Assembly: GCF_900199215.1 (NCBI RefSeq)
Contig: NZ_FZQA01000001.1
Span: 868,001-932,000, forward strand
DNA from: Amphiplicatus metriothermophilus
Lineage (GTDB): Bacteria; Pseudomonadota; Alphaproteobacteria; Caulobacterales; Parvularculaceae
DNA length: 64,000 nucleotides
Direction of reading: 5' to 3'
Shown: positions 1 through 64,000 of the stretch, one piece after another
How positions within the stretch are numbered: the stretch's first letter is position 1
How the letters are laid out: each line of letters begins with the position of its first letter
Program-made: the position numbers and the translations under genes
The notes under the pieces: model-generated
What the model saw: the letters and a program-made list of their open reading frames with translations, nothing else
What the model was told of the DNA's origin: nothing
The model's database searches: none

Positions 1-130
1 GGCGAAAATGACGGCCGCCTCCGCGCCGCGATCGAAATATTTGGTCACGCCGTCGGTCAGCTTCTCGCCCACATGGGCCTGGAGCGCGTCGCCCAGATCC
101 ATGTTCTTGCCTGAGACTTGTATTTCCATG
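1..130 (-). CDS. hpf: Ribosome hibernation promoting factor (N-terminal fragment)
   Basis: Only the first 43 codons are present; the gene runs off the left edge of the window. The translation opens with MEIQVSGKNMDLGDAL and continues with VGEKLTDGVTKYFDRG, which matches the start of long-form HPF/RaiA proteins. These bind the 30S decoding region and dimerise idle ribosomes into 100S particles in stationary phase. The ATG is the complement of 128-130. It lies 81 bases downstream of rpoN on the same strand, the usual alphaproteobacterial rpoN-hpf order. The long-form C-terminal domain cannot be checked here. Confidence 0.85.
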
Positions 131-211
131 GGGCCTCCGAACTCGTCGCGGCGCGCCTGAGGGCGCGTCCGGCTTCCATAATATCGTCCGCCGCGGCGGC
201 GATTAAAGGGC

Positions 212-1723
212 TTAGATCGCCGTTTTCAGCGCGTCGCGGCGACGCTGCACGGAGGACGGGATGTTCAGCGTCTCCCGGTATTTCGCGACCGTGCGCCGGG
301 CGATGTCCACCCCCTCCGCGCGCAGGATTTCCACGATCTTATCGTCGGAAAGAATGGAATCGGGGGTCTCTCGGGCGATGAGCTCGCGGATGCGGTGGCG
401 CACCGCTTCGGCCGAGCGGGCCTCGCCGCCGTCGCTCGCCGCGATCGCCGCGGTGAAGAAATATTTCATCTCGAACAGGCCGCGCGGGGTGGCCATGTAT
501 TTGTTGGCGGTGACCCGGGATACGGTCGATTCGTGCATGGAGATGGCGTCGGCGACCGCGCGCAGGTTGAGTGGGCGCAGGTGTTTGACGCCGTAGACGA
601 GGAAGGCGTCCTGCTGGCGGACGATCTCGCTGGCGACCTTGAGGATGGTGCGCGCGCGCTGGTCGAGGCTTTTCGCCAGCCAGTTGGCGTTGGCGAAATG
701 TTCGTTCAGGAACGATTTGTCGGCGTCCTTGCAACCGGCCTGCGCGACCTCGGCGTAATAGCGCTGGTTGACGAGAACGCGCGGCAGCGTGTCGCTGTTG
801 AGCTCGACCTTCCAGCCGCCGTCCGGCGCGGCGCGGACGAACACGTCCGGCACGACCACCTGGACCGGTTCGCCGCCATAGGCCGCGCCGGGCTTCGGCG
901 TGAGGGCGCGCACCTCCGCGATCATGTCGCGCACGTCCTCTTCGTCCGCGCCCGTCGCTTTCATCAGGCCTTTGAGGTCGCCTTTTGCGAGAAGCTCCAG
1001 ATTGTCGATGAAGGCCGCCATGGCGGGATCGAGCCGGTCGCGCTCAATAAGTTGCAGGCGCAGGCATTCCTTGAGGTCGCGCGCGCCGACGCCTGACGGT
1101 TCGAAGGTCTGGATGAGGGCGAGCGTCTCCTCGACTGCGTCGAGGTCGGCGCCGAGCCGCTCCGCAACGAGATCGAGACTCTCGCGCAGATAACCCGCCT
1201 CGTCGATGAGGTCGATGAGATAGGCGCCGATCAAGAGCTTCTGCGCATCGCGCGTGGCCACGTGCAGCTGCTCGATCAGATGCTCGTGCAGGGAGACGTC
1301 TTTCGAAAGCGTGGCGTCGAATTGCCGGTCGGCGTCGAGGGGCGCCTTGCCTTCGCCGACGGCGGCCCATTCGTTCACGCGATATGCGCCGGCGTCGGGG
1401 TCGGCGCCGCTCGGATAGGCGTCCTCGTCGGCCGCGTCCATCGCTTCGCGCGCGGCGCCGGCGCCGTCTTCGCGCGCAAGGTCGAGCGGCGCGGCCTCGC
1501 GGCTTTCTTCGGCGCCCTCGCCCCGTTCGGCGCGGTCGGGCGCCTCGCCGGCCTCTTCGGTTTCGGGCGCGCGCTCCAGAAAGGGGTTCTGCTCGAGTTG
1601 ATCCTCGACGAAGGCGGCGAGCTCGATATTGGAAAGCTGCAGCAGCTTGATGGCCTGCTGCAACTGCGGCGTCATGACGAGCTGCTGGCTCTGCCGGAGT
1701 TCAAGTTTCGGTGCTAACGCCAC
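212..1723 (-). CDS. rpoN: RNA polymerase sigma-54 factor RpoN
   Basis: A 503-residue sigma-54 factor that directs core RNA polymerase to -24/-12 promoters and needs an AAA+ activator to open them. Residues 1-50 are the glutamine-rich activator-interacting region I (LRQSQQLVMTPQLQQAIKLL). Residues 51-135 are the acidic, poorly conserved region II. The core-binding part follows, then a helix-turn-helix at about 380-410. The diagnostic RpoN box ARRTVAKYRE is at about 475-484 and reads the -24 element. All regions are present, so it should be functional. It sits 22 bases downstream of lptB and upstream of hpf, probably in one leftward transcript. The target genes cannot be told from this window. 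Confidence 0.97.
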   Translation of the reverse strand: MALAPKLELRQSQQLVMTPQLQQAIKLLQLSNIELAAFVEDQLEQNPFLERAPETEEAGEAPDRAERGEGAEESREAAPLDLAREDGAGAAREAMDAADEDAYPSGADPDAGAYRVNEWAAVGEGKAPLDADRQFDATLSKDVSLHEHLIEQLHVATRDAQKLLIGAYLIDLIDEAGYLRESLDLVAERLGADLDAVEETLALIQTFEPSGVGARDLKECLRLQLIERDRLDPAMAAFIDNLELLAKGDLKGLMKATGADEEDVRDMIAEVRALTPKPGAAYGGEPVQVVVPDVFVRAAPDGGWKVELNSDTLPRVLVNQRYYAEVAQAGCKDADKSFLNEHFANANWLAKSLDQRARTILKVASEIVRQQDAFLVYGVKHLRPLNLRAVADAISMHESTVSRVTANKYMATPRGLFEMKYFFTAAIAASDGGEARSAEAVRHRIRELIARETPDSILSDDKIVEILRAEGVDIARRTVAKYRETLNIPSSVQRRRDALKTAI

Positions 1724-1745
1724 ATCGCCCCCTTCGCCGGCCGCG

Positions 1746-2582
1746 TCACATCTGGAAGCGTTCGCCCAGATAGACGCGGCGCACGTCCTTGTCTCCGACG
1801 ATGTCGCCGGGCTTGCCTTCGATCAGCACTTCGCCTTCATGAATGATGTAGGCGCGGTCGATGATGTCCAGCGTCTCGCGCACGTTATGATCCGTAATCA
1901 GAACGCCGAGACCGCGCTCCTTCAGGTGCGCGACGAGCTCTCGAATGTCCGAGATCGCGAGAGGATCGATGCCTGCGAAGGGCTCGTCGAGCAGCATGAA
2001 GGCCGGGCCCGTCGCCAACGCGCGCGCGATCTCGACGCGTCGGCGCTCGCCGCCCGACAGCGCCAGCGCCGGCGCGTTGCGGATGTGCGTGATGTTGAAC
2101 TCGGCGAGCAGGTCGTCGATGAGCGCCTGCTGGCGGTCCTTGTCGCGCTCGACCAGCTCGACGACGGCGCGCAGGTTCTGCTCGACCGTCAACCCGCGGA
2201 AGATGGACGCTTCCTGCGGCAGGTAGCCGACGCCCAGCCGCGCGCGCTGATACATGGGCAGGCGCGTGACGTCATGGCCGTCGAGCGAGATCGTTCCCGA
2301 ATCGACCGGAATGAGCCCGGTGATCATATAGAAGCACGTCGTCTTGCCGGCGCCGTTGGGCCCGAGAAGGCCGACCACCTCGCCCCGGCGCACGCTCATC
2401 GACACCCCGCGCACGACGGGCCGTCGCTTGAAGGACTTGCGCAGGTTTTCCGCAAACAGCCCGGCCCCGCCTTCGACCACGGCGGGTCTCTGGCCGGCTT
2501 TCTGCGCGGACTGACGGGACGCGCGCGGTCCGCCGCCCTCCGCTCCGGGGGTGTCCATCGTCGGCGTCATATCTTCGGCCAT
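1746..2582 (-). CDS. lptB: LPS export ABC transporter ATPase LptB
   Basis: The cytoplasmic ATPase of the LptB2FG complex, which extracts lipopolysaccharide from the inner membrane and drives it across the periplasm. Visible motifs are Walker A GPNGAGKT at 74-81, the Q-loop in YLPQEA near 123, the ABC signature LSGGE at 175-179, Walker B LLDEP at 197-201 and the H-loop histidine in TDHN near 232. The first 35-40 residues are a low-complexity N-terminal extension, so the true start may be somewhat downstream. The gene lies between lptA and rpoN, the standard order. LptF and LptG are not in the window. Confidence 0.96.
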   Translation of the reverse strand: MAEDMTPTMDTPGAEGGGPRASRQSAQKAGQRPAVVEGGAGLFAENLRKSFKRRPVVRGVSMSVRRGEVVGLLGPNGAGKTTCFYMITGLIPVDSGTISLDGHDVTRLPMYQRARLGVGYLPQEASIFRGLTVEQNLRAVVELVERDKDRQQALIDDLLAEFNITHIRNAPALALSGGERRRVEIARALATGPAFMLLDEPFAGIDPLAISDIRELVAHLKERGLGVLITDHNVRETLDIIDRAYIIHEGEVLIEGKPGDIVGDKDVRRVYLGERFQM

Positions 2583-2614
2583 ATAGCGGCGCCTGCCTTT
2601 AAGGTTTGGTGAAG

Positions 2615-3091
2615 CTATAATGAAGCGTCCAGCGACTTCGTATAAAAGATGCCGCGGATGCGTTTTCCGTCCGGCGCGGTGAAGGCGATCCGCCCGGTGT
2701 CGAGCCAGTAAACGAGGGCGCCGCCCCGCATGACGGTCCGGCCCTGGGTGACGACCACATTGTCAGTGATGGTGATGGCGCGCGCCTCTGCGTCGTAAAG
2801 CGCGGTCTCGCCGGTGATCGCTTCCTTGCCGTTGGCGTAACGCACCGCGCCGATCGCCCGGATCGACGAGAAGCCGCCCTCATCGTCGAGAATCGCGACA
2901 AGCTTGTCGGCGGTCAGAATGGCCTCGCCCTGCACCGCGCGCACGTCGCCGATCCAGGTCGCCACGTCGTCGACGATCTCAAGGCTGTTCCCCGTGATGT
3001 CGATCGGCGCGTCGCTGTCAGGCACGAGTTGGCCGAGCGCCGCCGACAGGGAAAGGGCGGCGCCGACCGCCGTCGCCGCGAAGACCTTCAT
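2615..3091 (-). CDS. lptA: Periplasmic LPS-bridge protein LptA (OstA-like)
   Basis: A 158-residue protein with an N-terminal signal peptide (hydrophobic residues about 5-20, cleavage probably after ALG or nearby) followed by a single OstA/LptA beta-jellyroll domain. Family members line up head to tail to form the periplasmic bridge that carries LPS to the outer membrane. The segment SLEIVDDVATWIGDVRAVQG and the repeated short beta-strand pattern are typical. Its start overlaps the end of lptC by 4 bases, indicating translational coupling, and lptB follows 32 bases later. Sequence identity in LptA is low, so the neighbours contribute to this call. Confidence 0.9.
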   Translation of the reverse strand: MKVFAATAVGAALSLSAALGQLVPDSDAPIDITGNSLEIVDDVATWIGDVRAVQGEAILTADKLVAILDDEGGFSSIRAIGAVRYANGKEAITGETALYDAEARAITITDNVVVTQGRTVMRGGALVYWLDTGRIAFTAPDGKRIRGIFYTKSLDASL

Positions 3092-3801
3092 TGCGGTTGT
3101 TCTCCTTCGTTCTCGGCCGGTCTGTGGGCTTTGGTCTTGCCGGGAAAGATGCGCATGCTGACATTGCCTTCGAACACGACGCGACGCTCGGCGTTATAGG
3201 CGCGCATCGAGTCGGCGCGCAGAAGGCCGGCTTCGGATTCGCCCTCGACGCCGTTCTCGCTGACGACCGTCTCGCCGTCCATGTCGACGGTCGCGGCGGA
3301 CGCGCGCAGCACGTAGGTCCGCCCGCCGATGGCCCGCTCGAGCGCCACGCCGTCCTTCAGCGTCAGGATGTTTTCTTTAGACTGAAAGACGCCTCTTTCA
3401 GCGTAGACGACGGTGCTTTCCTCGGGCCGGCTGGTGACCGCGCGCGGGCGGACGAGTTCGACGACCTCCTGCGCTTCGGGGTTTTGCAGGGCCGTCTCGG
3501 CGGTGATCTCGTAGGGATTGCCCTTGCCGTCTACGCCGGCGAAACGCGGATTGGCCATGCGCAGTTCGTCCGGCGCGGCGCCGAGATCGGCGAAGTCCTT
3601 CAGAAAGACCTCATCGGGCTGGTCGCGGCGCGCGTTGGCCAGAAACGCGGCGACGAGGATCGCCGCCAGAATCGGCAGCGCGATGCGCAGCTTGCGGGCG
3701 AGCGCGGCGCGGCGGGCGGCCTGGGCGCCGGTCAGCCGGGGGCCGATCCGGAGCGTCCTGAGGCCCCCGCCTGAGCCGTTGCTGTCTGTCGCCGCCGTCA
3801 T
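3088..3801 (-). CDS. lptC: LPS export membrane anchor LptC
   Basis: A 237-residue bitopic protein that hands LPS from LptB2FG to LptA. One transmembrane helix lies at about 39-55 (LRIALPILAAILVAAFLA), preceded by an arginine-rich cytoplasmic stretch, and is followed by a periplasmic LptC domain rich in short beta strands. I start it at the ATG complementary to 3799-3801, because the frame upstream of that (to 3936) encodes an uncharacteristic arginine/proline-rich extension running into the intergenic region after the RNase D-like gene. It overlaps lptA by 4 bases. The order lptC-lptA-lptB-rpoN-hpf is conserved in proteobacteria. Confidence 0.9.
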   Translation of the reverse strand: MTAATDSNGSGGGLRTLRIGPRLTGAQAARRAALARKLRIALPILAAILVAAFLANARRDQPDEVFLKDFADLGAAPDELRMANPRFAGVDGKGNPYEITAETALQNPEAQEVVELVRPRAVTSRPEESTVVYAERGVFQSKENILTLKDGVALERAIGGRTYVLRASAATVDMDGETVVSENGVEGESEAGLLRADSMRAYNAERRVVFEGNVSMRIFPGKTKAHRPAENEGEQPQ

Positions 3802-3928
3802 ATCCGCGCTTGCCCGCCTTGTTTCGAGGTTCGCCGCCTCTGGACGCGCGGCCGGGCCGACGCGCGTCTGCGGTCGTCTGTTATATAGTCCTCCTGTGGA
3901 CGTTTTCACGCAAGGCCGGAGCGCGCCG

Positions 3929-4543
3929 TCAGGCATGGGCGAAGATGTCCGCGTCGGCCCAACCGGCGAGATCGAGCGCCGCCCGCGTGGGCAGAAACTC
4001 GAAGCAGCGCCGGGCGAGTTCGGCGCGCCCTTCCCGCGCGAGCATGGCGTCGAGCTTCTCCTTCAGCGCGTGCAGATAGAGCACGTCCGCCGCGGCGTAG
4101 TCGAGCTGCGCCTCGCTGAGCTGGTCCGCCCCCCAGTCGGAGGACTGCTGCTGCTTAGACAGCTCCAGGCCCAACAGTTCGCGGGTCAAGTCCTTGAGCC
4201 CGTGCCGGTCGGTGTAGGTCCGGGCCAGCTTGGAGGCGATCTTCGTGCAATAGACCGGGGCGGTCGTCACGCCGAGCCAGTGCCGGAAGACGGCCATGTC
4301 GAAACGGGCGAAATGGAAAATCTTCAGCACCTTCGGATCGGCAAGCAGCGCCTTCAGGCGCGGGGCCTCGTAGCGGCCGGCCGCGAGCTGGACGAGATGC
4401 GCCTCGCCGTCGCCGGCCGAGAGCTGAACGAGGCACAACCTGTCCCTGAAGGGGTCGAGGCCGAGCGTCTCGCTGTCGACGGCGACTACGGGACCGAGGT
4501 CGAGTCCTGCGGGAAGGTCGTTCTGATGAAGGTGGATCGCCAT
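3929..4543 (-). CDS. RNase D-type 3'-5' exonuclease (short form)
   Basis: A 204-residue DEDDy exonuclease of the RNase D family, expected to trim 3' ends of tRNAs and other structured RNAs. The metal ligands and catalytic tyrosine are visible: D23 and E25 in DSETLGL, D82 in FHFARFD, and Y149/D153 in DYAAADVLYLH. The protein ends after the exonuclease domain and lacks the HRDC RNA-binding domains of E. coli RNase D (about 375 residues). Such single-domain forms are common in alphaproteobacteria. It lies upstream of lptC on the same strand with a 127-base gap that may hold the lpt promoter. Confidence 0.9.
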   Translation of the reverse strand: MAIHLHQNDLPAGLDLGPVVAVDSETLGLDPFRDRLCLVQLSAGDGEAHLVQLAAGRYEAPRLKALLADPKVLKIFHFARFDMAVFRHWLGVTTAPVYCTKIASKLARTYTDRHGLKDLTRELLGLELSKQQQSSDWGADQLSEAQLDYAAADVLYLHALKEKLDAMLAREGRAELARRCFEFLPTRAALDLAGWADADIFAHA

Positions 4544-4624
4544 GGGCGAAATCTTTCCGCTGCGATGGGTCAGCGGCAGGCCATAGCATCGCGCTTGCGG
4601 CGAGGAAACCGCGAAGCGCGGGCT

Positions 4625-5863
4625 CTACCGGCTCCAGGCGCGAGCGCCGCCGGCGCGCGCCGCGGCGGCCTCGGCGCATTCGATAAAAAGATGGCGCTGG
4701 GCGTGGCTGCCCCCGATCTTCTGAAGATGCGGCAGGGCGCGGGCGAGATGGCTCGCGGCCGCCACATAGTCATCCTGCGCGAAAGCGAGCGCGCCGCGCG
4801 CGCATGGAATCGCGGCGTCGCGCCATGCCTCCTGCTCCGGTCCGGGCAGGCCTTCGGCGTAGCGCTCCATTGAAGCGAGGAAGGCCGCCGCCTCGCCGGG
4901 CGCGCCGGCCCGCGCAAGGGCGTAGAGGTAGTGCAGGTCGTGAAAGGGAAAGAGGTGCTCCCCGGCGCGCGCGCGGGCCTGCTCGACGACCGGCGCCCAG
5001 CGCGCGCCGACGTCGAGCCCGCGCAGCTCCAGCCGCCACAGCATCGAGACCGCCCCGATCTGCTCCTGGGGGAATTCGGGCCACAGGCCCCACAACCGCG
5101 CATCGTAGATCGCGAGCGCGGCCTCCGGGTCGCCATAGCCGAGCCGGAACAGCGCCGCATGCCACCAATTGTGGTCGCGGATGAATACGCCCTTGCGCTC
5201 CCATGTATGAGCGCAGCGGTCGAGCCAGCGCGCCCCGTCGCGCGCCCGACCCTCGGTCTCCATCACATGGGCGACGGCGTGATGCGCCCAGGCGTCGTCG
5301 ATGGCGATCTCGACCGCCCGCAGTCCTTCGGCCTCGGCCTCCTCGAGGCGATGATTCTGCTCGAGCGCGAAGGCGATCATGCCATGCGCGTAAGGCGCGC
5401 CCTCATGAACGATCCGCGTCCGCTCGGCGAAGCGCAAAAGCGCGGTCTGATCGCCGAGATTGAAGGCGTGATACTGGCCCCATTTGAGGGCGCACAGATC
5501 GGCCGGCCAGCGGACGGTGAGCTCATCGAGCAGGGCGAGCGCCTGGCGAAAGCGCCGCGCGGCCCAGGCCTCGACCGCCGCGCAGAACAGGCGCTCGCGT
5601 TCGCCTCCTCGCTCGGCGCATGCGCGCATCCGGCCGAGATAGGGGTCGGCGGCGCGCCAGCCTTCCGCGCCCTCGAAGGCGAGATGCAAGGCCGCGGCGT
5701 GGGCGTTGACGAGCGCGCAATCCGGCGCGGCGTCGGCGGCCGCGAAGAGATCGCGCAGCTGCGCGCCGTAGCTCAGGAACTCGCGCACATAGGCCCCATA
5801 AGCGGCCGCGGCCGCGGCATCGGCGCCGGTCACTGGCAGGTCGAAACAGTCTTTGACGCTCAT
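4625..5863 (-). CDS. TTC38-like tetratricopeptide repeat protein
   Basis: A 412-residue all-helical protein with no signal peptide or membrane segment. It resembles the tetratricopeptide-repeat protein 38 family, whose biochemical role is unknown. Family-like segments are YAHGMIAFALEQNHRLEEAE and AWAHHAVAHVMETEGR followed by HNWWHAALFRL in the middle third. The length fits, human TTC38 being about 470 residues. Helix pairs with small residues at TPR positions repeat through most of the chain. It is the first gene of the leftward run, 81 bases upstream of the RNase D-like gene. No enzymatic residues are evident, so no specific function is proposed. Confidence 0.8.
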   Translation of the reverse strand: MSVKDCFDLPVTGADAAAAAAYGAYVREFLSYGAQLRDLFAAADAAPDCALVNAHAAALHLAFEGAEGWRAADPYLGRMRACAERGGERERLFCAAVEAWAARRFRQALALLDELTVRWPADLCALKWGQYHAFNLGDQTALLRFAERTRIVHEGAPYAHGMIAFALEQNHRLEEAEAEGLRAVEIAIDDAWAHHAVAHVMETEGRARDGARWLDRCAHTWERKGVFIRDHNWWHAALFRLGYGDPEAALAIYDARLWGLWPEFPQEQIGAVSMLWRLELRGLDVGARWAPVVEQARARAGEHLFPFHDLHYLYALARAGAPGEAAAFLASMERYAEGLPGPEQEAWRDAAIPCARGALAFAQDDYVAAASHLARALPHLQKIGGSHAQRHLFIECAEAAAARAGGARAWSR

Positions 5864-5951
5864 AGGCGCGAGAGACTAGCGGGCGGCGCGCTCACGCGCC
5901 ATTCAAGATGCGATGACAGGATGTTTCGCCGCGCCGGACAGGCGCCCAAAA

Positions 5952-5985
5952 GGAAAACCCCCGCCGGAGGCGGGGGCTTTTTCGC
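5952..5985. terminator. Bidirectional intrinsic terminator
   Basis: CCCCCGCC (5958-5965) and GGCGGGGG (5969-5976) form a perfect 8-bp stem with a 3-base loop. It is followed by CTTTTT on the + strand and flanked by AAAA on the left, so it also reads as a stem plus T-run on the - strand. It lies 14 bases past the end of the leftward Bax-inhibitor-like gene and should terminate that transcript before the TTC38-like gene. Confidence 0.85.
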
Positions 5986-5998
5986 AGGTCCTTACGGT

Positions 5999-6730
5999 CT
6001 ATTCGCTGCGCATGATCCCGAGAATGTTCAGGATATGCACGAACAGGGTGACGAACGAACCGTATAGCGCGAAGGCGCCGAAGATCGCCGAGCGCTCGTT
6101 GCTCGCCGCGCCTTCCGCGTAAAGCGATTTGATCATCTGCGTTTCATAGGCGGTGACCGCGGAGAACACGAGCACCACGAGCGAGGAGGTGACGAGGCTC
6201 GCCATCCCGCTCTTGAAGAAGATCGCGTTGACGATGATGGCGATCAGCAGCCCGACCGTGGCCATGACCAGAAAGCCGCCCATGCCGGACAGATCGCGCC
6301 TGGTCGTATAGCCCCACAGGCTCATGGAGCCGAAAGCGGCTGCGGTGATGAAGAAGGCGCGGTAGATGTCGACCGCCGCGCCGGCCGCCTTGAAGGCGAA
6401 CAGCATCGGCGCGATCAAAAGGCCCCACAGCGCGGCGTAGACCCAGAACATGCCGTGGGCCGCCGCCGTCGAGCCGCTGTAGATCACCCGCGGCGCGAAA
6501 AAGCCAAGGCCGAGAATGCCGGCGAACAACACCCATTTGAGGGGCGTCAGAGCGATGGCCTGCACCATGGCCGGGTTCGACGCGACGAAGAATGAGACGA
6601 GTCCCGTCGCGGCGACCGCGAGCGCCATGTAATTGTAAACGCCGAGCATGTATCGGCGCAGGCCTTCGTCGATGGCGACGGTACCGGTCCGCGCGACGGC
6701 GGCGTCATAATTGCGGCGGAAATCGTTCAT
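5999..6730 (-). CDS. Bax inhibitor-1 / YccA family membrane protein
   Basis: A 243-residue inner-membrane protein with about seven hydrophobic helices, of the BI-1/YccA/YbhL family. Characterised members form a pH-sensitive calcium leak or modulate the FtsH protease; which applies here is unknown. The sequence opens with a hydrophilic stretch and the family-like segment RRYMLGVYNYMALAVAATG, and ends with a short hydrophilic tail. A purine-rich GGAG lies close upstream of the ATG on the - strand, and an intrinsic terminator follows its stop. It appears to be transcribed alone or from read-through of rsmB, which lies 135 bases upstream. Confidence 0.9.
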   Translation of the reverse strand: MNDFRRNYDAAVARTGTVAIDEGLRRYMLGVYNYMALAVAATGLVSFFVASNPAMVQAIALTPLKWVLFAGILGLGFFAPRVIYSGSTAAAHGMFWVYAALWGLLIAPMLFAFKAAGAAVDIYRAFFITAAAFGSMSLWGYTTRRDLSGMGGFLVMATVGLLIAIIVNAIFFKSGMASLVTSSLVVLVFSAVTAYETQMIKSLYAEGAASNERSAIFGAFALYGSFVTLFVHILNILGIMRSE

Positions 6731-6865
6731 AGCTCCAGGCTCTCCTTTCGGACGACAGGTCGGGCCAATATATCGGGCGTCGCGGCTTCGGCTTCAAGCG
6801 GAATCGGGACTTCTCGGCGCGCCGCCGGCGCTGCAAGACCAACAAGTTGAACTGGTTATCCGCCG

Positions 6866-8218
6866 TTAACCGCGGCTGCGCCGCAGCCGCGCGGCGAAAA
6901 AGCCGTCCATGCCGCCCGCTTCGGCTAGGTGCGAGGGCAGGGTTCTCAGATCGCCCTCGCGCGTGATCGCGGCGGGAAGTCCGCCGATTTCCTCCGCACG
7001 CACAGGGATCCGCTCCAGTCCGGAATGGCGGGCGAGCGCGGCCGCCGCCTGGCGCTCGCCTTCTTCCGGCTGCAACGAGCAGACGGCGTAGACCAGCACG
7101 CCGCCGGGTTTGAGAAAGCCGAGCGCGCGGTCGATCAGCCTCGACTGCAGTCTTGCAAGCGCGGCGATCTCGTCCTCGTTCTTCGCCCACGGAATGTCGG
7201 GACGCCGACGAATCGTTCCGGTCCCGCTGCATGGCGCGTCGAGCAGGACGGCGTCGGCCGGCGCGTCCGGAGTCCATTTCAGGATGTCGGCTTTCACGGT
7301 TTCGGCCGACAGGCTGACGCGCTGCAGATTCTCCGCGAGCGTCTTGAGGCGCGGTCCGGCGACGTCGACGGCCGTGACGCGCCCGCCCGCCGCGGCGAGC
7401 TGCAGGGTCTTGCCGCCCGGCGCGGCGCACAGATCGAGAACGCGCTTGCCGGCGATTCCTTCGGGAAAGGCGCCGATGAGCAGCCGCGCGGGCAGGGCGG
7501 CCGCGGCGCCCTGCACCCACCACCGGCCTTCCGCGTAGCCGGGAAGACGAGGCACGGGCCCGGCGTGGTCAAGGCGCAGCGAGCCCGCGGCGAGCAGCCG
7601 CGCGCCGAGTCGCTGCGCCAGCGCTTCGGCTTCCGCCGGGTCTTTCGGCGTGAGGTCGAGCGGGGGCTCGCGGCGATGGGCCTCGGCGACGGCGCGCGCC
7701 GCGGCGGGGCCGTAGGCGCGCTCCCAGGAGCGCCACAGCCAGCCCGGCGTGTCGATCCGGACGGGGAGCTTTTCAAGCGCCGCGGGCCCCGCCGCGGCGA
7801 TTTTGCGCGCCACCGCATTGATCATGCCGGCGTAGCCGGCGGTCTCCTGAAAGGACCGGGCGAGCGCGACGGCGGTGTTGACGACGGCGTGATCGGCGAC
7901 GCCGAGCGCGGCGGATTGAGCTGCGGCGAGGCGCAGAATATCCATCGCGCGCGCGGCGCGCTTCGGCAACGGCCGCTCGACATGGGCGCCGATGAGCGCG
8001 TCAAGTCCGCCTTGGCGGCGCAGCGCCGTCGTCGCCAGCGTCCGCGCGAAAGCGCGGTCCGACCCCTCCAGCGCGTCGAAGGAGCGGCACTTGTCCAGCG
8101 CCTCGTCGAGGCCCGCGCCGGCGCGCACGAGCGTGAGAATGTCAAGCGCGGCGCGTCGGGCGACGAGGCCCTGAGTCGCGGGTTTCGCCGGCGGGCGCTT
8201 TTTCGAAGCGGCGGTCAT
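6866..8218 (-). CDS. rsmB: 16S rRNA m5C methyltransferase, RsmB family
   Basis: A 450-residue RNA m5C methyltransferase. The N-terminal part (about 20-145) is a NusB-like RNA-binding domain. The C-terminal part is a SAM-dependent Rossmann domain with motif I DLCAAPGGKT (262-271), the motif IV cysteine in DAPC (C330) and the motif VI cysteine in VYAVCS (C380), the two-cysteine signature of the RsmB/Nop2 group. The usual substrate is C967 of 16S rRNA. The N-terminal fusion with a NusB-like domain separates it from RsmF/YebU types. Transcribed leftward, it ends 135 bases before the Bax-inhibitor-like gene. Confidence 0.92.
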   Translation of the reverse strand: MTAASKKRPPAKPATQGLVARRAALDILTLVRAGAGLDEALDKCRSFDALEGSDRAFARTLATTALRRQGGLDALIGAHVERPLPKRAARAMDILRLAAAQSAALGVADHAVVNTAVALARSFQETAGYAGMINAVARKIAAAGPAALEKLPVRIDTPGWLWRSWERAYGPAAARAVAEAHRREPPLDLTPKDPAEAEALAQRLGARLLAAGSLRLDHAGPVPRLPGYAEGRWWVQGAAAALPARLLIGAFPEGIAGKRVLDLCAAPGGKTLQLAAAGGRVTAVDVAGPRLKTLAENLQRVSLSAETVKADILKWTPDAPADAVLLDAPCSGTGTIRRRPDIPWAKNEDEIAALARLQSRLIDRALGFLKPGGVLVYAVCSLQPEEGERQAAAALARHSGLERIPVRAEEIGGLPAAITREGDLRTLPSHLAEAGGMDGFFAARLRRSRG

Positions 8219-8370
8219 GGCGAGGCTCTAGGACGGACGGGCGGGGCTTGTCACCTCCCGAAGCGGCCTGTCGGGGAAGTCCGCCCTTTCCGCGGACCGG
8301 GTTTGCGCCTATGCTCGCGCGCGAAGCCGCCCGCGCGCGGGGGCGCAGGCGCGGCGGAAACGTCAGGGGT

Positions 8371-9093
8371 ATGGGGATGATGAAAAAACTCATCGCGGCC
8401 GCAGCGGTCGCAGCGTTGACGGCGGTCTCCGGGGCGAGCGCGCAGCAGGACGCGGTCTCGAATCCGCGGGGAATCGTGGCCAATTTCGATCCCGCGAATG
8501 TCGGGCCGATCTTGACCGAGCTCGGCGCCGTCTGGCAGCAGCGCCAGGCGCCGGACGGGCGGCCCTATATCGCGGTGAGCGCCGGCGGCGAGCTTTCCTT
8601 CAACATCATCCCGACGGCCTGCCAGGGGCCCGATTTCACCAACTGCGTCGGCATGAATTCGGTGGTGCTGTTCGCCGGCTCCGGGTTCAATCACCAGACG
8701 GTGACGGCCTTCAACCAGCGCTACTGGTTCTCGACCGCCGGCCTCGCCGAGGACGGGCGCAGCGCCTATCTCAGCCGCTATGAGATCGCCGATTACGGCA
8801 TCGCCCGCGGCAATGTCGCGGCGAGCATCCTCAATCTCGTGGCGCTGGCCGACATATTTCGCGACGAGCTGCGCACCTCGGCGCAGACCATCGCCCATGA
8901 GGGATATGCTGAGGATCTCTCGGCGCGGCTGCTGAATTCGCGCGGGCTTGCGGCCATGGCCGGCGCGGCGGGCGAGACGCCCGTCACGCGCCATCAGGGG
9001 GCGATGGAGGAAACCGCCGAGCTCGTGCGCGTGCTGCTGCGCGACCGCGACGCGCCGCGCAACAAGATCGAGAATATCGGCGCAGAACGATAG
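8371..9093 (+). CDS. Exported YbjN-domain protein
   Basis: A 240-residue protein with a clear signal peptide (MGMMKKLIAAAAVAALTAVS, probable cleavage after GASA). The mature part resembles the YbjN domain family, with PNPRGIVANF-like and WQQRQAPDGRPYIAV segments and an NQRYWFSTAGL motif. The E. coli homologue is a stress-related protein of unclear mechanism. I chose the ATG at 8371 because the frame before it is arginine-rich and non-conserved; 8377 and 8380 are further in-frame ATGs. Two cysteines (TACQGPDFTNCVG) could form a disulfide in the periplasm. It converges on the serine hydrolase gene with a 21-base gap. Confidence 0.72.
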   Translation: MGMMKKLIAAAAVAALTAVSGASAQQDAVSNPRGIVANFDPANVGPILTELGAVWQQRQAPDGRPYIAVSAGGELSFNIIPTACQGPDFTNCVGMNSVVLFAGSGFNHQTVTAFNQRYWFSTAGLAEDGRSAYLSRYEIADYGIARGNVAASILNLVALADIFRDELRTSAQTIAHEGYAEDLSARLLNSRGLAAMAGAAGETPVTRHQGAMEETAELVRVLLRDRDAPRNKIENIGAER

Positions 9094-9114
9094 ACCCGGC
9101 GCGGACCACGGGCG

Positions 9115-10518
9115 CTATTCGGCTTCCAACGCCGCGAGGACGTCGGCGCAGAAGCGCGCGATGTCGAAGCTGACCGTCGGGCTTTCATCGAAGCCGCGGC
9201 GCACGACGACGACGTTCCGTTCCGGGACGATCATCACATATTGCCCGCGATTGCCCATTGCAGCGAAGCTGCCCTCGGGCAGGCCGTGGCGCGGCCCGAA
9301 CAGCCAGAATTGCGCGCCGTAGCCGGGCCGGCCTTCCGGCGGCTGCGAAGGCGCCGGCGTCGCGACGAACGCGGCCCAGCCCTCGGGAAGGATGCGCGCG
9401 CCGTTCCATACGCCGTCGTTGAGATAAAGAAGGCCGAGCCGGGCGAGGTCGCGCGCCGTCGTCCACACCTGGCTCGACAGCACGAAATCGCCGTTCCAGT
9501 CGGTTTCGAGAAAGGTCCGGTTCATGCCGAGCGGAAACAGCAGCTTCTCGTAAGGAAAGCGCCAATAGGCGCCGTCGTCGCCCATGCGTTCGCGCAGCGC
9601 GCGCATCGCCGCCATGGTGTCGTTGTTGGCGTAGCGCCAGCGCGTTCCGGGCGCGGCGACGAGCCGGTTCGGGATCGCGTGATCGACGACGAGCCCGCCG
9701 CCGAAATAGACGTCGTCGGTGCGGTTGCCGGCCGTAAGCGACGTAAGCCCGCTCGACATGTGCAACAGATTCTCGATCGTGATCGCCGCGCGCGGATCGC
9801 CCGGCGCCGACCATTGGGCGAGGCCGGCCGGCTCGCCTGGCGCGATCAGGCCCTGATGCGCGGCCGCGCCGATGATCGTCGCCGCGATCGACTTCGCGAC
9901 CGACCAGGTGCGCTGGGGAACGTCCGGGCCGAATCCGTCCCGATATTTTTCTGCGACGATGCGCCCGTCCTTCACGACCACCACCGCTGTCGTCTCTGTT
10001 TTCTCTCCATAGCTCGCCCGGTCGAAGGCCGCCGCGACCACGGCGTCGAGGGCGGGGTCGGGATCGATCGCGACATGCTCGCCCGCCGGCCATTCGGCGC
10101 GGCTGTCCTTGCGCGGCCGGTCGAGCGAAAGCCGCGGCAGGCGCCCGGCCAGGGAGGCGTCGGCGCCGCTCGGCAACTGCGCGCAGCCGAGCAGCGGGCG
10201 CCAGGCGGCGATGCGCGGCGGAAATCCTTCCGCATAAGCGACCGAGACGGTCTTGTTCTTCTCGTCGATGCGTGCGGCCGGCAGCGCCGCCATCGCCTCG
10301 CGATAGTCTGCGTAAATATTGGCGAGCTCGTCGCGGTCGATCTCGTCGAGGCTGCGGCCCGCATTGAAATGCGCCGAGCAGGCGAAGGCCGCCTTGTAGC
10401 CGGCGACGAGCGACAGATGGGCCGGGTCGGCCTCCTGGGCGCGGGCGGGGCCGGACAGGGCTGCGAGCAGCGCAAGCGTCGCGGCGCCAGGCAAGGAGCG
10501 GAACGAAGCGGCGATCAT
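9115..10518 (-). CDS. Exported serine hydrolase, class C beta-lactamase fold
   Basis: A 467-residue protein with a signal peptide (about 1-27, cleavage near ARAQ) and a penicillin-binding/class C beta-lactamase-type domain from about 150. The catalytic SxxK is S206-V-A-K209 (in TWSVAKSIAAT) and the YxN triad element is Y296-A-N298. The third, KTG-like motif is not standard: the equivalent region reads MGNRGQY. This pattern is common in esterases and 6-aminohexanoate-dimer-hydrolase-like enzymes, so the substrate (ester, amide or peptide) cannot be assigned and antibiotic resistance should not be inferred. The N-terminal 120 residues are a separate alpha-rich segment. Confidence 0.85.
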   Translation of the reverse strand: MIAASFRSLPGAATLALLAALSGPARAQEADPAHLSLVAGYKAAFACSAHFNAGRSLDEIDRDELANIYADYREAMAALPAARIDEKNKTVSVAYAEGFPPRIAAWRPLLGCAQLPSGADASLAGRLPRLSLDRPRKDSRAEWPAGEHVAIDPDPALDAVVAAAFDRASYGEKTETTAVVVVKDGRIVAEKYRDGFGPDVPQRTWSVAKSIAATIIGAAAHQGLIAPGEPAGLAQWSAPGDPRAAITIENLLHMSSGLTSLTAGNRTDDVYFGGGLVVDHAIPNRLVAAPGTRWRYANNDTMAAMRALRERMGDDGAYWRFPYEKLLFPLGMNRTFLETDWNGDFVLSSQVWTTARDLARLGLLYLNDGVWNGARILPEGWAAFVATPAPSQPPEGRPGYGAQFWLFGPRHGLPEGSFAAMGNRGQYVMIVPERNVVVVRRGFDESPTVSFDIARFCADVLAALEAE

Positions 10519-10791
10519 GACGGAGCCTTTCCTTGAGCGATCCGGTTTATGCGGGCCGGCTTAGAGGCGGTCGGGCGCAGCGCGCCTGCGGGCGCGCGAA
10601 CGGTCTTGTCGATTGCCGTCGAAGACGCCCGCGACGATAGGCCGGCGGGGTCCATGAAAAAAGTCTCGGGCTCGGCGGGCGCGCCCGATTTCCGCCTTCT
10701 CGGCCGGCGATGCTGTGCGGGCGCGCGCTTGAGGCGGCAGGCGCGTTCGCCGTATGAGAAACCCATGACGATGGCGTTCCAGAGCGGGGGA

Positions 10792-12069
10792 ATGATGCGA
10801 AAGGCGGGGCGAAAAACGACGAAGCTGGCGGCAAGCCTGCTGACGGCGCTTGTAACGGCGTTTCCGGCGGCGGGGCTTTCCGCCGCAACGGCGCAGGAGC
10901 CTTCCTTCGAGGAGTGGCTCGACGGCTTCCGCGCCGAGGCGGCGGCCGCGGGCGTGCGCCCCGACGTGATCGAGGGCGCGCTCTCCGGCGTCGCGCCCAT
11001 CGACCGGGTCTTCGAGATCAACGACAACCAGCCTGAATTCGCCCGCGCAATTTGGGATTACCTCGACGGCGCGCTCTCGGCGAAACGCATCGAGACCGGC
11101 CGGGCCAAGCTCGCCGAGCATCGAGACCTTCTTCGCCGCATCGAGACGGCCTACGGCGTCGACGCCGAAATCCTGGTCGCGATCTGGGGGCTCGAGTCCT
11201 CCTACGGCGCGGTGATGGGCGATTACGACGTCGTCGCCGCGCTCGCCACGCTCGCCTGGAAGGGCAGGCGCTCGGGCTACGGGCGCAGCCAGCTCATCGG
11301 CGCGCTGAAGATTCTGCAGAACGGCTACGCCGCCCGCGACGAGCTCAAAGGCTCCTGGGCCGGGGCGATGGGCCAGACCCAGTTCGTGCCGACGACCTAT
11401 CTCTCCTATGCGGTCGACTTCGACGGCGACGGCCGACGCGATCTTTGGCGCGATCTCGGCGACGTGTTCGCTTCGACCGCCAATTATCTCGCCGCGTCCG
11501 GTTATCGCGCCGATGATCCGTGGGCGGTTGAAGTGATATTGCCTGACGGCTTCGATTACGCTCTCGCAAAGCCAAATTATCGACGCGCGCTCGCCGAATG
11601 GGCGGCGATGGGGATCAGGGGCGCGCAAGGATCCCTGATCGGGCGCTACGATCCGAACCTTCGCGGGCGGGTCTTTCTGCCCGCCGGCGCGCGCGGGCCG
11701 GCTTTTCTCGTCTTCGGCAATTTCGAGGCGATCCTGAAATACAATAATTCGACCGCCTACGGACTGGCGGTCGGGCTTCTGTCAGAGGCGGTGGCCGGCG
11801 GCGCGCCGGCGCTCGTGCGCGACTGGCCGCGCGACGATCGCGCGCTCACCCTGTCCGAGCGCAAGGCGCTGCAGCAGGCGCTGAAAGATCACGGCTTCGA
11901 TCCCGGTCCCGTAGACGGCATCATCGGCGCAGGCACGAAACGGGCCCTGCGCGCCTGGCAGCAGAAAGAGGGCCTGCCCGCCGACGGCTACGCTTCGGCC
12001 ACGATGCTGGCGCTGCTCACCGCGCGTCTGCCGGCGACGGAGGAAAGCGCCGCGGCGCAGGAGCGATAG
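10792..12069 (+). CDS. Lytic murein transglycosylase, MltB family, with peptidoglycan-binding domain
   Basis: A 425-residue periplasmic enzyme that cleaves peptidoglycan glycan strands with formation of 1,6-anhydro-MurNAc ends. I start it at the tandem ATGs at 10792/10795 because this gives a clean signal peptide (MMRKAGRKTTKLAASLLTAL, cleavage near ATAQ); the open frame extends upstream to 10549 without a plausible protein. The catalytic glutamate is about E135 in WGLESSYG, followed by MGQTQFVPTTYL. The last 65-70 residues (KALQQALKDHGFDPGPVDG onward) are a PG_binding_1 domain. There is no lipobox cysteine, so it is a soluble MltB-type form. It diverges from the serine hydrolase. Confidence 0.92.
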   Translation: MMRKAGRKTTKLAASLLTALVTAFPAAGLSAATAQEPSFEEWLDGFRAEAAAAGVRPDVIEGALSGVAPIDRVFEINDNQPEFARAIWDYLDGALSAKRIETGRAKLAEHRDLLRRIETAYGVDAEILVAIWGLESSYGAVMGDYDVVAALATLAWKGRRSGYGRSQLIGALKILQNGYAARDELKGSWAGAMGQTQFVPTTYLSYAVDFDGDGRRDLWRDLGDVFASTANYLAASGYRADDPWAVEVILPDGFDYALAKPNYRRALAEWAAMGIRGAQGSLIGRYDPNLRGRVFLPAGARGPAFLVFGNFEAILKYNNSTAYGLAVGLLSEAVAGGAPALVRDWPRDDRALTLSERKALQQALKDHGFDPGPVDGIIGAGTKRALRAWQQKEGLPADGYASATMLALLTARLPATEESAAAQER

Positions 12070-12106
12070 AAATATTTTGAAATAATTTGTGAACAGCCGG
12101 CTCTTG

Positions 12107-12117
12107 CTGCACTGCAC
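12107..12117 (+). promoter_or_regulatory. Candidate PhaR operator upstream of phasin gene
   Basis: CTGCACTGCAC matches the CTGC-N3-GCAG consensus described for the polyhydroxyalkanoate regulator PhaR of Rhodobacter at 7 of 8 fixed bases. It lies in the AT-rich gap 80 bases before the phasin ATG. The match is short, so only its position in front of a phasin gene makes it credible. No phaR gene is in this window. Confidence 0.4.
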
Positions 12118-12196
12118 AAAAATCACTAGCTGAAGCGCACGCTGCGCCGCAACAGATCCTGCGGCGCGATCTGTCTTGAGGAGGAGGAGTTCCACC

Positions 12197-12739
12197 ATGG
12201 CCACCGCCGCCAAAAAAGCCGCTCTGCGCCGCGCGCCCAAAACCGCCGCACCGGAGACCGAAACCCCCGAAGCCGCGCCGGAAATCGCGGCGAATGAAGC
12301 CTTCGCGACCGCCGGCGCCTTCGCCGAAACCGCCGCGCGTCAGTACGACGCGTTTCTGACCGCCTTCAACGGCCAGGCCGAAGCGGTCCGCGAGAACGCC
12401 GAGGAGTTCGCCGAGGCCGCCCGCGCCAATCTGGAGACGATCCAGAACCGCGCCCGCGCCGTGAGCGCCGACTTCGTCGCGGCCGCGCAGGACGAGACCG
12501 CCCGCGCGATCGACTTCGCCAACGAACTCGTCCGCGCGCGCACCGTCGCCGACGCGCTCGAGATCCAGCGCGACTACTGGACGAACCTTTTCGAGACGCG
12601 CCTCGAGCGCGTCCGCAAGCTCGCAGACGCCTCGGTCGAGACCGCGCGCGAGAGCTTCGAGCCTTTCGCCAAGTCGCTGAACGCGGCGGCTGCGACCGCA
12701 GGCTCGCTGGGAAAAGTCTTCCCCTTCGCCGCGAAGTAA
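12197..12739 (+). CDS. Phasin family protein
   Basis: A 180-residue phasin-type protein that should coat polyhydroxyalkanoate granules or act as a related amphipathic scaffold. After an alanine/lysine/proline-rich N-terminal 40 residues, the rest is a long amphipathic helical region with no cysteines (FNGQAEAVRENAEEFAEAA, RDYWTNLFETRLERVRKLAD), typical of PF09361 phasins. The ATG at 12197 has a very strong purine-rich ribosome-binding site (GAGGAGGAG, 12179-12189); a TTG seven codons upstream overlaps that site and is not preferred. It is followed by an intrinsic terminator, so it is probably a single, highly translated gene. No PHA synthase is nearby. Confidence 0.88.
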   Translation: MATAAKKAALRRAPKTAAPETETPEAAPEIAANEAFATAGAFAETAARQYDAFLTAFNGQAEAVRENAEEFAEAARANLETIQNRARAVSADFVAAAQDETARAIDFANELVRARTVADALEIQRDYWTNLFETRLERVRKLADASVETARESFEPFAKSLNAAAATAGSLGKVFPFAAK

Positions 12740-12759
12740 GGCGAAATCGACGCGAGTTC

Positions 12760-12794
12760 AAAACGGCCTTTCCCGCAAGGGGGAGGGCCGTTTT
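12760..12794. terminator. Bidirectional intrinsic terminator
   Basis: AAAACGGCC (12760-12768) and GGCCGTTTT (12786-12794) form a perfect 9-bp stem, with an inner TCCC/GGGA pairing shortening the loop. The A- and T-runs are built into the arms, so it works in both directions. It separates the convergent phasin and ArsC/Spx-like genes. Confidence 0.85.
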
Positions 12795-12807
12795 CATTTG
12801 CGGGGCG

Positions 12808-13146
12808 TCAGAGCAGGGCTTCGCGCGTCGCGTCCGACCAGCCGATGAAGACCTTGCCGTCCATCTCGATCACCGGGCGCTTGATGAGCGTCGGATTCGC
12901 GGCCATGAGGGCGAGCGCTTTTTTCTCGTCGAGATTTTCCTTGTCCGCCGCGTCGAGCCCGCGCCACGTGGTCGAGCTTCTGTTGAGCAGCTTCCGCCAG
13001 CCGGCGGCCTTCGCCCATGCTTCGATCTGTTTGCGCGACGCGCCGTCCGCGCGCAGGTCGACAAAATCGACCGCGCGCCCTGACTCCTTCAGGGCGCGGA
13101 TCGCCTTGCGGCACGCATCGCAGGTCTTGAGGCCGTAGAGTTTCAA
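12808..13146 (-). CDS. ArsC/Spx-family thioredoxin-fold protein (YffB-like)
   Basis: A 112-residue thioredoxin-fold protein of the ArsC/Spx/YffB family. The N-terminal motif is C9-D-A-C12 in LKTCDACRKAI, then an RxDL-type strand and the conserved KRPVIEMDGKVFIGW segment near the C-terminus. Family members are glutaredoxin-dependent arsenate reductases, redox switches or proteins of unknown activity. The CxxC form resembles YffB-type proteins rather than classical plasmid ArsC. It is the last gene of a leftward mnmC-cbs-arsC-like series, 8 bases after cbs. A role in arsenate resistance is not supported by any neighbour. Confidence 0.85.
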   Translation of the reverse strand: MKLYGLKTCDACRKAIRALKESGRAVDFVDLRADGASRKQIEAWAKAAGWRKLLNRSSTTWRGLDAADKENLDEKKALALMAANPTLIKRPVIEMDGKVFIGWSDATREALL

Positions 13147-13153
13147 AGTCGCC

Positions 13154-14542
13154 TCACGCCACTTGCAATCTGAGATAATTCAGCAGATCCGTTCGCGTGA
13201 TGAGGCCCTCGAACTTGCCGTTCGTCATCACCACGGCGACGTGGCCCTTGGCGAAGACGGGCAGCAGCTCCTCCATCGGCTCCGAAGCGTCTAGGGTCTC
13301 GACCCGGTAAGTCATGGCCGACTTCACCGGCTCCTTGAACTTCTCGCGCTCGCGCACGACGGCGAAGAGGATGTCCTCCTCGTCGATGAGGCCGGCGAGC
13401 GAGCCGTCCTCGTTCAGCACGGGAAGCTGCGAGATGTCGTAGAGCTTCATCCGTCCGTAGGCGGCCATGAGCGTGTCGTCCGGCCCGACCGTCACCGTCG
13501 CGTGCTCGGAATGCTTGCGGCTGATGAGGTCGGTGAGATCGCCCTTGGGCGGGCGCTTCAGGAAGCCCTGATCGTACATCCAGAAGTCATTGAACATCTT
13601 GGAGAGATATTTGTCGCCGCGGTCGCAGACGAAGGCGACGACGCGCTTCTTCTCGCTCTGGGCGCGGCAGTATTTGAGCGCGGCGGCGAGGATCGTGCCG
13701 GAGGACGAACCGGCGAGCACGCCCTCCCGGCGCAGAAGCTCGCGCGCGGCCTCGAAGCTTTCCCTGTCGGTGACGGCGTAGGCGCGCTTGACGCGCGACA
13801 GGTCGCAGATGTCGGGAATGAAATCCTCGCCGATGCCTTCGACGAGCCAGGAGCCGACGGCGTTGGGCTTCTGGCCGGTGTTGACGTAGTCGGCGAGGAT
13901 CGAGCCTTCGGGATCGGCGAGAATGATCTCCACATGCGGCGCGGCCTTCTCGAAGAAGCGCGACAGGCCGGTGATGGTGCCGCCCGACCCGACGCCGGCG
14001 ACGAGGGCGTGCATGTCCTCGCCCATCTGGGCCCAAATCTCCGGGCCGGTCGTCGTCTCATGCGCCTTGGGATTTGCGGGATTGCCGAATTGGTTGACGT
14101 AGAAAGCCCCGGTCTCTTCGGCGATGCGTTGGGCGACGTCCTGATAATATTCCGGGTGCCCCTTGCCGACGTCGGAGCGCGTGAGGCGCACGTCCGCGCC
14201 GAACGCCTTGAGGTGGAAGATCTTCTCCTGCGCCATCTTGTCGGGCACGACGATGATGAGGCGATAGCCCTTTTGCGCGGCGATCAGGGCGAGCGCGAGG
14301 CCGGTGTTGCCGGCCGTCGCCTCGACGATCGTTCCGCCCGGCTTCAGCTTGCCGCTCTTTTCCGCCTCCTCGATCATGGCGAGGCCGATGCGGTCCTTGA
14401 TCGAGCCGCCGGGATTGTTGGATTCAAGCTTCAAAAAGAGTTCGCATGGGCCGGCGTCGATATTCGACACCTTGACCATGGGCGTCTTGCCGATGCCTTC
14501 GAGCACGTTGTCGAGGACGGGTCCGAACGCGGTTTCTTTCAT
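13154..14542 (-). CDS. cbs: Cystathionine beta-synthase (PLP domain plus CBS pair)
   Basis: A 462-residue PLP enzyme that condenses homocysteine with serine (or O-acetylserine) to cystathionine. The Schiff-base lysine is K49 in GGSIKDRIG, and the phosphate-binding loop is GSGGTITG near 180. Two CBS domains follow from about 335 to the end, as in regulated cystathionine beta-synthases; bacterial cysteine synthases usually lack them. There is no haem-binding N-terminal extension. It lies 52 bases downstream of mnmC and 8 bases before the ArsC-like gene. A trans-sulfuration lyase starts at 16703 on the other strand, so both steps of homocysteine-to-cysteine conversion are encoded within 5 kb. 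Confidence 0.92.
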   Translation of the reverse strand: MKETAFGPVLDNVLEGIGKTPMVKVSNIDAGPCELFLKLESNNPGGSIKDRIGLAMIEEAEKSGKLKPGGTIVEATAGNTGLALALIAAQKGYRLIIVVPDKMAQEKIFHLKAFGADVRLTRSDVGKGHPEYYQDVAQRIAEETGAFYVNQFGNPANPKAHETTTGPEIWAQMGEDMHALVAGVGSGGTITGLSRFFEKAAPHVEIILADPEGSILADYVNTGQKPNAVGSWLVEGIGEDFIPDICDLSRVKRAYAVTDRESFEAARELLRREGVLAGSSSGTILAAALKYCRAQSEKKRVVAFVCDRGDKYLSKMFNDFWMYDQGFLKRPPKGDLTDLISRKHSEHATVTVGPDDTLMAAYGRMKLYDISQLPVLNEDGSLAGLIDEEDILFAVVREREKFKEPVKSAMTYRVETLDASEPMEELLPVFAKGHVAVVMTNGKFEGLITRTDLLNYLRLQVA

Positions 14543-14594
14543 CAGATTCTCTCCGCCGATGTTGAGACGGACTTAACGCGAATTCTTCGCCAAG

Positions 14595-16574
14595 TCATGG
14601 GGCGGCCCGGATCGCGCTAGCCTTTCTCATGCGGCGGGCGCGCCTGAGCGCGCGGATGAAAAAACGCGCCGGATGCAGCGCCTCGGCGATTTCATGATCG
14701 ACGGGCGCGGGCTCGCCGGTCATCTCGGCGGCGATCATCGCCGCGGCGAGGGGGGCGGTCACGAGCCCGCGCGAGCCGAGCCCGGCGAGAATGTAGACGC
14801 GGGGAAGGGCCTCGCCGGGCGGGAAGGCCCTGCGCGCGCCGGCGCGCAGATCGTCATAGGCTGCGCCGTAAAAGCCCAGATCGGGCGCCGGACCGGCGAC
14901 CGGCAGCCGGTCCGGCGTCTGGCAGCGGACGGAGGCGCGCGGGCGCGCGGCCGCCGGATCGAGCCGGCGGGCGATCGCCGGCGCGACAGCGGCGAGGGCG
15001 GCGATGTTCGCTTCGCTCGCGCGGCGCGAAGAGGAGGGCGCCGCGCCCACGCCCAGCCGTTCATAGGTCGCGCCGATGACCAGCCCGCCCTGCGGGGCGG
15101 GCGCGGCGTAGGCGCCGCAGGCGCGCGCGCCCGACGGGGGCGCGACGTCCGGGAACCAGTCAATCTGGCCGGCGACGCGCGTCAAGGGCAGCCCGCGCGC
15201 CTCGACGAAGCGCAACGCGTCGGCCCCGTTCGCCAGCACGGCCGCGGCGAAACCTTCATGCAGGCCGCCGTCGGTCTCGACCGCGATCGCCGCCCCGTCG
15301 CGGACGAGCCGGCGCGCGCGGGCGCGCACGACCGGCGCCGCGCCCGCCAGCGCTTCGACGAGACGGCGGGGATCGATCACGCCCGCCTGCGGCAGGAACA
15401 GGCCGTCCGCTTCACGCTTCAGCCAGTCCGGCGGCAGAAGCCCGCTTTGCGCGATGCGTTCAAGGCGGTCCTTATCCGCTGCGTCCTTCGCGCCGAGCAG
15501 CACGCCGCAGGGAAGATATATCGGCCTTTCTTCTTCGCCCATGCCTGCGTCTGAGGCGTCCGCCAAGTCATTCAGCACACGAATTGCATAAAGATAGGCG
15601 GCGAGGAAAAATCGCGCCGCCGGGCCGGCGTCGAGGTCGAGCCGCGGCATGACAAGTCCTGCAGGATTGCCCGAGGCGCCGGCGGCCAGCGCCTCGGCCT
15701 CGAAGATCACGGGGACCAGTCCCGCCCGCTGCGCGGCGCGCGCCATGCTCGCCCCGGCGATTCCGCCGCCGATGACGGCGACGCGCGCGCCCGGATCGAG
15801 CCTGGCGCCGTTTACGGACTGAAACCATGGCGCGCGCTTCGAACGCGCGACGGTCGGCGCGTCGAGCCGACCCGCCAGCATTTCTTTCTTGCGCCCGAAA
15901 CCAGGGCGTTTTTCGTGAGCGAAGCCCGCTTCGGCGAGACGGCGCCGCACGGCGCCGGCGACGGTGAAGGTGGCGAATGTCGCGCCCGGCTTCGACAGGC
16001 GCGCGGCCTCGCGAAACAGCGCCGCGCGCCACATCTCGGGATTTTTCGACGGGGCGAAGCCGTCGAAAAACCAGGCGTCGATTTCGCCCTCGGCGCGCGC
16101 GAGCATCGCGCCGGCCTCGCCGTATGCCAGGGTCAGCGCGACGTCCCCGTCGAGATCGAGACGGTGAAAGCCCGCGACCGGCGGCGGCAGAAGCGCGCGC
16201 AGGCGCGCCGACAGCTCGGCGAGCGCAGGCCAGGCCGCGTGCGCGCGCGCCATGTCCTGCGCCGACAGAGGCCAGGCTTCGACGGAGAAAACCCGCAGCC
16301 GCGCGCCGGCGGGCTTATCCGTCTCGCGCCACAGCGCCCAGCTCATCAGAACGTTGAGTCCCGATCCGAAGCCGAGCTCGCCGATGGCGAAACGCCCCCC
16401 TTTCGCGAAGCGCCGGGGAAGGTCGTTCCCGTTCATGAAAACATGCGCGGCTTCGGCCGGTCCGTGTCCGGAGAAATAGACGTCGCCAAAGGCGCGCGCC
16501 CGCGGCGCGCCGTCTTCCCAGTCGACTTCGGCCGGCAGGATGCGCGGCGCCATTTCGTCCTTTCCGCCGGTCAT
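14595..16574 (-). CDS. mnmC: Bifunctional tRNA mnm5s2U biosynthesis protein MnmC
   Basis: A 659-residue two-domain enzyme that finishes 5-methylaminomethyl-2-thiouridine at the tRNA wobble base. The N-terminal half is a SAM-dependent methyltransferase (GELGFGSGLN at 65-74; the DGFAPSKNPEMW catalytic segment near 171-182). The C-terminal half is an FAD-dependent oxidase of the DAO family that removes the carboxymethyl group, with dinucleotide motif VAVIGGGIAGASMA at about 265-278. Full domain order and length match MnmC of gammaproteobacteria. It is transcribed toward cbs; its start is 128 bases from the divergent lyase gene. Confidence 0.93.
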   Translation of the reverse strand: MTGGKDEMAPRILPAEVDWEDGAPRARAFGDVYFSGHGPAEAAHVFMNGNDLPRRFAKGGRFAIGELGFGSGLNVLMSWALWRETDKPAGARLRVFSVEAWPLSAQDMARAHAAWPALAELSARLRALLPPPVAGFHRLDLDGDVALTLAYGEAGAMLARAEGEIDAWFFDGFAPSKNPEMWRAALFREAARLSKPGATFATFTVAGAVRRRLAEAGFAHEKRPGFGRKKEMLAGRLDAPTVARSKRAPWFQSVNGARLDPGARVAVIGGGIAGASMARAAQRAGLVPVIFEAEALAAGASGNPAGLVMPRLDLDAGPAARFFLAAYLYAIRVLNDLADASDAGMGEEERPIYLPCGVLLGAKDAADKDRLERIAQSGLLPPDWLKREADGLFLPQAGVIDPRRLVEALAGAAPVVRARARRLVRDGAAIAVETDGGLHEGFAAAVLANGADALRFVEARGLPLTRVAGQIDWFPDVAPPSGARACGAYAAPAPQGGLVIGATYERLGVGAAPSSSRRASEANIAALAAVAPAIARRLDPAAARPRASVRCQTPDRLPVAGPAPDLGFYGAAYDDLRAGARRAFPPGEALPRVYILAGLGSRGLVTAPLAAAMIAAEMTGEPAPVDHEIAEALHPARFFIRALRRARRMRKASAIRAAP

Positions 16575-16702
16575 GGCGAGGCTTTAGCGCGGTTTCGCGC
16601 GGCGGCCTATGGGGCTTTCGCCGGCCGCCCCTTGGGAAAGGCCGGAAAGTGCGATAGCACAGCGCGAGCCTTTCCTTGCCCGGACAGCCCGCGAACCCGC
16701 TC

Positions 16703-17869
16703 ATGACCGAACAGAAAAACCGCCCCGCCTTCGCGACCCGCGCGATCCACGCCGGCCAGGAGCCCGATCCGCTCACCGGCGCGGTCATGCAGCCGATCTA
16801 CCAGACCTCGACCTACGCCCAGGAAAGCCCCGGCGTGCACAAGGGGTTCGTCTACGCCCGCGGCGCAAACCCGACGCGCTTCGCCTACGAGCGCTGCCTC
16901 GCCGATCTCGAGAACGGAGCCCGCGGCTTCGCCTTCGCCTCCGGCATGGCGGCGATCTCGACCATGCTGGAGCTGTTCCCGGCGGGCGCGCATGTGGTCG
17001 CCATGGACGACGTTTACGGCGGCACCTACCGGTTGTTCGAACGGGTGCGCAAGGACTCCGCCGCGCTTTCGGTGTCCTATGTCGATCTGTCGAAGCCGGA
17101 AGCGCTCGACGCGGCCGTTCGCCCCGAAACGAAACTGGTCTGGATCGAGACGCCCACCAATCCGATGCTGAAGATCGTCGACATCGAGGCGGTTTCGAGA
17201 ATCGCCAAGAAGCACGGACTTCTCGTCGGTTGCGATAACACTTTCGCCTCGCCCTATTGTCAGCGGCCGCTCGATCTCGGCGCCGATATCGTGATGCATT
17301 CGGCGACGAAATATATCGCCGGCCATTCCGACGTGGTGGGCGGCGCGCTTGTGGCGAAAGATAATTCGCTCGCGGAACGCCTCGCCTTTCTCCAGAACTC
17401 GGTCGGCGCGATTCAGGGGCCGTTCGATTCGTTTCTGGCGCTGCGCGGGCTGAAGACCCTCGCGTTGCGGCTCGAACGCCATTGCGCGAACGCGCTCAGC
17501 CTCGCTGCGTGGCTGGAGGCCCATCCCGCTGTCGCGCGCGTCGCCTATCCGGGCCTTGAAAGCCATCCCGGCCATGCCGTCGCGCGCCGCCAGATGGACG
17601 CCTTCGGCGGCATGGTGACGATCTGGCTCAAGGGCGGGCTCGAGGCCGCGCGGACCATGCTCGAACGGGTCTCGCTCTTCACGCTCGCCGAGTCGCTGGG
17701 CGGCGTCGAAAGCCTGATCGAGCATCCGGGGCTGATGACTCACGCTTCGGTGCCGGCCGCGCGCCGGGCTGAACTGGGCGTCGACGATTCGCTGGTGCGC
17801 CTGTCGGTGGGCGTCGAGGACGTCGAGGACCTGCGCGCCGATCTCGATCAGGCGCTCAAAGGGTTGTGA
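16703..17869 (+). CDS. Trans-sulfuration PLP enzyme (cystathionine gamma-lyase/synthase-like)
   Basis: A 388-residue Cys/Met-metabolism PLP enzyme. The cofactor lysine is about K203 in HSATKYIAGHSD; the substrate/cofactor segments YARGANPTR, ASGMAAISTML and ETPTNPMLK are present. I start it at the ATG at 16703; the frame extends 9 codons upstream but that part is not conserved. Cystathionine gamma-lyase, gamma-synthase and related enzymes cannot be separated by eye. The nearby cystathionine beta-synthase argues for the lyase direction (cystathionine to cysteine plus 2-oxobutyrate). It is followed after 110 bases by an exported M14 peptidase. Confidence 0.88.
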   Translation: MTEQKNRPAFATRAIHAGQEPDPLTGAVMQPIYQTSTYAQESPGVHKGFVYARGANPTRFAYERCLADLENGARGFAFASGMAAISTMLELFPAGAHVVAMDDVYGGTYRLFERVRKDSAALSVSYVDLSKPEALDAAVRPETKLVWIETPTNPMLKIVDIEAVSRIAKKHGLLVGCDNTFASPYCQRPLDLGADIVMHSATKYIAGHSDVVGGALVAKDNSLAERLAFLQNSVGAIQGPFDSFLALRGLKTLALRLERHCANALSLAAWLEAHPAVARVAYPGLESHPGHAVARRQMDAFGGMVTIWLKGGLEAARTMLERVSLFTLAESLGGVESLIEHPGLMTHASVPAARRAELGVDDSLVRLSVGVEDVEDLRADLDQALKGL

Positions 17870-17979
17870 TCGGCGCGGCGACTGGCGGTTTTTCGGACGT
17901 GACATCGCGCGGCGCGCCGTTAGGATCGCCCCCGAACCCCGCATCATGCCGTCCCATCGTCCCGGAGGAGAAACGCCGC

Positions 17980-20568
17980 ATGCGCCCTGTCGCCGCCGCT
18001 ATCGTCGCCGTCGCGCTCATCCTGTTCCACTTTCCGGCGCTGGCCGAGCCGATCGATTATTATCGCGCGCCAGGCGCGTACTACGATCCGGCGATTCCGA
18101 CGCCTGACGAATTTTTCGGCCATGGCCTCGGCGACAAGCCGGTGCGGCACGACATGATGGTCGCCTATATGCGCGCGCTCGCTCGCCAGTCGCCGCGCAT
18201 CGCGGCCGAGACAGTCGGCTTTTCGCACGAAGGCCGGCCGATCCTGTTCCTCACGATCACCGCGCCGGAAAATCATGAGCGGCTCGATGACATTCGCGCC
18301 GCGCACATCGCCCGGCTCGCCCCAGATGCGCCGGATACGGACGGTCCCGCCGTCGTCTGGCTGCATTACGGCGTGCACGGCGCGGAATCCTCCGGCATGG
18401 ACGCCGCCATCCCGACGCTCTATCACCTCGCCGCCGCGCAGGGCGAGGCGATCGAAGAGACGTTGCGCGATACGGTCGTGCTGATGGTCGCGATCTTCAA
18501 TCCGGACGGCCACTCGCGCCGGGTCAATCACGTCTACACCTTTCTGAGCGAGACGCCGGTCACGGATCCTGCGCACGCCCAACACAATCTGTGGATCGAG
18601 GCGCGCACGAATCATTACTGGTTCGACCTCAACCGCGACTGGATGCTCCAGACGCAGCCAGAGAGCCAGTCATGGATCGGCAAGTGGCATGAATGGAAGC
18701 CGAACGTCGTCGGCGACTTCCATGAAATGGGCTCGAACAGCACCTATTATTTCCATCCGGGCGAACCGCGCCGGGTGAACCCGCTCATCCCGGAGAGAGC
18801 GCGCGAACTCGCCTCAGCCTTCGCAGAGGAGTACCGCGGCCGGCTCGACGCGGCGGGCGAGCTTTACGCCTCCGAGGAGGGCTTCGACAATTTCTATGTC
18901 GGCAAAGGTTCGACTTATCCGCAGGTCAATGGGGCCGTGGGAATCCTGTTCGAAGCGGCGGCCGCGCGCGGCGGGCGCATCGATACCGATAACGGCCTGC
19001 GCACCTATGCGCAGAACATCCGCATCCACTTTAACATGTCGCTTTCGACGATTGAAGGCGCGCGACGGCATCGCGCGGCGCTGCGCGCCTATCAGCGCGC
19101 GTTCTTCGCCGGCGCGCCGCGCGAAGCGCGCGCCCATCCGGTCAAGGCCTATGTCTTCACGACCGCCGGCGACGAGGCGCGCCTCGATCATTTTCTGAAG
19201 CTGCTCGCGCGCCACGACGTCGCCGCCTACCGGCTCGCCCGCGACGTCGCGGCGGGCGGGCGCGACTTCCGCGCTGGAGCGAGCGTCGTCGTGCCGCTCG
19301 ATCAGCCGCAGCACCGCTTCATCCGCGCGCTGTTCGATCGCGTGACCGAGTTCGAAGAGAACGTCTTTTACGACGTCTCGGGGTGGACGATGCCGCTCGC
19401 CTACGATCTCGATTACGCCCCGCTCGACGGCATGCGCTACAACGCTTCCCTGCTCGGCGAGCGCGCCCGCGGCGCCGGCTACGCCAAGCCCGCCCCCGGC
19501 GAGGCGCGCTACGGATATATCTTCGACTGGGAGGACTATTACGCGCCGCGCGCGCTTCATCGCTTTCTGAGCGAGGACGTGATCGCGCGCGTGCTGGCCG
19601 CGCCGAAGACGCTCGCGATCGACGGCGCGCCGCGCGAATTCCGCCGCGGGGCGATCTTCGTTCCCTTCGCGGGGCAGACGGTTTCGCGCGAGCGCATCGC
19701 GCAGATCGCCGCGCGCGTGGCGCGCGAGGACGGGGTCGACATTTTTCCGCTGGACAGCGGAAACGCCGCGCCGGGCGTCGGCGATCTCGGCGCGAGCCGC
19801 AGCGTACGCTCGCTCAAAAAACCGAAAATCCTGCTCCTGTTCGACGACGGGGTCTCGCGCTACAGCGCCGGCCAGATCTGGCACCTGCTCGACTGGCGCA
19901 TGAAGATTCCGGTCGTCATGCGGCGCAAGAACGACCTCGGCGGGCTGAAACTTTCCGATTACACCCATATCATTCTGCCGGGCGGACGCGGCGCGCGTCT
20001 GGACGACAAGGACGCGGAGACCGTGAAAACATGGGTTCGCGCCGGCGGCGTGCTGATCGCGACGGCCGACGCCGCGGTCTGGGCGCAAGGCGCCTTTCTG
20101 GCGGATGCGGCGCGCGAAAAACCGGCCGAGGAAATCCCGGCGGGCGAAGAGCGCCTCGATTACGCCGAAAAAACGGTGAAAGACGCCGAGCATGTCATCG
20201 GCGGGGCGCTGTTCGAAAGCGATCTCGACATCACGCACCCGCTTGGCTTCGGCTACGCCGACCGCGCCATCGCGACCATGAAGACCGGCGCTCATGTGCT
20301 GGCGACTCCGAAAAATCCTTACGCGACGGTCGCGCGCTATACGCAAGCGCCGCTCCTGTCAGGCTATGCGTCCGAGCGTCGTGTCGGCGAGATCGCGGGA
20401 ACGCCAATGCTCGCTGCCGATCGCCTGGGCGCTGGAGCTATCGTTCTGTTCACGGACGATACGTCCTTCCGCGCGACTTTTCTCGGCGCGGACAAGCTGT
20501 TCATGAACGCGGTGTTCTTCGCGCCGATCGTGGAAGCCGCAGGAGCGGCGGGCGCGGCCGCGCATTGA
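17980..20568 (+). CDS. Exported M14-family zinc carboxypeptidase with C-terminal GATase-like domain
   Basis: An 862-residue secreted peptidase. The ATG at 17980 follows a GGAGGAG ribosome-binding site (17964-17970) and opens a signal peptide cleaved near LAEP. The zinc ligands of the M14 carboxypeptidase fold are visible as H133-G-A-E136 (VHGAESSGMD) and H248 in GDFHEMGSN. After the peptidase domain comes a linker and, from about residue 600, a segment with an LLLFDDG start and a PGGRGARL turn that resembles a glutamine-amidotransferase-like fold, as in large bacteroidete and proteobacterial M14 proteins. The peptide substrate is unknown. A GC-rich hairpin follows 62 bases after its stop. Confidence 0.88.
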   Translation: MRPVAAAIVAVALILFHFPALAEPIDYYRAPGAYYDPAIPTPDEFFGHGLGDKPVRHDMMVAYMRALARQSPRIAAETVGFSHEGRPILFLTITAPENHERLDDIRAAHIARLAPDAPDTDGPAVVWLHYGVHGAESSGMDAAIPTLYHLAAAQGEAIEETLRDTVVLMVAIFNPDGHSRRVNHVYTFLSETPVTDPAHAQHNLWIEARTNHYWFDLNRDWMLQTQPESQSWIGKWHEWKPNVVGDFHEMGSNSTYYFHPGEPRRVNPLIPERARELASAFAEEYRGRLDAAGELYASEEGFDNFYVGKGSTYPQVNGAVGILFEAAAARGGRIDTDNGLRTYAQNIRIHFNMSLSTIEGARRHRAALRAYQRAFFAGAPREARAHPVKAYVFTTAGDEARLDHFLKLLARHDVAAYRLARDVAAGGRDFRAGASVVVPLDQPQHRFIRALFDRVTEFEENVFYDVSGWTMPLAYDLDYAPLDGMRYNASLLGERARGAGYAKPAPGEARYGYIFDWEDYYAPRALHRFLSEDVIARVLAAPKTLAIDGAPREFRRGAIFVPFAGQTVSRERIAQIAARVAREDGVDIFPLDSGNAAPGVGDLGASRSVRSLKKPKILLLFDDGVSRYSAGQIWHLLDWRMKIPVVMRRKNDLGGLKLSDYTHIILPGGRGARLDDKDAETVKTWVRAGGVLIATADAAVWAQGAFLADAAREKPAEEIPAGEERLDYAEKTVKDAEHVIGGALFESDLDITHPLGFGYADRAIATMKTGAHVLATPKNPYATVARYTQAPLLSGYASERRVGEIAGTPMLAADRLGAGAIVLFTDDTSFRATFLGADKLFMNAVFFAPIVEAAGAAGAAAH

Positions 20569-20630
20569 TCCCGGCGCGCAATTTCCAGCGCCGCGTTCGC
20601 TTGGATGACCTGAGAACCAGGGCGTCGGCG

Positions 20631-20658
20631 GGCGGCGCCGCAGCGAAACGGCGCCGCC
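20631..20658 (+). terminator. GC-rich hairpin, possible terminator of the M14 gene
   Basis: GGCGGCGCCG (20631-20640) pairs perfectly with CGGCGCCGCC (20649-20658) around an 8-base loop. Only CTTTC follows, so a classical T-run is lacking and termination is a weak inference. The arms are also nearly self-complementary. Confidence 0.5.
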
Positions 20659-20698
20659 CTTTCGCCGCCGGCGGGGGAGAGTGCCGGCGACCTTGTGG

Positions 20699-20778
20699 GG
20701 CTTTCGTACGAAAGCCGCAGCCCGTAACGACGACGGCGCGCCACCGCCAGTCGCGCGCCGCCCGTTCGTTTGAAAGCC
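20699..20778 (+). promoter_or_regulatory. Two-copy palindromic operator candidate before AGCS symporter gene
   Basis: GGCTTTCGTACGAAAGCC at 20699-20716 is a perfect 18-bp palindrome. A diverged copy of its right-hand part, CGTTCGTTTGAAAGCC, lies at 20763-20778 and matches the palindrome at 13 of 16 positions. The two copies are 62 bp apart, close to six helical turns, in the 316-base gap before the symporter gene. The binding protein is unknown. Apart from this and the hairpin at 20631, I see nothing coding in 20569-20884. Confidence 0.55.
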
Positions 20779-20884
20779 TATGGCGAACCCGATCGCGGGG
20801 TCAACGGCTTTTCTTCGATGGCGTGATGGTGAATCGTCTTCAGATCGGCGCGGTAAGAGCCTTTGACGCAAGCCAGGAGGCGTT

Positions 20885-22357
20885 ATGATGCAAAGCGACG
20901 CGCAGGGCGGGCTTGCAGAGCGAATCAACGACGCCGCCGCGCCGGTGAGCGATGCGGCGAGCGCCGTGATCTTCTACTCGATCCGTATCGGCGAGGTGGA
21001 TCTTCCGCTCGTCGTCGTCTGGCTCATCGTCGCCGCGACGGTTTTCACGTTCTATTTCCGCTTCATCAACCTGCGCGGCTTCGCCCATGCGTTGAGGCTC
21101 GTCGTTCGCCGTCGCGCAAGGCACGAAGGCGACGGGGAGATTTCCCATTTCGAAGCGCTGAGCTCGGCGCTCTCGGGCACGGTGGGGCTCGGCAACATCG
21201 CGTCGGTTCCGGTGGCGATCGCGCTCGGCGGGCCCGGCGCCGTCTTCTGGATGATCGTCGCGGGCTTTCTCGGCATGACGTCGAAATTCGCCGAATGCGC
21301 GCTGGCGGTGAAATACCGCCGCACGAAGCCTGACGGAACCGTTATCGGCGGGCCGATGTTCTATATCGAAGCCGTGTTCTCCCGCCGCGGGCTCAAGACT
21401 CTCGGCAAGTTCGCCGCGGTTTTCTTCGCCATAATGACCATCGGCGCTTCGGTGAGCGTCTTTCAGGTCAACCAGAGCTACGCGCAGCTCTCCAACGTGA
21501 CGGGCGTCACGGCGCCGCTCGCCTATGGCGTGATCGTCTCGGCCCTGGTCGCCGTCGTCATTCTCGGCGGCATACGGAACATCGCGCGAGTGACGCGCGT
21601 GCTGGTGCCTTTCATGGGCGCACTCTATCTGGCCGCGGGCTGGCTCATCATCCTTCTCAATATCGACGCCGCGCCGGCGGCCGTCGCCGCGATCTTCAAG
21701 GGCGCTTTCGGGCTCGAAGCCGCTGGCGGCGGGATCGTCGGCGCGCTCGTCAACGGCGTGCAGCGCGCGACTTATTCGAGCGAGGCCGGCGTCGGCTCTG
21801 CCGCCATCGCGCACGCGGCGGTGCGCACGAAAGAGCCGCTGACGGAAGGTTATGTAGCGCTGCTCGAACCGTTCATCGACACCGTCGTCGTCTGCGCGAC
21901 CACGGCGCTCGTCATCATCATGACCGGCGCGCATGAGCCTTATCTCTACGTGCCGCGATCCGAGATCGTCGGCATCGAGATCACCTCGGCGGCGTTCGGC
22001 TCAGCTTTCTCCTGGTATCCTTACGTTCTGCTCGTCTCTGTCATTCTGTTCGCCTTCTCGACGCTTATAGCCTGGGCCTATTACGGCGCGCAGGCCGCGG
22101 CCTATCTGTTCGGCGCGACGCGAGCCGTCGACGTGACGTTCAAGCTGACCTTGTGTGCGCTGCTGTCGACCGGCGCGGCGATTCATCTGTCGTCGATCAT
22201 CAGCTTCATCGACTCGATGCTGTTCGGCATGTGCATCCCAAACATCATCGCGCTTTACCTGCTGCTGCCCGAACTCAAGCGCGATGTGCGGCGCTATGAA
22301 GCGGCGCATTTCGCGCCGAAGGCGGGGAAGACTGGAGACGCGCCGGCCGGCACATAG
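20885..22357 (+). CDS. Alanine/glycine:cation symporter (AGCS family)
   Basis: A 490-residue inner-membrane transporter with about ten to eleven hydrophobic helices, of the sodium- or proton-coupled alanine/glycine symporter family. The family signature is visible at about 97-125: GTVGLGNIASVPVAIALGG then PGAVFWMIVAGFLGM. GGPMFYIE and the SSEAGVGSAAIAHAA segment, with a Y before it, are also typical. The start ATG at 20885 (second ATG at 20888) is preceded by AGGAGG at 20875-20880. A palindromic operator candidate lies upstream, so transcription may be substrate-controlled. Substrate preference among alanine, glycine and others is not predictable here. Confidence 0.93.
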   Translation: MMQSDAQGGLAERINDAAAPVSDAASAVIFYSIRIGEVDLPLVVVWLIVAATVFTFYFRFINLRGFAHALRLVVRRRARHEGDGEISHFEALSSALSGTVGLGNIASVPVAIALGGPGAVFWMIVAGFLGMTSKFAECALAVKYRRTKPDGTVIGGPMFYIEAVFSRRGLKTLGKFAAVFFAIMTIGASVSVFQVNQSYAQLSNVTGVTAPLAYGVIVSALVAVVILGGIRNIARVTRVLVPFMGALYLAAGWLIILLNIDAAPAAVAAIFKGAFGLEAAGGGIVGALVNGVQRATYSSEAGVGSAAIAHAAVRTKEPLTEGYVALLEPFIDTVVVCATTALVIIMTGAHEPYLYVPRSEIVGIEITSAAFGSAFSWYPYVLLVSVILFAFSTLIAWAYYGAQAAAYLFGATRAVDVTFKLTLCALLSTGAAIHLSSIISFIDSMLFGMCIPNIIALYLLLPELKRDVRRYEAAHFAPKAGKTGDAPAGT

Positions 22358-22392
22358 GACGCGGCGCGTCCTTCCGGACCTGCGGCGACCCG

Positions 22393-24708
22393 TCAAGAGG
22401 CGCCGTCGCCTTTTCCGTCTCGATCGCCGCGCGCGCGTTCGCGTTCGATCCGGCGACGCTCGCGTTCGATCGCCTTGCGCTCCTCCTTGAGGCGCTCTTC
22501 GGCTTCCCTGAGCGCTTTTTCGCGCGCCTGGAGAAGCTCGATCTCGTCGATTTCCGCCCGCAGCCGATGCGCTTCGGCGATCGCCAGCGCCCGCTCGCGC
22601 GCCCGTTCAGCCTGCTCAAGCGCCCGCTCGCGGGCGCGTTCGACCTCTTCCCGGGCGCGCTCCATGTTTTCGCGCCATTCGTCCGCCCATTCGCCGGCGA
22701 AATCGAGTGTCTTTGCGTCGAAGGCGAACCAGTCGCCATCGAAATCGAAGGAGAATGTCGACAAGCCGTTCTCGCGACGCTCCTCCATCGCGCGCCTGTG
22801 GCGCTCCATGGCTTCGGCGTGAGCTTCGCGCGCCCTGCGCATTTGCGCGCGCATCTTTTCAAGCGCCTTGTCCAGTTTGGCGCGTTCTTCTTCGGCGAGC
22901 TCGCCGTCGAGGTCGATGACGGTTTTCTCGCCGTCCTTCGATTTGTATATGAACTTTCCGCGCTCGATCTTGAGGCTTTCCTCGCCGTCTTCGTCGCTGA
23001 AGACGAAGGCGCGTACGGCTTCGCCGTCGAGATCGGACGACAACTCGGGCCAAGCCGGGGGCGCATTCCTGGGCGCTTCGGGCGCGCGCGGGGCCGGAGC
23101 CGGTTCGGTCGCCGGAGCCGGCGCGGCTTCGGGTTCCGGCGCCGGCGCCGGGCCTCCGGCGGCGACGAGGCTCAGGGGATCGACGCGCGTCCCGTCGATG
23201 AGCGTTTCGAAATGCAGATGCGGACCGGCGACGTCGCCAGTGGCGCCGACCCGGGCGATCGTCTGGCCCGCCTTCACGCGGTCGCCCTTGCGCACGGCGT
23301 AGCTGTCGAGATGGGCGTAGCGCGTGACGAGCCCGTTGCCGTGATCGATGACGACGACCTTCCCCCAGGCGGGCTTGTCTTCATAAACGTCGGTCGCGGC
23401 GACGATCACGCCGTCAGCGGGCGCGGTCACGGGCGCGCCGCGCGGCGCCCTGATGTCGACGCCCTGATGAACGCGGCGCGCGCGGCCGAGTCCGTCGGTG
23501 AAGCTGACGGCGAAGTCGAGCGTAATCGGTCCGTTGACCGGCAGGCGCTCAAGGCTGACCGTCGCGCCGGGCTGGCGGTCCGGCGCGACGGCGAAGGCGG
23601 CTTGCGCGAAGGCGAGCGCGCCGGCGGCGAGGCCCGCGCCGAGCGCGGCCAGACGCCCGCGCGGCCGGTCGGAGTCCGGGGCGCCTGACAGAATGGCGTC
23701 GAGGCGCATCCTGCGGCTGCGACGGTCGAACGGCGTGAAGGCGAGGGCGAGCGCCCGCGCGCTGCGCGCGCGTTCGGCGGCGAAGCGCAGGCTCTCTACG
23801 AAGCAGGCTGCATAGGCGCGCCGGTCCGCGCCGCGCTCGAGCACCAGCGCGTCCGCGCTCTGCTCGGCGGCGAGCTCGGCGCGCGCCGCGATGCGCGCCA
23901 CGAACGGATTGAACCAGAAGAACAGGCGCGCCGCGCGCAGCGCCGCGAACAGAAAACCGTCGCCGCGCCGGATATGAGCGAGTTCGTGCGCGCACATCAT
24001 CACGACGTCCTCGCGACGCATCCGCGTTTCGATATCGGCGGGAATGAGGATCGCGGGTCTGAAGAGACCATAGACGCATACGGAGGAAACGGCCTCGGTC
24101 TGTTTCAGGCGCGCCGGCCCGGCGACGCCGAGCCGCCGGCGCCAGTCTTCGAGCGCGAAGGCGAGGCCGGGGTCCGCCAGCGGGCGCGCGCGGCGCAGGG
24201 ACGCCGCGAAGACGAGCGCGCGCGCCGCCCAGAGGCCGAAGAAGAGGAAAAGCCCGTAGGCGTAGATCAACCAGGCCGCGCGCAAGACGGTCGCGGCGTC
24301 AAGATCGGCGCCGGCCGGCGGGCCGTTCTTTTCGGGCGCGGCGGCGAGCGCGGGCTCGCCGGTGGTCGCCAGCACAAGGGCTCTCTCGGCCGCGCCCGGC
24401 GCCGGCGCGGCGTCGACGGGAACGGCGGAGGCTTCCTGCATTGCGGGCGCGGACAGGGCGCCGAGGGTCGCTTCCGCGGCTGTTTCAATCGCGGCCGCCG
24501 CCGGGCGCAACGATACGCCGGCCGCGGCGAGCGCCGGCGCGATCAGTGTCGGCGCGGCGGCGAGAAGCAGCGCGCCGAGCCAGAGCGTTTCCGAGTTCGT
24601 GAGCGGCCGACCCCCGTCGAGTCGCGTCGCGGCGGCGTAAACGATCGGCGCCCAAAGCAGCGACGCCAGCAGGCAGAGGATTGCGGGTTCCATCTCGAAG
24701 CCGGTCAT
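22393..24708 (-). CDS. Membrane M56 (BlaR1-type) metallopeptidase fused to M23 peptidase domain
   Basis: A 771-residue multidomain protein. Several N-terminal helices embed a BlaR1/MecR1-type M56 zinc peptidase, with H241-E-L-A-H245 in MCAHELAHIRRGD. After a further helix near 352-373 comes a periplasmic M23 (LytM) domain with H414-x3-D418 (HQGVDIRAP) and GPHLHF (H499), the zinc-ligand pattern of active endopeptidases. A proline/alanine linker (about 515-545) leads to a highly charged C-terminal region (about 590-771) with a predicted long coiled coil. It is translationally coupled to blaI by an ATGA overlap. By analogy with BlaR1, the M56 part may cleave the BlaI repressor on an envelope signal; the added M23 domain suggests that the signal or output involves peptidoglycan. 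Confidence 0.88.
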   Translation of the reverse strand: MTGFEMEPAILCLLASLLWAPIVYAAATRLDGGRPLTNSETLWLGALLLAAAPTLIAPALAAAGVSLRPAAAAIETAAEATLGALSAPAMQEASAVPVDAAPAPGAAERALVLATTGEPALAAAPEKNGPPAGADLDAATVLRAAWLIYAYGLFLFFGLWAARALVFAASLRRARPLADPGLAFALEDWRRRLGVAGPARLKQTEAVSSVCVYGLFRPAILIPADIETRMRREDVVMMCAHELAHIRRGDGFLFAALRAARLFFWFNPFVARIAARAELAAEQSADALVLERGADRRAYAACFVESLRFAAERARSARALALAFTPFDRRSRRMRLDAILSGAPDSDRPRGRLAALGAGLAAGALAFAQAAFAVAPDRQPGATVSLERLPVNGPITLDFAVSFTDGLGRARRVHQGVDIRAPRGAPVTAPADGVIVAATDVYEDKPAWGKVVVIDHGNGLVTRYAHLDSYAVRKGDRVKAGQTIARVGATGDVAGPHLHFETLIDGTRVDPLSLVAAGGPAPAPEPEAAPAPATEPAPAPRAPEAPRNAPPAWPELSSDLDGEAVRAFVFSDEDGEESLKIERGKFIYKSKDGEKTVIDLDGELAEEERAKLDKALEKMRAQMRRAREAHAEAMERHRRAMEERRENGLSTFSFDFDGDWFAFDAKTLDFAGEWADEWRENMERAREEVERARERALEQAERARERALAIAEAHRLRAEIDEIELLQAREKALREAEERLKEERKAIERERRRIERERARGDRDGKGDGAS

Positions 24709-25118
24709 TTTCTGGTCTCCCCGTCGCGGGCTTGTCCGTCGCGCAGCATTTTTTCGAGCTCTTCGAGTTCATCCTCGGTGAGCAGTTTCGATTGGGCGAA
24801 GTAAACGGCGGACGGCGCCGCGTCGAGCTCGAGCACGCGGCTCGAGAAGTCCTGAATCATCCGTCCAAGGAGCGCCACCTTGCCGATCGCGGCGGCGTAG
24901 ACATTGGCGCCGTCGGCCGGCCGGCGCGTCAGGAGCCCCTTGTCCACCATCCGCTCGAGCACCGTGCGCAAAGTGGAGTAGGACCAGCCGAGCGGTTCGG
25001 CGAGCTCGTCGGCGACGGCGCGCGCGGTGAGCGCCTTGCGCCGCCATAGCAGCTTGAGAATTTCCAGCTCCGGCCGCGTCGGCTGGACGTGGCCGTCTTG
25101 CGGGGTTGCGGGGCGCAT
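24705..25118 (-). CDS. blaI: BlaI/MecI/CopY family transcriptional repressor
   Basis: A 137-residue winged-helix repressor. The sequence PTRPELEILKLLWRRKALTA and RTVLERMVDKGLLTRRP is typical of the BlaI DNA-binding domain; the C-terminal third is the dimerisation helix region. I start at the ATG complementary to 25116-25118, preceded on that strand by GGGGAGAGAG. The longer frame to 25223 would translate through the operator. In BlaI systems the repressor is inactivated by proteolysis by its membrane M56 partner, here the next gene, which overlaps by 4 bases (ATGA). No beta-lactamase gene of class A-D type is adjacent. Confidence 0.93.
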   Translation of the reverse strand: MRPATPQDGHVQPTRPELEILKLLWRRKALTARAVADELAEPLGWSYSTLRTVLERMVDKGLLTRRPADGANVYAAAIGKVALLGRMIQDFSSRVLELDAAPSAVYFAQSKLLTEDELEELEKMLRDGQARDGETRK

Positions 25119-25183
25119 CGTTTCTCTCTCCCCGTGTGTCGCAGACTGTTTTCCTGAGCGGACGGCGGGACCGCCTCTTGTGA

Positions 25184-25218
25184 TGCGACGTCTGTAGCAT
25201 GGCGCTACAAATGTCGCA
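25184..25218. promoter_or_regulatory. Paired inverted BlaI-type operator
   Basis: Two copies of GCGAC-N3-TGTAGC face each other. The left copy spans 25185-25198; the right copy reads GCTACA (25204-25209), N3, GTCGC (25213-25217). The extended outer hexamers TGCGAC and GTCGCA also match, so the 35-bp site has perfect outer and inner arms. Each copy is itself an imperfect dyad of the GTAGC/GCTAC type, close to the TACA-N-TGTA core known for BlaI/MecI/CopY operators. It lies 66 bases upstream of the blaI start, as expected for autoregulation of the blaI-M56/M23 operon. Confidence 0.75.
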
Positions 25219-25279
25219 ACCACGCCGCGGCCCTTTTTGCGACGAAGCGAGGCGCGCCGGCGGCGAACGGCGCCGGCGC

Positions 25280-26026
25280 CTATCCGATCGATTCGACTGA
25301 CGCGGCCAGACGCGCGAGGTCGGCCGGCGTCGACAGCCGATGGTCGCCGTCTCCGGTCAAGGTGACGAGGAGATCCGGAGAGCGGATCGTCTCGGCGAGG
25401 CGCATGGCGTGGCGCCAGGGAACGTCCGTGTCCTTCATGCCCTGTAGGATGCGCACGGGAACGGCGAGATCGATAGGCGCGCCGAGGACGCGATTGCGCC
25501 GGCCGTCCTCGATCAGCTTCCAGGTGACAACGTCCGGCTCGGGCGCGTAGTCGGACGGAAGCTCCAGCCTGCCTTCCCGTTCGAGCCGCGCGCGGTCGTC
25601 TTCATCGAGGCTGTTCCAGAACAGCTCTTCGGTGAAGTCCGGCGCCGGGGCGATATAGACGAGCCCGGCGAGGCGCTCGGGCCGCGCCCGCGCGAGCAGC
25701 GTCGCGATCCACCCGCCCATTGACGAGCCGACAAGGATCTGCGGCCCCGCAGTCAGCCCGTCGAGGACGGCGAGGGCGTCCGCCGTCCAGTCGGAGATGC
25801 AGCCGTCCTCGAACGCGCCGTCCGACGCGCCGTGTCCGGAATAATCGAAGCGCACATAGGTGCGCTCGCGCCGGCGCGCCCAGTCGGCGAGAAAGCTCGC
25901 CTTGGTTCCCGTCATGTCGGAACGAAAGCCGCCGAGCCAGACGACGCCAGGCCCAGCGCCCTCGACGCGCTCATAGGCGAGCCTGCCCTTGGGGCCGTCC
26001 ATGTGCCGTGCGGCGATCATGCTCAC
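25280..26026 (-). CDS. Alpha/beta hydrolase
   Basis: A 248-residue soluble alpha/beta hydrolase. The nucleophile elbow is G100-S-S102-M-G104 (LVGSSMGGWIA). The acid is probably the aspartate in QGMKDTDVPW and the catalytic histidine is in GDGDHRLS near the C-terminus. FDYSGHGASDG is the typical segment before the cap region. The proportions and motifs resemble ABHD10/acyl-protein-thioesterase-like hydrolases, but the substrate is unassigned. It is transcribed leftward and diverges from the VOC-family gene; there is no signal peptide. Confidence 0.87.
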   Translation of the reverse strand: MSMIAARHMDGPKGRLAYERVEGAGPGVVWLGGFRSDMTGTKASFLADWARRRERTYVRFDYSGHGASDGAFEDGCISDWTADALAVLDGLTAGPQILVGSSMGGWIATLLARARPERLAGLVYIAPAPDFTEELFWNSLDEDDRARLEREGRLELPSDYAPEPDVVTWKLIEDGRRNRVLGAPIDLAVPVRILQGMKDTDVPWRHAMRLAETIRSPDLLVTLTGDGDHRLSTPADLARLAASVESIG

Positions 26027-26127
26027 GTCGCCTCCCCGCCGGATTTGCCGAAGGCTTTGTGCTATCAGTCGCGGCGCATGATGAAAACCTTGCGCCGCGC
26101 AAAGGCGCGCCAGGAAGGAGAAACCGA

Positions 26128-26532
26128 ATGCTCGACCATGTCGGCCTCAGCGTCGCTGACTATCAGAAGTCGAAGGCTTTCTATGAGAAGGCCCTCGCCC
26201 CGCTCGGCTATCGTTTTCTCTTCGAGGTCCCGAAAGAGCACACGGGCGGAATCAGCGTCGGCGGATTCGGCGCGCCGCCCAAGCCGGAATTCTGGATCGA
26301 CGGTTCGGGCAAGCCTTCGCCGAAGCTGCATGTCGCGTTCAGGGCCAGGGATCGCGCCGCGGTCGACGCCTTTTACGAAGCCGCGCTCAAGGCCGGCGGG
26401 CGCGACAACGGCGCGCCTGGTCTGCGCCCGCATTATCACGAGCATTATTACGGCGCTTTCGTGCTCGACCCGGACGGGCACAATATCGAGGCGGTCTGCC
26501 ACGCGCCGCCTGAAGCTGACCGACGCGCCTGA
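26128..26532 (+). CDS. VOC/glyoxalase-fold protein
   Basis: A 134-residue protein of the vicinal-oxygen-chelate superfamily. The N-terminal LDHVGLSVADYQKSKAFYEK and the C-terminal AFVLDPDGHNIEAV are the paired beta-alpha-beta-beta-beta module hallmarks. Candidate metal ligands are the histidine in DHVGLSV, the histidine in LHVAFRA and the glutamate in NIEAV. The ATG at 26128 has an AGGAAGGAG ribosome-binding site 8-16 bases upstream. Members include glyoxalases, dioxygenases and antibiotic-binding proteins, so no reaction is assigned. The glycosyltransferase gene follows after 17 bases. Confidence 0.87.
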   Translation: MLDHVGLSVADYQKSKAFYEKALAPLGYRFLFEVPKEHTGGISVGGFGAPPKPEFWIDGSGKPSPKLHVAFRARDRAAVDAFYEAALKAGGRDNGAPGLRPHYHEHYYGAFVLDPDGHNIEAVCHAPPEADRRA

Positions 26533-26549
26533 CGGGAAGGAGACAAGAG

Positions 26550-27755
26550 TTGGCGGGATTTGCGGCGACCGTCCTGCAGGTGATCCCGGCGCTCGACGCC
26601 GGCGGCGCCGAGCGCACGACGCTCGAGATCGCCCGCGCGATCGTGGAGGCGGGCGGGCGGGCGCTGACGGCGAGCCGCGGCGGGCGCCTCGCCGGCGAGA
26701 TCGAGGCCGCCGGCGGGCGCGTCGTGTCCATGCCGGTCCATTCCAAGAACCCGCTGACCATCTGGGCCAATCGCGCCAGGCTGCTCGACCTGGTCCGGCG
26801 CGAGGGCGTGGACCTCGTTCATGCGCGCTCGCGCGCCCCGGCCTGGAGCGCCCTGTGGGCGGCGCGCGCGGCCGGGATTCCCTTCGTCACGACCTATCAT
26901 GGGGCCTATCGGGCGAACGGCCCGCTCAAGCGGTTCTACAATTCGGCGATGGTCCGCGCCGATCTGGTGATTGCGAACTCCGCCTTCACCGCCGCGGCGA
27001 TCCGCGCCCAGTACGATCTGCCGCCCGGCCGCCTTGCGGTGATTCCGCGCGGGGCCGATCTCGATCATTTCGATCCGGCAGGGGTTTCGCCTGAGCGGGT
27101 CGAGGCGCTGCGCCGCGCCTGGGGGCTGCCGGCGCGCGCGGCCATGTTCGCGCTGCTGCTGCCCGCGCGCCTCACCCCCTGGAAGGGCCATGAGACGGCG
27201 ATCGCGGCGCTGGCGCGGATGGTGGTTAACGAACCGTCAAGCCGCGATGCTGGAAATCAGCCGGTTTTGCAGCTAATTTTCGCGGGGGGCGCGCAGGGGC
27301 GAGGCGATTACGCAGCCCGTCTGCGCGCGGAATGCGAAAAGCGTGGGGTGCGCTCCATGGTTCATTTTGTCGGCCACTGCGCCGACATGCCCGCGGCGTA
27401 CGCGCTCGCCGACGTCGTGCTGGCGCCGTCGCTGCGTCCGGAAGCCTTCGGACGCACGGCCGTGGAAGCCGGCGCCATGGCGCGGCCGGTGATCGCGGCC
27501 GACCATGGCGGCGCGCGCGAGACCGTGATCGACGGCGAGACCGGCGTTCTGGTCCCGCCGAACGATCCCGAAGCGCTCGCCGACGCGATCCGCGAGATCG
27601 CCGCCATGCCTGCGCCGGCGCGCGCAAGAATGGGCGCGACGGCGCGCGCGCGCGTCGCGGAGAAATTCTCGACCGCCGCCATGTGCGCGGCGACGCTCGA
27701 GGCCTATCGCGCGCTTCTTGCGCGCCGCGCCGCGGCGCCGGCCGGACCGGCGTAA
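26550..27755 (+). CDS. Family 4 glycosyltransferase (TTG start)
   Basis: A 401-residue GT-B glycosyltransferase of family GT4. The N-terminal domain opens with LQVIPALDAGGAERTTLEIA, a common GT4 start; the C-terminal domain carries the EX7E motif in RPEAFGRTAVEAGAMARPVI with the nucleotide-sugar pocket after it. The start is TTG at 26550, preceded by GGAAGGAGA; no ATG near it keeps the conserved N-terminus. It is followed 12 bases later by a GT9-like gene, so the pair probably acts in cell-surface glycan or LPS core assembly. Donor and acceptor are unknown. Confidence 0.88.
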   Translation: MAGFAATVLQVIPALDAGGAERTTLEIARAIVEAGGRALTASRGGRLAGEIEAAGGRVVSMPVHSKNPLTIWANRARLLDLVRREGVDLVHARSRAPAWSALWAARAAGIPFVTTYHGAYRANGPLKRFYNSAMVRADLVIANSAFTAAAIRAQYDLPPGRLAVIPRGADLDHFDPAGVSPERVEALRRAWGLPARAAMFALLLPARLTPWKGHETAIAALARMVVNEPSSRDAGNQPVLQLIFAGGAQGRGDYAARLRAECEKRGVRSMVHFVGHCADMPAAYALADVVLAPSLRPEAFGRTAVEAGAMARPVIAADHGGARETVIDGETGVLVPPNDPEALADAIREIAAMPAPARARMGATARARVAEKFSTAAMCAATLEAYRALLARRAAAPAGPA

Positions 27756-27767
27756 GAGGGAGGACGC

Positions 27768-28748
27768 ATGTTCGGGCGTAGAGCGGAGCATATCCTCGTC
27801 ATCGAGACCGGCGGGCTGGCCGCCTTCGTCGCCGCCGAGCCGGCGTTCGAGGCGATCCGCAACGCCCACCGCAAGGCGAAGATCAGCCTGCTGACCAAAG
27901 GCGGCCTGCAAAGGCTCGCCCGCGCCGCGCCCTATTTCGACCAGGTGGCGGCCGTGCCCGACTTTCGCGATCCCGAGACGCGAAAGGCTTTCATCCGTCA
28001 GCTCAAGAATGCGAAGTTCGCGCGGGTGTACGACCTTTCCGCCGACGAGGACGCGCGCCGTCTCCACGCCGCGATGGGTCCATTCCGCCCGAAATGGCTG
28101 TCGGCTGAGCCGCCGGCGCGCCCGCGCCGGGGCGAGGGGACGCGCGCGCCGTCGCTGCCCGACCTGGCCCCGCTTTACGCCGGCGCCGGGTTTCAGCCGG
28201 CCGCGCGCCTGCCGGACTGCGCCTGGGCGCACGCCGCGCGCAAGGATGCGGCCAACATGCAGCCCTCCTGGTTCGGCGTCTCGGGCGCGTTCGGGCTGCT
28301 GCTGCCGGGGCTGAACGAGGCGCTGCGCTGGCCGGCGCCCAATTACGCAAAACTTGCGCGCATCATGGCGCGCGCCCATGTCATGCCGGTGCTGGCCGGC
28401 GGCAAGGATCTGCACGCTTTCGGAGACGCCGTCGCCCATGAGGCGCCGGAAGTGGTGGACCTGTCCGGCAAGACCGACCACCTCCAGCTCGCCGCGCTCG
28501 CCCATGAGGCCTGCTTCTTCGTCACCGATCACGCCGAAGAAGCCCACCTCGCCATGAGCGTGGGCTGCGCCGGCGTGTTGATCCGCAAGCCGGGCCAGCC
28601 GGCGCCGGCCTGCGAAGGCCGCGACGTCGTGCTTATCAACGCCCGCGACAGCCTCGCCGACGCCGATCCCGACTTCGTATGGCGCACCCTGAAGAGCATG
28701 GGTCTCGTACCCGACGAACGCAGCGCCCGCGCTGCGGCGGTCTCATGA
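27768..28748 (+). CDS. Glycosyltransferase family 9 (heptosyltransferase-like) protein
   Basis: A 326-residue protein resembling ADP-heptose:LPS heptosyltransferases. The N-terminus HILVIETGGLAAFVAAEPAF corresponds to the family's loop, where G-D is usual but G-G occurs here. The second domain has the GLNEALRWPAPNYAKLARIM region, where family members have xKxWP, and the DLSGKTDHLQLAALAHEAC segment. These partial matches suggest a diverged GT9 enzyme, possibly with changed substrate. It directly follows the GT4 gene and ends 9 bases before the infC promoter candidate. Confidence 0.78.
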   Translation: MFGRRAEHILVIETGGLAAFVAAEPAFEAIRNAHRKAKISLLTKGGLQRLARAAPYFDQVAAVPDFRDPETRKAFIRQLKNAKFARVYDLSADEDARRLHAAMGPFRPKWLSAEPPARPRRGEGTRAPSLPDLAPLYAGAGFQPAARLPDCAWAHAARKDAANMQPSWFGVSGAFGLLLPGLNEALRWPAPNYAKLARIMARAHVMPVLAGGKDLHAFGDAVAHEAPEVVDLSGKTDHLQLAALAHEACFFVTDHAEEAHLAMSVGCAGVLIRKPGQPAPACEGRDVVLINARDSLADADPDFVWRTLKSMGLVPDERSARAAAVS

Positions 28749-28756
28749 CGCGTCGG

Positions 28757-28784
28757 TTGATCGGGATGGGGAATTGACTATAAA
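28757..28784 (+). promoter_or_regulatory. Sigma-70-type promoter candidate for infC
   Basis: TTGATC (28757-28762) and TATAAA (28779-28784) are separated by 16 bases and lie in the short gap after the glycosyltransferase stop. Transcription would start near 28791, leaving a leader of about 93 bases before the infC start at 28884. That leader is long enough for the translational autocontrol known for infC. Confidence 0.55.
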
Positions 28785-28883
28785 TCGCCAGCCGCGTCGC
28801 GCCGGGGACGGCTTCGTCCGCCGGAGGGCGCGCGCTGTCATCCGGCCCTATTCCGGTTCGAAGCTGCTGATGGAGATGGACAT

Positions 28884-29423
28884 ATAGCCCGCAGACCTAT
28901 CGCTCCCGCCGCGCCGAAAAACGACGGCCCCCGGGTCAACGACCAAATCCGCGTCCCGCAGGTGCTGCTGATCGACGAAACCGGCGAAAAGCGCGGCGTC
29001 GTGCCTACCCGCGAAGCCCTTGAGATCGCCATTCAGGCGGGGCTCGATCTCGTCGAGGTGTCGCCCAATTCGCAGCCGCCGGTCTGCAAGATCCTCGATT
29101 ACGGCAAGTTCAAATACCAGCAGCAGAAGAAGAAGGCCGAAGCCAAGAAGAAGCAGAAGGTCGTCGAGATCAAAGAGATCAAGATGCGGCCGAATATCGA
29201 CCAGCACGATTATGAGGTCAAAACGCGCGCCATCCGCCGCTTCTTCAGCGAGGGCGACAAGGTGAAGGTGACCTTGCGCTTCCGCGGCCGGGAAATGGCC
29301 CATCAGGAGCGCGGGCTCGAGCTTCTGCAGCGCGTGCAGGCCGAGTTCGAGGAAATCGCGAAGGTCGAGCAGACGCCCAAACTCGAAGGCCGACAGATGA
29401 TGATGGTGCTCGCGCCGCGCTGA
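28884..29423 (+). CDS. infC: Translation initiation factor IF-3 with ATA start codon
   Basis: A 179-residue IF-3, which binds the 30S subunit, keeps it free of 50S and proofreads the start codon. The N-terminal domain contains the signature [15 protein letters not shown], followed by a lysine-rich linker and a C-terminal domain with [12 protein letters not shown] and RGREMAHQ. The conserved N-terminus (ARRPIAP, then [10 protein letters not shown]) lies upstream of the first ordinary start (GTG at 28962). No in-frame ATG, GTG or TTG precedes it, and the codon directly before ARRP is ATA at 28884, 8 bases after a GGAG. Rare start codons (ATT in E. coli) are the known basis of IF-3 autoregulation. 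rpmI and rplT, usual downstream partners, are absent. Confidence 0.92.
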
Positions 29424-29471
29424 GCGTGGGCCGTCGCTCTCCGGCGCGGCGATGCGCCTTCCATGATCCGA

Positions 29472-29548
29472 AGCGGCCTGGGCCGCTCCTCCGGGACGCC
29501 GGCCAGGCGGACCTGTTCTTTTTCTTTTCGAGAGGCGATCGCGCCTCT
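29472..29548. terminator. Hairpins between infC and TerB-like gene
   Basis: Two perfect stem-loops lie between the convergent ends. AGCGGC/GCCGCT (29472-29487) has a 4-base loop, and AGAGGCG/CGCCTCT (29531-29548) has an ATCG loop. The T-rich run TTCTTTTTCTTTT lies between them on the + strand (about 29516-29528), preceded by a short CAGG/CCTG stem that could act as the infC terminator. Neither hairpin alone has a textbook T-tail. Confidence 0.45.
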
Positions 29549-29985
29549 TACGACGCGCCGTTGATCGTCATGTGCCGGGCGCGCGCGGCGTGCTCGATGG
29601 CGCTCGCGCCGGCGTCGTCGACCTTGAGCGCGTCGCGGACGAGTTCGAGCACGCGGATCTCGGTGAGCTCGAGCCCTTCATCGGCGGTGATCACGTCCAC
29701 CACGGCGGCATAGGCGGTCTCCGCGAGATGATCAGGCAGCGCCGCGGCCGCCGCGGCGAGCACCTTGTGCAGTCCGCCTTCCGACGACATCAGCCTGCCG
29801 CAGGATTCCGCAGTCTCGACAAGGCCTGATTCGTCGGACCCGCTGAAAAGCGGAAAGGAGCGCACCACGCGGCCTATGGTCCTCAGCTCGCGGTCGGTGA
29901 TCCGGCCGTCGGAGGCGGACGCCATCACCATGAGATAGATGATCGCTTCCTGGGGGGTGAGTTCGGCGACGCGTTCGGCTGGCAT
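29548..29985 (-). CDS. TerB-family (tellurite resistance B-like) protein
   Basis: A 145-residue acidic, all-helical protein of the TerB/DjlA-N-like family (LTPQEAIIYLMVMASASDGR, ITDRELRTIGRVV, then a second half with VDVITADEGLELTEIRVLE). The acidic DG-containing segments are metal-binding positions in TerB. I start at the ATG complementary to 29983-29985; the frame beyond it to 30060 runs through the heptamer repeat array and is not protein-like. No other ter genes are nearby, so tellurite resistance is not implied. There is no Shine-Dalgarno; the repeat array abuts the start. Confidence 0.85.
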   Translation of the reverse strand: MPAERVAELTPQEAIIYLMVMASASDGRITDRELRTIGRVVRSFPLFSGSDESGLVETAESCGRLMSSEGGLHKVLAAAAAALPDHLAETAYAAVVDVITADEGLELTEIRVLELVRDALKVDDAGASAIEHAARARHMTINGAS

Positions 29986-30100
29986 GAGAGTTACAGGTTG
30001 CAGGTTGGAGGGTGGAAAAGGTAGGTAGCGGCCTCGCATGGGATGAACGACCGCCGCCATCCTGTCAGCCTACAACCTGCAACCCGCAACCTGCAACCTC
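29986..30100. repeat. Heptamer-array intergenic repeat, locus A
   Basis: Between the divergent TerB-like gene and lysS, six contiguous 7-base units run from 29989: AGTTACA, GGTTGCA, GGTTGGA, GGGTGGA, AAAGGTA and GGTAGCG. On the other strand, reading inward from 30098, are GGTTGCA, GGTTGCG, GGTTGCA, GGTTGTA and GGCTGAC. Units close to the genes are the most regular. AGGTTGCAGGTTG (29995-30007) is an exact inverted copy of 30087-30099. The right array ends one base before the lysS ATG. Confidence 0.85.
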
Positions 30101-31687
30101 ATGTCGTCCCGCGCCTTTTCGCCCGCCGATCTTTCCGCCGCCAGGTCCTGGCCGTTTCAGGAAGCGCGCGCGCTCGTCAAACGGCTGGAGCGCATGAAGG
30201 CCCCGGCGGACCGGCCGGTCGTCTTCGAAACGGGTTATGGCCCCTCGGGCCCGCCTCATATCGGCACCTTCGGGGAAGTGGCGCGCACCACCATGGTCCG
30301 GCGCGCCTTCGAGGCGCTGACGGGCCGGCCGTCGCGGCTCGTGTGCTTTTCCGACGACATGGACGGGATGCGGAAAGTTCCCCCGCACCTTCCCAATCAG
30401 GCGCTGCTTGAAAAGCATCTTCAGATGCCGCTCACCTCGGTCCCGGACCCCTTTGATGCGGAGCACTCCAGTTTCGCCCATCACAACAACGCGATGCTGC
30501 GGAAGTTCCTCGACCAGTTCGGCTTCGAGTACGAATTCCTGTCCGCCACGGAATGCTATCGGTCGGGAAAGTTCGACGAGACGCTCATACGCGTGCTTGA
30601 GCGATACGACGCGGTGATGGAGATCATCCTGCCGACCCTCGGCGAGGAGCGGCGCGCGACTTATTCGCCGATCCTGCCGATCTCGCCGTCGTCGGGGCGC
30701 GTTCTCTACGTGCCGATGCTCGAAATCGATCCCAAGGCCGGCGAAGTCCTCTTCGAGGATGAGGACGGAACGAAGGTCAAGACGCCGGTGACCGGCGGGC
30801 GCGCCAAGCTGCAATGGAAAGCCGACTGGGCTGGCCGCTGGTTCGCTCTGGGCGTCGATTACGAGATGGCGGGGGAAGACCTCACCGAGTCGGTCAGGCT
30901 TTCCTCGCGCATCGTCAGGGCCCTCGGCGGCGAACCGCCGGCGGGCTTCAACTACCAGCTCTTTCTCGACGAGAACGGCAAGAAGATCTCGAAGACCAAG
31001 GGCAACGGCATCACCATCGAGGAATGGCTCGCCTACGCCTCGCCGGAGAGCCTGTCGCTGTACATGTTCCACAATCCCAAGGCGGCCAAGAAGCTTTATT
31101 TCGACGTCATCCCGAAGGTCGCCGACGAATATCTGACCTGGCTGCAGAAGTACCCTTCCCAGGAAGGGGCGGCCGCGCTCGACAATCCGGTCTGGCACAT
31201 TCACGAAGGCGATCCGCCTACGGATATATCGCCTGTCTCCTTTGCGCTCCTGCTCAATCTCGTCAACGCGACGGGAACGGGCGATCCTGAAATTTTGCGC
31301 GGCTTCGTCGCCAAATACCGGCCGAACGCCAGCCCCGAAGCGCTGGCGGCGGCGGAAAAGCTCATCGGCTACGCGGCGCGCTATTACGAGGATTTCGTCA
31401 AGCCGAAAAAGCTTTACCGTGCGCCGAGCGAACAGGAGCGCGCGGCTCTTGCCGCTCTGTCGGCGCGCCTCAAGGAGATCGGCGAAGGCGCCGAGGAAGA
31501 GGTCTATCACACTGCGGCCTTCGACGCCGGCAAGGCGAACGGCTTCGAGAAGAACATCCGCGACTGGTTCAAGGGCCTTTACGAGGTCCTGTTCGGCCAG
31601 CCGGAAGGCCCGCGCATGGGCCCGTTCGTCCGCATTTACGGCACGGCGAACACCGCGAAGCTGATCGACGAGGCGCTGGCGCGCTAG
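30101..31687 (+). CDS. lysS: Class I lysyl-tRNA synthetase
   Basis: A 528-residue lysine-tRNA ligase of the class I (archaeal) type, unrelated to the class II LysRS of most bacteria but usual in alphaproteobacteria. The HIGH-like motif is PPHIGT (H53) and the KMSKS-like loop is KKISKTKG near 295-299, both on a Rossmann fold with a CFSDDMDGMRK segment. The C-terminal 180 residues are the helical anticodon-binding cage. No Shine-Dalgarno is present: the ATG directly follows the heptamer array TGCAACC-TGCAACC. No second LysRS is visible in the window. It converges with the peroxiredoxin gene. Confidence 0.96.
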   Translation: MSSRAFSPADLSAARSWPFQEARALVKRLERMKAPADRPVVFETGYGPSGPPHIGTFGEVARTTMVRRAFEALTGRPSRLVCFSDDMDGMRKVPPHLPNQALLEKHLQMPLTSVPDPFDAEHSSFAHHNNAMLRKFLDQFGFEYEFLSATECYRSGKFDETLIRVLERYDAVMEIILPTLGEERRATYSPILPISPSSGRVLYVPMLEIDPKAGEVLFEDEDGTKVKTPVTGGRAKLQWKADWAGRWFALGVDYEMAGEDLTESVRLSSRIVRALGGEPPAGFNYQLFLDENGKKISKTKGNGITIEEWLAYASPESLSLYMFHNPKAAKKLYFDVIPKVADEYLTWLQKYPSQEGAAALDNPVWHIHEGDPPTDISPVSFALLLNLVNATGTGDPEILRGFVAKYRPNASPEALAAAEKLIGYAARYYEDFVKPKKLYRAPSEQERAALAALSARLKEIGEGAEEEVYHTAAFDAGKANGFEKNIRDWFKGLYEVLFGQPEGPRMGPFVRIYGTANTAKLIDEALAR

Positions 31688-31757
31688 AGGTTACAGCAGG
31701 CAGGGCGCAGGTTGCGCCGCGCCTGGATAAGCGTCCGGCGACCTGCCGCCTTAACCT
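31688..31757. repeat. Heptamer-array intergenic repeat, locus B
   Basis: The 63-base gap between the convergent lysS and peroxiredoxin stops carries GGTTACA, GCAGGCA, GGGCGCA, GGTTGCG in phase from 31689 to 31716. Reading inward on the opposite strand from 31756 is GGTTAA followed by GGCGGCA, GGTCGCC and GGACGCT. The arms AGGTTA/TAACCT pair and could give a long imperfect hairpin acting as a two-way terminator, although no T-run is present. The right arm overlaps the last codons of the peroxiredoxin gene. Confidence 0.7.
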
Positions 31758-32395
31758 TGTCTGTTCGGCTGCGGCGTCACGCGCAGATAAGGCTTGATCT
31801 CCTTCCAGCCCTTCGGAAAGAGCTTTTCCATTTCCGCCTTGTCAGTCAGACTCGGCACGATGATGCAATCGTCGCCATCCTTCCAGTTGACCGGCGTCGC
31901 CACCTTGTAATTATCCGTAAGCTGAAGACTGTCGATCGCCCGCAGGATCTCGCGGAAGTCCCGTCCCGTCGAGGGCGGATAGGTGATGGTGAGCCTCAGC
32001 TTCTTGTTCGGGTCGATCACGAACACCGCGCGCACGGTGATGTTCGCCGCCGCGTCCGGGTGGATCATGCCGTAGAGCTTCGAGACCTTCATGTCCGGGT
32101 CGCCGAGGATCGGATACCAGATGTCGGCCTTCTGGGTTTCCTCAATGTCGGCGATCCATTTCTTGTGATCTTCGACCGAATCCACGGAAAGCGCGATCAC
32201 CTTGACGTTGCGTTTCTCCCACTCTTCCTGGAGTTTCGCGACCTCGCCGAGCTCGGTCGTGCACACCGGCGTGAAGTCCTTCGGATGGCTGAAAAGCACC
32301 GCCCACTTGTCGCCGATCCATTCATGAAAGCGGATCGGGCCGTGGGTCGAGTCTTGGGTGAAGTCAGGGACGGTCTGTCCAAGCAGCAGAGTCAT
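31751..32395 (-). CDS. 1-Cys peroxiredoxin (Prx6 type)
   Basis: A 214-residue thiol peroxidase that reduces hydrogen peroxide and alkyl or lipid hydroperoxides. The peroxidatic cysteine is C45 in FTPVCTTELG, the exact context of Prx6-type enzymes, and the longer C-terminal domain (DIWYPILGDPDMKVSKLYGM, then NWKDGDDCIIVPSLTD) is that of the Prx6 subfamily. The only other cysteine (in DDCIIVP) is not at a resolving position, fitting a 1-Cys mechanism. It is transcribed leftward from a promoter that must lie in the large gap before prkA, making it divergent from the prkA stress cluster. Confidence 0.95.
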   Translation of the reverse strand: MTLLLGQTVPDFTQDSTHGPIRFHEWIGDKWAVLFSHPKDFTPVCTTELGEVAKLQEEWEKRNVKVIALSVDSVEDHKKWIADIEETQKADIWYPILGDPDMKVSKLYGMIHPDAAANITVRAVFVIDPNKKLRLTITYPPSTGRDFREILRAIDSLQLTDNYKVATPVNWKDGDDCIIVPSLTDKAEMEKLFPKGWKEIKPYLRVTPQPNRQG

Positions 32396-33274
32396 GAGGG
32401 TTTCTCCCGAGATGGCGCGCAGCCCGCGCGGCCGCGCCTGGCTGTTCGTTGCACGCCGGCAACATAGTATGTCCTTCTCGCGGCCTAAAGGGCTTTAGCG
32501 CTTGCGCGCGCCGACGCGGCCTTAGGGGAGGCGCCCGCGCGGCGTTTCGAATCAGCCGGAAAGCGCGGACGTGCGCGCCGCGCCTTCCCACGAGACCTTT
32601 CACGCCTGCGCGAGCCTGCGGCGCGAAATTTTTCATCGAGGCGAAACCGGCGCGCAATCAGCCGCTTAGGGGCCGCATTTGCGCGATGGGCCGCATACGG
32701 CGCAAAGGGCCTGTCGCAACGCCGCCTTATTGTTGTTACAATATCCCGCGAGTGACGGAATATTAAGAGCCCATCCGTTAACCTTGGAAGCGCCCGCCCG
32801 GCGAGGCGGGCGGGGCGAGGGGGAAGGCGGCGGAGAGACCGGCGGGAAACCGGTCCGAAGACAGCGGGAGACGACGCACGGGAGCGATTGCGACGCTGAA
32901 ACAGCCGCAGGGTTTCGATGACGCGTAGCGTGGATCACTGGACGGACACGGGGCCGCGACGAATGCGGGAAGGGCCTTGCGTCTTGGCGCGGCGAGACCA
33001 CATCATGGGTATGCCGGCTTCCGCCGCGCAGGACGCCAGAACACCCGTGAGGGCGACGCAGAAGATCGGAATATGGGATTTCGGCTCCGCCGCCTTGGGG
33101 GCGCGGGCCGGAGAAGAGACGAAGGGGGCGCGCGCTGGCCGGCAGGTCGCGCGCGCTTTGACTTTTCGGACTTGGCGCGCCCGCGCCATCAGCGCGGCGC
33201 ATGGCGGCGACGAAACGAAGAACGGTTCCGGCCGGAAGGCCGGCCGGCTCTTCAAACGAGGTGAGTGAGCGCAA
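32396..33274. other. 879-base region without a supported gene (peroxiredoxin/prkA divergent spacer)
   Basis: I see no open frame here with convincing protein character; the candidates (for example 32918-33268 on + and 32935-33255 on -) are short, arginine-rich and mutually overlapping. Structured elements are an AT-rich island with the interrupted palindrome ATTGT-N4-ACAAT at 32729-32742 and GGAATATTAA just after it. There is also a stem ACCGG/CCGGT near 32840-32860, and a strong hairpin CCGGCC-GGAA-GGCCGG near 33228-33245, about 30 bases before the prkA ATG. The right half could be a long prkA leader. Confidence 0.55.
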
Positions 33275-35227
33275 ATGACCGGTGGTGAAAATCTCGACGT
33301 GTTCGATCTCTTTTCGGAGAGCTACACCCGCGTGAAGCAGGAGGCCATGAGCCTGCGCGACTATCTGCTCGCGGCGCGCGACGATCCGATGATGTACGCG
33401 ACCCCGGCAGAGCGGATGATCGCCGCCATCGGCGAACCGGAGCTCGTGGACACCTCGAAGGACCCGCGCCTGTCGCGCATCTTCTTCAATCGCACCATCC
33501 GCCGCTACAAGGCGTTTGAGGGCTTCTACGGCATGGAGGACACGATCGAGCGGATCGTGTCCTACTTTCGCCACGCCGCTCAGGGCCTCGAGGAAAAGCG
33601 CCAGATCCTGTATCTGCTCGGGCCGGTCGGCGGCGGCAAGTCCTCGCTCGCCGAACGCCTGAAGGAGCTGATGGAGCTCAATCCGATCTACGTGCTCAAG
33701 GCGGGCGACGAAATTTCGCCGGTCTTCGAAAGCCCGCTCGGCCTGTTCCAGTCCGAGGAGCTCAAATCGCTGCTCGAGGACAAATACGGCGTCGACCGGC
33801 GCCGGCTTGAGGGCGTGATGAGCCCGTGGGCGGTCAAGCGCCTCGACGAGTTCGGCGGCGACATCTCGAAATTCGAGGTGGTGCGCCTGTTCCCCTCGAA
33901 GCTGCGCCAGATCGCCATCTGCAAGACCGAGCCGGGCGACGAGAACAACCAGGACATTTCGGCGCTCACCGGCAAGGTCGACATCCGCAAGCTTGAGCAT
34001 TTCAGCCAGTCCGATCCCGACGCCTATTCCTATTCGGGCGGGCTGTGCCGGGCGAACCAGGGGCTTCTCGAATTCGTCGAGATGTTCAAGGCGCCGATCA
34101 AGGTGCTGCACCCGCTGCTGACCGCAACCCAGGAAGGCAACTATATCGGCACCGAGTCGCTCGGGCCCATTCCGTTCCAGGGCGTCATCCTGGCGCATTC
34201 GAACGAGGCCGAATGGCAGCTCTTCCGCAACAACAAGAACAACGAGGCTTTCCTCGACCGAATCTGCGTCATCAAGGTGCCTTACTGCCTGCGGGTCACC
34301 GAGGAGCGCCAGATCTACGAGAAGCTGCTGCGCAATTCCGAACTCGCAAGCGCGCCCTGCGCGCCGGAGACGCTCGACCTGCTTGCGCGCTTCTCGGTGC
34401 TCACGCGCCTCAAGGAGCACGAGAACTCGACGCTCTACTCGAAGCTGCGGGTTTATGACGGCGAGAAGCTGAAGGACACCGATCCCAAGGCGAAATCGCT
34501 GCAGGAATATCGCGACGCGGCCGGCATCGACGAAGGCATGGACGGCGTCTCGACCCGCTTCGCCTATAAGGTGCTCTCCGAGACCTTCAATTTCGACACC
34601 GAGGAGGTCGCCGCCGACCCGGTGCACATGATGTACGTGCTCGAGCAGGCGATCAAGCGCGAGCAGTTTCCCGAGGAGGAAGAGAAGAAATATCTCGACT
34701 TCATCAAGTCGGAGCTGTCGGCCCGCTACGCCGAATTCATCGGCAAGGAGATCCAGAAGGCCTATCTCGAAAGCTACGCTGAATACGGCCAGAATCTCTT
34801 CGACCGGTATATCGCCTATGCGGACGCCTGGATCGAGGACCAGGACTACAAGGACCCGGACACGGGCCAGCTTCTCGACCGCGCCACGCTCGATCAGGAG
34901 CTGTCGAAAATCGAAAAGCCGGCGGGCATCGCCAATCCGAAGGACTTCCGCAACGAGGTCGTGAAGTTCACCCTGCGCGCGCGGGCGGCCAATCAGGGCC
35001 GGAACCCCGCCTGGACCTCCTACGAGAAGCTGCGCAACGTCATCGAAAAGCGCATGTTCAGCCAGGTCGAGGACCTGCTGCCCGTCATCTCCTTCGACTC
35101 CAAGAAGGACTCCGAGACCGAGAAGAAGCACGAGAATTTCGTCTCGCGCATGGTCGAGCGCGGTTACACTCCGCGTCAGGTCCGCCGGCTCGTCGAATGG
35201 TACATGCGCGTGAACAAGGCGGGCTAA
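33275..35227 (+). CDS. prkA: PrkA-family serine protein kinase
   Basis: A 650-residue AAA+-like protein with a C-terminal kinase-related domain (YeaG/PrkA). The Walker A is GPVGGGKS at 116-123 in LLGPVGGGKSSLAERLKEL; the N-terminus MTGGENLDVFDLF and SLRDYLLAARDDPMMYAT is typical. The last 200 residues correspond to the PrkA C-terminal domain. In enterobacteria, YeaG is induced by starvation and works with YeaH. Here it starts a three-gene set with YeaH-like (DUF444) and SpoVR-like proteins, the conserved stress/sporulation-related trio. The phosphorylation targets are unknown. Confidence 0.95.
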   Translation: MTGGENLDVFDLFSESYTRVKQEAMSLRDYLLAARDDPMMYATPAERMIAAIGEPELVDTSKDPRLSRIFFNRTIRRYKAFEGFYGMEDTIERIVSYFRHAAQGLEEKRQILYLLGPVGGGKSSLAERLKELMELNPIYVLKAGDEISPVFESPLGLFQSEELKSLLEDKYGVDRRRLEGVMSPWAVKRLDEFGGDISKFEVVRLFPSKLRQIAICKTEPGDENNQDISALTGKVDIRKLEHFSQSDPDAYSYSGGLCRANQGLLEFVEMFKAPIKVLHPLLTATQEGNYIGTESLGPIPFQGVILAHSNEAEWQLFRNNKNNEAFLDRICVIKVPYCLRVTEERQIYEKLLRNSELASAPCAPETLDLLARFSVLTRLKEHENSTLYSKLRVYDGEKLKDTDPKAKSLQEYRDAAGIDEGMDGVSTRFAYKVLSETFNFDTEEVAADPVHMMYVLEQAIKREQFPEEEEKKYLDFIKSELSARYAEFIGKEIQKAYLESYAEYGQNLFDRYIAYADAWIEDQDYKDPDTGQLLDRATLDQELSKIEKPAGIANPKDFRNEVVKFTLRARAANQGRNPAWTSYEKLRNVIEKRMFSQVEDLLPVISFDSKKDSETEKKHENFVSRMVERGYTPRQVRRLVEWYMRVNKAG

Positions 35228-35312
35228 GGAGGTTGCAGAGCGCGGATTGCAAGGGGCAGGCTATGTGCAGCGTCTTCGATCTCTGCAACCTGCGAACTGC
35301 GGCCTGCAACCT
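35228..35312. repeat. Heptamer-array intergenic repeat, locus C
   Basis: The gap between prkA and yeaH carries GGTTGCA, GAGCGCG, GATTGCA, AGGGGCA, GGCTATG in phase from 35231 to 35265. On the other strand, inward from 35311, are GGTTGCA, GGCCGCA, GTTCGCA and GGTTGCA. AGGTTGCAG (35230-35238) is an exact inverse of CTGCAACCT at both 35283-35291 and 35304-35312. The last array base is directly adjacent to the yeaH ATG. As the genes are co-directional, both arms would be in one mRNA and could pair. Confidence 0.85.
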
Positions 35313-36635
35313 ATGAACAAGTTCCACTTCATCGACCGGCGCAAGAATCCGAAAGGCAAGTCGCTCGGCAACCGCCAGCGCTTCCTGCGCCGCGCGCGCG
35401 CGCAGATCAAGGAGGCGGTGCAGAAATCGCTGCGCGACCGCTCGGTCTCGGATCTCGATCGCGGCGAGAAAATCTCCATTCCCGCGAAATCGACCGCCGA
35501 GCCGCGCTTTCGTCTCGACCCGGAGACCGGCCGCCGCGAGATCGTCCATCCCGGCAACAAGGAGTTCACGACCGGCGACCGCATCAAGAAGCCGCCCAAG
35601 GGCGGCGGCAAGGGCCGCGGCAAGGACGCCGCCGATTCCGGCGACAGCGAGGACGAATTCCAGTTCACGCTCACGCAGGAGGAGTTCCTCGACATCTTCT
35701 TCGAGGACCTGGAGCTGCCCAATCTCGTCAAGCGCTCGCTCAAGGAGATCCGATCGACCGCGTACCGGCGCGCCGGCTTCACCGTCGCCGGCTCGCCCAA
35801 CAATCTCAATCTCATCCGCACCATGCGGAACGCGCATGGCCGCCGGCTCGCCCTCAAGCGGCCCACGACGCGCGAGGTGAACGCGCTCAAGGAACGTCTG
35901 TTCGAGCTCGAGCGCGTCTTCGACCCGAGCGAGGAAGAGATCGCCGAGAAAAAGGCGCTGATCGCGAAGCTTGAAGAAATGGAGCGCCGCCGCCGCTGGG
36001 CGCCGTTCATCGACCCGCTCGACGTGCGCTACAACGCCTTCGAGCCGACGCCGGTGGAGACGACTGCGGCCGTCATGTTCTGCCTGATGGACGTCTCCGG
36101 GAGCATGGGCGAGCGCGAGAAGGATCTCGCCAAACGCTTCTACATGCTGCTCTATCTGTTCCTGAAGCGCCGCTACGAGCGGGTGGAGGTGGTGTTCATC
36201 CGGCACACCCACCACGCCGAGGAGGTGGACGAGGAGACTTTCTTCTATTCGCGCCAGTCGGGCGGCACCGTGGTGTCGACTGCGCTCGAAAAAATGCTGG
36301 AAGTGCAGAAGGAACGCTTCCCCGCGAGCGAGTGGAACATCTATGTGGCGCAAGCCTCCGACGGGTTCACGCAATCGGGCGACGCCCAGCGCTGCGTCGA
36401 GATACTCGACCAGGACGTCATGCCGATCTCCCAGTATTACGCCTATATCGAGATCCTAGACGAGCGCGAGCTCGAGGTCTTCTCCGACGCCGATTCCGGC
36501 GCCGAGCTGTGGCGGGCCTATCGCACCTTCGCGCCGAAATGGCCCAACTTCGCGCAGACCCGCATCGCGCGCCCGCAGGACATCTTCCCCGTGTTCCGCG
36601 AGCTGTTCTCGAAGGACTCGAGGGAGGCGGCGTGA
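35313..36635 (+). CDS. yeaH: YeaH/YhbH family protein (DUF444, VWA-like)
   Basis: A 440-residue cytoplasmic protein of the DUF444 family, partner of PrkA/YeaG. It opens with MNKFHFIDRRKNPKGKSLGN, the family start, so I choose the ATG at 35313 rather than the longer frame running through the repeat. A glycine/lysine-rich linker lies at about 93-105. The C-terminal half is a von Willebrand A-like domain with an intact MIDAS start, D260-V-S-G-S in CLMDVSGSMGER, and SGGTVVSTAL later. There is no Shine-Dalgarno. It is 85 bases downstream of prkA and 109 before spoVR. Confidence 0.93.
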   Translation: MNKFHFIDRRKNPKGKSLGNRQRFLRRARAQIKEAVQKSLRDRSVSDLDRGEKISIPAKSTAEPRFRLDPETGRREIVHPGNKEFTTGDRIKKPPKGGGKGRGKDAADSGDSEDEFQFTLTQEEFLDIFFEDLELPNLVKRSLKEIRSTAYRRAGFTVAGSPNNLNLIRTMRNAHGRRLALKRPTTREVNALKERLFELERVFDPSEEEIAEKKALIAKLEEMERRRRWAPFIDPLDVRYNAFEPTPVETTAAVMFCLMDVSGSMGEREKDLAKRFYMLLYLFLKRRYERVEVVFIRHTHHAEEVDEETFFYSRQSGGTVVSTALEKMLEVQKERFPASEWNIYVAQASDGFTQSGDAQRCVEILDQDVMPISQYYAYIEILDERELEVFSDADSGAELWRAYRTFAPKWPNFAQTRIARPQDIFPVFRELFSKDSREAA

Positions 36636-36744
36636 GCGCGATTCGGATCATAAGACTCCCCGGCGGATCTCGCCCGGCGATGGGGCTCCGCCCCGGTCGG
36701 CGGAGAAGAGTCCGTTCCTGGCGCATGCGGACCGGGAGGGGCGC

Positions 36745-38238
36745 ATGAGCGTCGAGACCCGCAACCCTGGGCTTCTTTTCGCCGACTCCGACTGGGATTT
36801 CGATCGGCTGAAGCGGACCTATGACGCGATCGAGGACATTGCGCTGGGCGACCTCGGCCTCGACGTCTATCCGAACCAGATCGAGATCATCTCGTCGGAA
36901 CAGATGCTCGACGCCTATTCGAGCCACGGCATGCCGTTGATGTACAAGCACTGGTCGTTCGGCAAGCGCTTCGCGCGCGACCAGATTCGCTACCAGAAAG
37001 GTTATCAGGGGCTCGCCTACGAGATCGTCATCAATTCGAGCCCCTGCATCTCCTATCTCATGGAGGAGAACACCATGACGATGCAGACGCTCGTCATGGC
37101 GCACGCCTGCTTCGGGCACAACCACTTCTTCAAGAACAATTATCTGTTTCGTCAGTGGACAGATGCAGAAGGCATTCTCTCCTATCTCGACTTCGCCAAG
37201 AAGTACGTCGCGAAATGCGAAGACGAATACGGCCCCGCCGAAGTGGAGACGATCCTCGACTCCGCCCATGCGCTGATGGATCAGGGCGTTTTCCGATACG
37301 CCCGTCCGCCGCGCCTTTCCGAGGCGGACAAGCTGGCGAAAGCCGCCGCGCGCGCCGACTACGAGCAGAAGACCTTCAACGACATCTGGCGCACCCTGCC
37401 GAATACGGACGAGCCGGAAGACGACAAGGAAGAGCGCCAGCAGGAGGTCCGGAACATCAAGCTTCCGGAGGAGAATCTTCTCTATTTCATCGAGAAGGCG
37501 AGCCCGGTTCTCAAGCCCTGGCAGCGCGAGCTGGTGCGCATCGTGCGCAACATCGCGCAGTATTTCTATCCCCAGAAGCAGACCAAGGTGATGAATGAAG
37601 GCTGCGCGAGCTTCGTCCATCATTACATCATGAACGCGCTCTACGATCGCGGCCTTATCGGCGAGGGCGCGATGATGGAGTTTCTCCACTCCCATTCGGC
37701 CGTCGTGTTCCAGCCCGAATTCGACGATCCGCGCTATTCCGGCATCAATCCGTATGCGCTCGGCTTCTCCATGATGCAGGACATCAGGCGCATCTGCGAG
37801 GAGCCGACCGAAGAGGATCTCGAGTGGTTCCCCGAGATCGCCGGGTCGAAGGACTGGCGCTCGGCGCTAAAAACAGCGTGGGCGGAGTTTCGCGACGAAA
37901 GCTTCATTCTGCAATATCTCTCGCCCAACGTGATGCGGAAGATGCGGCTTTTCGCCGTCGAGGACGACGCTGAAGACACCCATGTGGAGGTCTCGGCGAT
38001 CCACGACGAGTCCGGCTTCCGGGCGCTGCGCGCGCGCCTCGCCGCGCAGTACGATCTCGGCATGCACGAGCCGAACATTCAGGTCGTCTCCGCCGATCTC
38101 GACGGCGACCGCATGCTGACCCTGAAGCACACGATGCACGCCGGCCGCAAGCTCGATCCCAAGACGCGCGACGACGTCCTGTGGCACGTCCACAACCTCT
38201 GGGGCTTCCCGGTGAAGCTTGAGGAAGAAGAGGCGTAG
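36745..38238 (+). CDS. SpoVR family protein
   Basis: A 497-residue cytoplasmic protein homologous to SpoVR/YcgB. The family's features are visible: YPNQIEIISSEQMLDAYSS, the MPLMYKHWSFGK segment, SPCISYLMEENTM and MNEGCASFVHHYIMNALYD with conserved histidines. SpoVR is needed for spore cortex formation in Bacillus. In proteobacteria it is part of the PrkA-YeaH-SpoVR set of unknown mechanism, expressed under starvation or RpoS-like control. The ATG at 36745 follows GGGAGGGGC. The full set is intact and in the standard order. Confidence 0.95.
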   Translation: MSVETRNPGLLFADSDWDFDRLKRTYDAIEDIALGDLGLDVYPNQIEIISSEQMLDAYSSHGMPLMYKHWSFGKRFARDQIRYQKGYQGLAYEIVINSSPCISYLMEENTMTMQTLVMAHACFGHNHFFKNNYLFRQWTDAEGILSYLDFAKKYVAKCEDEYGPAEVETILDSAHALMDQGVFRYARPPRLSEADKLAKAAARADYEQKTFNDIWRTLPNTDEPEDDKEERQQEVRNIKLPEENLLYFIEKASPVLKPWQRELVRIVRNIAQYFYPQKQTKVMNEGCASFVHHYIMNALYDRGLIGEGAMMEFLHSHSAVVFQPEFDDPRYSGINPYALGFSMMQDIRRICEEPTEEDLEWFPEIAGSKDWRSALKTAWAEFRDESFILQYLSPNVMRKMRLFAVEDDAEDTHVEVSAIHDESGFRALRARLAAQYDLGMHEPNIQVVSADLDGDRMLTLKHTMHAGRKLDPKTRDDVLWHVHNLWGFPVKLEEEEA

Positions 38239-38266
38239 GCGTCGCAAGGCCTGCCTTCCAGACGCG

Positions 38267-39208
38267 CTATGCGTCCTTCTTGTCCCGGCCGAAATTCGGC
38301 GCGTCGGTCTCCTGGCCGGCCGCGACGATGGCGCGCCGGATCGCGCGCCCGCGGGTGAAGACCTTCTTCAGAGTCTCGCCGTCGCCCCAGCGGATGGCCC
38401 GCTGGAGCAGCGCGAGCTCTTCGGTGAAGCGGCCCAGCACTTCCAGAACCGCCTCGCGATTGTGGAGGAAGACGTCGCGCCACATGATCGGGTCGGAGGC
38501 GGCGATGCGGGTGAAGTCGCGAAAGCCGCCTGCGGAGTATTTGACGATCTCGGCCTCGGCCACCGACTCGAGATCGTCGGCCGCGCCGACCAGGGTGAAG
38601 GCGATGAGGTGGGGCAGATGACTCGTGATCGCGAGCGCGAGATCGTGATGCGCCGCGTCCATGACCTCCACATGCGAGCCGACGGCGCGCCACAGCGCCG
38701 CAGCCTTTTCGACCGCCGCGCGATAGGCCTCGTCCGTGCGATCGAGCGGGGTGAGAATGCACCAGCGCTGGCGGAAAAGCGTCGCGAAGCCCGCTTCCGG
38801 TCCGGACTGCTCGGTGCCCGCCACCGGGTGGCAGGGCACGAAAAGAACCTCCCGCCGCACCCGGCGCGCAGCTTCGGCGACCGCGCCTTTCACCGAGCCG
38901 GTGTCGACGACGAGAGCGCCGTTTTCGGCATGGGCGTGCGCCTCCGCGCACAGCGAGTCGATCGCGCCCACGGGCGTCGAAAGAATGACGAGATCGGCGC
39001 CCTTGACGGCCTCGGCGAAGCTCTCCGCCGTCTCGTCGACGACGCCGAGAGAGAGGGCGCGCGCGCGGACATCCGCGTCGAGATCGAAGCCGGCGATGCG
39101 CTCGGCGAGGCCGCCGGCGCGCATCGCATGGGCGAGCGACGCGCCGATGAGGCCGATCCCGATCACGGCCGCGCGGCGGAATTTCAGGGCGTCGCTCGTC
39201 TCGGTCAT
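38267..39208 (-). CDS. Prephenate/arogenate dehydrogenase family protein
   Basis: A 313-residue NAD(P)-dependent dehydrogenase of the TyrA family that oxidatively decarboxylates prephenate or arogenate in tyrosine synthesis. The dinucleotide motif is VIGIGLIGAS (about 15-24). VDTGSVKGAV, CHPVAGTEQSG and the SHLPHLIAFTL helix are family segments holding active-site residues. There is no fused chorismate mutase or ACT domain, which fits alphaproteobacterial cyclohexadienyl dehydrogenases; substrate choice cannot be seen. Its start overlaps the end of hisC by 4 bases, so the two are translationally coupled, as in many alphaproteobacteria. Confidence 0.93.
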   Translation of the reverse strand: MTETSDALKFRRAAVIGIGLIGASLAHAMRAGGLAERIAGFDLDADVRARALSLGVVDETAESFAEAVKGADLVILSTPVGAIDSLCAEAHAHAENGALVVDTGSVKGAVAEAARRVRREVLFVPCHPVAGTEQSGPEAGFATLFRQRWCILTPLDRTDEAYRAAVEKAAALWRAVGSHVEVMDAAHHDLALAITSHLPHLIAFTLVGAADDLESVAEAEIVKYSAGGFRDFTRIAASDPIMWRDVFLHNREAVLEVLGRFTEELALLQRAIRWGDGETLKKVFTRGRAIRRAIVAAGQETDAPNFGRDKKDA

Positions 39209-40296
39209 GGGGCGAAAATCTCCGACAGAAGCGCGATGAACCGGCGGTTGGCCTCGGCGGGGCCGATGGAGACCCGCAATCGGTCCGGCAGTCCGTAGGC
39301 GTCCATTTCGCGCGCGATCACGCCGCCGGCCTTGAGGCGCGCGGCGACTTCCTTTGCGGTCCTGCCGGGCTCGTCAGGGAACCGCACGAGGATGAAGTTC
39401 GCGACGCTCGGCTGGAAGTAAAGGCCCAGCCCGCCGAGCTGCTGGGCGAGCCAGTCGCGCTCGCGCCGGTTGTGCTCGCGATTGCGGCGAATGAACGCCT
39501 TGTCGGCGACCGCCGCCGCGCCGGCCGCGAGCGCCGGCGCGCTGACGTTAAACGGTCCGCGAATGCGGTTGAGAATGTCGGCGACCGCCGGCGGACAATA
39601 GGCCCAGCCGAGGCGCAGGCTCGCGAGCCCGTAGATCTTGGAAAAGGTCCGCGTCATGACGACATTGTCGCCCTCGTCGACAAGCGCCGCGCCGGGCTCG
39701 TAATCGGGCGCGTCCATATACTCCGCATAGGCTGCGTCGAGGACGAGCAGCACGTCCTCGCGCAGGGCCTCGCGCAGACGGCGCACCTCGCTCGCGGCGA
39801 TATAGGTTCCCGTCGGGTTGTTCGGATTGGCGAGAAAGACGATGCGGGTCGACTCGTCCACCGCCGCGAGGATCGCGTCGACGTCTGCGACGAGCGCCGG
39901 CTCCGGCGCGAAGCGGATTTCCGCCCCGCAGGCCTTCGTCGCGATGGCGTAGACGAGAAAGCCGTGTTGCGTCTGCACGGCGCTGTCGCCCGGCCCGAGA
40001 TAGGCGCGCGCGAGAAGCTGGAGAAGCTCGTCCGATCCCGCCCCGCACACGATCCGCGCCGGGTCGAGGCTATAGGCCGCGCCGATGGCCGCGCGCAGGC
40101 CGCCCGCCGCGCCGTCGGGATATTCATGGAGCGCCCCGGCCGCCGCCTTATAGGCCTCGACGGCCCGGGGCGAGGGGCCCAACGCGGACTCGTTCGAGGA
40201 TAGCTTGTAGACTTTTCCCGCGCCCGGCGCATGCGCGCCGCCCGGAACGTAAGGCGCGATGTCGAGAATGCCGGGGCGCGGCGTCGGCGCGACCAT
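39205..40296 (-). CDS. hisC: Histidinol-phosphate aminotransferase
   Basis: A 363-residue class I/II PLP aminotransferase. The Schiff-base lysine is about K220 in TRTFSKIYGLASLRLGW; ANPNNPTGT and the SSNESALGPSP start are family hallmarks. I start at the ATG complementary to 40294-40296, giving MVAPTPRPGILDIAPYVPGG, the standard HisC N-terminus; the frame continues upstream without likeness. Coupling to the prephenate dehydrogenase gene suggests that this enzyme, which often also transaminates aromatic substrates, serves both histidine and tyrosine/phenylalanine synthesis. Confidence 0.93.
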   Translation of the reverse strand: MVAPTPRPGILDIAPYVPGGAHAPGAGKVYKLSSNESALGPSPRAVEAYKAAAGALHEYPDGAAGGLRAAIGAAYSLDPARIVCGAGSDELLQLLARAYLGPGDSAVQTQHGFLVYAIATKACGAEIRFAPEPALVADVDAILAAVDESTRIVFLANPNNPTGTYIAASEVRRLREALREDVLLVLDAAYAEYMDAPDYEPGAALVDEGDNVVMTRTFSKIYGLASLRLGWAYCPPAVADILNRIRGPFNVSAPALAAGAAAVADKAFIRRNREHNRRERDWLAQQLGGLGLYFQPSVANFILVRFPDEPGRTAKEVAARLKAGGVIAREMDAYGLPDRLRVSIGPAEANRRFIALLSEIFAP

Positions 40297-40354
40297 AAGA
40301 TGCGTCTTTCCGTCAAGCAAACCGCGTGGGTATAGCCGCGCGGCGCGGCGCGCT

Positions 40355-41104
40355 TCAAGGCGCGCCTTTCGCGCGCGAGGCGGCGGGCTGGGCGGGTCGG
40401 GGCCGCAACGGTCCGGCGACAAGGCGGCGGGCGCGCTGGACCTGGCCGACCGGCGCCAGGAGCTCCTTGGCGGCCTCGACCATCAGCACCCCGCTGAGCC
40501 CCGGCCACAGGCGCGAGCCCGCTCGCTCCCATGCGGCCGCCGCCCGCAGAAGGAACCGCGCGCCATAGGGCGGAAAGTAGAGCGCGCCGCTCCAGGCGAG
40601 CGGGCGGAACATGGTCTCGGCGAGCAACGCGTCGAGCTGGCGCTTGAGCCAGGGTCGGCCGGCGGCGAAAGGCGTCGTCTCAACCATCGACCACAGCCCC
40701 CGGCGGTGGGCCGCCACGATGATGACCCGCCCGCCATTGGCGAGCACGCGCCAGGCCTCGCGCATCAGCCGGCGCGGCGCCGAGGCTTCTTCGAGCCCGT
40801 GAACGATCAGCAGCCGGTCGATGGATACGTCCGGCAGCGGCCAGAACGCCTCGTCGACGAGGGCGGTCAGGTTTCGCCCGTCCGCCGGCCAGCGCATCGC
40901 GCCCTGCGCGTCGGGCGCCAGATGCAGCACGCGCTCGGCCGCGTCGAACGCGCTCAGAAAGGGACTCGCATAGCCGAAGCCCGCCACGCGCAGGCGCGCC
41001 GCCTCGCCCCAGGCCTCGGCGAGCCGCGCCGCGATGAAATCCCGCGCCGCCGCGCCGAGCGGGCTCTCATAGAAGCGGTGCAGGTCGAGAATGTCGGTGC
41101 GCAT
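40355..41104 (-). CDS. SAM-dependent methyltransferase (class I)
   Basis: A 249-residue protein with a class I methyltransferase fold, of a type often found next to gloB in alphaproteobacteria. AARLRVAGFGYASPFLSAF corresponds to motif I (glycine-rich loop), and the LLIVHGLEEASAPRRLMREA and VLANGGRVIIVAAHRR segments to the later strands. The loop is atypical, reading GFGYASPF. The C-terminal 60 residues are helical and proline-rich. The methyl acceptor is unknown. It is divergent from gloB across repeat locus D. Confidence 0.83.
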   Translation of the reverse strand: MRTDILDLHRFYESPLGAAARDFIAARLAEAWGEAARLRVAGFGYASPFLSAFDAAERVLHLAPDAQGAMRWPADGRNLTALVDEAFWPLPDVSIDRLLIVHGLEEASAPRRLMREAWRVLANGGRVIIVAAHRRGLWSMVETTPFAAGRPWLKRQLDALLAETMFRPLAWSGALYFPPYGARFLLRAAAAWERAGSRLWPGLSGVLMVEAAKELLAPVGQVQRARRLVAGPLRPRPAQPAASRAKGAP

Positions 41105-41199
41105 GAAGGGGTTACGGTGTTAGGTTTTAGGCGTCAGGGCGCGCAGGAAATTTCGCGCTGTTCTCTAATACCGCAAACCCGAAACCTGAAACCGCATCG
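41105..41199. repeat. Heptamer-array intergenic repeat, locus D
   Basis: Between the divergent methyltransferase gene and gloB, the + strand reads GGGTTAC, GGTGTTA, GGTTTTA, GGCGTCA, GGGCGCG in phase from 41109 to 41143. The - strand, inward from 41193, reads GGTTTCA, GGTTTCG, GGTTTGC, GGTATTA (down to 41166). The unit here is a GGTTTNN variant, different from the GGTTGCA type of loci A, C and E, yet the 7-base phase and inward orientation are the same. Confidence 0.8.
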
Positions 41200-41967
41200 A
41201 TGCCGATTGAAATCCGCCAGTTTCCCTGCCTTTCGGACAATTACGGCTATCTCGCGCGGGACGCGGAGACCGGCGCCGTCGCCGCGGTCGACACGCCCGA
41301 CCCGGCCGCCATTAACGCCGCGCTGGAGAAGGAGGGCTGGCGGCTCACCCATATCCTCAACACCCATTGGCATCCCGACCATGCGGGCGGCAATCTTGCG
41401 CTCAAGGAGAAATGGGGCTGCGAGATTATCGGCCCGCGGGCCGAAGCGGCGAAGATTCCGGGCCTCGACCGCATGGTCGGCGAGGGCGACATTGTCTCGC
41501 TCGGCGCCTCGAAGGCGCGGGTCTACGACACGCCGGGCCACACGCTCGGCCACATCGTCTATCATTTCGAGGACGACGGCGCGGCCTTCGTCGGCGACGC
41601 CATTTTCGCGATCGGCTGCGGGCGGCTGTTCGAGGGAACGCCGGCGCAGATGTGGGACTCGCTCTCGAAGATCGCCGCTTGGCCTGAAGACACGCGCCTT
41701 TACTGCGCCCATGAGTACACCCAGGCGAACGCGCGCTTCGCGCTTACGGTCGACCCGCACAACAGGGCGCTCGCCGAGCGCGCCGCCGCGGTCGACCGGC
41801 TGCGCGCGCAGGGGCTGCCGACCGTGCCGACGACCGTGGCGCTCGAACGCGCGACCAATCCGTTTCTGCGCGCGCGCGATGAGAAGCTTCAGGCCGTTCT
41901 CGGCATGACCGGCGCCGACCCGGTCGCCGTATTCGCGGAGGTCCGCAAGCGAAAGGACAGATTCTGA
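41200..41967 (+). CDS. gloB: Hydroxyacylglutathione hydrolase (glyoxalase II)
   Basis: A 255-residue metallo-beta-lactamase-fold enzyme that hydrolyses S-lactoylglutathione to lactate and glutathione, completing methylglyoxal detoxification. The binuclear metal motif is T-H56-W-H58-P-D60-H61 in NTHWHPDHAGG, with further ligands in TPGHTLGH, FVGDAIF and YCAHEYT. Length and motif order match GloB exactly. The ATG at 41200 directly follows repeat locus D and has no Shine-Dalgarno. An NTF2-like gene follows 16 bases later with its own GGAAGG ribosome-binding site. Confidence 0.95.
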   Translation: MPIEIRQFPCLSDNYGYLARDAETGAVAAVDTPDPAAINAALEKEGWRLTHILNTHWHPDHAGGNLALKEKWGCEIIGPRAEAAKIPGLDRMVGEGDIVSLGASKARVYDTPGHTLGHIVYHFEDDGAAFVGDAIFAIGCGRLFEGTPAQMWDSLSKIAAWPEDTRLYCAHEYTQANARFALTVDPHNRALAERAAAVDRLRAQGLPTVPTTVALERATNPFLRARDEKLQAVLGMTGADPVAVFAEVRKRKDRF

Positions 41968-41983
41968 GTGAAAGGAAGGCGTT

Positions 41984-42388
41984 ATGGCAGGCGAAAACCT
42001 GGAAGTTGTGCGGCGTATCTATCGCGCCTTCGCGCAAGGCGACATCCCGGCCGTTCTCGGGGCGATGAGTCCTGATATCGTTTGGAACGAAGCGGAGAAT
42101 TTTCTCTACGCGGACGGTAATCCCTACAGGGGGCCTGACGCGGTGCTGAAGGGCGTATTCAAGCGGCTGGGCGAGGAGTGGGACGGATTCTCTGCAGATG
42201 CGGAGGAGCTTCTCGATGCCGGGGAGGTCGTGGTCGCGCTGGGCCGCTATCGCGGGACTTACAAGAAGACGGGCGCGAAGCTCGACGCTCAGTTCACGCA
42301 TGTATGGCGGTTGAATGGCGGAAAGGCGGTCGGCTTCCAGCAATATACGGACACCTTGCAGGCCGCGCGCGCAGCGGAGGCGGCCTGA
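41984..42388 (+). CDS. NTF2-like / SnoaL-like protein
   Basis: A 134-residue cone-shaped alpha+beta-fold protein of the SnoaL/NTF2-like superfamily. It begins with LEVVRRIYRAFAQGDIPAVLG and has the alternating strand pattern (PDIVWNEAENF, ALGRYRGTYKKTG, FTHVWRLNGGKAVGFQQYTD) typical of ketosteroid-isomerase-like proteins. It may be an isomerase, hydratase or ligand-binding protein; no catalytic residue can be assigned. The ATG is preceded by GTGAAAGGAAGG. It follows gloB closely and may be cotranscribed. Confidence 0.85.
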   Translation: MAGENLEVVRRIYRAFAQGDIPAVLGAMSPDIVWNEAENFLYADGNPYRGPDAVLKGVFKRLGEEWDGFSADAEELLDAGEVVVALGRYRGTYKKTGAKLDAQFTHVWRLNGGKAVGFQQYTDTLQAARAAEAA

Positions 42389-42451
42389 GAGAGCTTTTTC
42401 CGATGCGACCGCGGCCTTCGCTTAGGTTCGTTGGCGGAGGGCGCCTGAGCT

Positions 42452-43819
42452 TCAACGCCCCAGCATCGTCCAACACACGCTCGCGACCACGAGGGCGACG
42501 ATGAAATTGAGCGCGACGCCTTCGCGCGCCATGCGCGCGATGGGAACCCGCCCCGTAGCGTAGACGATGGCGTTGGGCGCGGTCGCTACAGGGAGCATGA
42601 AGGCGCAGGACGCCGATATCGCCGCCGGAATCATCAAAAGCTCCGGCGCGAGGCCGGTTCCCGCCGCCACCGCTGCGAGCAGCGGCATAAGAAGGTTCGC
42701 CGTCGCCGTGTTCGAGGTGATCTCGGTCAGAAACGTCACCGACAGGCACAGGCCGAGGATCATGAAGAAAACCGGCGCGCCGGAAAGGCCCTGAAGTCCC
42801 TCGCCGATCACCGCGTCCAGCCCGCTCGCGCGGAAGGCCGCGGCGATGCAGATGCCGCCGGCGAACAGAAGCAGCATTCCCCAGGGAATGTCGCTTGCGC
42901 TTTTCCAGTCGAGCAGCGCGCCGCCGCGCCCGTTCGGGACGAGAAACATGGCGACGACGGCGAGCGTCGCCACCGTGGAATCGCCGGCCGCCTCGATTCC
43001 GAACAATCCAGCCCAGCCGCCGAAGGGCGCCGAACGGGTGATCCAGGCCAGGATGGCGACGGCGAAGACGATCAGCGTGCGCACTTCCTCCTTTCGCCAG
43101 GGACCCGGCTCGCGTAGCGCCGGCGCTTTGACGCCGCCCATGCTGCGCGTCAGCCACAAGGCCATCGCCGGCACGCCCAGCGCGACGACGGGGATGCCGA
43201 TCCCCATCCATCGCGCGAACAGAAATTCCTCTCCGGTCGCCTTGAGATAGGCGTCTGCGAAGATGAGATTGGGCGGCGTGCCGATCAGCGTGCCGGTCCC
43301 GCCGAGCGAGGCCGCATAGGCGATGCCCAGCAGCAGCGGCGCGGCGAGCCTTGCGTCGTCGGTTCGCGCAAGGATGGCGAGCGCGAGCGTCGACAGCATC
43401 AGGGTCGTCGCAGTGTTCGAAATCCACATCGACAACAGCGCCGAGGCGATCATGAATCCGAAAACGACCCGCCGGCCCGAAAAGCCCACGATCCGGATCA
43501 TGTAGAGCGCAAGGCGTTCATGCGCGCCGGATCGCTCCAGCGCCTTGGAGAGCATGAACGACGCCATCAGCAGCAGGATGACATAGCTTCCCAGCGCCGA
43601 GGCCGCCTCGCTCTGATCGAGCACGCCGGCCATCGGAAACAGCGCGAAGGGAACGAGCGAGGTCGCCGGGATCGGCAGGGCCTCCGTCACCCACCAGAAG
43701 GCGGTGAGGGCAGTGATCGCGGCGGTCCAGACGATCTTTTCCGGCTGGCCAGCGGCGTGGACGCCCAGCCAGACCAACGCGGCGAAGATCAGTCCGGCGA
43801 GAAGGCGTCCCCACTTCAT
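42452..43819 (-). CDS. SLC13/DASS family anion permease
   Basis: A 455-residue inner-membrane permease of the divalent-anion:sodium symporter family, importing dicarboxylates, citrate or sulfate. The two duplicated SNT motifs that form the sodium and substrate sites are visible: WISNTATTLML in the first half and EITSNTATANLLMPLL in the second. ALPIPATSLVPFALFP near the N-terminus is typical. I start at the ATG complementary to 43817-43819 so that translation opens with MKWGRLLAGLIFAALV; an 18-codon upstream extension is not conserved. The substrate is not decided by sequence reading. It diverges from the TPR gene. Confidence 0.92.
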   Translation of the reverse strand: MKWGRLLAGLIFAALVWLGVHAAGQPEKIVWTAAITALTAFWWVTEALPIPATSLVPFALFPMAGVLDQSEAASALGSYVILLLMASFMLSKALERSGAHERLALYMIRIVGFSGRRVVFGFMIASALLSMWISNTATTLMLSTLALAILARTDDARLAAPLLLGIAYAASLGGTGTLIGTPPNLIFADAYLKATGEEFLFARWMGIGIPVVALGVPAMALWLTRSMGGVKAPALREPGPWRKEEVRTLIVFAVAILAWITRSAPFGGWAGLFGIEAAGDSTVATLAVVAMFLVPNGRGGALLDWKSASDIPWGMLLLFAGGICIAAAFRASGLDAVIGEGLQGLSGAPVFFMILGLCLSVTFLTEITSNTATANLLMPLLAAVAAGTGLAPELLMIPAAISASCAFMLPVATAPNAIVYATGRVPIARMAREGVALNFIVALVVASVCWTMLGR

Positions 43820-43946
43820 AGCGCGCCAGTAAGAAGCGATTGGGCGCCCGAGTCCATATTGACAGGACTTCACGGGATTCTGACTGGCTGCGGCGGCGAA
43901 GACGGCTACGATTCGTTTTCAGGGCGACGGGGCGAGGGGAGGGATC

Positions 43947-44714
43947 ATGGACGCGTTTCGCGCGATCGCCTGCGGCGTTTGCTTTCTTGTTGCGGCGACT
44001 TCGGGCGCTGTTGAGGCCGCGCCTGACGACGAGGCTTACGCGCTTTATCGCGCCGGCGCTTATGAGGCGGCGGCGAAGCGCGCGGTCGCGGCCGGCGGGA
44101 CCGACAACCTCGTGCTCGCCGCGCGCGCCCTCAACGCCGCGGGCTACTTCGACGAAGATCGCAAAGGCGCCCGCCGGCTAGCCGGCCGCGCGCTCGATCA
44201 CGCCGAGGCGGCGCTCGAAGCCGATCCCGACAATGTCGAGGCCCATCTGCAGGCGGGAATCAGCCTCGCCTTGCGCGGCGCGAACATGGCGCCGGTGCGC
44301 GCCTTCTTTCTGGGGCTGCCCGGGCGGGCGCGCCGGCATATAGACCGGGCGCTGGCGCTCGACCCGGATAATCCGTGGGCGTGGTCGACTTCGGCCGCCT
44401 GGCGGCTTGAAACGGCGCGGCGCGGCGGCGGCTCGGTTTACGGCGCTGATCCGGAGGAGGGGTTTCGCGAATTCATGAAAGCCCGCGCGCTGGAGCCTGA
44501 CAACATCGCCATCGCCTATGAGTGCGCGTTGCGTCTGCTGGCGAGCGGTCGGCCGGAATGGCGCCCCGCGGCGCTCGAAGCGCTCGCGGCGGCCATGGAG
44601 GGGCGCCCGCAAACGGCGTTCGATGCGGGCGTGCAGGCGCGCGCCCGCTTGCTTTCCGAAGCCGTCGCCGTCGGGCCGGACGCCGAAGCGGCCTTTCTCG
44701 ATGCGCAGCCGTAG
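43947..44714 (+). CDS. Exported tetratricopeptide-repeat protein
   Basis: A 255-residue protein with a signal peptide (MDAFRAIACGVCFLVAATSG, cleavage near VEAA) followed by TPR-like helix pairs: AYALYRAGAYEAAAKRAVA, ALEADPDNVEAHLQAGISLAL, ALALDPDNPWAWSTSAAWRL and ARALEPDNIAIAYECALRLL. The repeats suggest a periplasmic protein-protein adaptor. No catalytic motif is present and no partner is coded nearby. Divergent from the SLC13 gene; the next intergenic gap contains repeat locus F. Confidence 0.82.
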   Translation: MDAFRAIACGVCFLVAATSGAVEAAPDDEAYALYRAGAYEAAAKRAVAAGGTDNLVLAARALNAAGYFDEDRKGARRLAGRALDHAEAALEADPDNVEAHLQAGISLALRGANMAPVRAFFLGLPGRARRHIDRALALDPDNPWAWSTSAAWRLETARRGGGSVYGADPEEGFREFMKARALEPDNIAIAYECALRLLASGRPEWRPAALEALAAAMEGRPQTAFDAGVQARARLLSEAVAVGPDAEAAFLDAQP

Positions 44715-44810
44715 AGAGGATCAGGGATGACGCGGTTCCTTTTTCTAATCCCTGATCCCTAGCTACTCCCGCCGGTTGCCGCCGCGCGCGCAGCGGTTTA
44801 GCGAGGCGGC
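44715..44810. repeat. Heptamer-type inverted repeat, locus F
   Basis: GGATCAGGGAT (44718-44728) and ATCCCTGATCC (44748-44758) are exact inverted copies around a 19-base loop that includes a C-T5-C run. Both arms contain two units in the 7-base phase: AGGATCA-GGGATGA on the left, and GGGATCA-GGGATTA reading inward on the right. It may serve as the terminator of the TPR gene. It is the shortest member of the set and the one with the most different unit. Confidence 0.65.
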
Positions 44811-45179
44811 ATGACTGAGACCGCTTCGACCGTTCTCTATCGCCTTATCGCCGCCGAAGACTGGGCAACCGCGCAGGACTCCGGCGAGGTTCCGTGGAAC
44901 GCCGACGATCGGCGCGACGGCTTCCTGCATCTTTCGACCGAAGCGCAGGCGCTGGAGACCGCGCGACGTCATTACGCCCATGTAGAGAACCTCTTGGCGC
45001 TTGAAGTCGACGCGGACCGGCTCGCCCATCCATTGCGCTGGGAGCTCGCGCCGAAGCGCGGCGAAAAGTTCCCTCATCTATACGGCCCGCTGCCAGTCGC
45101 CGCAGTGCGTCGCGTGCGCCGGCTCGCGCGCGACGCCGAAGGCGGCTTCCGCTTCGCCGACGAAGGGAGCGGCCGGTGA
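44811..45179 (+). CDS. DUF952 family protein
   Basis: A 122-residue cytoplasmic protein of family DUF952. The typical pieces are [20 protein letters not shown], then DGFLHLST and [16 protein letters not shown] near the end. A relation to the ART/RNA 2'-phosphotransferase fold has been suggested for the family, but no activity is established. Its stop region overlaps the GTG start of pyrD by 4 bases (45176-45179), a conserved pairing in alphaproteobacteria that suggests cotranscription. Confidence 0.87.
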
Positions 45180-46249
45180 GGCCGCCCGTCTTTCTCGCCG
45201 ACGCGGCCGCGCGGGCGCTGCGCCTTCTCGATCCCGAAACCGCGCATCGGCTCACCGTGCGAGCGCTTGCCGCCGGCTTCGGTCCGCGCCCCGATATTCC
45301 GGCCGATCCGCGTCTTGAGACCAGCGTGGCGGGCCTGCGTTTCTCGAACCCGCTCGGACTCGCCGCCGGATTCGACAAGAACGCCGAAGCGGCCGACGCG
45401 ATGCTCGATCTCGGCTTCGGCTTCGTCGAGGTCGGCGCTGTGACGCCGCGCCCGCAGCCGGGCAACCCGCGCCCGCGCGTCTTTCGGCTCACGGAGGATC
45501 TGGCGGTCGTCAATCGTTACGGCTTCAACAATGACGGCCTGGAGGCGGTCGCTGCAAGGCTCGCCGCCCGGGCGCGACGCGGCCCGAGGCGCGGCGTCGT
45601 CGGCGTCAATCTCGGCGTCAACAAGGACAGCGAAGACCGCGCCGGGGATTACGTCGAAGGCGTAAAGCGCCTTGAGGGGCTCGTCGATTTCTACACGGTC
45701 AACGTCTCCTCGCCGAACACGCCGGGGCTGCGCGCGCTGCAGGGCAAGACGGCGCTTGCGCGCCTGCTCGCCCAGACGCTCGCCGCGCGCGACGCCCTCA
45801 GGACGCCCGCCCCGGTGTTTCTCAAAGTCGCGCCCGATCTGACGGACGCGGACAAGGCCGACATAGCCGACTGCGCGCGTGCTTATGGGGTCGACGGACT
45901 CATCGTATCGAATACGACGATCGCCCGGCCCGAGGCCCTCAAAAGCCCTCGCGCGCGCGAGGCGGGCGGGCTTTCCGGCGCGCCTCTTTTCGGGCCTTCG
46001 ACCGCGCTTCTGCGGGAATTTCGTCAGACGCTCGGCGACGCCGTTCCTCTCATCGGCGTCGGCGGGATTTTCTCCGCCCGGGACGCATATCGGAAAATTC
46101 TCGCCGGCGCTTCGCTCATACAGCTCTATACCGCGCTCGTTTATGAAGGGCCGGGGCTGGTTCGCCGCATTCTGAGGGAACTGCCGGGTTATCTCGCTGC
46201 GGACGGCTTCGCCCGTCTGCGCGAGGCTGTCGGCGCGGACGCGCGCTGA
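45176..46249 (+). CDS. pyrD: Dihydroorotate dehydrogenase (quinone), class 2
   Basis: A 357-residue membrane-associated FMN enzyme of pyrimidine synthesis, passing electrons from dihydroorotate to quinone. The N-terminal 40-50 residues ([20 protein letters not shown]) form the class 2 helical membrane/quinone module. [12 protein letters not shown], the catalytic serine in [20 protein letters not shown] and the phosphate-binding [12 protein letters not shown] are all present. The start is GTG at 45176, overlapping the DUF952 stop. It converges on the MATE gene with a single base between the stops. Confidence 0.96.
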
Positions 46250-46250
46250 G

Positions 46251-47651
46251 TCAAGCGGCGGCGAAGCTGCGCGCGATGCGCGGCATGTAAAGGCCCAGGG
46301 TCGCGGCGCGAATGAGGAAATAGGCGGTGAACGCGGCCCAGAGCCCGTGATTGCCGAAATGTGCGGCGAGCCATAGCGAAGACAGGATGAAAGCCGGCGC
46401 GGCGAGAAACATGCTGTCGCGCATCTCGCGCGCCCTCGTTGCGCCGACGAAGACGCCGTCGAGCTGAAAGCCGATGACGACGACGAGCGGGCTCGCCGCG
46501 ACCCAGGGCAGATAGCGCGACGCCGCCTCGCGAATCGCGCCTTCGGGCGTCAGGAACGCGATGATCGCCTCGCCGAACAGGCCGTAGGCGGCGGCGAAGG
46601 CGACGGCGATGCAGCCTGCGACGACGAAGGTGCGCCGCACGGCGGTGCGGTAGCGCTCAAGACCCGCCGCGCGGTCGCGCGCGCCGATCGCCTGGCCGAC
46701 CAGGGCCTCGGCCGCGATGGCGGTTCCGTCGAGCGCCAGGCCGGTGAAAAGGAAGAGCTGCAACAGCGTCTGGTTCGCCGCCAGCGTTGCGTCGCCGAAA
46801 GCGCCGCCGCGCTGCACGAACCACGCGAAGGAGAAGGCGAGCAGGACCGTGCGCAGAAAAATGTCGCGGTTGACGGCGACGGTGCGGCGGATCTTCCCGA
46901 TGCTGAACAAGGTTCCCGCGCCCGCCGGCAGGCGCAGGCCGCCACGCCGCGCCATCATGCGCGCGGCGAAGCCGGCCGCCAGGAGGAATCCCGCAATCTC
47001 CGCGATCAGGGTTCCCGCCGCGACGCCCCGCGCGCCCCAGCCGAGACCGACCGCGAACCAGTAATCGAGCGCGGCGTTGAGCCCGGTCATCGTCAGGCTG
47101 ACGGCCATGAGACAGTCGGTGCGCCCCCGGCCCGAGAACCAGCCGAGCGCGGCGTAGGTCGCAAGCGCGAAAGGCGCGCCCCAGATGCGGATGTCGAAAT
47201 AGCTCCGCGCCGCCTCGAGGGTCGCCGCGCTCGCCTGCGACTCGAAAGCGAGCGCGGCGAAAGCGCCCGCGCCCAGGGGAAGCTGCAACACGACGAGCGC
47301 GAGCCCGATGGCCGCCCCCAGCGTCGCTCCGCGATAGAGCGCGGCGCGGGTCTCCGCTTCGTCCTCGGCGCCGGCGGCCTGGGCGGCGAGGCCGGCCGTG
47401 CTCATGCGGATGAAGCCGAAGGTCCAGTAGGCGAGAGAGAAAATGACCGCGCCGAGTCCGACCGCGGCGATGTCGAGCGGCCTGTCGGAGCGGGCGAGCG
47501 CCCATACGTCGACGACTCCAAGCAGGGGCGTGGCCGAAGCGGCCAGCGACGCCGGCCAGGCGAGGCGCAGGATCTCGCCGTAGCTGACGGCGGGCCGGGC
47601 GGGCGCCGGACGAGGCGACGTCGCAAAAGGAGAGGGCGGCTCGGGGCTCAT
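46251..47651 (-). CDS. MATE family efflux transporter
   Basis: A 466-residue inner-membrane protein with about twelve helices in two repeated halves, of the multidrug and toxic compound extrusion family (DinF-like group). YGEILRLAWPASLAASATPLLGVVD opens the first half, and AIAAEALVGQAIGARDR the second. I start at the ATG complementary to 47649-47651; the frame extends 64 codons upstream with no membrane-protein character. Export is driven by sodium or protons; substrates are not predictable. Divergent from the DUF2270 gene. Confidence 0.92.
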   Translation of the reverse strand: MSPEPPSPFATSPRPAPARPAVSYGEILRLAWPASLAASATPLLGVVDVWALARSDRPLDIAAVGLGAVIFSLAYWTFGFIRMSTAGLAAQAAGAEDEAETRAALYRGATLGAAIGLALVVLQLPLGAGAFAALAFESQASAATLEAARSYFDIRIWGAPFALATYAALGWFSGRGRTDCLMAVSLTMTGLNAALDYWFAVGLGWGARGVAAGTLIAEIAGFLLAAGFAARMMARRGGLRLPAGAGTLFSIGKIRRTVAVNRDIFLRTVLLAFSFAWFVQRGGAFGDATLAANQTLLQLFLFTGLALDGTAIAAEALVGQAIGARDRAAGLERYRTAVRRTFVVAGCIAVAFAAAYGLFGEAIIAFLTPEGAIREAASRYLPWVAASPLVVVIGFQLDGVFVGATRAREMRDSMFLAAPAFILSSLWLAAHFGNHGLWAAFTAYFLIRAATLGLYMPRIARSFAAA

Positions 47652-47781
47652 GATCGGCGGATGAAGACGCGGCGCAGGGCGATCGCGCCGGGCATAGCCG
47701 GGTCCGCGCCATTCGTCGACCGCCGGATTATCGCCTTCACGCGCCTTGCCAGCCGCGCCTGACTTCGCCGATGATCGGCCC

Positions 47782-48480
47782 GTGGCGGAAGACTGGCGAA
47801 AGTGGAAAACGCCGCCGGGCGGCACCGGCAACGAGTTCGACAACGCCGAGATCGGGGCGCTGGCGCATCTTTATCGCGGCGAGGTCTATCGCTCGACCAT
47901 GTGGCGCACGCGGCTCGACGCCACCACCAACTGGTCGGTGGTGACCCTCGGCATCGCGCTGTCGGTGAGCTATGCCGACCCGTTGACCTCGGCCCTGCCG
48001 CTGCTGCTCGTCGGCATCCTGATCGTCATGTTCCTCATTCTGGAATCGCGGCGCTATCGCTATTTCAACGTCTGGCGGGCGCGCTGCCGCTGGATCGAGA
48101 CGAATTTCTACGCGCCGCTGCTGTTGCGCTCGCACCGGCCCGACCCCGGCGAGTGGCAGGACGTTCTGGCCCGGGATTATCTGACCCCGCAATATCATAT
48201 CGGCTTCTGGCGGGCCGTGGGCCGGCGGCTCAGACGCAATTACATGTGGATACTGAGCTTTCAGGCGGTCGCCTATTTCGGCAAGGTGATCGTCCATCCG
48301 ACGCCGCTTTCGAGCGCGCAGGAGTTCTTCGCGCGCATGGCGGCGGGCCCCATTTCCGGCGAAGCGGTGCTCGCCGCGCTCGTCATCCTGCACGGCGCCT
48401 GGATCTGGCTGGCGATTTACACGCGCATTCTCGACAAGCGCGCCCACGGAGCGCGCGAAGGCGTGAGCGGGATGGGTTAG
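47782..48480 (+). CDS. DUF2270 membrane protein
   Basis: A protein of about 232 residues of the DUF2270 family. The hallmark segment is EFDNAEIGALAHLYRGEVYRS followed by WRTRLDATTNWSVVT. Two adjacent transmembrane helices follow (about 55-90 from this start), and a third to fourth hydrophobic stretch lies near the C-terminus. The start is uncertain: I use GTG at 47782, but the frame is open to a TTG at 47746, and neither has a clear ribosome-binding site. The function of the family is unknown. It converges with the PNPOx-like gene, overlapping it by 4 bases. Confidence 0.82.
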   Translation: MAEDWRKWKTPPGGTGNEFDNAEIGALAHLYRGEVYRSTMWRTRLDATTNWSVVTLGIALSVSYADPLTSALPLLLVGILIVMFLILESRRYRYFNVWRARCRWIETNFYAPLLLRSHRPDPGEWQDVLARDYLTPQYHIGFWRAVGRRLRRNYMWILSFQAVAYFGKVIVHPTPLSSAQEFFARMAAGPISGEAVLAALVILHGAWIWLAIYTRILDKRAHGAREGVSGMG

Positions 48481-49115
48481 GCGCCCCTTCTTGCAGCGGC
48501 GAGCGCCTTTTTCAGCGCGGCGTTTTCAGCCTTCAGAGCCTCCATCTCCTCGCGCAGCGGCGCCAGCGCGGATTGAAGCTCTTCGATGGTGAAGCGTTGA
48601 GGAATGTGCTGCGGGCAGTTCCAGTCGAACCCGGCCACGGCGATGACGACGGCGCGTTCGGGCTTTGCGCGATAGCCAGGCGCAGACAGGCGGGCGACGA
48701 GGGCGGGATCGTCTTCGGCCTCGATCACGCGGGCGCGCCCGAAGACCTTCAGCCGCCGTCGATTGGCGTAGTCCATGAAAAACAGCGCGATACGGTCGTT
48801 CTTCGACAGATTGCCGACGGACAGATACTGCCGGTTGCCGCGAAAGTCGGCATAGGCGAGCGTCTTCGCGTCGAGAACCTGAACGAAGCCGGGAGGGCCG
48901 CCGCGAAACTGCACGTAAGGCCAGCCGGTTTCAGACGTCGTCGCCTGATAAAAGCCGTCGCGTTCAGCGATGAAGGCGCCCTCCGCTTCCCCGAGCGCAT
49001 CCTGCGCCGGCGCGTCCGGCCGGAGACGCTTCGCATAGGAATCGGCCGAGCCCATCTCCCGCTGTTTGGCGAGGACGGCGTCGGTGAAAGCGATGTCGTA
49101 ATAGGCGCGCGTCAT
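48477..49115 (-). CDS. Pyridoxamine 5'-phosphate oxidase-like flavin-binding protein
   Basis: A 212-residue split-barrel protein of the PNPOx-like superfamily. ERDGFYQATTSETGWPYVQFRGG and YADFRGNRQYLSVGNL, then RIALFFMDYANRRRLKVFGRARV, form the FMN-binding barrel core; these are more like the general-stress/MSMEG_1061-type group than true PdxH. The C-terminal 35 residues (IEELQSALAPLREEMEALKA) form a coiled coil, perhaps for dimer or complex formation. True PdxH activity is unlikely. It may be a flavin- or F420-dependent reductase. Confidence 0.85.
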   Translation of the reverse strand: MTRAYYDIAFTDAVLAKQREMGSADSYAKRLRPDAPAQDALGEAEGAFIAERDGFYQATTSETGWPYVQFRGGPPGFVQVLDAKTLAYADFRGNRQYLSVGNLSKNDRIALFFMDYANRRRLKVFGRARVIEAEDDPALVARLSAPGYRAKPERAVVIAVAGFDWNCPQHIPQRFTIEELQSALAPLREEMEALKAENAALKKALAAARRGA

Positions 49116-49219
49116 GACGTCCTCCGCTCCGGATCGATCCAGGAGACCTGCGGCGCGCCCGCGAAACCGTCAACGGACGATGCGGTCAAGCGGCGTCACA
49201 CGCGCGCGAGCGGCGCGGC

Positions 49220-49585
49220 CTATTCCCGGAAAGAAAGGTTCCGATCCCTGCCGACGACGCGGTAGAAACACGACCGCCGCCCCGTGTGGCAGGCTGGGCC
49301 GGTCTGCTCGACGACGAGCTCCACGGCGTCCTGATCGCAGTCGATGCGGATCTCGACGACCTTCTGGCGATGGCCGGAAGTCTCGCCCTTGCGCCACAAC
49401 GCCCGGCGCGAGCGCGACCAGTAATGGGCCTCGCCGGTCTCCAGGGTCAGCCGCAGCGCCTCCTCGTTCATCCAGGCGATCATCAGAAGCCGGCCGGTCG
49501 CGGCGTCGGTCGCCGCCGCGGCGATGAGCCCGTCCGGGCCGAATTTCGGGCGCAGCACGCGAGCTTCTTCGGGGGAGTCGGTCAT
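49220..49585 (-). CDS. hisI: Phosphoribosyl-AMP cyclohydrolase
   Basis: A 121-residue zinc/magnesium enzyme that opens the adenine ring of PR-AMP in histidine synthesis (step three). [38 protein letters not shown], the metal-binding DCDQDA and the zinc cysteines in [12 protein letters not shown] are all intact. There is no fused HisE domain, as usual in alphaproteobacteria. I start at the ATG complementary to 49583-49585; the frame upstream of it runs through repeat locus E. There is no Shine-Dalgarno. It lies apart from other his genes and diverges from cysS. Confidence 0.94.
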
Positions 49586-49712
49586 GCGAGGTTGCGGATC
49601 GCAAGCTGCGGATTGCGGCGCCGGGAGCGATCGCCGCATTCTCCCTACAACCAGGCGCTGCAATCTGCAACCTCGCTTGCGCCCGCCCCCGGCCTCGCCT
49701 AGCAAAACCGGC
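49586..49712. repeat. Heptamer-array intergenic repeat, locus E
   Basis: Between divergent hisI and cysS the + strand reads GGTTGCG, GATCGCA, AGCTGCG, GATTGCG in phase from 49590 to 49617. The - strand, inward from 49672, reads GGTTGCA, GATTGCA, GCGCCTG, GTTGTAG. GCGAGGTTGC (49586-49595) is an exact inverse of GCAACCTCGC (49667-49676), and the match extends imperfectly further. The left array abuts the hisI start codon; the right array ends about 40 bases before the cysS ATG. Confidence 0.8.
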
Positions 49713-51083
49713 ATGGCTCTCGTTCTTTACGACACGATGGCGCGCGAGAAGCGCGAATTCATTCCCGCCAATCCGCGGCGGGTGACCATGTATGTGTGCG
49801 GGCCGACGGTCTACAGCCACGCCCATATCGGCAATTTCCGGGCGGCGGTCGTCTTCGATCTTCTGTTTCGCGTGCTGCGCCATCATTACGGGACGAACGC
49901 CGTCGTCTATGCGCGCAATATCACCGACATCGACGACAAGATCATCCGAGCCGCGCAGGAGACCGGCGAGCCCATCGACGCGATCACCGCGAAATACGCC
50001 GCGATCTATCGCGAGGAGACGGCGAAGCTCAACGTGCTCGCGCCGACGCTGGAGCCGGCGGCGACGGCGCATATCGCGGAGATGATCGCGTTCGTCGAGC
50101 GCCTCCTCGCCGAAGGCTTCGCCTATGCGGCCGAGGGGCACGTGCTCTTCGCCGTCGACCGTTTCGGGGACTATGGCCGGCTGTCCGGCGTCGACCGGGA
50201 CGAGATGATCGCCGGCGCCCGCGTCGAGGTCGCGCCGTACAAGGAAAATCCCGCCGACTTCGTGTTGTGGAAGCCGTCGAAGGAGGGCGAGCCGGGTTGG
50301 GACAGCCCCTGGGGGCGCGGCCGGCCGGGATGGCATCTCGAATGTTCGGCCATGATCGAAAAAGCGCTGGGCGAGACCATCGACATTCACGGCGGCGGGC
50401 AGGACCTGCGCTTTCCGCACCATGAGAACGAAATCGCGCAGTCGGCCTGCGTCCATCGCGGCGCGCCGCTCGCGCGCTACTGGGCGCATAACGGTTTTCT
50501 CCGCATGGGGACGGAGAAGATGGCGAAGTCGCTGGGCAACGTCGTGCTGCCGCGCGATCTTCTGAAGCGCTGGCATGGCGAGGTCTTGCGCTGGGCCCTG
50601 CTGTCGGCCCATTACCGCCAGCCGCTCGACTGGAGCGACGCGCTGCTCGAGCAGTCGAAGCGCCAGCTCGACCGGTTCTATCGCGCGCTCGCGGAAGCGC
50701 CCGACGTCGCGCCGGCAGCGCCGCCCGCCGAGGTCGTCGCCGCCCTCGACGACGACCTCAACATGCCCGAAGCGGCGGCGCGCCTGCACGCCCTGCGCGA
50801 CGCCGCCGCGCAGGCGCAGGGTGAGGAAAAAGCGCGCGCGCTCGCTGCGCTTAGAGGGGCCGGCGCGCTGATGGGTTTTTTCGCCGCCGACCCGGCGGAC
50901 TGGTTCAGGAGCGCGCCGGGAGACGGTCCGTCTGCGGAGGAAATCGAGGCGCGTATCGCCGAGCGCGCGGAAGCCCGCAAACGCCGCGATTTCGCGACCG
51001 CCGATCGCATCCGCGACGATCTCGCCGCGCGGGGGATCGTCATCGAGGACGGCCCGAAGGGGACGACCTGGCGGCGGGAGTGA
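49713..51083 (+). CDS. cysS: Cysteinyl-tRNA synthetase
   Basis: A 456-residue class I aminoacyl-tRNA synthetase. HIGN at 38-41 and KMAKS at 269-273 are the ATP-binding motifs. Zinc ligands C29 (MYVCGPTVY), C211 (LECSAM) and H236 (FPHHENE) give cysteine specificity. The C-terminal DALR helical domain ends with [22 protein letters not shown]. The ATG at 49713 opens [13 protein letters not shown]; the frame reaches upstream to 49524 without likeness. The DUF389 gene follows after 3 bases, so the two may be cotranscribed. Confidence 0.96.
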
Positions 51084-51086
51084 CCC

Positions 51087-52097
51087 ATGCGCCTTATCGA
51101 AGCCACTTTCAGCGAAAAATGCGCCGAACGGGTGCGCGAAGCGATAGAGGAAGCCGAGCCGGTCTACTGGCGCCTGTTCGAGGCGGACGACGAAGGCCGC
51201 AGGCTTCTGAAAGCCTTCTTCGGCAAGAGCGACATTCAGGGCTTCGTCGACCGGCTGCAGTCGATCTGCGAGGCCGATGAGGGCTGGCGCATTCTGGTGC
51301 TGCCGGTCGAGGCGACCGCGCCCGCGCTCGATGAGGAAAAGGAAGAGGACCGCGAGCGCCGCCGCCGCGTCGCCCTGCGCGAGGAGATCTACGAAGACGT
51401 CGCGGGCGGCGCCGCGCTGAGCGCGGATTTCTTCATTCTCACGCTCGCCTCCGCCATCGTCGCGGCGATCGGTCTTAATGCGGACAATATTCCCGCCGTC
51501 ATCGGCGCGATGGTGATCGCCCCGCTTCTGGGGCCCATTCTCGCCTTTTCCTTCGGATCGGCCCTGGGCGACTTCAAGTTGATCCTGCGCTCGGCGCGCA
51601 ACGCCGTCATCGGCCTTTCGACCGGGCTTCTCGCCGCGGCCGCGATCAGCTTCGTCATGCCGATCAATCTCGAAAGCCGCGAGCTGATGAGCCGCACCGT
51701 CGTCGGACTCGACTCGATCGCGCTGGCGCTTGCGGCCGGGGCGGCGGCGGCGCTGTCGATCGCGACGGGCGTCTCGAGCGCCCTCGTCGGCGTCATGGTG
51801 GCCGTGGCGCTCCTGCCGCCGGCCGCCGCCGTCGGACTGTTTCTGGGCGCAGGCGAGGCCGTGCTCGCCGGGCGGGCGCTTTTGTTGCTGATGGTGAACG
51901 TGACCTGCATCATGCTCGCCGCGCAGGCGGTCTACGCCTATAAGGGCGTGCGCCCGCGCAAATGGTTCGAGCAAAAGTCCGCGCAGAACGCCGTGCGCGT
52001 CAATTTCGTGGTGCTGATCGCGATGCTGGCGGCGGCCGCGGCGATCATCGTCTTTTCGCCGACGGAAGTGCTGCCCGACCTGTCGCTGAGGGACTGA
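51087..52097 (+). CDS. TIGR00341 / DUF389 membrane protein
   Basis: A 336-residue protein of the TIGR00341 family. The first 110 residues are a soluble alpha/beta domain, followed by a charged hinge (DEEKEEDRERRRRVALREE). The DUF389 membrane domain has several helices: FFILTLASAIVAAIGLNADN, AVIGAMVIAPLLGPILAFSF, SIALALAAGAAAALSIATGV and SALVGVMVAVALLPPAAAVG. The glycine/proline-rich PLLGP and LLPPAA turns are conserved. The function is unknown; a transporter or channel role has been guessed. It follows cysS almost directly. Confidence 0.9.
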   Translation: MRLIEATFSEKCAERVREAIEEAEPVYWRLFEADDEGRRLLKAFFGKSDIQGFVDRLQSICEADEGWRILVLPVEATAPALDEEKEEDRERRRRVALREEIYEDVAGGAALSADFFILTLASAIVAAIGLNADNIPAVIGAMVIAPLLGPILAFSFGSALGDFKLILRSARNAVIGLSTGLLAAAAISFVMPINLESRELMSRTVVGLDSIALALAAGAAAALSIATGVSSALVGVMVAVALLPPAAAVGLFLGAGEAVLAGRALLLLMVNVTCIMLAAQAVYAYKGVRPRKWFEQKSAQNAVRVNFVVLIAMLAAAAAIIVFSPTEVLPDLSLRD

Positions 52098-52190
52098 ACC
52101 CGAGGCGGCGCGCCGCCCGCCATGCGCCGCTCGCCGCTGATCTTCAAGATGATCTTCATGGTTCTGGCCGCCCGCCGTCCGCCAGCCTAT

Positions 52191-52667
52191 ATGAGCCCCA
52201 TGATCAGCGCGCTTTACAGCGACCGGATTCTCGAAGCCGCCGCGGCCATTCCGCCCGCGCGCCGCCTTGAGCGGCCCGACGCTTCGGTCCGCAAGGTCAG
52301 CCGCGTGTGCGGCTCCGAGATCGAGGTCGATCTTATCCTCGCGGACGGACGGGTCGCCGATTTCGGGATGGAGGCGCGCGCCTGCGCCATGGGCCAGGCG
52401 GCGGCCTCGATCGTGGCGCGCAACATCATCGGCGCGACGCCGGAAGAGCTTTACCGCCTGCGCGAGGAGATGCGCGCCATGCTCAAGCAGAACGGGCCGC
52501 CGCCGGCCGGCGACCGCTGGGCCGCGCTCGAAGCCCTGCAGGCGATCCGCGATTATCCACAGCGTCACGCCTCGACCATGCTCGTCTTCGAGGCCGTGGC
52601 GGCCTGTCTCGATCAGATCGAAGCGGCAAAATCCGCCGCCGCGCCGCCCGTCGCGGGCGCGCATTAA
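52191..52667 (+). CDS. IscU/NifU-like iron-sulfur scaffold family protein
   Basis: A protein of about 158 residues of the NifU-N/IscU-like fold as found widely in alphaproteobacteria (ALYSDRILEAAAAIPPARRL, KVSRVCGSEIEVDLIL, ARACAMGQAAASI, then LKQNGPPPAGDRW). The cysteines in VCGSE and ACAMGQ match two of the three usual cluster-ligand positions; the third is not at the usual spacing, so de novo cluster assembly is uncertain. Starts at 52191 and 52200 are both possible; the frame is open to 52122, where it encodes a short hydrophobic, arginine-flanked stretch that I do not include. Confidence 0.82.
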   Translation: MSPMISALYSDRILEAAAAIPPARRLERPDASVRKVSRVCGSEIEVDLILADGRVADFGMEARACAMGQAAASIVARNIIGATPEELYRLREEMRAMLKQNGPPPAGDRWAALEALQAIRDYPQRHASTMLVFEAVAACLDQIEAAKSAAAPPVAGAH

Positions 52668-52812
52668 AAATTCGTCACGCTTGCGTCCGGCCCATCACTT
52701 CGGGGTGAAAATGCCGAAAAGTCGCACTGGGCGCGCTTGCCATCCTAAAACGAGAAATTACGTTCTCCCCTGCACTGACGGTCTGGCTCTCCCCCTCAGG
52801 CCCAGTCGCACA

Positions 52813-52849
52813 GCCCCCCGCGTCGCTCTCTCCCCCAGGCGCGGGGGGC
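52813..52849. repeat. Long perfect inverted repeat downstream of the IscU-like gene
   Basis: GCCCCCCGCG (52813-52822) pairs perfectly with CGCGGGGGGC (52840-52849) around a pyrimidine-rich 17-base loop. It lies 145 bases past the IscU-like stop and 89 bases past the gcvA stop, between convergent genes. A terminator role is possible but no T-run follows. A second hairpin, GCCGCGA/TCGCGGC, spans the gcvA stop codon near 52930-52949. Confidence 0.6.
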
Positions 52850-52937
52850 GCCTTAAATCGGAACAAGGCGCGGCCCGGCGCCAGGCGCGCCTGAAAATCT
52901 CTGAAAAACGAATATCTTGAACGTCTCGGGCCGCGAC

Positions 52938-53870
52938 TCAGTTCGCGGCCGTAAGGCTGGGCGAACCGCTGCTCGCTTCGGCTTCTTCATGCAGCCAGGC
53001 CTTGAAGGCCTTGACCGCAGGCGAAGACGAACGCGAGGCGGGGTGCACGATGTAATAGGCGAACGCGCTCGGCGTGGTCATGTCGAAAGGAATGACCAGC
53101 CGCGCCGCTTCGAGATCGGCGAGGGCGAGCTGGGACTTGGCGAGCGCGACGCCCCGTCCGGCGACCGCGGCTTCGATCACCAGGCTCGACTGGTTGAACT
53201 TCGGGCCGCGCGCGCCGTCGACGCCCTTGACGCCCGCCGCCTTGAGCCACATGGGCCAGGTCGGCGAGCTGTCGTCCTTGTCCGGGCTGCCGTCATGCAG
53301 CAGCGTGTGATGGACGAGGTCCTGCGGGGTTTTCAGCGGATGCTCGCCGGTCAGAAGCCGCGGGCTGCACACCGGCACGATGGTCTCCGTCATCAGATGC
53401 TCGACCACGAGGCCGGCATAGCCGCCGGGGCCGTAGCGGATCGCCACGTCCACGTCGTCGATCGAAAAATCGACCACCTCCATGTCAGCGGAAATCCACA
53501 CGTCGATGTCGGGATGGCGCTCATGAAAGCGATCGAGGCGCGGCACCAGCCATTTCGCCGCAAGCGAGGGCGCGGCCGAGACGGTCAGGCGCCCGCTGTC
53601 GGCGCGCGCGGCCAGCAACCGGGCGGCGTCGGCGAGCTTGTCGAACCCTTCGCGCAGAACCGGCAGGCTGGCCTGCGCCTCGTCGGTGAGCAAAAGCGCG
53701 CGCTTGTGCCGGCGAAAGACCGGCGTGCCGATGAATTCTTCTAAAGCCTTGATTTGCTGACTGACCGCCCCCGGCGTGACATGCAGCTCTTCCGCAGCCT
53801 TAGTAAAACTCAAGTGCCGGGCGGCGGCTTCGAAGACGCGCAAGGCGTTTAGGGGCGGCAATCTCTTCAT
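52938..53870 (-). CDS. LysR-type regulator, GcvA subfamily
   Basis: A 310-residue LysR-type transcription factor. LPPLNALRVFEAAARHLSFTKAAEEL and VTPGAVSQQIKALEEFIGTP form the N-terminal winged helix-turn-helix in the exact GcvA-subgroup style. A periplasmic-binding-protein-like effector domain follows (SGRLTVSAAPSLAAKWLVPR). Members regulate glycine cleavage, beta-lactamases and amino-acid genes, so the subgroup name does not fix the target. It is divergent from the cysG-cysH operon with 292 bases between starts; control of that operon is a reasonable but unproven guess. A palindromic LysR-type box lies just upstream of its own start. Confidence 0.92.
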   Translation of the reverse strand: MKRLPPLNALRVFEAAARHLSFTKAAEELHVTPGAVSQQIKALEEFIGTPVFRRHKRALLLTDEAQASLPVLREGFDKLADAARLLAARADSGRLTVSAAPSLAAKWLVPRLDRFHERHPDIDVWISADMEVVDFSIDDVDVAIRYGPGGYAGLVVEHLMTETIVPVCSPRLLTGEHPLKTPQDLVHHTLLHDGSPDKDDSSPTWPMWLKAAGVKGVDGARGPKFNQSSLVIEAAVAGRGVALAKSQLALADLEAARLVIPFDMTTPSAFAYYIVHPASRSSSPAVKAFKAWLHEEAEASSGSPSLTAAN

Positions 53871-53879
53871 GGGAATCGC

Positions 53880-53894
53880 ATACGCTCGGCGTAT
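53880..53894. promoter_or_regulatory. LysR-type box at the gcvA-like gene
   Basis: ATACGCTCGGCGTAT is a perfect 6-bp inverted repeat around TCG and contains T-N11-A (53881 and 53893), the general LysR-regulator recognition form. It lies 10-24 bases upstream of the ATG of the divergent LysR gene, so it would serve negative autoregulation. Confidence 0.55.
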
Positions 53895-53983
53895 CGGTTT
53901 GTCGATAGTTTTTTAGTGAAACTCATCAGTTTTTTGCCGCTGAAGCCTTATGGTTGCATGGACGACGGCAGAATCTCGACAGC

Positions 53984-53999
53984 CGTCGGTTAACCGACG
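53984..53999. promoter_or_regulatory. 16-bp perfect palindrome in the gcvA-cysG spacer
   Basis: CGTCGGTTAACCGACG is fully symmetric. It sits near the middle of the divergent spacer, 164 bases before cysG. A second palindrome, GCCGTCGACGGC, lies at 54104-54115 and shares the CCGTCG half. An operator is likely; the factor is unknown. Confidence 0.5.
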
Positions 54000-54031
54000 C
54001 TTATCAACCCGTCGAGTCTGGGCTATCGCCC

Positions 54032-54159
54032 AGAATTTCTCAAGAGATTTAGAAATTTTATCGTTTGGTCTCATGTGGCGGCGCGACTAGGTTCAGGCCG
54101 TCGGCCGTCGACGGCTGGACGTCGCTCGCCAAGGTTTGTTTGTCATTTAGAAATTCTAA
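54032..54159 (+). promoter_or_regulatory. Cluster of AGAAWTTCT palindromes upstream of cysG
   Basis: Three copies occur in front of the sulfite-reduction operon: AGAATTTCT (54032-54040), AGAAATTTT (54051-54059, one mismatch) and AGAAATTCT (54149-54157). The last is embedded in the perfect 13-bp palindrome TTAGAA-A-TTCTAA (54147-54159) and ends 3 bases before the cysG ATG, in place of a Shine-Dalgarno. The first two are 19 bp apart start to start. The bound regulator is unknown. Confidence 0.6.
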
Positions 54160-54162
54160 CGG

Positions 54163-55575
54163 ATGAAGCAATTTCCCGCATTCCTTGACCTTTCCGGCCG
54201 CCGGATCGTGATCGCCGGCGGCGGCGCGGCGGCCCTGCAAAAGGCCAGGCTGTTCGCGGCCGCCGGCGCGGAGCTGTTCGTCGTCGGCCGTCCGCTCGTT
54301 CCCGCCCTGGCGGAAGAGCTGGCCGACAGGGCGGTCCTGATCGAGCGTACGGCCGTCGCCAATGATTTCGCGGCGGCGACGCTCGCCGTCGTCGCCGAGG
54401 ACGATGAGGCCCGCGCCGAAGCCCTCGCGGCGGCCGCGCGCGAGCAGGGCGCGCTGGTCAATGTCGTCGACCGACCGGAGCTGTGCGATTTCCTTACGCC
54501 TTCGATCATCGACCGCGGCGAGGTGGTGGTCGCCGTCTCGACCGGCGGGGCCGCGCCCGTGCTGGGCCGGCGCCTGCGCGCCCAGATCGAAACCCTACTG
54601 CCTGCGCGCCTGGGAGAGCTGGCGGCTTTCGCCCGTTCCTTCCGCCGCGCCGTCGCCGGCAAGGTCCCTCCGCCCCTCCGGCGCCGCTTCTGGGAGCGTT
54701 TTTTCGACGGCCCGCTCGCGGCGCAAGTCCTTGCCGGCGACGCGCGGGGCGCGCGCGAGGCGATGCTCGCCGAGATCAATCGCGCGGATGCTGAAGCCGC
54801 CGGCGAAGGCGTCGTCCATATCGTCGGCGCCGGTCCGGGCGATCCGGAGCTTTTGACTCTGCGCGCATTGCGGCTTCTGCAGGAAGCCGACGTCATTCTC
54901 TACGACCGGCTGGTCGGGGAGGAGATTCTCGCGCTGGCCCGGCGCGACGCCGCGCGCGTCTATGTGGGCAAGGCGAAGTCGAACCACGCCCTGCCGCAGG
55001 AGGAAATCGAGGCGCTGCTCGTCCGCTACGCCCGGGAGGGCAAACGGGTGGTGCGCCTCAAGGGCGGCGATCCTTTCGTCTTTGGCCGCGGCGGGGAGGA
55101 ACTGGACGCCCTGCGCGCGGCGGGCGTTCGCGCATTCGTCACGCCGGGAATCACTGCGGCGACGGGCTGCGCCGCCGCGGTCGGGATGCCGCTCACGCAC
55201 CGCGACCATGCGCAGGCGGTCACCTTCGTGACCGGCCACGCCAAAGGCGAGGGCGATCCCGATCTCGACTGGAGCGCGCTCGCCCGGCTCGGCCACACCC
55301 TCGTCGTCTATATGGGCGTCGGCAAGGCCCGTCGGATCGCGGAAAACCTTATCGGCGCCGGCCGCGCGCCGGCGACGCCGGTCGCCGTCGTCGAAAACGG
55401 CGCGCGTCCCGACCAACGCGCGCTTAAGGGAACGCTCGCCGAACTGGGCGCGCTCATCGAGGAGGGCGGCGTCAAGGGGCCGGCGATTCTCGTTGTCGGC
55501 GAGGTCGCGGCCCTCGCGGAGGCTTGCACGCTCGACGCCCTGGCGCGCGAGCTGGCGGAAAGGGCGGCGGCATGA
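54163..55575 (+). CDS. cysG: Siroheme synthase CysG (trifunctional)
   Basis: A 470-residue fusion that makes siroheme, the cofactor of sulfite reductase. The N-terminal domain (about 1-210) is the precorrin-2 dehydrogenase/ferrochelatase with NAD motif VIAGGGAAALQKARLFAAAG. The C-terminal domain (about 218-465) is uroporphyrinogen-III C-methyltransferase with VGAGPGDPELLTLRALR, LYDRLV and GGDPFVFGRGGEE. It is first in the operon; its stop overlaps the DUF2849 start (ATGA). No ribosome-binding site is visible because the AGAAATTCT palindrome occupies that place. Confidence 0.96.
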   Translation: MKQFPAFLDLSGRRIVIAGGGAAALQKARLFAAAGAELFVVGRPLVPALAEELADRAVLIERTAVANDFAAATLAVVAEDDEARAEALAAAAREQGALVNVVDRPELCDFLTPSIIDRGEVVVAVSTGGAAPVLGRRLRAQIETLLPARLGELAAFARSFRRAVAGKVPPPLRRRFWERFFDGPLAAQVLAGDARGAREAMLAEINRADAEAAGEGVVHIVGAGPGDPELLTLRALRLLQEADVILYDRLVGEEILALARRDAARVYVGKAKSNHALPQEEIEALLVRYAREGKRVVRLKGGDPFVFGRGGEELDALRAAGVRAFVTPGITAATGCAAAVGMPLTHRDHAQAVTFVTGHAKGEGDPDLDWSALARLGHTLVVYMGVGKARRIAENLIGAGRAPATPVAVVENGARPDQRALKGTLAELGALIEEGGVKGPAILVVGEVAALAEACTLDALARELAERAAA

Positions 55576-55859
55576 AGGCGATCACCGGCAACCGGCTGAC
55601 GGACGGCGTCGTCGTCTATCTCGCGCCGGACGGAACGTGGACGGAGCGCCTCGAGAAAGCGCGCCTGTTCGAAAAGGAAGAGGCCGAGGCTGCGCTCGAG
55701 GCCGCGCGCCGGCGCGTCACGGAAATCGCCTCGGTCTATCTCATCGAAGCCGAGCCCGGCGGCAAGGCCGCCGGCCGCGAAGCCCTGCGCGAGACCATCC
55801 GCAACGCCGGCCCCACGGTCCGGCCCGATCTCGGCAAGCAGGCGGCGGGCCCGCGATGA
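55572..55859 (+). CDS. DUF2849 small protein of the sulfite-reduction operon
   Basis: A 95-residue protein of family DUF2849, found almost only in alphaproteobacteria between cysG and the sulfite reductase gene. MKAITGNRLTDGVVVYLAPD and WTERLEKARLF are typical. The chain is small, soluble and lacks cysteines, so it is not a redox carrier itself. The function is unknown; operon context suggests an accessory role in sulfite reductase assembly or activity. ATGA overlaps join it to cysG upstream and to the GST gene downstream. Confidence 0.9.
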   Translation: MKAITGNRLTDGVVVYLAPDGTWTERLEKARLFEKEEAEAALEAARRRVTEIASVYLIEAEPGGKAAGREALRETIRNAGPTVRPDLGKQAAGPR

Positions 55860-56470
55860 GCGCGTATCGGATTTACGGCGACTGCCGCAGCGGCAACTGC
55901 CTCAAGGTTCGCTGGACGGCGGACTTCCTCGGCGTCGATTACGAATGGATCGACGTGGACGTGCTCTCCGGCTCGACGCGCACCGAGGCGTTTCTCGCCC
56001 TCAATCCGGCCGGACAGGTCCCCTGCCTCATCCTGCCCGACGGACGCCCGCTCGCCCAGTCGAACGCGATCGTGCTCTACCTCGCCGAGCGCCATGACGG
56101 CGCGCTCGTCCCCGCCGATCCCTTCGAGCGCGCCAAGGTGTTCGAGTGGCTGTTCTGGGAGCAGTACAGCCACGAGCCCTATATCGCCGTGCGCCGCTTT
56201 CAGAAGGCGTTTCTCGGCAGACGCGACGACGAGATCGATCCGAAGCTTCTCGCCGGCGGCCGGCGCGCGCTCGGCCAGATGGCGCTGCAGCTGGCGAAGA
56301 CGCCCTTCATCGCCGGCGAGGCGCCGAGCGCGGCCGACATCGCGCTCGTCGCCTATACGCGCGTCGCCCATGAGGGCGGGTTCGATCTCGACGAGTTTCC
56401 CAATATCCGCGCTTGGATCGCGCGCGTCGAGCGCGCCTTCTCCATTTCGCCGGAAAGCGAGGCGGCCTGA
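55856..56470 (+). CDS. Glutathione S-transferase family protein inside the cys operon
   Basis: A 204-residue GST with a thioredoxin-fold N-terminal domain (YRIYGDCRSGNCLKVRWTAD, cis-proline in NPAGQVPCLIL, PLAQSNAIVLYLAER for the glutathione gamma-glutamyl contact) and an all-helical C-terminal domain (PFIAGEAPSAADIALVAYT). The N-terminal serine/cysteine region (CRSGNC) could supply the catalytic residue. It overlaps DUF2849 by 4 bases and the sulfite reductase gene by 1 base (TGATG), so it is an integral part of the operon. Typical operons of this kind lack it. A role in sulfur or glutathione chemistry is inferred from position only. Confidence 0.9.
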   Translation: MSAYRIYGDCRSGNCLKVRWTADFLGVDYEWIDVDVLSGSTRTEAFLALNPAGQVPCLILPDGRPLAQSNAIVLYLAERHDGALVPADPFERAKVFEWLFWEQYSHEPYIAVRRFQKAFLGRRDDEIDPKLLAGGRRALGQMALQLAKTPFIAGEAPSAADIALVAYTRVAHEGGFDLDEFPNIRAWIARVERAFSISPESEAA

Positions 56471-58125
56471 TGTATCGGTACGACGAGTTCGACGAAACGA
56501 TCGTCCGCGAGCGGGTGAAGCAGTTCCGCGGCCAGGTGGCGCGCCGGCTCTCCGGCGAGCTGACCGAGGAGCAGTTCAAGCCGCTGCGCCTGATGAACGG
56601 GCTTTACCTGCAGCTTCACGCCTACATGCTGCGCGTGGCGATCCCCTACGGCGTGCTTTCGTCGCGCCAGCTGCGCCGGCTCGCCCATGTCGCGCGCCGC
56701 TACGACAAGGGCTACGGCCACTTCACCACGCGCCAGAACATCCAGTACAACTGGCCGGCGCTCGTGGACGTTCCCGACATTCTCGACGCGCTCGCCGACG
56801 TCGAGATGCACGCGATCCAGACCTCCGGAAACTGCATTCGCAACGTGACGTCGGACCAGTACGCCGGCGCGGCCGCAGACGAGGTCGAGGACCCGCGCCC
56901 GTGGTGCGAGATCATTCGTCAGTGGTCGACATTCCACCCGGAATTTTCCTATCTGCCGCGCAAGTTCAAGATCGCGGTCACGGCGAGCCCGCATGATCGC
57001 GCGGCGGTCAAGGTGCACGACATCGGCCTCATCCTGAAGAAGGGCGAGGGCGGCAAGACGGGCTTCGAGGTGATCGTCGGCGGCGGGCTGGGCCGCACGC
57101 CCTATATCGGTCATACGATCAGGGATTTTCTGCCCAAGGAGCATATTCTGAGCTACCTTGAGGCGATCATGCGCGTCTACAATCTGAATGGCCGGCGCGA
57201 CAATCTCTTCAAGTCCCGCATCAAGATTCTGGTGAATACGGAAGGCCCGGAGAATTTCCGCGACCAGGTCGAGGCCGAATGGGAGAAGATCAGGGATTGC
57301 GACATTGACATCCCGCGCGAGGAAATCGAGCGCATCAAGCGGTACTTCGCGCCGCCGGCTTTCGAGGCGCTGCCCGGGGAGAGCGCCTCGTTCGAGGCGG
57401 CGCGCGCCCGCGACGCAGGCTTCGATCGCTGGGTCCGGGTCAACGTCGTCGCGCATAAAGTCCCTGGCTACGCCATCGCGAACGTCTCGCTCAAGGAGCC
57501 GGGGCGGCCCCCGGGCGATGCGACGGCCGAACAGATGGAGGCCGTCGCCGATCTCGGCGAGCGGTTCTCCTTCGACGAGATCCGCGTCACGCACGAGCAG
57601 AATCTCTGCCTGCCGCACGTCAGGAAAGACGATCTTTACGCGGTCTATCAGGCGCTGAAGGAGGCCGGGCTCGCTGCGGCCAATGTCGGGCTCGCTTCCG
57701 ACATCATCGCCTGCCCGGGGCTCGACTACTGCGATCTCGCCAACGCCCGCTCGATCCCGATCGCGCAGGCGCTCGCCGAGCGTTTCGCCGCCTCTGGCGA
57801 GGAGGAGGATCTGGGCGAGCTCAAGATCAACATCTCGGGCTGCATCAACGCCTGCGGCCATCATCATATCGGCCATATCGGCATTCTCGGCGTCGATAAG
57901 AAAGGCGAGGAATTCTACCAGATCACCCTGGGCGGCTCCGGCGCGGAAGACGCGAGCCTCGGCGAGATCGCGGGGCGCGGGCTTTCCTCGAGCGAGGTCG
58001 TCGACGCGGTGGAGCGGCTGGCGCGCTTCTACAAGCGCGAGCGCCGGGAGGGCGAGCGGTTTCTCGACGCCTACAGACGATTGGGACACGATGCGTTCAA
58101 GGGAGCGATCTATGCCGACGCTTAA
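56470..58125 (+). CDS. cysI: Sulfite reductase hemoprotein (nitrite/sulfite reductase family)
   Basis: A 551-residue siroheme/[4Fe-4S] enzyme that reduces sulfite to sulfide by six electrons. The cluster/siroheme cysteines are intact: C415 and C421 in ACPGLDYC, C458 and C462 in GCINACGHHH. The N-terminal half contains the ferredoxin-like repeat (GYGHFTTRQNIQYNW; TSGNCIRNV). No cysJ flavoprotein is present, so electrons probably come from ferredoxin. The placement between siroheme synthase and DUF934-cysH fixes sulfite rather than nitrite as substrate with fair certainty. The start ATG at 56470 overlaps the GST stop. Confidence 0.94.
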   Translation: MYRYDEFDETIVRERVKQFRGQVARRLSGELTEEQFKPLRLMNGLYLQLHAYMLRVAIPYGVLSSRQLRRLAHVARRYDKGYGHFTTRQNIQYNWPALVDVPDILDALADVEMHAIQTSGNCIRNVTSDQYAGAAADEVEDPRPWCEIIRQWSTFHPEFSYLPRKFKIAVTASPHDRAAVKVHDIGLILKKGEGGKTGFEVIVGGGLGRTPYIGHTIRDFLPKEHILSYLEAIMRVYNLNGRRDNLFKSRIKILVNTEGPENFRDQVEAEWEKIRDCDIDIPREEIERIKRYFAPPAFEALPGESASFEAARARDAGFDRWVRVNVVAHKVPGYAIANVSLKEPGRPPGDATAEQMEAVADLGERFSFDEIRVTHEQNLCLPHVRKDDLYAVYQALKEAGLAAANVGLASDIIACPGLDYCDLANARSIPIAQALAERFAASGEEEDLGELKINISGCINACGHHHIGHIGILGVDKKGEEFYQITLGGSGAEDASLGEIAGRGLSSSEVVDAVERLARFYKRERREGERFLDAYRRLGHDAFKGAIYADA

Positions 58126-58579
58126 GCTGAAAGACGGCGTGCTGACCGTTTCGGCGGACCGCCCGGAGACCGAGATCACGCTGGAAGCCTGGCGCGCCGG
58201 CGCGCGGCCCGAAGGGGGGCGGTTCGCGCTCGTGCTGCCCAACGACGTCGACGTCGCCGAGGCCGCCGAGGCGCTGGCGCGGGTGGACGCGGTGATCCTT
58301 CATTTCCCCGTCTTCAAGGACGGGCGCGCTTACAGCCAGGCGCGGCTTCTGCGCGAGCGCTACGGCTATCGCGGCGAGATTCGCGCCCGCGGGGAGGTGC
58401 TGCGCGATCAGGTTCTGTTCATGGCCCGCGCCGGCTTCGACGCTTTCGAGGCGGCGGAAAAGGACGCGCCGGGCTTCGCCGAAGCGCTGTCGGAATTCTC
58501 CGTCGTCTATCAGTCCGCCGCCGACGGCGCGCTTCCCGCCTGGCGCCGCCGCGCCGCGGCGCGGGCGGCCGCCGCCTAG
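58112..58579 (+). CDS. DUF934 protein (sulfite-reduction operon)
   Basis: A 155-residue protein of family DUF934, regularly placed between sulfite reductase and PAPS/APS reductase genes. PNDVDVAEAAEALARVDAVI and FPVFKDGRAYSQARLLRERY, followed by GEVLRDQVLFMARAGFDAFE, are the conserved core. It has no cysteines and no known catalytic motif; it is sometimes labelled an oxidoreductase-related protein without proof. The ATG at 58112 lies inside the end of cysI (14-base overlap), so translation is coupled. Confidence 0.92.
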   Translation: MPTLKLKDGVLTVSADRPETEITLEAWRAGARPEGGRFALVLPNDVDVAEAAEALARVDAVILHFPVFKDGRAYSQARLLRERYGYRGEIRARGEVLRDQVLFMARAGFDAFEAAEKDAPGFAEALSEFSVVYQSAADGALPAWRRRAAARAAAA

Positions 58580-58603
58580 GCCGGACGCGAGGAGAGAATC
58601 GTC

Positions 58604-59365
58604 ATGCGGTCTTCGGCGGCGATAGCGACGCGCGCGGATGCGGGAGGCGAGGAATCGCTCGACGCGCGGGCGCGCCGGCTGTCGGCGGCGGCCGGCGGGG
58701 CCGACGCGGCGGAAATCCTGCGCCGCGCCGTTCTGGAGGAGTTTCCGGGGCGGATCACGCTGGTGTCGTCCTTCGGCGCGGAATCGGCCGTGCTCTTGCA
58801 CCTCATCGCGCAGGTCGCGCCGGCGACGCCGGTGATCTTCATCGACACGGGCAAGCATTTCGCCCAGACCCTGAGCTACCGCAAGAAGCTCGCTCGGGAG
58901 CTCGGCCTCGCCGACGTGCGCGACATCCGCCCCCGGCCGGAGGCGGTCGCGGCGGCCGACCCGGCCGGCGATCTGTGGCGGCGCGATCCGGACGCCTGCT
59001 GCACCCTGCGCAAGGTCGTCCCTCTCGAAGAGGCGCTCGACGGCTTCGACGCCTGGATCACCGGGCGCAAGCAGTTCCACGGGGGCCTGCGCGCCGCGCT
59101 GCCGGTGTTCGAAGCGGCCGATCCCTTCATCAAGGTCAATCCGCTCGCGCGCTGGGACAAGGCCGATCTCGACGCCTATGCGGCCCGCCACGGCCTGCCG
59201 CCGCATCCGCTGGTCGAACAGGGCTATCCTTCGATCGGCTGCTGGCCATGCACCCACCCGGCGGCGCCGGGCGAGGACGCGCGCGCCGGGCGCTGGCGCG
59301 GGGCGGCCAAGACCGAATGCGGCATCCACCTCATCGGCGCGCGGCGCGCGCCGGCGGCTACTTGA
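58604..59365 (+). CDS. cysH: Assimilatory (phospho)adenylyl-sulfate reductase, APS-type cysteine pattern
   Basis: A 253-residue thiol-dependent reductase that converts activated sulfate to sulfite. The PP-loop SSFGAES is at about 55-61 and the catalytic cysteine is C239 in KTECGIH. Two further pairs, C132-C133 (DACCTLRK) and C213-x2-C216 (GCWPC), are the [4Fe-4S] ligands found in adenylyl-sulfate (APS) reductases and missing from E. coli-type PAPS reductases. APS is thus the more likely substrate, which would make APS kinase unnecessary for assimilation. The last operon gene, it overlaps the convergent secreted-protein gene by 8 bases. Confidence 0.93.
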   Translation: MRSSAAIATRADAGGEESLDARARRLSAAAGGADAAEILRRAVLEEFPGRITLVSSFGAESAVLLHLIAQVAPATPVIFIDTGKHFAQTLSYRKKLARELGLADVRDIRPRPEAVAAADPAGDLWRRDPDACCTLRKVVPLEEALDGFDAWITGRKQFHGGLRAALPVFEAADPFIKVNPLARWDKADLDAYAARHGLPPHPLVEQGYPSIGCWPCTHPAAPGEDARAGRWRGAAKTECGIHLIGARRAPAAT

Positions 59366-59945
59366 TGCGCTTTACCCGGATGGGACGGCTGAATCCCTCC
59401 ACTTTTGCAATATAACTGCCCAAAGCCGCGCGTTTGATCGTCACGACGTAAGACCTGTTTGGAGTAACATGTCCGTGAAATGCTGAGTCGGAATCGAGCT
59501 GACGCCAGACTTGACCGTTCTGCAGATAGATTGTGGCGCGCCTCCTTGAATTCAGATGAATGGATGTCGCCGCGGCTGTTATTTCTCGGAGGGATTCTTT
59601 TTTTTTCTCGGCGCGCAGTTCGTGCACGGATTCGGCGCCGAACTCTTCAATGCTTTGAGTGACTGTTCCGACGACCTCTCGCGGCGCCCCCGCTTCATTG
59701 TTCTCAGGGGCAATGTCCGACCGACTGAATGCCGCATCGGCGGTCTTTTGCTGCACGGCCTCCGCCTTCGCCCTAGCGAGGCGCGCCGCCGCCGCGTCGA
59801 GGCAAGCGAGCCTTTGCTCGTCTGATGCGATTGCAATGCACGCCAGCACTTCCTCGATCGCCTTTTCCATCGGCGGTTCCTGGGCCAGCGCGCTTCCCGT
59901 CAGTAATACACATATGAGAATCTCGCCTGCCATTAGCGGCTTCAT
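59358..59945 (-). CDS. Secreted protein of unknown function with VLACIAI-ERLACLD segment
   Basis: A 195-residue protein with a signal peptide (MKPLMAGEILICVLLTGSAL, cleavage near LAQE). The mature N-terminus has the pattern C-x10-12-LACLD (EVLACIAIASDEQRLACLDA), seen in several exported alphaproteobacterial proteins. The C-terminal part, IYLQNGQVWRQLDSDSAF and NRSYVVTIKRAALGSYIAKV, looks like a small beta-rich domain ending in basic residues. The two cysteines may form a disulfide. I start at the ATG complementary to 59943-59945, which has GAGGGGG upstream on that strand. Base composition is less GC-rich than in the cys operon. I assign no function. Confidence 0.75.
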   Translation of the reverse strand: MKPLMAGEILICVLLTGSALAQEPPMEKAIEEVLACIAIASDEQRLACLDAAAARLARAKAEAVQQKTADAAFSRSDIAPENNEAGAPREVVGTVTQSIEEFGAESVHELRAEKKKESLREITAAATSIHLNSRRRATIYLQNGQVWRQLDSDSAFHGHVTPNRSYVVTIKRAALGSYIAKVEGFSRPIRVKRIK

Positions 59946-60095
59946 GCGAACCCCCTCTTCAATCTGGAACGCGACTACATACGCCTTGCGCCGGTCGGTC
60001 AAGTAAGCGAGTCTGCGCGCCCGAGCTGGTTCCGGCCAGGAGGGCGCGGCGATGTAGTATATGCAGCATATCTTATTGTTGCGGAGCAGTATCGA

Positions 60096-61898
60096 ATGAG
60101 CGAAACGCTTACGCGAGAGCTTCATCGAGCGGCCGCGCTTTTTCAAGCCGGTGATTACGCCAAAGCTCTTGCTCTGTGCGAAGCGGTTTTGAAAGCCGCG
60201 CCGCGGAATGCGGAGGCGCTTCACCTCAAGGCCATGGCGCTTGGACGGCTAGGCCGGATCGAGGAAGCGGAGACGATCTTCCACGCGGTTTTGAAGATCC
60301 ATCCCCGGAAGGCGGCTGTCTTGAGCAATCTGGGAAACGCGATGGCGGCCGCAGGGCGCCATCGCGATGCGATTAGCGCTTATCGTGAAGCGACTGAGTT
60401 GGAGCCGCATTTCGCCAACGCTTGGTACAATCTAGCAAGCGCGCTGATGGCGGAAGGCGATCTTGCTGGCGCGTTTGATGCGCTCACGCAAGTCGTTCGG
60501 CTGCAGCCCGACAGCGCGAAGGCGCGGAATAATCTGGGCGTAGTGCTAAGGCGCTTGGATCGTCCGCAGGAGGCGATCGAGGCGTTCACGGCGGCGTTGC
60601 GGATCGACGCGCATTACACGTCGGCGCTTATCAATCGCGGCAAGACGCTGCGGGAGCGGGGGGACACCGAAGCTGCGCTGCGTGATCTCAGGCGTGCAGT
60701 CGCTGCGGCGCCAAAATCTGCGGAAGCTCATTATGAGCTTGCCAACGCCTTACGTGCGGCAGGCGATATCGATCAGGCGAGGGCCTGTTATTTACGGGCT
60801 TTGTCGATCGCGCCGGACGCCGTCGAGATTCATGCCGATCTGGCCCGGATGTTATGGGAGGCCGGATGGAAAGATCGGTTTCTTGCCGTGCTGGACGCTC
60901 GCCTCGCGCAAAACCCGACGCTAGGGCTCTTGGCGTTGCGTGCTGATCTGGCGTTTCGCAGCGGCGACATTCATGGATCTGAAGAGGCGGCGCTGCGCCT
61001 GCTGGAGCAGTCGGCGGTTGCGCTAGGCGCGATCCGATTGGCTAGAATCCGCCGAATGCAGGAACGGCACGAGGAAGCTGCCTCTCTAGCAGAGAAGGCC
61101 CTCGCCGCTGTGCCGGGCGATTTTCTGGTCCGGCATGAATACGCGGAAGCGCTGCTTGCCGCCGGCCAAGCGACGAAAGCCGTCGAGACGTTGGCATGTT
61201 CGCCGCCACGGGCCCACCTGCAGAAACATCTGGCTTTGCAAGCCTTGGCGTTGAGAGCCGCAGGCGACCTCTCGTATCGCCGGCTTTATGACTATGATCG
61301 TTTTGTCGCCACCATATGTATAGATCCGCCTTCTGGATATGCGTCGGTCCATGAGTTTAATGCGGCCCTTTACGAGGCGCTGAAGCCATTGCATCGTGCG
61401 GCCAAGACCCGCCCCATCGACCAAACCCTCTATGGCGGGTCTCAATCCTTCGGCCGGTTATGGGATCAGCCAGATCCGGCGATTCAGGGGCTCAAACGGG
61501 CCCTCTTGGCTGCGGCGCGCAAATACGTTCGGCAACTGCCGAAGGATCCGACCCACCCTTTTCTGGCGGCCAAGACCGAAACGTTGCGTTGTGTGGGGTC
61601 ATGGTCAGTGATCCTTGAGTCTGGGGGCGGACATGTCGACCATATTCATCCTCAGGGGTGGGTGAGCGCCAGCTATTACGTGCAGATCCCGACCGAAGTT
61701 TCGGCCGCCGGAACAAGAGCTGGTTGCCTGCGCTTGGGCGGCTCTGGGGTCGCAGGGCTGAACCTGCCGCCGGAGCGCTGGTTCAGGCCGATCCCCGGCA
61801 CGGTGGTGTTCTTCCCCTCTTACATCTGGCACGGGGTGGAGCCGTTCACGGCGTCCGAGCCCCGTGTGACCGCGCCCTTCGATCTGGCCCCGGCCTAG
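60096..61898 (+). CDS. TPR protein with C-terminal 2OG-Fe(II) oxygenase-like domain
   Basis: A 600-residue cytoplasmic protein. Residues 5-250 are seven or so canonical TPR units (AAALFQAGDYAKALALCEAV; AWYNLASALMAEGDLAGAFD; AEAHYELANALRAAGDIDQA), followed by degenerate repeats to about 390. The last 110 residues match the putative 2OG-Fe(II) oxygenase family PF13759: HVDHIHPQGWVSASYYVQIP with candidate iron ligands at H513/D515 or H516/H518, then WHGVEPF (H579) and an arginine in PRVTAPF. Such proteins often lie beside TonB-dependent receptors in Caulobacterales and Sphingomonadales, as here. The substrate, perhaps a protein or peptide, is unknown. Confidence 0.87.
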   Translation: MSETLTRELHRAAALFQAGDYAKALALCEAVLKAAPRNAEALHLKAMALGRLGRIEEAETIFHAVLKIHPRKAAVLSNLGNAMAAAGRHRDAISAYREATELEPHFANAWYNLASALMAEGDLAGAFDALTQVVRLQPDSAKARNNLGVVLRRLDRPQEAIEAFTAALRIDAHYTSALINRGKTLRERGDTEAALRDLRRAVAAAPKSAEAHYELANALRAAGDIDQARACYLRALSIAPDAVEIHADLARMLWEAGWKDRFLAVLDARLAQNPTLGLLALRADLAFRSGDIHGSEEAALRLLEQSAVALGAIRLARIRRMQERHEEAASLAEKALAAVPGDFLVRHEYAEALLAAGQATKAVETLACSPPRAHLQKHLALQALALRAAGDLSYRRLYDYDRFVATICIDPPSGYASVHEFNAALYEALKPLHRAAKTRPIDQTLYGGSQSFGRLWDQPDPAIQGLKRALLAAARKYVRQLPKDPTHPFLAAKTETLRCVGSWSVILESGGGHVDHIHPQGWVSASYYVQIPTEVSAAGTRAGCLRLGGSGVAGLNLPPERWFRPIPGTVVFFPSYIWHGVEPFTASEPRVTAPFDLAPA

Positions 61899-61916
61899 CC
61901 TTGCAACCGGGCGTCG

Positions 61917-62006
61917 TTAACCGCGCGATAACGGCGGTTAATGGCAGGTTAAAGCCGGCGCGCAATTATGTTGCGCAAATGTAACGCCGTTCAAATTGCT
62001 GGCGTT
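61917..62006. promoter_or_regulatory. Three inverted repeats between the TPR-oxygenase and receptor genes
   Basis: TTAACCGC (61917-61924) pairs with GCGGTTAA (61934-61941). GCGCAA (61960-61965) pairs with TTGCGC (61971-61976). AACGCC (61983-61988) pairs with GGCGTT (62001-62006). The first, 19 bases after the TPR-oxygenase stop, could end that transcript, though it has no T-run. The other two lie 210-230 to 180-203 bases before the receptor ATG and may be operators. A TTGACG at 62023 could be a -35 box but no good -10 is at the right distance. Confidence 0.5.
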
Positions 62007-62185
62007 CCGCGATGCAACTTGGTTGACGCATTCATGACGCAGACAATACGCTCCGCGACAACTGCGCTGGTCTCGCGCGGGCGCGGCCGCTTCGGGGAAG
62101 CTTGTCCCGAGGCGGTCGGGCGATTGCTTCTGGGGATGCGATCGTTCGCCCGTGGCGCGGCGTGAGTTTAGCTCGGAGGGAAAAA

Positions 62186-64000
62186 ATGAAATCCACTAAT
62201 CTGGCGGGGCGTCTTATGCGCTCCACAATCCTGACGGGCGTGGCGGCTGTAACCGCTATGCCGGCGTTCGCTCAGGATGAAACTACGGGCGATCGAATCG
62301 TTGTGACCGGCTCGCGGATTGCGCGCCAGGATCTCGCCGCTCCTAGCCCGCTCACGACGGTCGATTCTGCTGCGCTCCAAATTGTCGCGATCACGAACAC
62401 GGAAGATTTCCTGAATGATCTTCCGCAATTGATCCCGTCTTTCGACTCCACTTCGAACAACCCCGGCGACGGGACGGCGCGTTTGTCGCTGCGAGGGCTA
62501 GGCGCGAACCGCACATTGATTCTGCTGGACGGCAAGCGCATGGTCGCCGAGGGAATCAGCCAGATCGTCGACGTCAACAATATCCCTGCTGCATTGGTCG
62601 AGCGTATTGAGGTTGTGACGGGCGGCGCCTCGGCGGTGTACGGCTCCGACGCTGTCGCGGGCGTTGTGAACTACATCCTCAAGGACGATTTCCAAGGGTT
62701 GGAAGTCAACGCCGATTACAAGGTGACGGGCAAGGGCGACGCGCAAACCCTCAATCTATCCGCGGTAATGGGCGGCGACTTCGCCGACGGTCGCGGCAAC
62801 GCCGTGATGGCCGTTAGCTACACCGATCGCAAGCCGCTGCTTCAGGGCGAGCGCGATTTCTCGTTCTTCTCCAACAACGACCTCGGGCCGGGCCAGCCCT
62901 TCGGCGAAACGGGCAGCTCGAATGTGCCAGGTACCCGCTTCCGCCCCGGCAGCGGTCCTAGCAATTTCGATTGGACGCCGCTCATCGGCTCGTCGCTGCC
63001 GCCAGAGTGCGCGTTGAACGTATGCTCGGGCGCGTTCATTAATGACGCGGGCGAGCTGAGGGGCCTCCGTTTCGGCTCCGCCGACGACCCGGCGAGCGAT
63101 CTCTACAACTATGCTCCGACCAACTACCTGCAGCTTCCGCAGGAGCGCTACAACATCAGCGCATTCGCCACTTATGAGATCGCCGACGGCGTCGAGGCTT
63201 ATGCGCGGGGCATTTTCTCGCACGTGCTGGTCGATTCGCAGCTCGCTCCGACACCGGCTGGTTTGACCTTCAGCATTCAGGAGGATAACCCCTTCGTATT
63301 CGGGCCGAGTGCGGTCCCGGGCGCGCAAGATCTCGCCGTCCTTCTCCAGAATTGCGCCACATGCCAGCTTGGCGACACTAACGGCGACGGGCTCAACGAG
63401 TTTCTTTTCCGGACAAACCGTCGCTATCAGGAACTCGGACCGCGCAATAGCCTGCGCGACACCAACACGTTCTTGGTAGGCGGGGGTCTGCGTGGCGAAT
63501 TCGCCAATAACTGGCAGTGGGATGTTTACGCCCAATACGGCCGCTCCGCTGTGTTGCAGTCGCAGACAGGTAACATCTCGATCTCCGCGATCACGGATGC
63601 GGTGTTTGAAGGGCGCGCCAATATCTTCGGCGGGCCCAACAGCTTGCAGCCGGATATCGCCGAAGAAGTCTCCCGCACCGGCATGATCAATTCGATCACC
63701 GAAACGGTTCAGGTGCTCGGAACGATCAACGGCGAGTTTGAACAGGTTCAATCGCCGCTCGCTGACAAACCGGTCGCTTTCGCTTTCGGCGTCGAATATC
63801 GCGAAGAGGCCTCCTTGCAGCAGCCCGACTCGGTGCTTGGCCCCGACGTGGCCGGCTTCAACCAGTCGGTCTTCGTGCAGGGACGTTATGACGTCTACGA
63901 AGCCTTCATGGAGACGGACATTCCGCTCGTGACGGGTCAGCCTTTCGTTGAGAGCTTCAGCGTCAATGGCGGCTACCGTTATTCCGACTATTCAACGGTG
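62186..64000 (+). CDS. TonB-dependent outer-membrane receptor (C-terminally cut by window end)
   Basis: 605 codons are present and the frame is open at the right edge. The ATG at 62186 follows GGAGGG (62175-62180). A signal peptide (cleavage near AFAQ) is followed by a TonB-box-like DRIVVTGSRI and a plug domain: LRGLGANRTLILLDGKRMV, VDVNNIPAALVERIEVVTGG and ASAVYGSDAVAGVVNYILKD. Barrel strands begin near 170, with extracellular loops containing a CALNVC and a CATC pair. The GSRI start and the plug type are those of the large receptor families of Caulobacterales and Sphingomonadales that import oligosaccharides, peptides or other nutrients. The ligand may relate to the adjacent oxygenase protein. 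Confidence 0.93.
   Translation, partial: MKSTNLAGRLMRSTILTGVAAVTAMPAFAQDETTGDRIVVTGSRIARQDLAAPSPLTTVDSAALQIVAITNTEDFLNDLPQLIPSFDSTSNNPGDGTARLSLRGLGANRTLILLDGKRMVAEGISQIVDVNNIPAALVERIEVVTGGASAVYGSDAVAGVVNYILKDDFQGLEVNADYKVTGKGDAQTLNLSAVMGGDFADGRGNAVMAVSYTDRKPLLQGERDFSFFSNNDLGPGQPFGETGSSNVPGTRFRPGSGPSNFDWTPLIGSSLPPECALNVCSGAFINDAGELRGLRFGSADDPASDLYNYAPTNYLQLPQERYNISAFATYEIADGVEAYARGIFSHVLVDSQLAPTPAGLTFSIQEDNPFVFGPSAVPGAQDLAVLLQNCATCQLGDTNGDGLNEFLFRTNRRYQELGPRNSLRDTNTFLVGGGLRGEFANNWQWDVYAQYGRSAVLQSQTGNISISAITDAVFEGRANIFGGPNSLQPDIAEEVSRTGMINSITETVQVLGTINGEFEQVQSPLADKPVAFAFGVEYREEASLQQPDSVLGPDVAGFNQSVFVQGRYDVYEAFMETDIPLVTGQPFVESFSVNGGYRYSDYSTV

Follow-up and report, generated by a model that had tools for sequence, protein, structure and literature searches.

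What are the short tandem arrays at both ends of six intergenic spaces in one stretch of the Amphiplicatus metriothermophilus genome, and why does their 7-base unit change from space to space? The stretch analysed here (the window; 64,000 nucleotides of contig NZ_FZQA01000001.1, positions 868,001 to 932,000) had been noted, from its letters alone, to carry heptamer arrays reading inward from the flanking genes. That observation is real in the main and is partly confirmed below. We propose that the inward pairs are probably the ends of a small mobile element of the IVS/S23P kind, and that the six pairs of the window are its gene-less, MITE-like relatives.

Inward-facing heptamer pairs in the window and the source genome

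All six spaces (loci A to F) lie between predicted protein genes, none of them inside 23S rRNA, and on the plus strand carry G-rich 7-base units in their left part and C-rich ones to the right of these. The pairs span about 50-115 bp without an ORF. Loci A, D and F separate divergent genes, the space of locus A lying between a minus-strand gene at 29548-29985 and lysS at 30101. The features are placed as follows.

Locus A, left arm: 29990..30025, plus strand, GGTTGCA-type heptamers
Locus A, right arm: 30062..30100, minus strand, adjoins the ATG of the class I lysyl-tRNA synthetase gene at 30101
Locus B: 31688..31757, no single strand, weak mixed pair between convergent genes, inverted match p 0.05
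Locus C, left arm: 35230..35259, plus strand, starts right after the prkA stop codon
Locus C, right arm: 35283..35312, minus strand, adjoins the ATG of the DUF444 (yeaH) gene
Locus D, left arm: 41105..41138, plus strand, GGTTTNN type, end set by eye
Locus D, right arm: 41165..41197, minus strand
Locus E, left arm (short): 44715..44730, plus strand, GGGATNA type
Locus E, right arm: 44744..44762, minus strand, stops 48 bp before the gene at 44811
Locus F, left arm: 49586..49620, plus strand, GGTTGCG/GGATTGC type
Locus F, right arm: 49651..49676, minus strand, ends 36 bp before the cysS ATG at 49713

Units of the GGTTGCA type are found at loci A, C and F, the last reading GGTTGCGGAT..., and the units of locus E (AGGATCAGGGAT/ATCCCTGATCCCT) are of the GGGATNA type. 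Reading base by base upheld the unit labels of the original prediction for A, C and D and revealed that those of E and F had been swapped. The more general claim, that the unit changes between loci within a two-sided family, is borne out. Both ends had also been described as abutting genes, which mostly holds, except that the right arms of E and F fall short by the distances given above. The 36-bp 5′ region between the right arm of locus F and cysS holds a GCCTAGCA stretch, seen by eye in relatives too. The lysyl-tRNA synthetase encoded at window positions 30101-31687 is of class I (PF01921).

Each locus was compared with 400 dinucleotide shuffles (lowest attainable p 0.0025) using two statistics, the lag-7 matches in both arms and the best 12-nt inverted match. 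Within the bounds drawn in the original prediction, lag-7 matches gave p=0.0025 at each of loci A, B, C and D, 0.007 at E and 0.33 at F, and the best inverted match gave 0.0025, 0.05, 0.01 and 0.04 at A to D; E (1.0) and F (0.52) failed this second test. When the bounds were moved post hoc to 44715-44762 for E and 49586-49676 for F, lag-7 p values were 0.007 and 0.016 and inverted-match p values 0.002 and 0.009, respectively. Four of the six proposed pairs (A-D) thus pass as drawn, and E and F need tighter bounds. Inverted ends able to form a stem are present at A-D, weakly at B, and at E and F only with the moved bounds.

To place these loci in the source genome, 247 intergenic spaces of at least 35 bp were scanned in a 464-kb sample comprising the window and 20 further 20-kb stretches, some 15% of the genome. 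Scanning windows with at least 16 of 21 lag-7 matches numbered 8 against 0.77 in shuffles (maximum 4), and those with at least 12 of 14 numbered 13 against 1.03 (maximum 3); overall, strong lag-7 windows were about 10 times commoner in the real spaces. Of the remaining lags tested (4 to 14), 5 and 14 exceeded shuffles at some thresholds, neither as strongly as 7. The mean lag-7 match across all intergenic DNA was raised only weakly (z 1.8), and the signal therefore comes from a minority of spaces. Mean autocorrelation is a poor statistic for such a signal, and tail counts were used instead; the expected 7-base periodicity is accordingly found as an excess of strong windows and hardly in the mean. 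The predicted orientation at gene edges is also found, the G-rich strand running inward from the nearer gene edge in 32 of the 39 arrays of the catalogue, chance hits among them (Fisher p 9e-5). Other loci of the genome share the layout with other units, such as GGGATTA, GCGAATA and GGCTGGT.

Simple codes for the unit were considered and set aside. A fixed YAGG core is ruled out by GCGAATA, GTGAATN and GTGGCTA units, and a seemingly conserved G in per-phase conservation is confounded by composition and by the choice of arrays. A scan for four successive AGGNNNN units displays the unit repertoire for AGG-type units only, and its internal control is unreliable, since GGA recurs every 7 bases in GGGATTA arrays as well. 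A strict two-arm TAGG pattern matched one of 386 genomes of the class, and none in the source genome, and is thus too strict to measure spread; its sole match is a TAGGTTC-type two-arm pair (L271) in a genome of the same order but another family. An outgroup of CysS neighbourhoods (80 named loci, those of 9 kb or more scanned) gave 4 array matches at lag 7 in 570 spaces, against 4 each at lags 4, 8 and 14 and 9 each at lags 9 and 12; two of the four lag-7 matches make one inward GTGAATC pair (L036).

Two further loci bear on how arrays may grow or spread. In L013 (G000:C4:500001-520000), four spaces within 18 kb (1930-2250, 9353-9763, 16898-17392 and 19295-19583) carry GGGATTR-type arrays, and such neighbouring spaces with one unit suggest local spread; the same four spaces also hold GTCATCCCGG/CCCGGGATGAC-like palindromic DNA. 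At G007:C19:58193-58272, alternating GGGACTA and GGGATTA units form a 14-mer higher-order repeat, which suggests slippage in two-unit steps.

A PF05635 gene enclosed by arrays

On C10 of the source genome (L026), two inward arrays enclose not a short spacer but a 128-aa gene. Its product matches PF05635, the 23S rRNA-intervening sequence protein (E 2e-36), and TIGR02436, the four helix bundle protein, along with a weak match to PF22296 (bAvd) below cut-off. A screen blind to gene function was made over 1,076 genes in sampled stretches of twelve genomes. An array faced the gene on some side in 18 cases and on both sides in 2, and both enclosed genes, L026:660-1046 and L255:13560-14012 (the PF05635 match G007:C1:263662), belong to PF05635.

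PF05635 matches were found 31 times in 22 of 62 family genomes, in 64 of 397 phylum genomes and in 31 plasmid records, mostly cyanobacterial. The loci read were 30 of the 31 from the family (the remaining one is the L255 match of the blind screen), 48 from the phylum (in sets of 28 and 20, not drawn at random) and 16 of the 31 from plasmids. Among these 94 loci, which include some near-copies of each other, a period-7 array lies at most about 60 bp from the PF05635 ORF in 80 (both arms inward in 43 of them), and 14 have no array at threshold. Arrays accompany 29 of 30 family loci (14 with both arms inward), 24 of 28 and 14 of 20 phylum loci (14 and 6) and 13 of 16 plasmid loci (9). At other lags, the family set gave none of 30 at 5, 6, 8, 9, 10 or 11, the first phylum set 2 of 28 at lag 8 and none at 6 and 9, the second phylum set none of 20 at 5, 6, 8 or 9, and the plasmid set 1, 3 and 1 of 16 at 6, 8 and 9. 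The orientation has exceptions, with both arms on one strand in L311, L323, L337, L353 and L356 and outward arms in L387.

The two arms of a locus mostly carry similar units. In 41 two-arm loci the left and right units differ on average at 0.98 of 7 positions, compared with 2.87 for permuted arms (minimum 2.29; none of 20,000 permutations as low as observed); the difference is at most one base in 33 loci and at least two positions in 8. Loci with more distant proteins also have more distant units (Mantel r 0.255; null maximum 0.174; 0 of 5,000) in the 60 loci left of 66 after proteins more than 90% identical had been removed. This correlation is modest, and simple co-inheritance would give it too.

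The source genome holds three PF05635 matches, all with arrays, on both sides at L308 and L318 and on one side at L314. L308 and L318 (G000:C10 near 169-171 kb) lie about 1.4 kb apart and have their own inward pairs, of GCGAATA and GTGGCTA type, respectively; the second match has an internal TGA. Across the 62 family genomes, the number of PF05635 matches correlates with that of AGG-type array patterns (Spearman 0.49, p 6e-5), and at least four array-pattern matches occur in 10 of 22 genomes with PF05635 and 2 of 40 without. Two genomes, G048 and G073, have several arrays and no PF05635 gene.

PF05635 genes occur in several further intercistronic settings. One has as neighbours the genes annotated for the two ribonucleotide reductase subunits, beta and alpha (nrdB- and nrdA-type). 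Of two loci between cas6 and cas4, one is without an array within 60 bp and the other has both arms on one strand, and a gene between cas10 and a cmr3-type gene has no array at threshold. The four helix bundle genes of L352, L356 and L361 have such CRISPR-cas neighbours (cas6/cas4 or cas10/cmr3-type) on three different cyanobacterial plasmids. The structurally characterised XCC0516 of Xanthomonas campestris (PDB 2gsc) is PF05635-like (phmmer E 2.6e-22).

The identity of the gene-bearing copies as IVS/S23P-type elements is well supported, and the assignment of the gene-less pairs of the window as ends of such elements is probable. A tblastn search detected no PF05635 remnant in the six pairs of the window (none at E<=1), and a check of eight longer prkA-yeaH spaces gave none better than E 0.05; the gene-less step therefore rests on architecture, on the units and on the L351/L369 comparison described below.

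Insertion sites, orthologous spaces and alternative explanations

Plasmids that are filled or empty at the same site reveal how the arrays arrive. Plasmid C of Trichormus variabilis ATCC 29413 carries a 428-bp insert (the arrays, the gene and a single target copy) that is missing from Nostoc linckia NIES-25 and Tolypothrix PCC 7601 at sites with 97-99% identical flanks; GTAAT borders the insert at either end, forming a 5-bp direct repeat, and occurs a single time at the empty site. In Nostoc ATCC 53789, TTCTA lies either side of the insert of pNsp_a and is present in one copy in pNsp_c (flanks 91-98% identical; one further base difference at the right junction). These two clean insertions measure 418 and 428 bp, one target copy included, and neither empty site contains heptamers, so the arrays arrive with the gene. 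In both cases arms and gene inserted as one piece between genes.

Other comparisons are less regular. L360 compared with L374 places an insertion at an overlapping stop/start codon with a direct repeat of about 3 bp, and the comparisons for L354 and L351 are not clean. The clean 5-bp repeat thus applies to two of five gene-bearing plasmid insertions compared, or two of four if L354 and L351 are counted as one. Two sites connect the gene-bearing with the gene-less form most directly. At the L351 site, which has a gene-bearing form, the L369 plasmid has a gene-less array pair of similar unit, the left ends matching at 22 of 23 nt and the right ends differing; at the L358 site, L365 holds a truncated gene.

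Turnover at orthologous sites could be followed best at locus C, the space between prkA and the DUF444 gene yeaH. PrkA was found in 55 of the 62 family genomes searched and 52 loci were read; the end of prkA was located in 51 and yeaH lies downstream in 41. Nine of these 41 spaces were left out as too long or not typed (8 of them were viewed), and 32 short spaces were examined, 5 of 15-24 bp and 27 of 30 bp or more. A lag-7 excess (p<0.01 each) is present in 21 of the 27. The unit at this site differs between species (GGTTGCA, GGCGTCA, GGGATTA, GGCAATA, GCGAGTA, GTGAATN and others). The long space of G069 has an array at threshold (14 of 21), and that of G050 a decayed GTGAAT pair by eye, but no scan match. 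On a quick yeaH tree, at least eight unit changes separate the array-bearing rows (unit types by eye), and five congeners (SH-aLRT 100) display three units and two empty sites. Palindromic elements of another kind, of CATCCTTCG...CCTCAGGATGA type, occupy the spaces of G022 (L185) and G011 (L180), and this intercistronic site therefore accepts several element kinds. The idea of a ribosome site bridged by a hairpin at prkA-yeaH was set aside as lacking generality.

The other spaces of the window are patchier. The space orthologous to locus D holds a GGCARTA-type pair in G007 (L163:15229-15273 and 15292-15319) and one array, at threshold, in G002. By eye, arrays at locus A are confined to the source genome and G006 among 8 congeners seen, and those at locus F to the source genome among 7.

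Several features, most of them of the prkA-yeaH space, invite the explanation that arrays evolve in place, with 7-nt polymerase slippage building them and hairpin-templated repair keeping the arms alike while the unit drifts in concert. First, in 20 spaces the arms of one genome match each other better than arms permuted across species (mean 11.6 vs 9.7 of 14; none of 20,000 as high), so both arms change together; this permutation left out four near-copies as well as G013 and G055, set aside on visual inspection, both of which are in the lag-7 test. Second, the space keeps its place and roughly its length across two genera, and 10 of the 21 genomes with period-7 arrays there have no PF05635 match. 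Third, the unit is partly clustered on the yeaH tree (17 changes over all states vs 22.1 in shuffles, none of 200 as low), and part of the pattern is therefore inherited. Finally, long homogeneous arrays and the alternating 14-mer array of G007:C19 suggest slippage. Against in-place evolution stand the heptamer-free empty sites beside gene-bearing filled ones and the enclosure by arrays of PF05635 genes only, among 1,076. Moreover, the arrays of the close relatives G058, G059, G060, G054 and G051 (lag-7 p from 0.002 to 0.157) exhibit point decay and not re-homogenisation. We consider it unlikely that evolution in place accounts for the family.

The mobile-element reading accommodates these observations as follows. 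A complete element would measure roughly 0.4-0.5 kb and consist of a left 7-nt array, one gene and a right array of the inverted unit. The gene product, a four helix bundle protein (PF05635/TIGR02436), may bind its own heptamer on DNA or on an RNA hairpin, perhaps as a pentameric ring with one protomer per unit if it resembles its Xanthomonas relative. Ring binding of this kind would be TRAP-like. Transposition could pass through a hairpin RNA intermediate, with a staggered cut made by a putative host or partner enzyme; we know of no catalytic activity for PF05635 proteins and, for the fuller form, of no integration enzyme or transposase. Insertion between co-oriented genes would be tolerated, since a hairpin can form from the arms and the stop and start codons stay intact. 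Gene-less copies may be remnants of internal deletion or may have moved in trans, and the arrays would then decay by point mutation until a later insertion with another unit refilled the site. The many unit types of such an element would explain why loci differ in unit and why species do so at orthologous sites, prkA-yeaH among them. The original statement that the arrays are not copies of one fixed mobile sequence is thus literally true, yet it missed that they probably represent the ends of a mobile element with many units.

Binding sites of a host regulator, or elements of control at the RNA level, are a considerably poorer prospect. The gene-abutting layout would suit them, as would the folding of the prkA-yeaH spaces (RNA folding z <= -2.5 in 15 of the 18 folded, a set that includes locus C) and the proposals made for repeats of Geobacter metallireducens and Beggiatoaceae (PMC2700814; PMC4679880). 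However, the unit varies within the genome and at orthologous sites and its presence is patchy, unlike a regulator site, and in the divergent spaces A, D and F a transcript of either gene that began inside the space would include just one of the two arms. G-quadruplex elements, the proposal made for the Xanthomonas and Nostoc repeats with the same layout (PMC4692102), are very improbable here: GGGATTA-type units place GGG tracts in four successive units, but four such tracts occur in only 9 of 39 catalogued arrays, and GGTTGCA, GCGAATA and GTGAATN units are without them. Chance or composition, which could be invoked for the weak locus B and for the failure of E and F in the inverted-match test as first bounded, has next to no likelihood given the shuffle tests at A, C and D, the tail counts in the sample, the arm-match and lag-7 tests at prkA-yeaH and the PF05635 enclosure screen.

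Relation to known repeats and elements

The reading of the pairs as ends of an IVS/S23P-type element joins two orphans, the function of PF05635/S23P proteins, known mostly from rRNA IVSs, and the origin of heptamer repeats. Such repeats have so far been treated separately across phyla, as G-quadruplexes, regulator sites or STRRs, and the element may explain them. If this holds, a common, small mobile element of bacteria has escaped notice, one that shapes intercistronic spaces of operons (prkA-yeaH, and those of nrdB-nrdA type, cas6-cas4 and cas10-cmr3 type), and the pairing of its proteins with their units offers a ready natural set of nucleic-acid specificities open to in vitro testing. More tentatively, and with somewhat less than even confidence, we hypothesize that the orphan heptamer repeats of Xanthomonas, Nostoc, other cyanobacteria, Geobacter and the present family might form one very widespread class of mobile elements lacking any recognisable transposase. 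Their sole gene would encode an Avd relative, each protein lineage would read its own 7-nt unit as a pentameric ring on about five units, either on DNA or on hairpin RNA copied back into DNA, and the rRNA IVS would be a special case. Among the matches listed in a literature search, which left most subscription journals and bioRxiv uncovered, no paper joins heptamer repeats and an S23P/four helix bundle gene as an element outside rRNA.

MITEs are short elements without an ORF that have inverted ends and fuller relatives elsewhere in the genome. The gene-less pairs resemble them in having a candidate fuller relative in the source genome, the three PF05635 matches (one with an internal stop), and differ in that their ends are tandem arrays of a variable unit. 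The heptamer tandem repeats of cyanobacteria, named STRR, are related in kind, as the original prediction supposed. The TAACTGA heptamers of Beggiatoaceae and Cyanobacteria are likewise intergenic and upstream of start codons (MacGregor, 2015; PMC4679880), but consist of one unit in almost only direct orientation, apart from a single inverted instance in the main genome. In Geobacter metallireducens, tandem hepta- and octanucleotides that occur in pairs have been read as putative sites of a global regulator; some classes are paired on opposite strands, as here, and the passages compared draw no link to PF05635 (PMC2700814).

The closest gene-bearing counterpart is the IVS of Coxiella 23S rRNA, of about 428 nt, with an S23p ORF, terminal inverted repeats forming a stem and tandem GACAGAT heptamers directly 5′ of the ORF whose number varies between strains (PMC4990558). 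Size, S23p-type gene, inverted ends and heptamers 5′ of the ORF are common to both, and among the passages compared heptamers beside S23p are recorded in that paper only. The Coxiella IVS, which is excised by RNase III, is situated inside 23S rRNA, unlike the elements described here, which lie between genes, and it has an S23p ORF, whereas the pairs of the window have none. XCC0516 is described as a homopentamer of four helix bundles (PMC4990558; PMC10053308), and PF05635 resembles the Avd protein of diversity-generating retroelements (PMC10053308).

The closest counterpart in layout is found in Xanthomonas, where 70 and 75 convergent heptamer pairs were counted in two strains; pairs were scarce in Nostoc (Rehm et al., 2015; PMC4692102). 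The original prediction's claim that no equivalent had been described does not hold, since these pairs are convergent and gene-abutting, although in a gammaproteobacterium and not an alphaproteobacterium. The repeats of both genera (GGGAATC and GGGGA(C/T)T) were read as G4 repeats with generally no mobile-element association, and the words four helix, S23 and XCC0516 are absent from the main text of that study. Shared with the Xanthomonas pairs are the period of 7, G-richness, a mostly intergenic placement, by preference no more than 50 bp from ORFs, the convergent pairing and the strand rule, as well as conserved sites with variable length and sequence. The GGGANTN unit of Xanthomonas with its G4 capacity differs from what is found here, where 9 of 39 arrays have four GGG tracts and loci A, C and F are of GGTTGCA type. 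Furthermore, the Xanthomonas study reports one consensus per genome, as opposed to the many unit types per genome observed here. The layout is therefore of an already known kind, and what is new is the variety of units within one genome.
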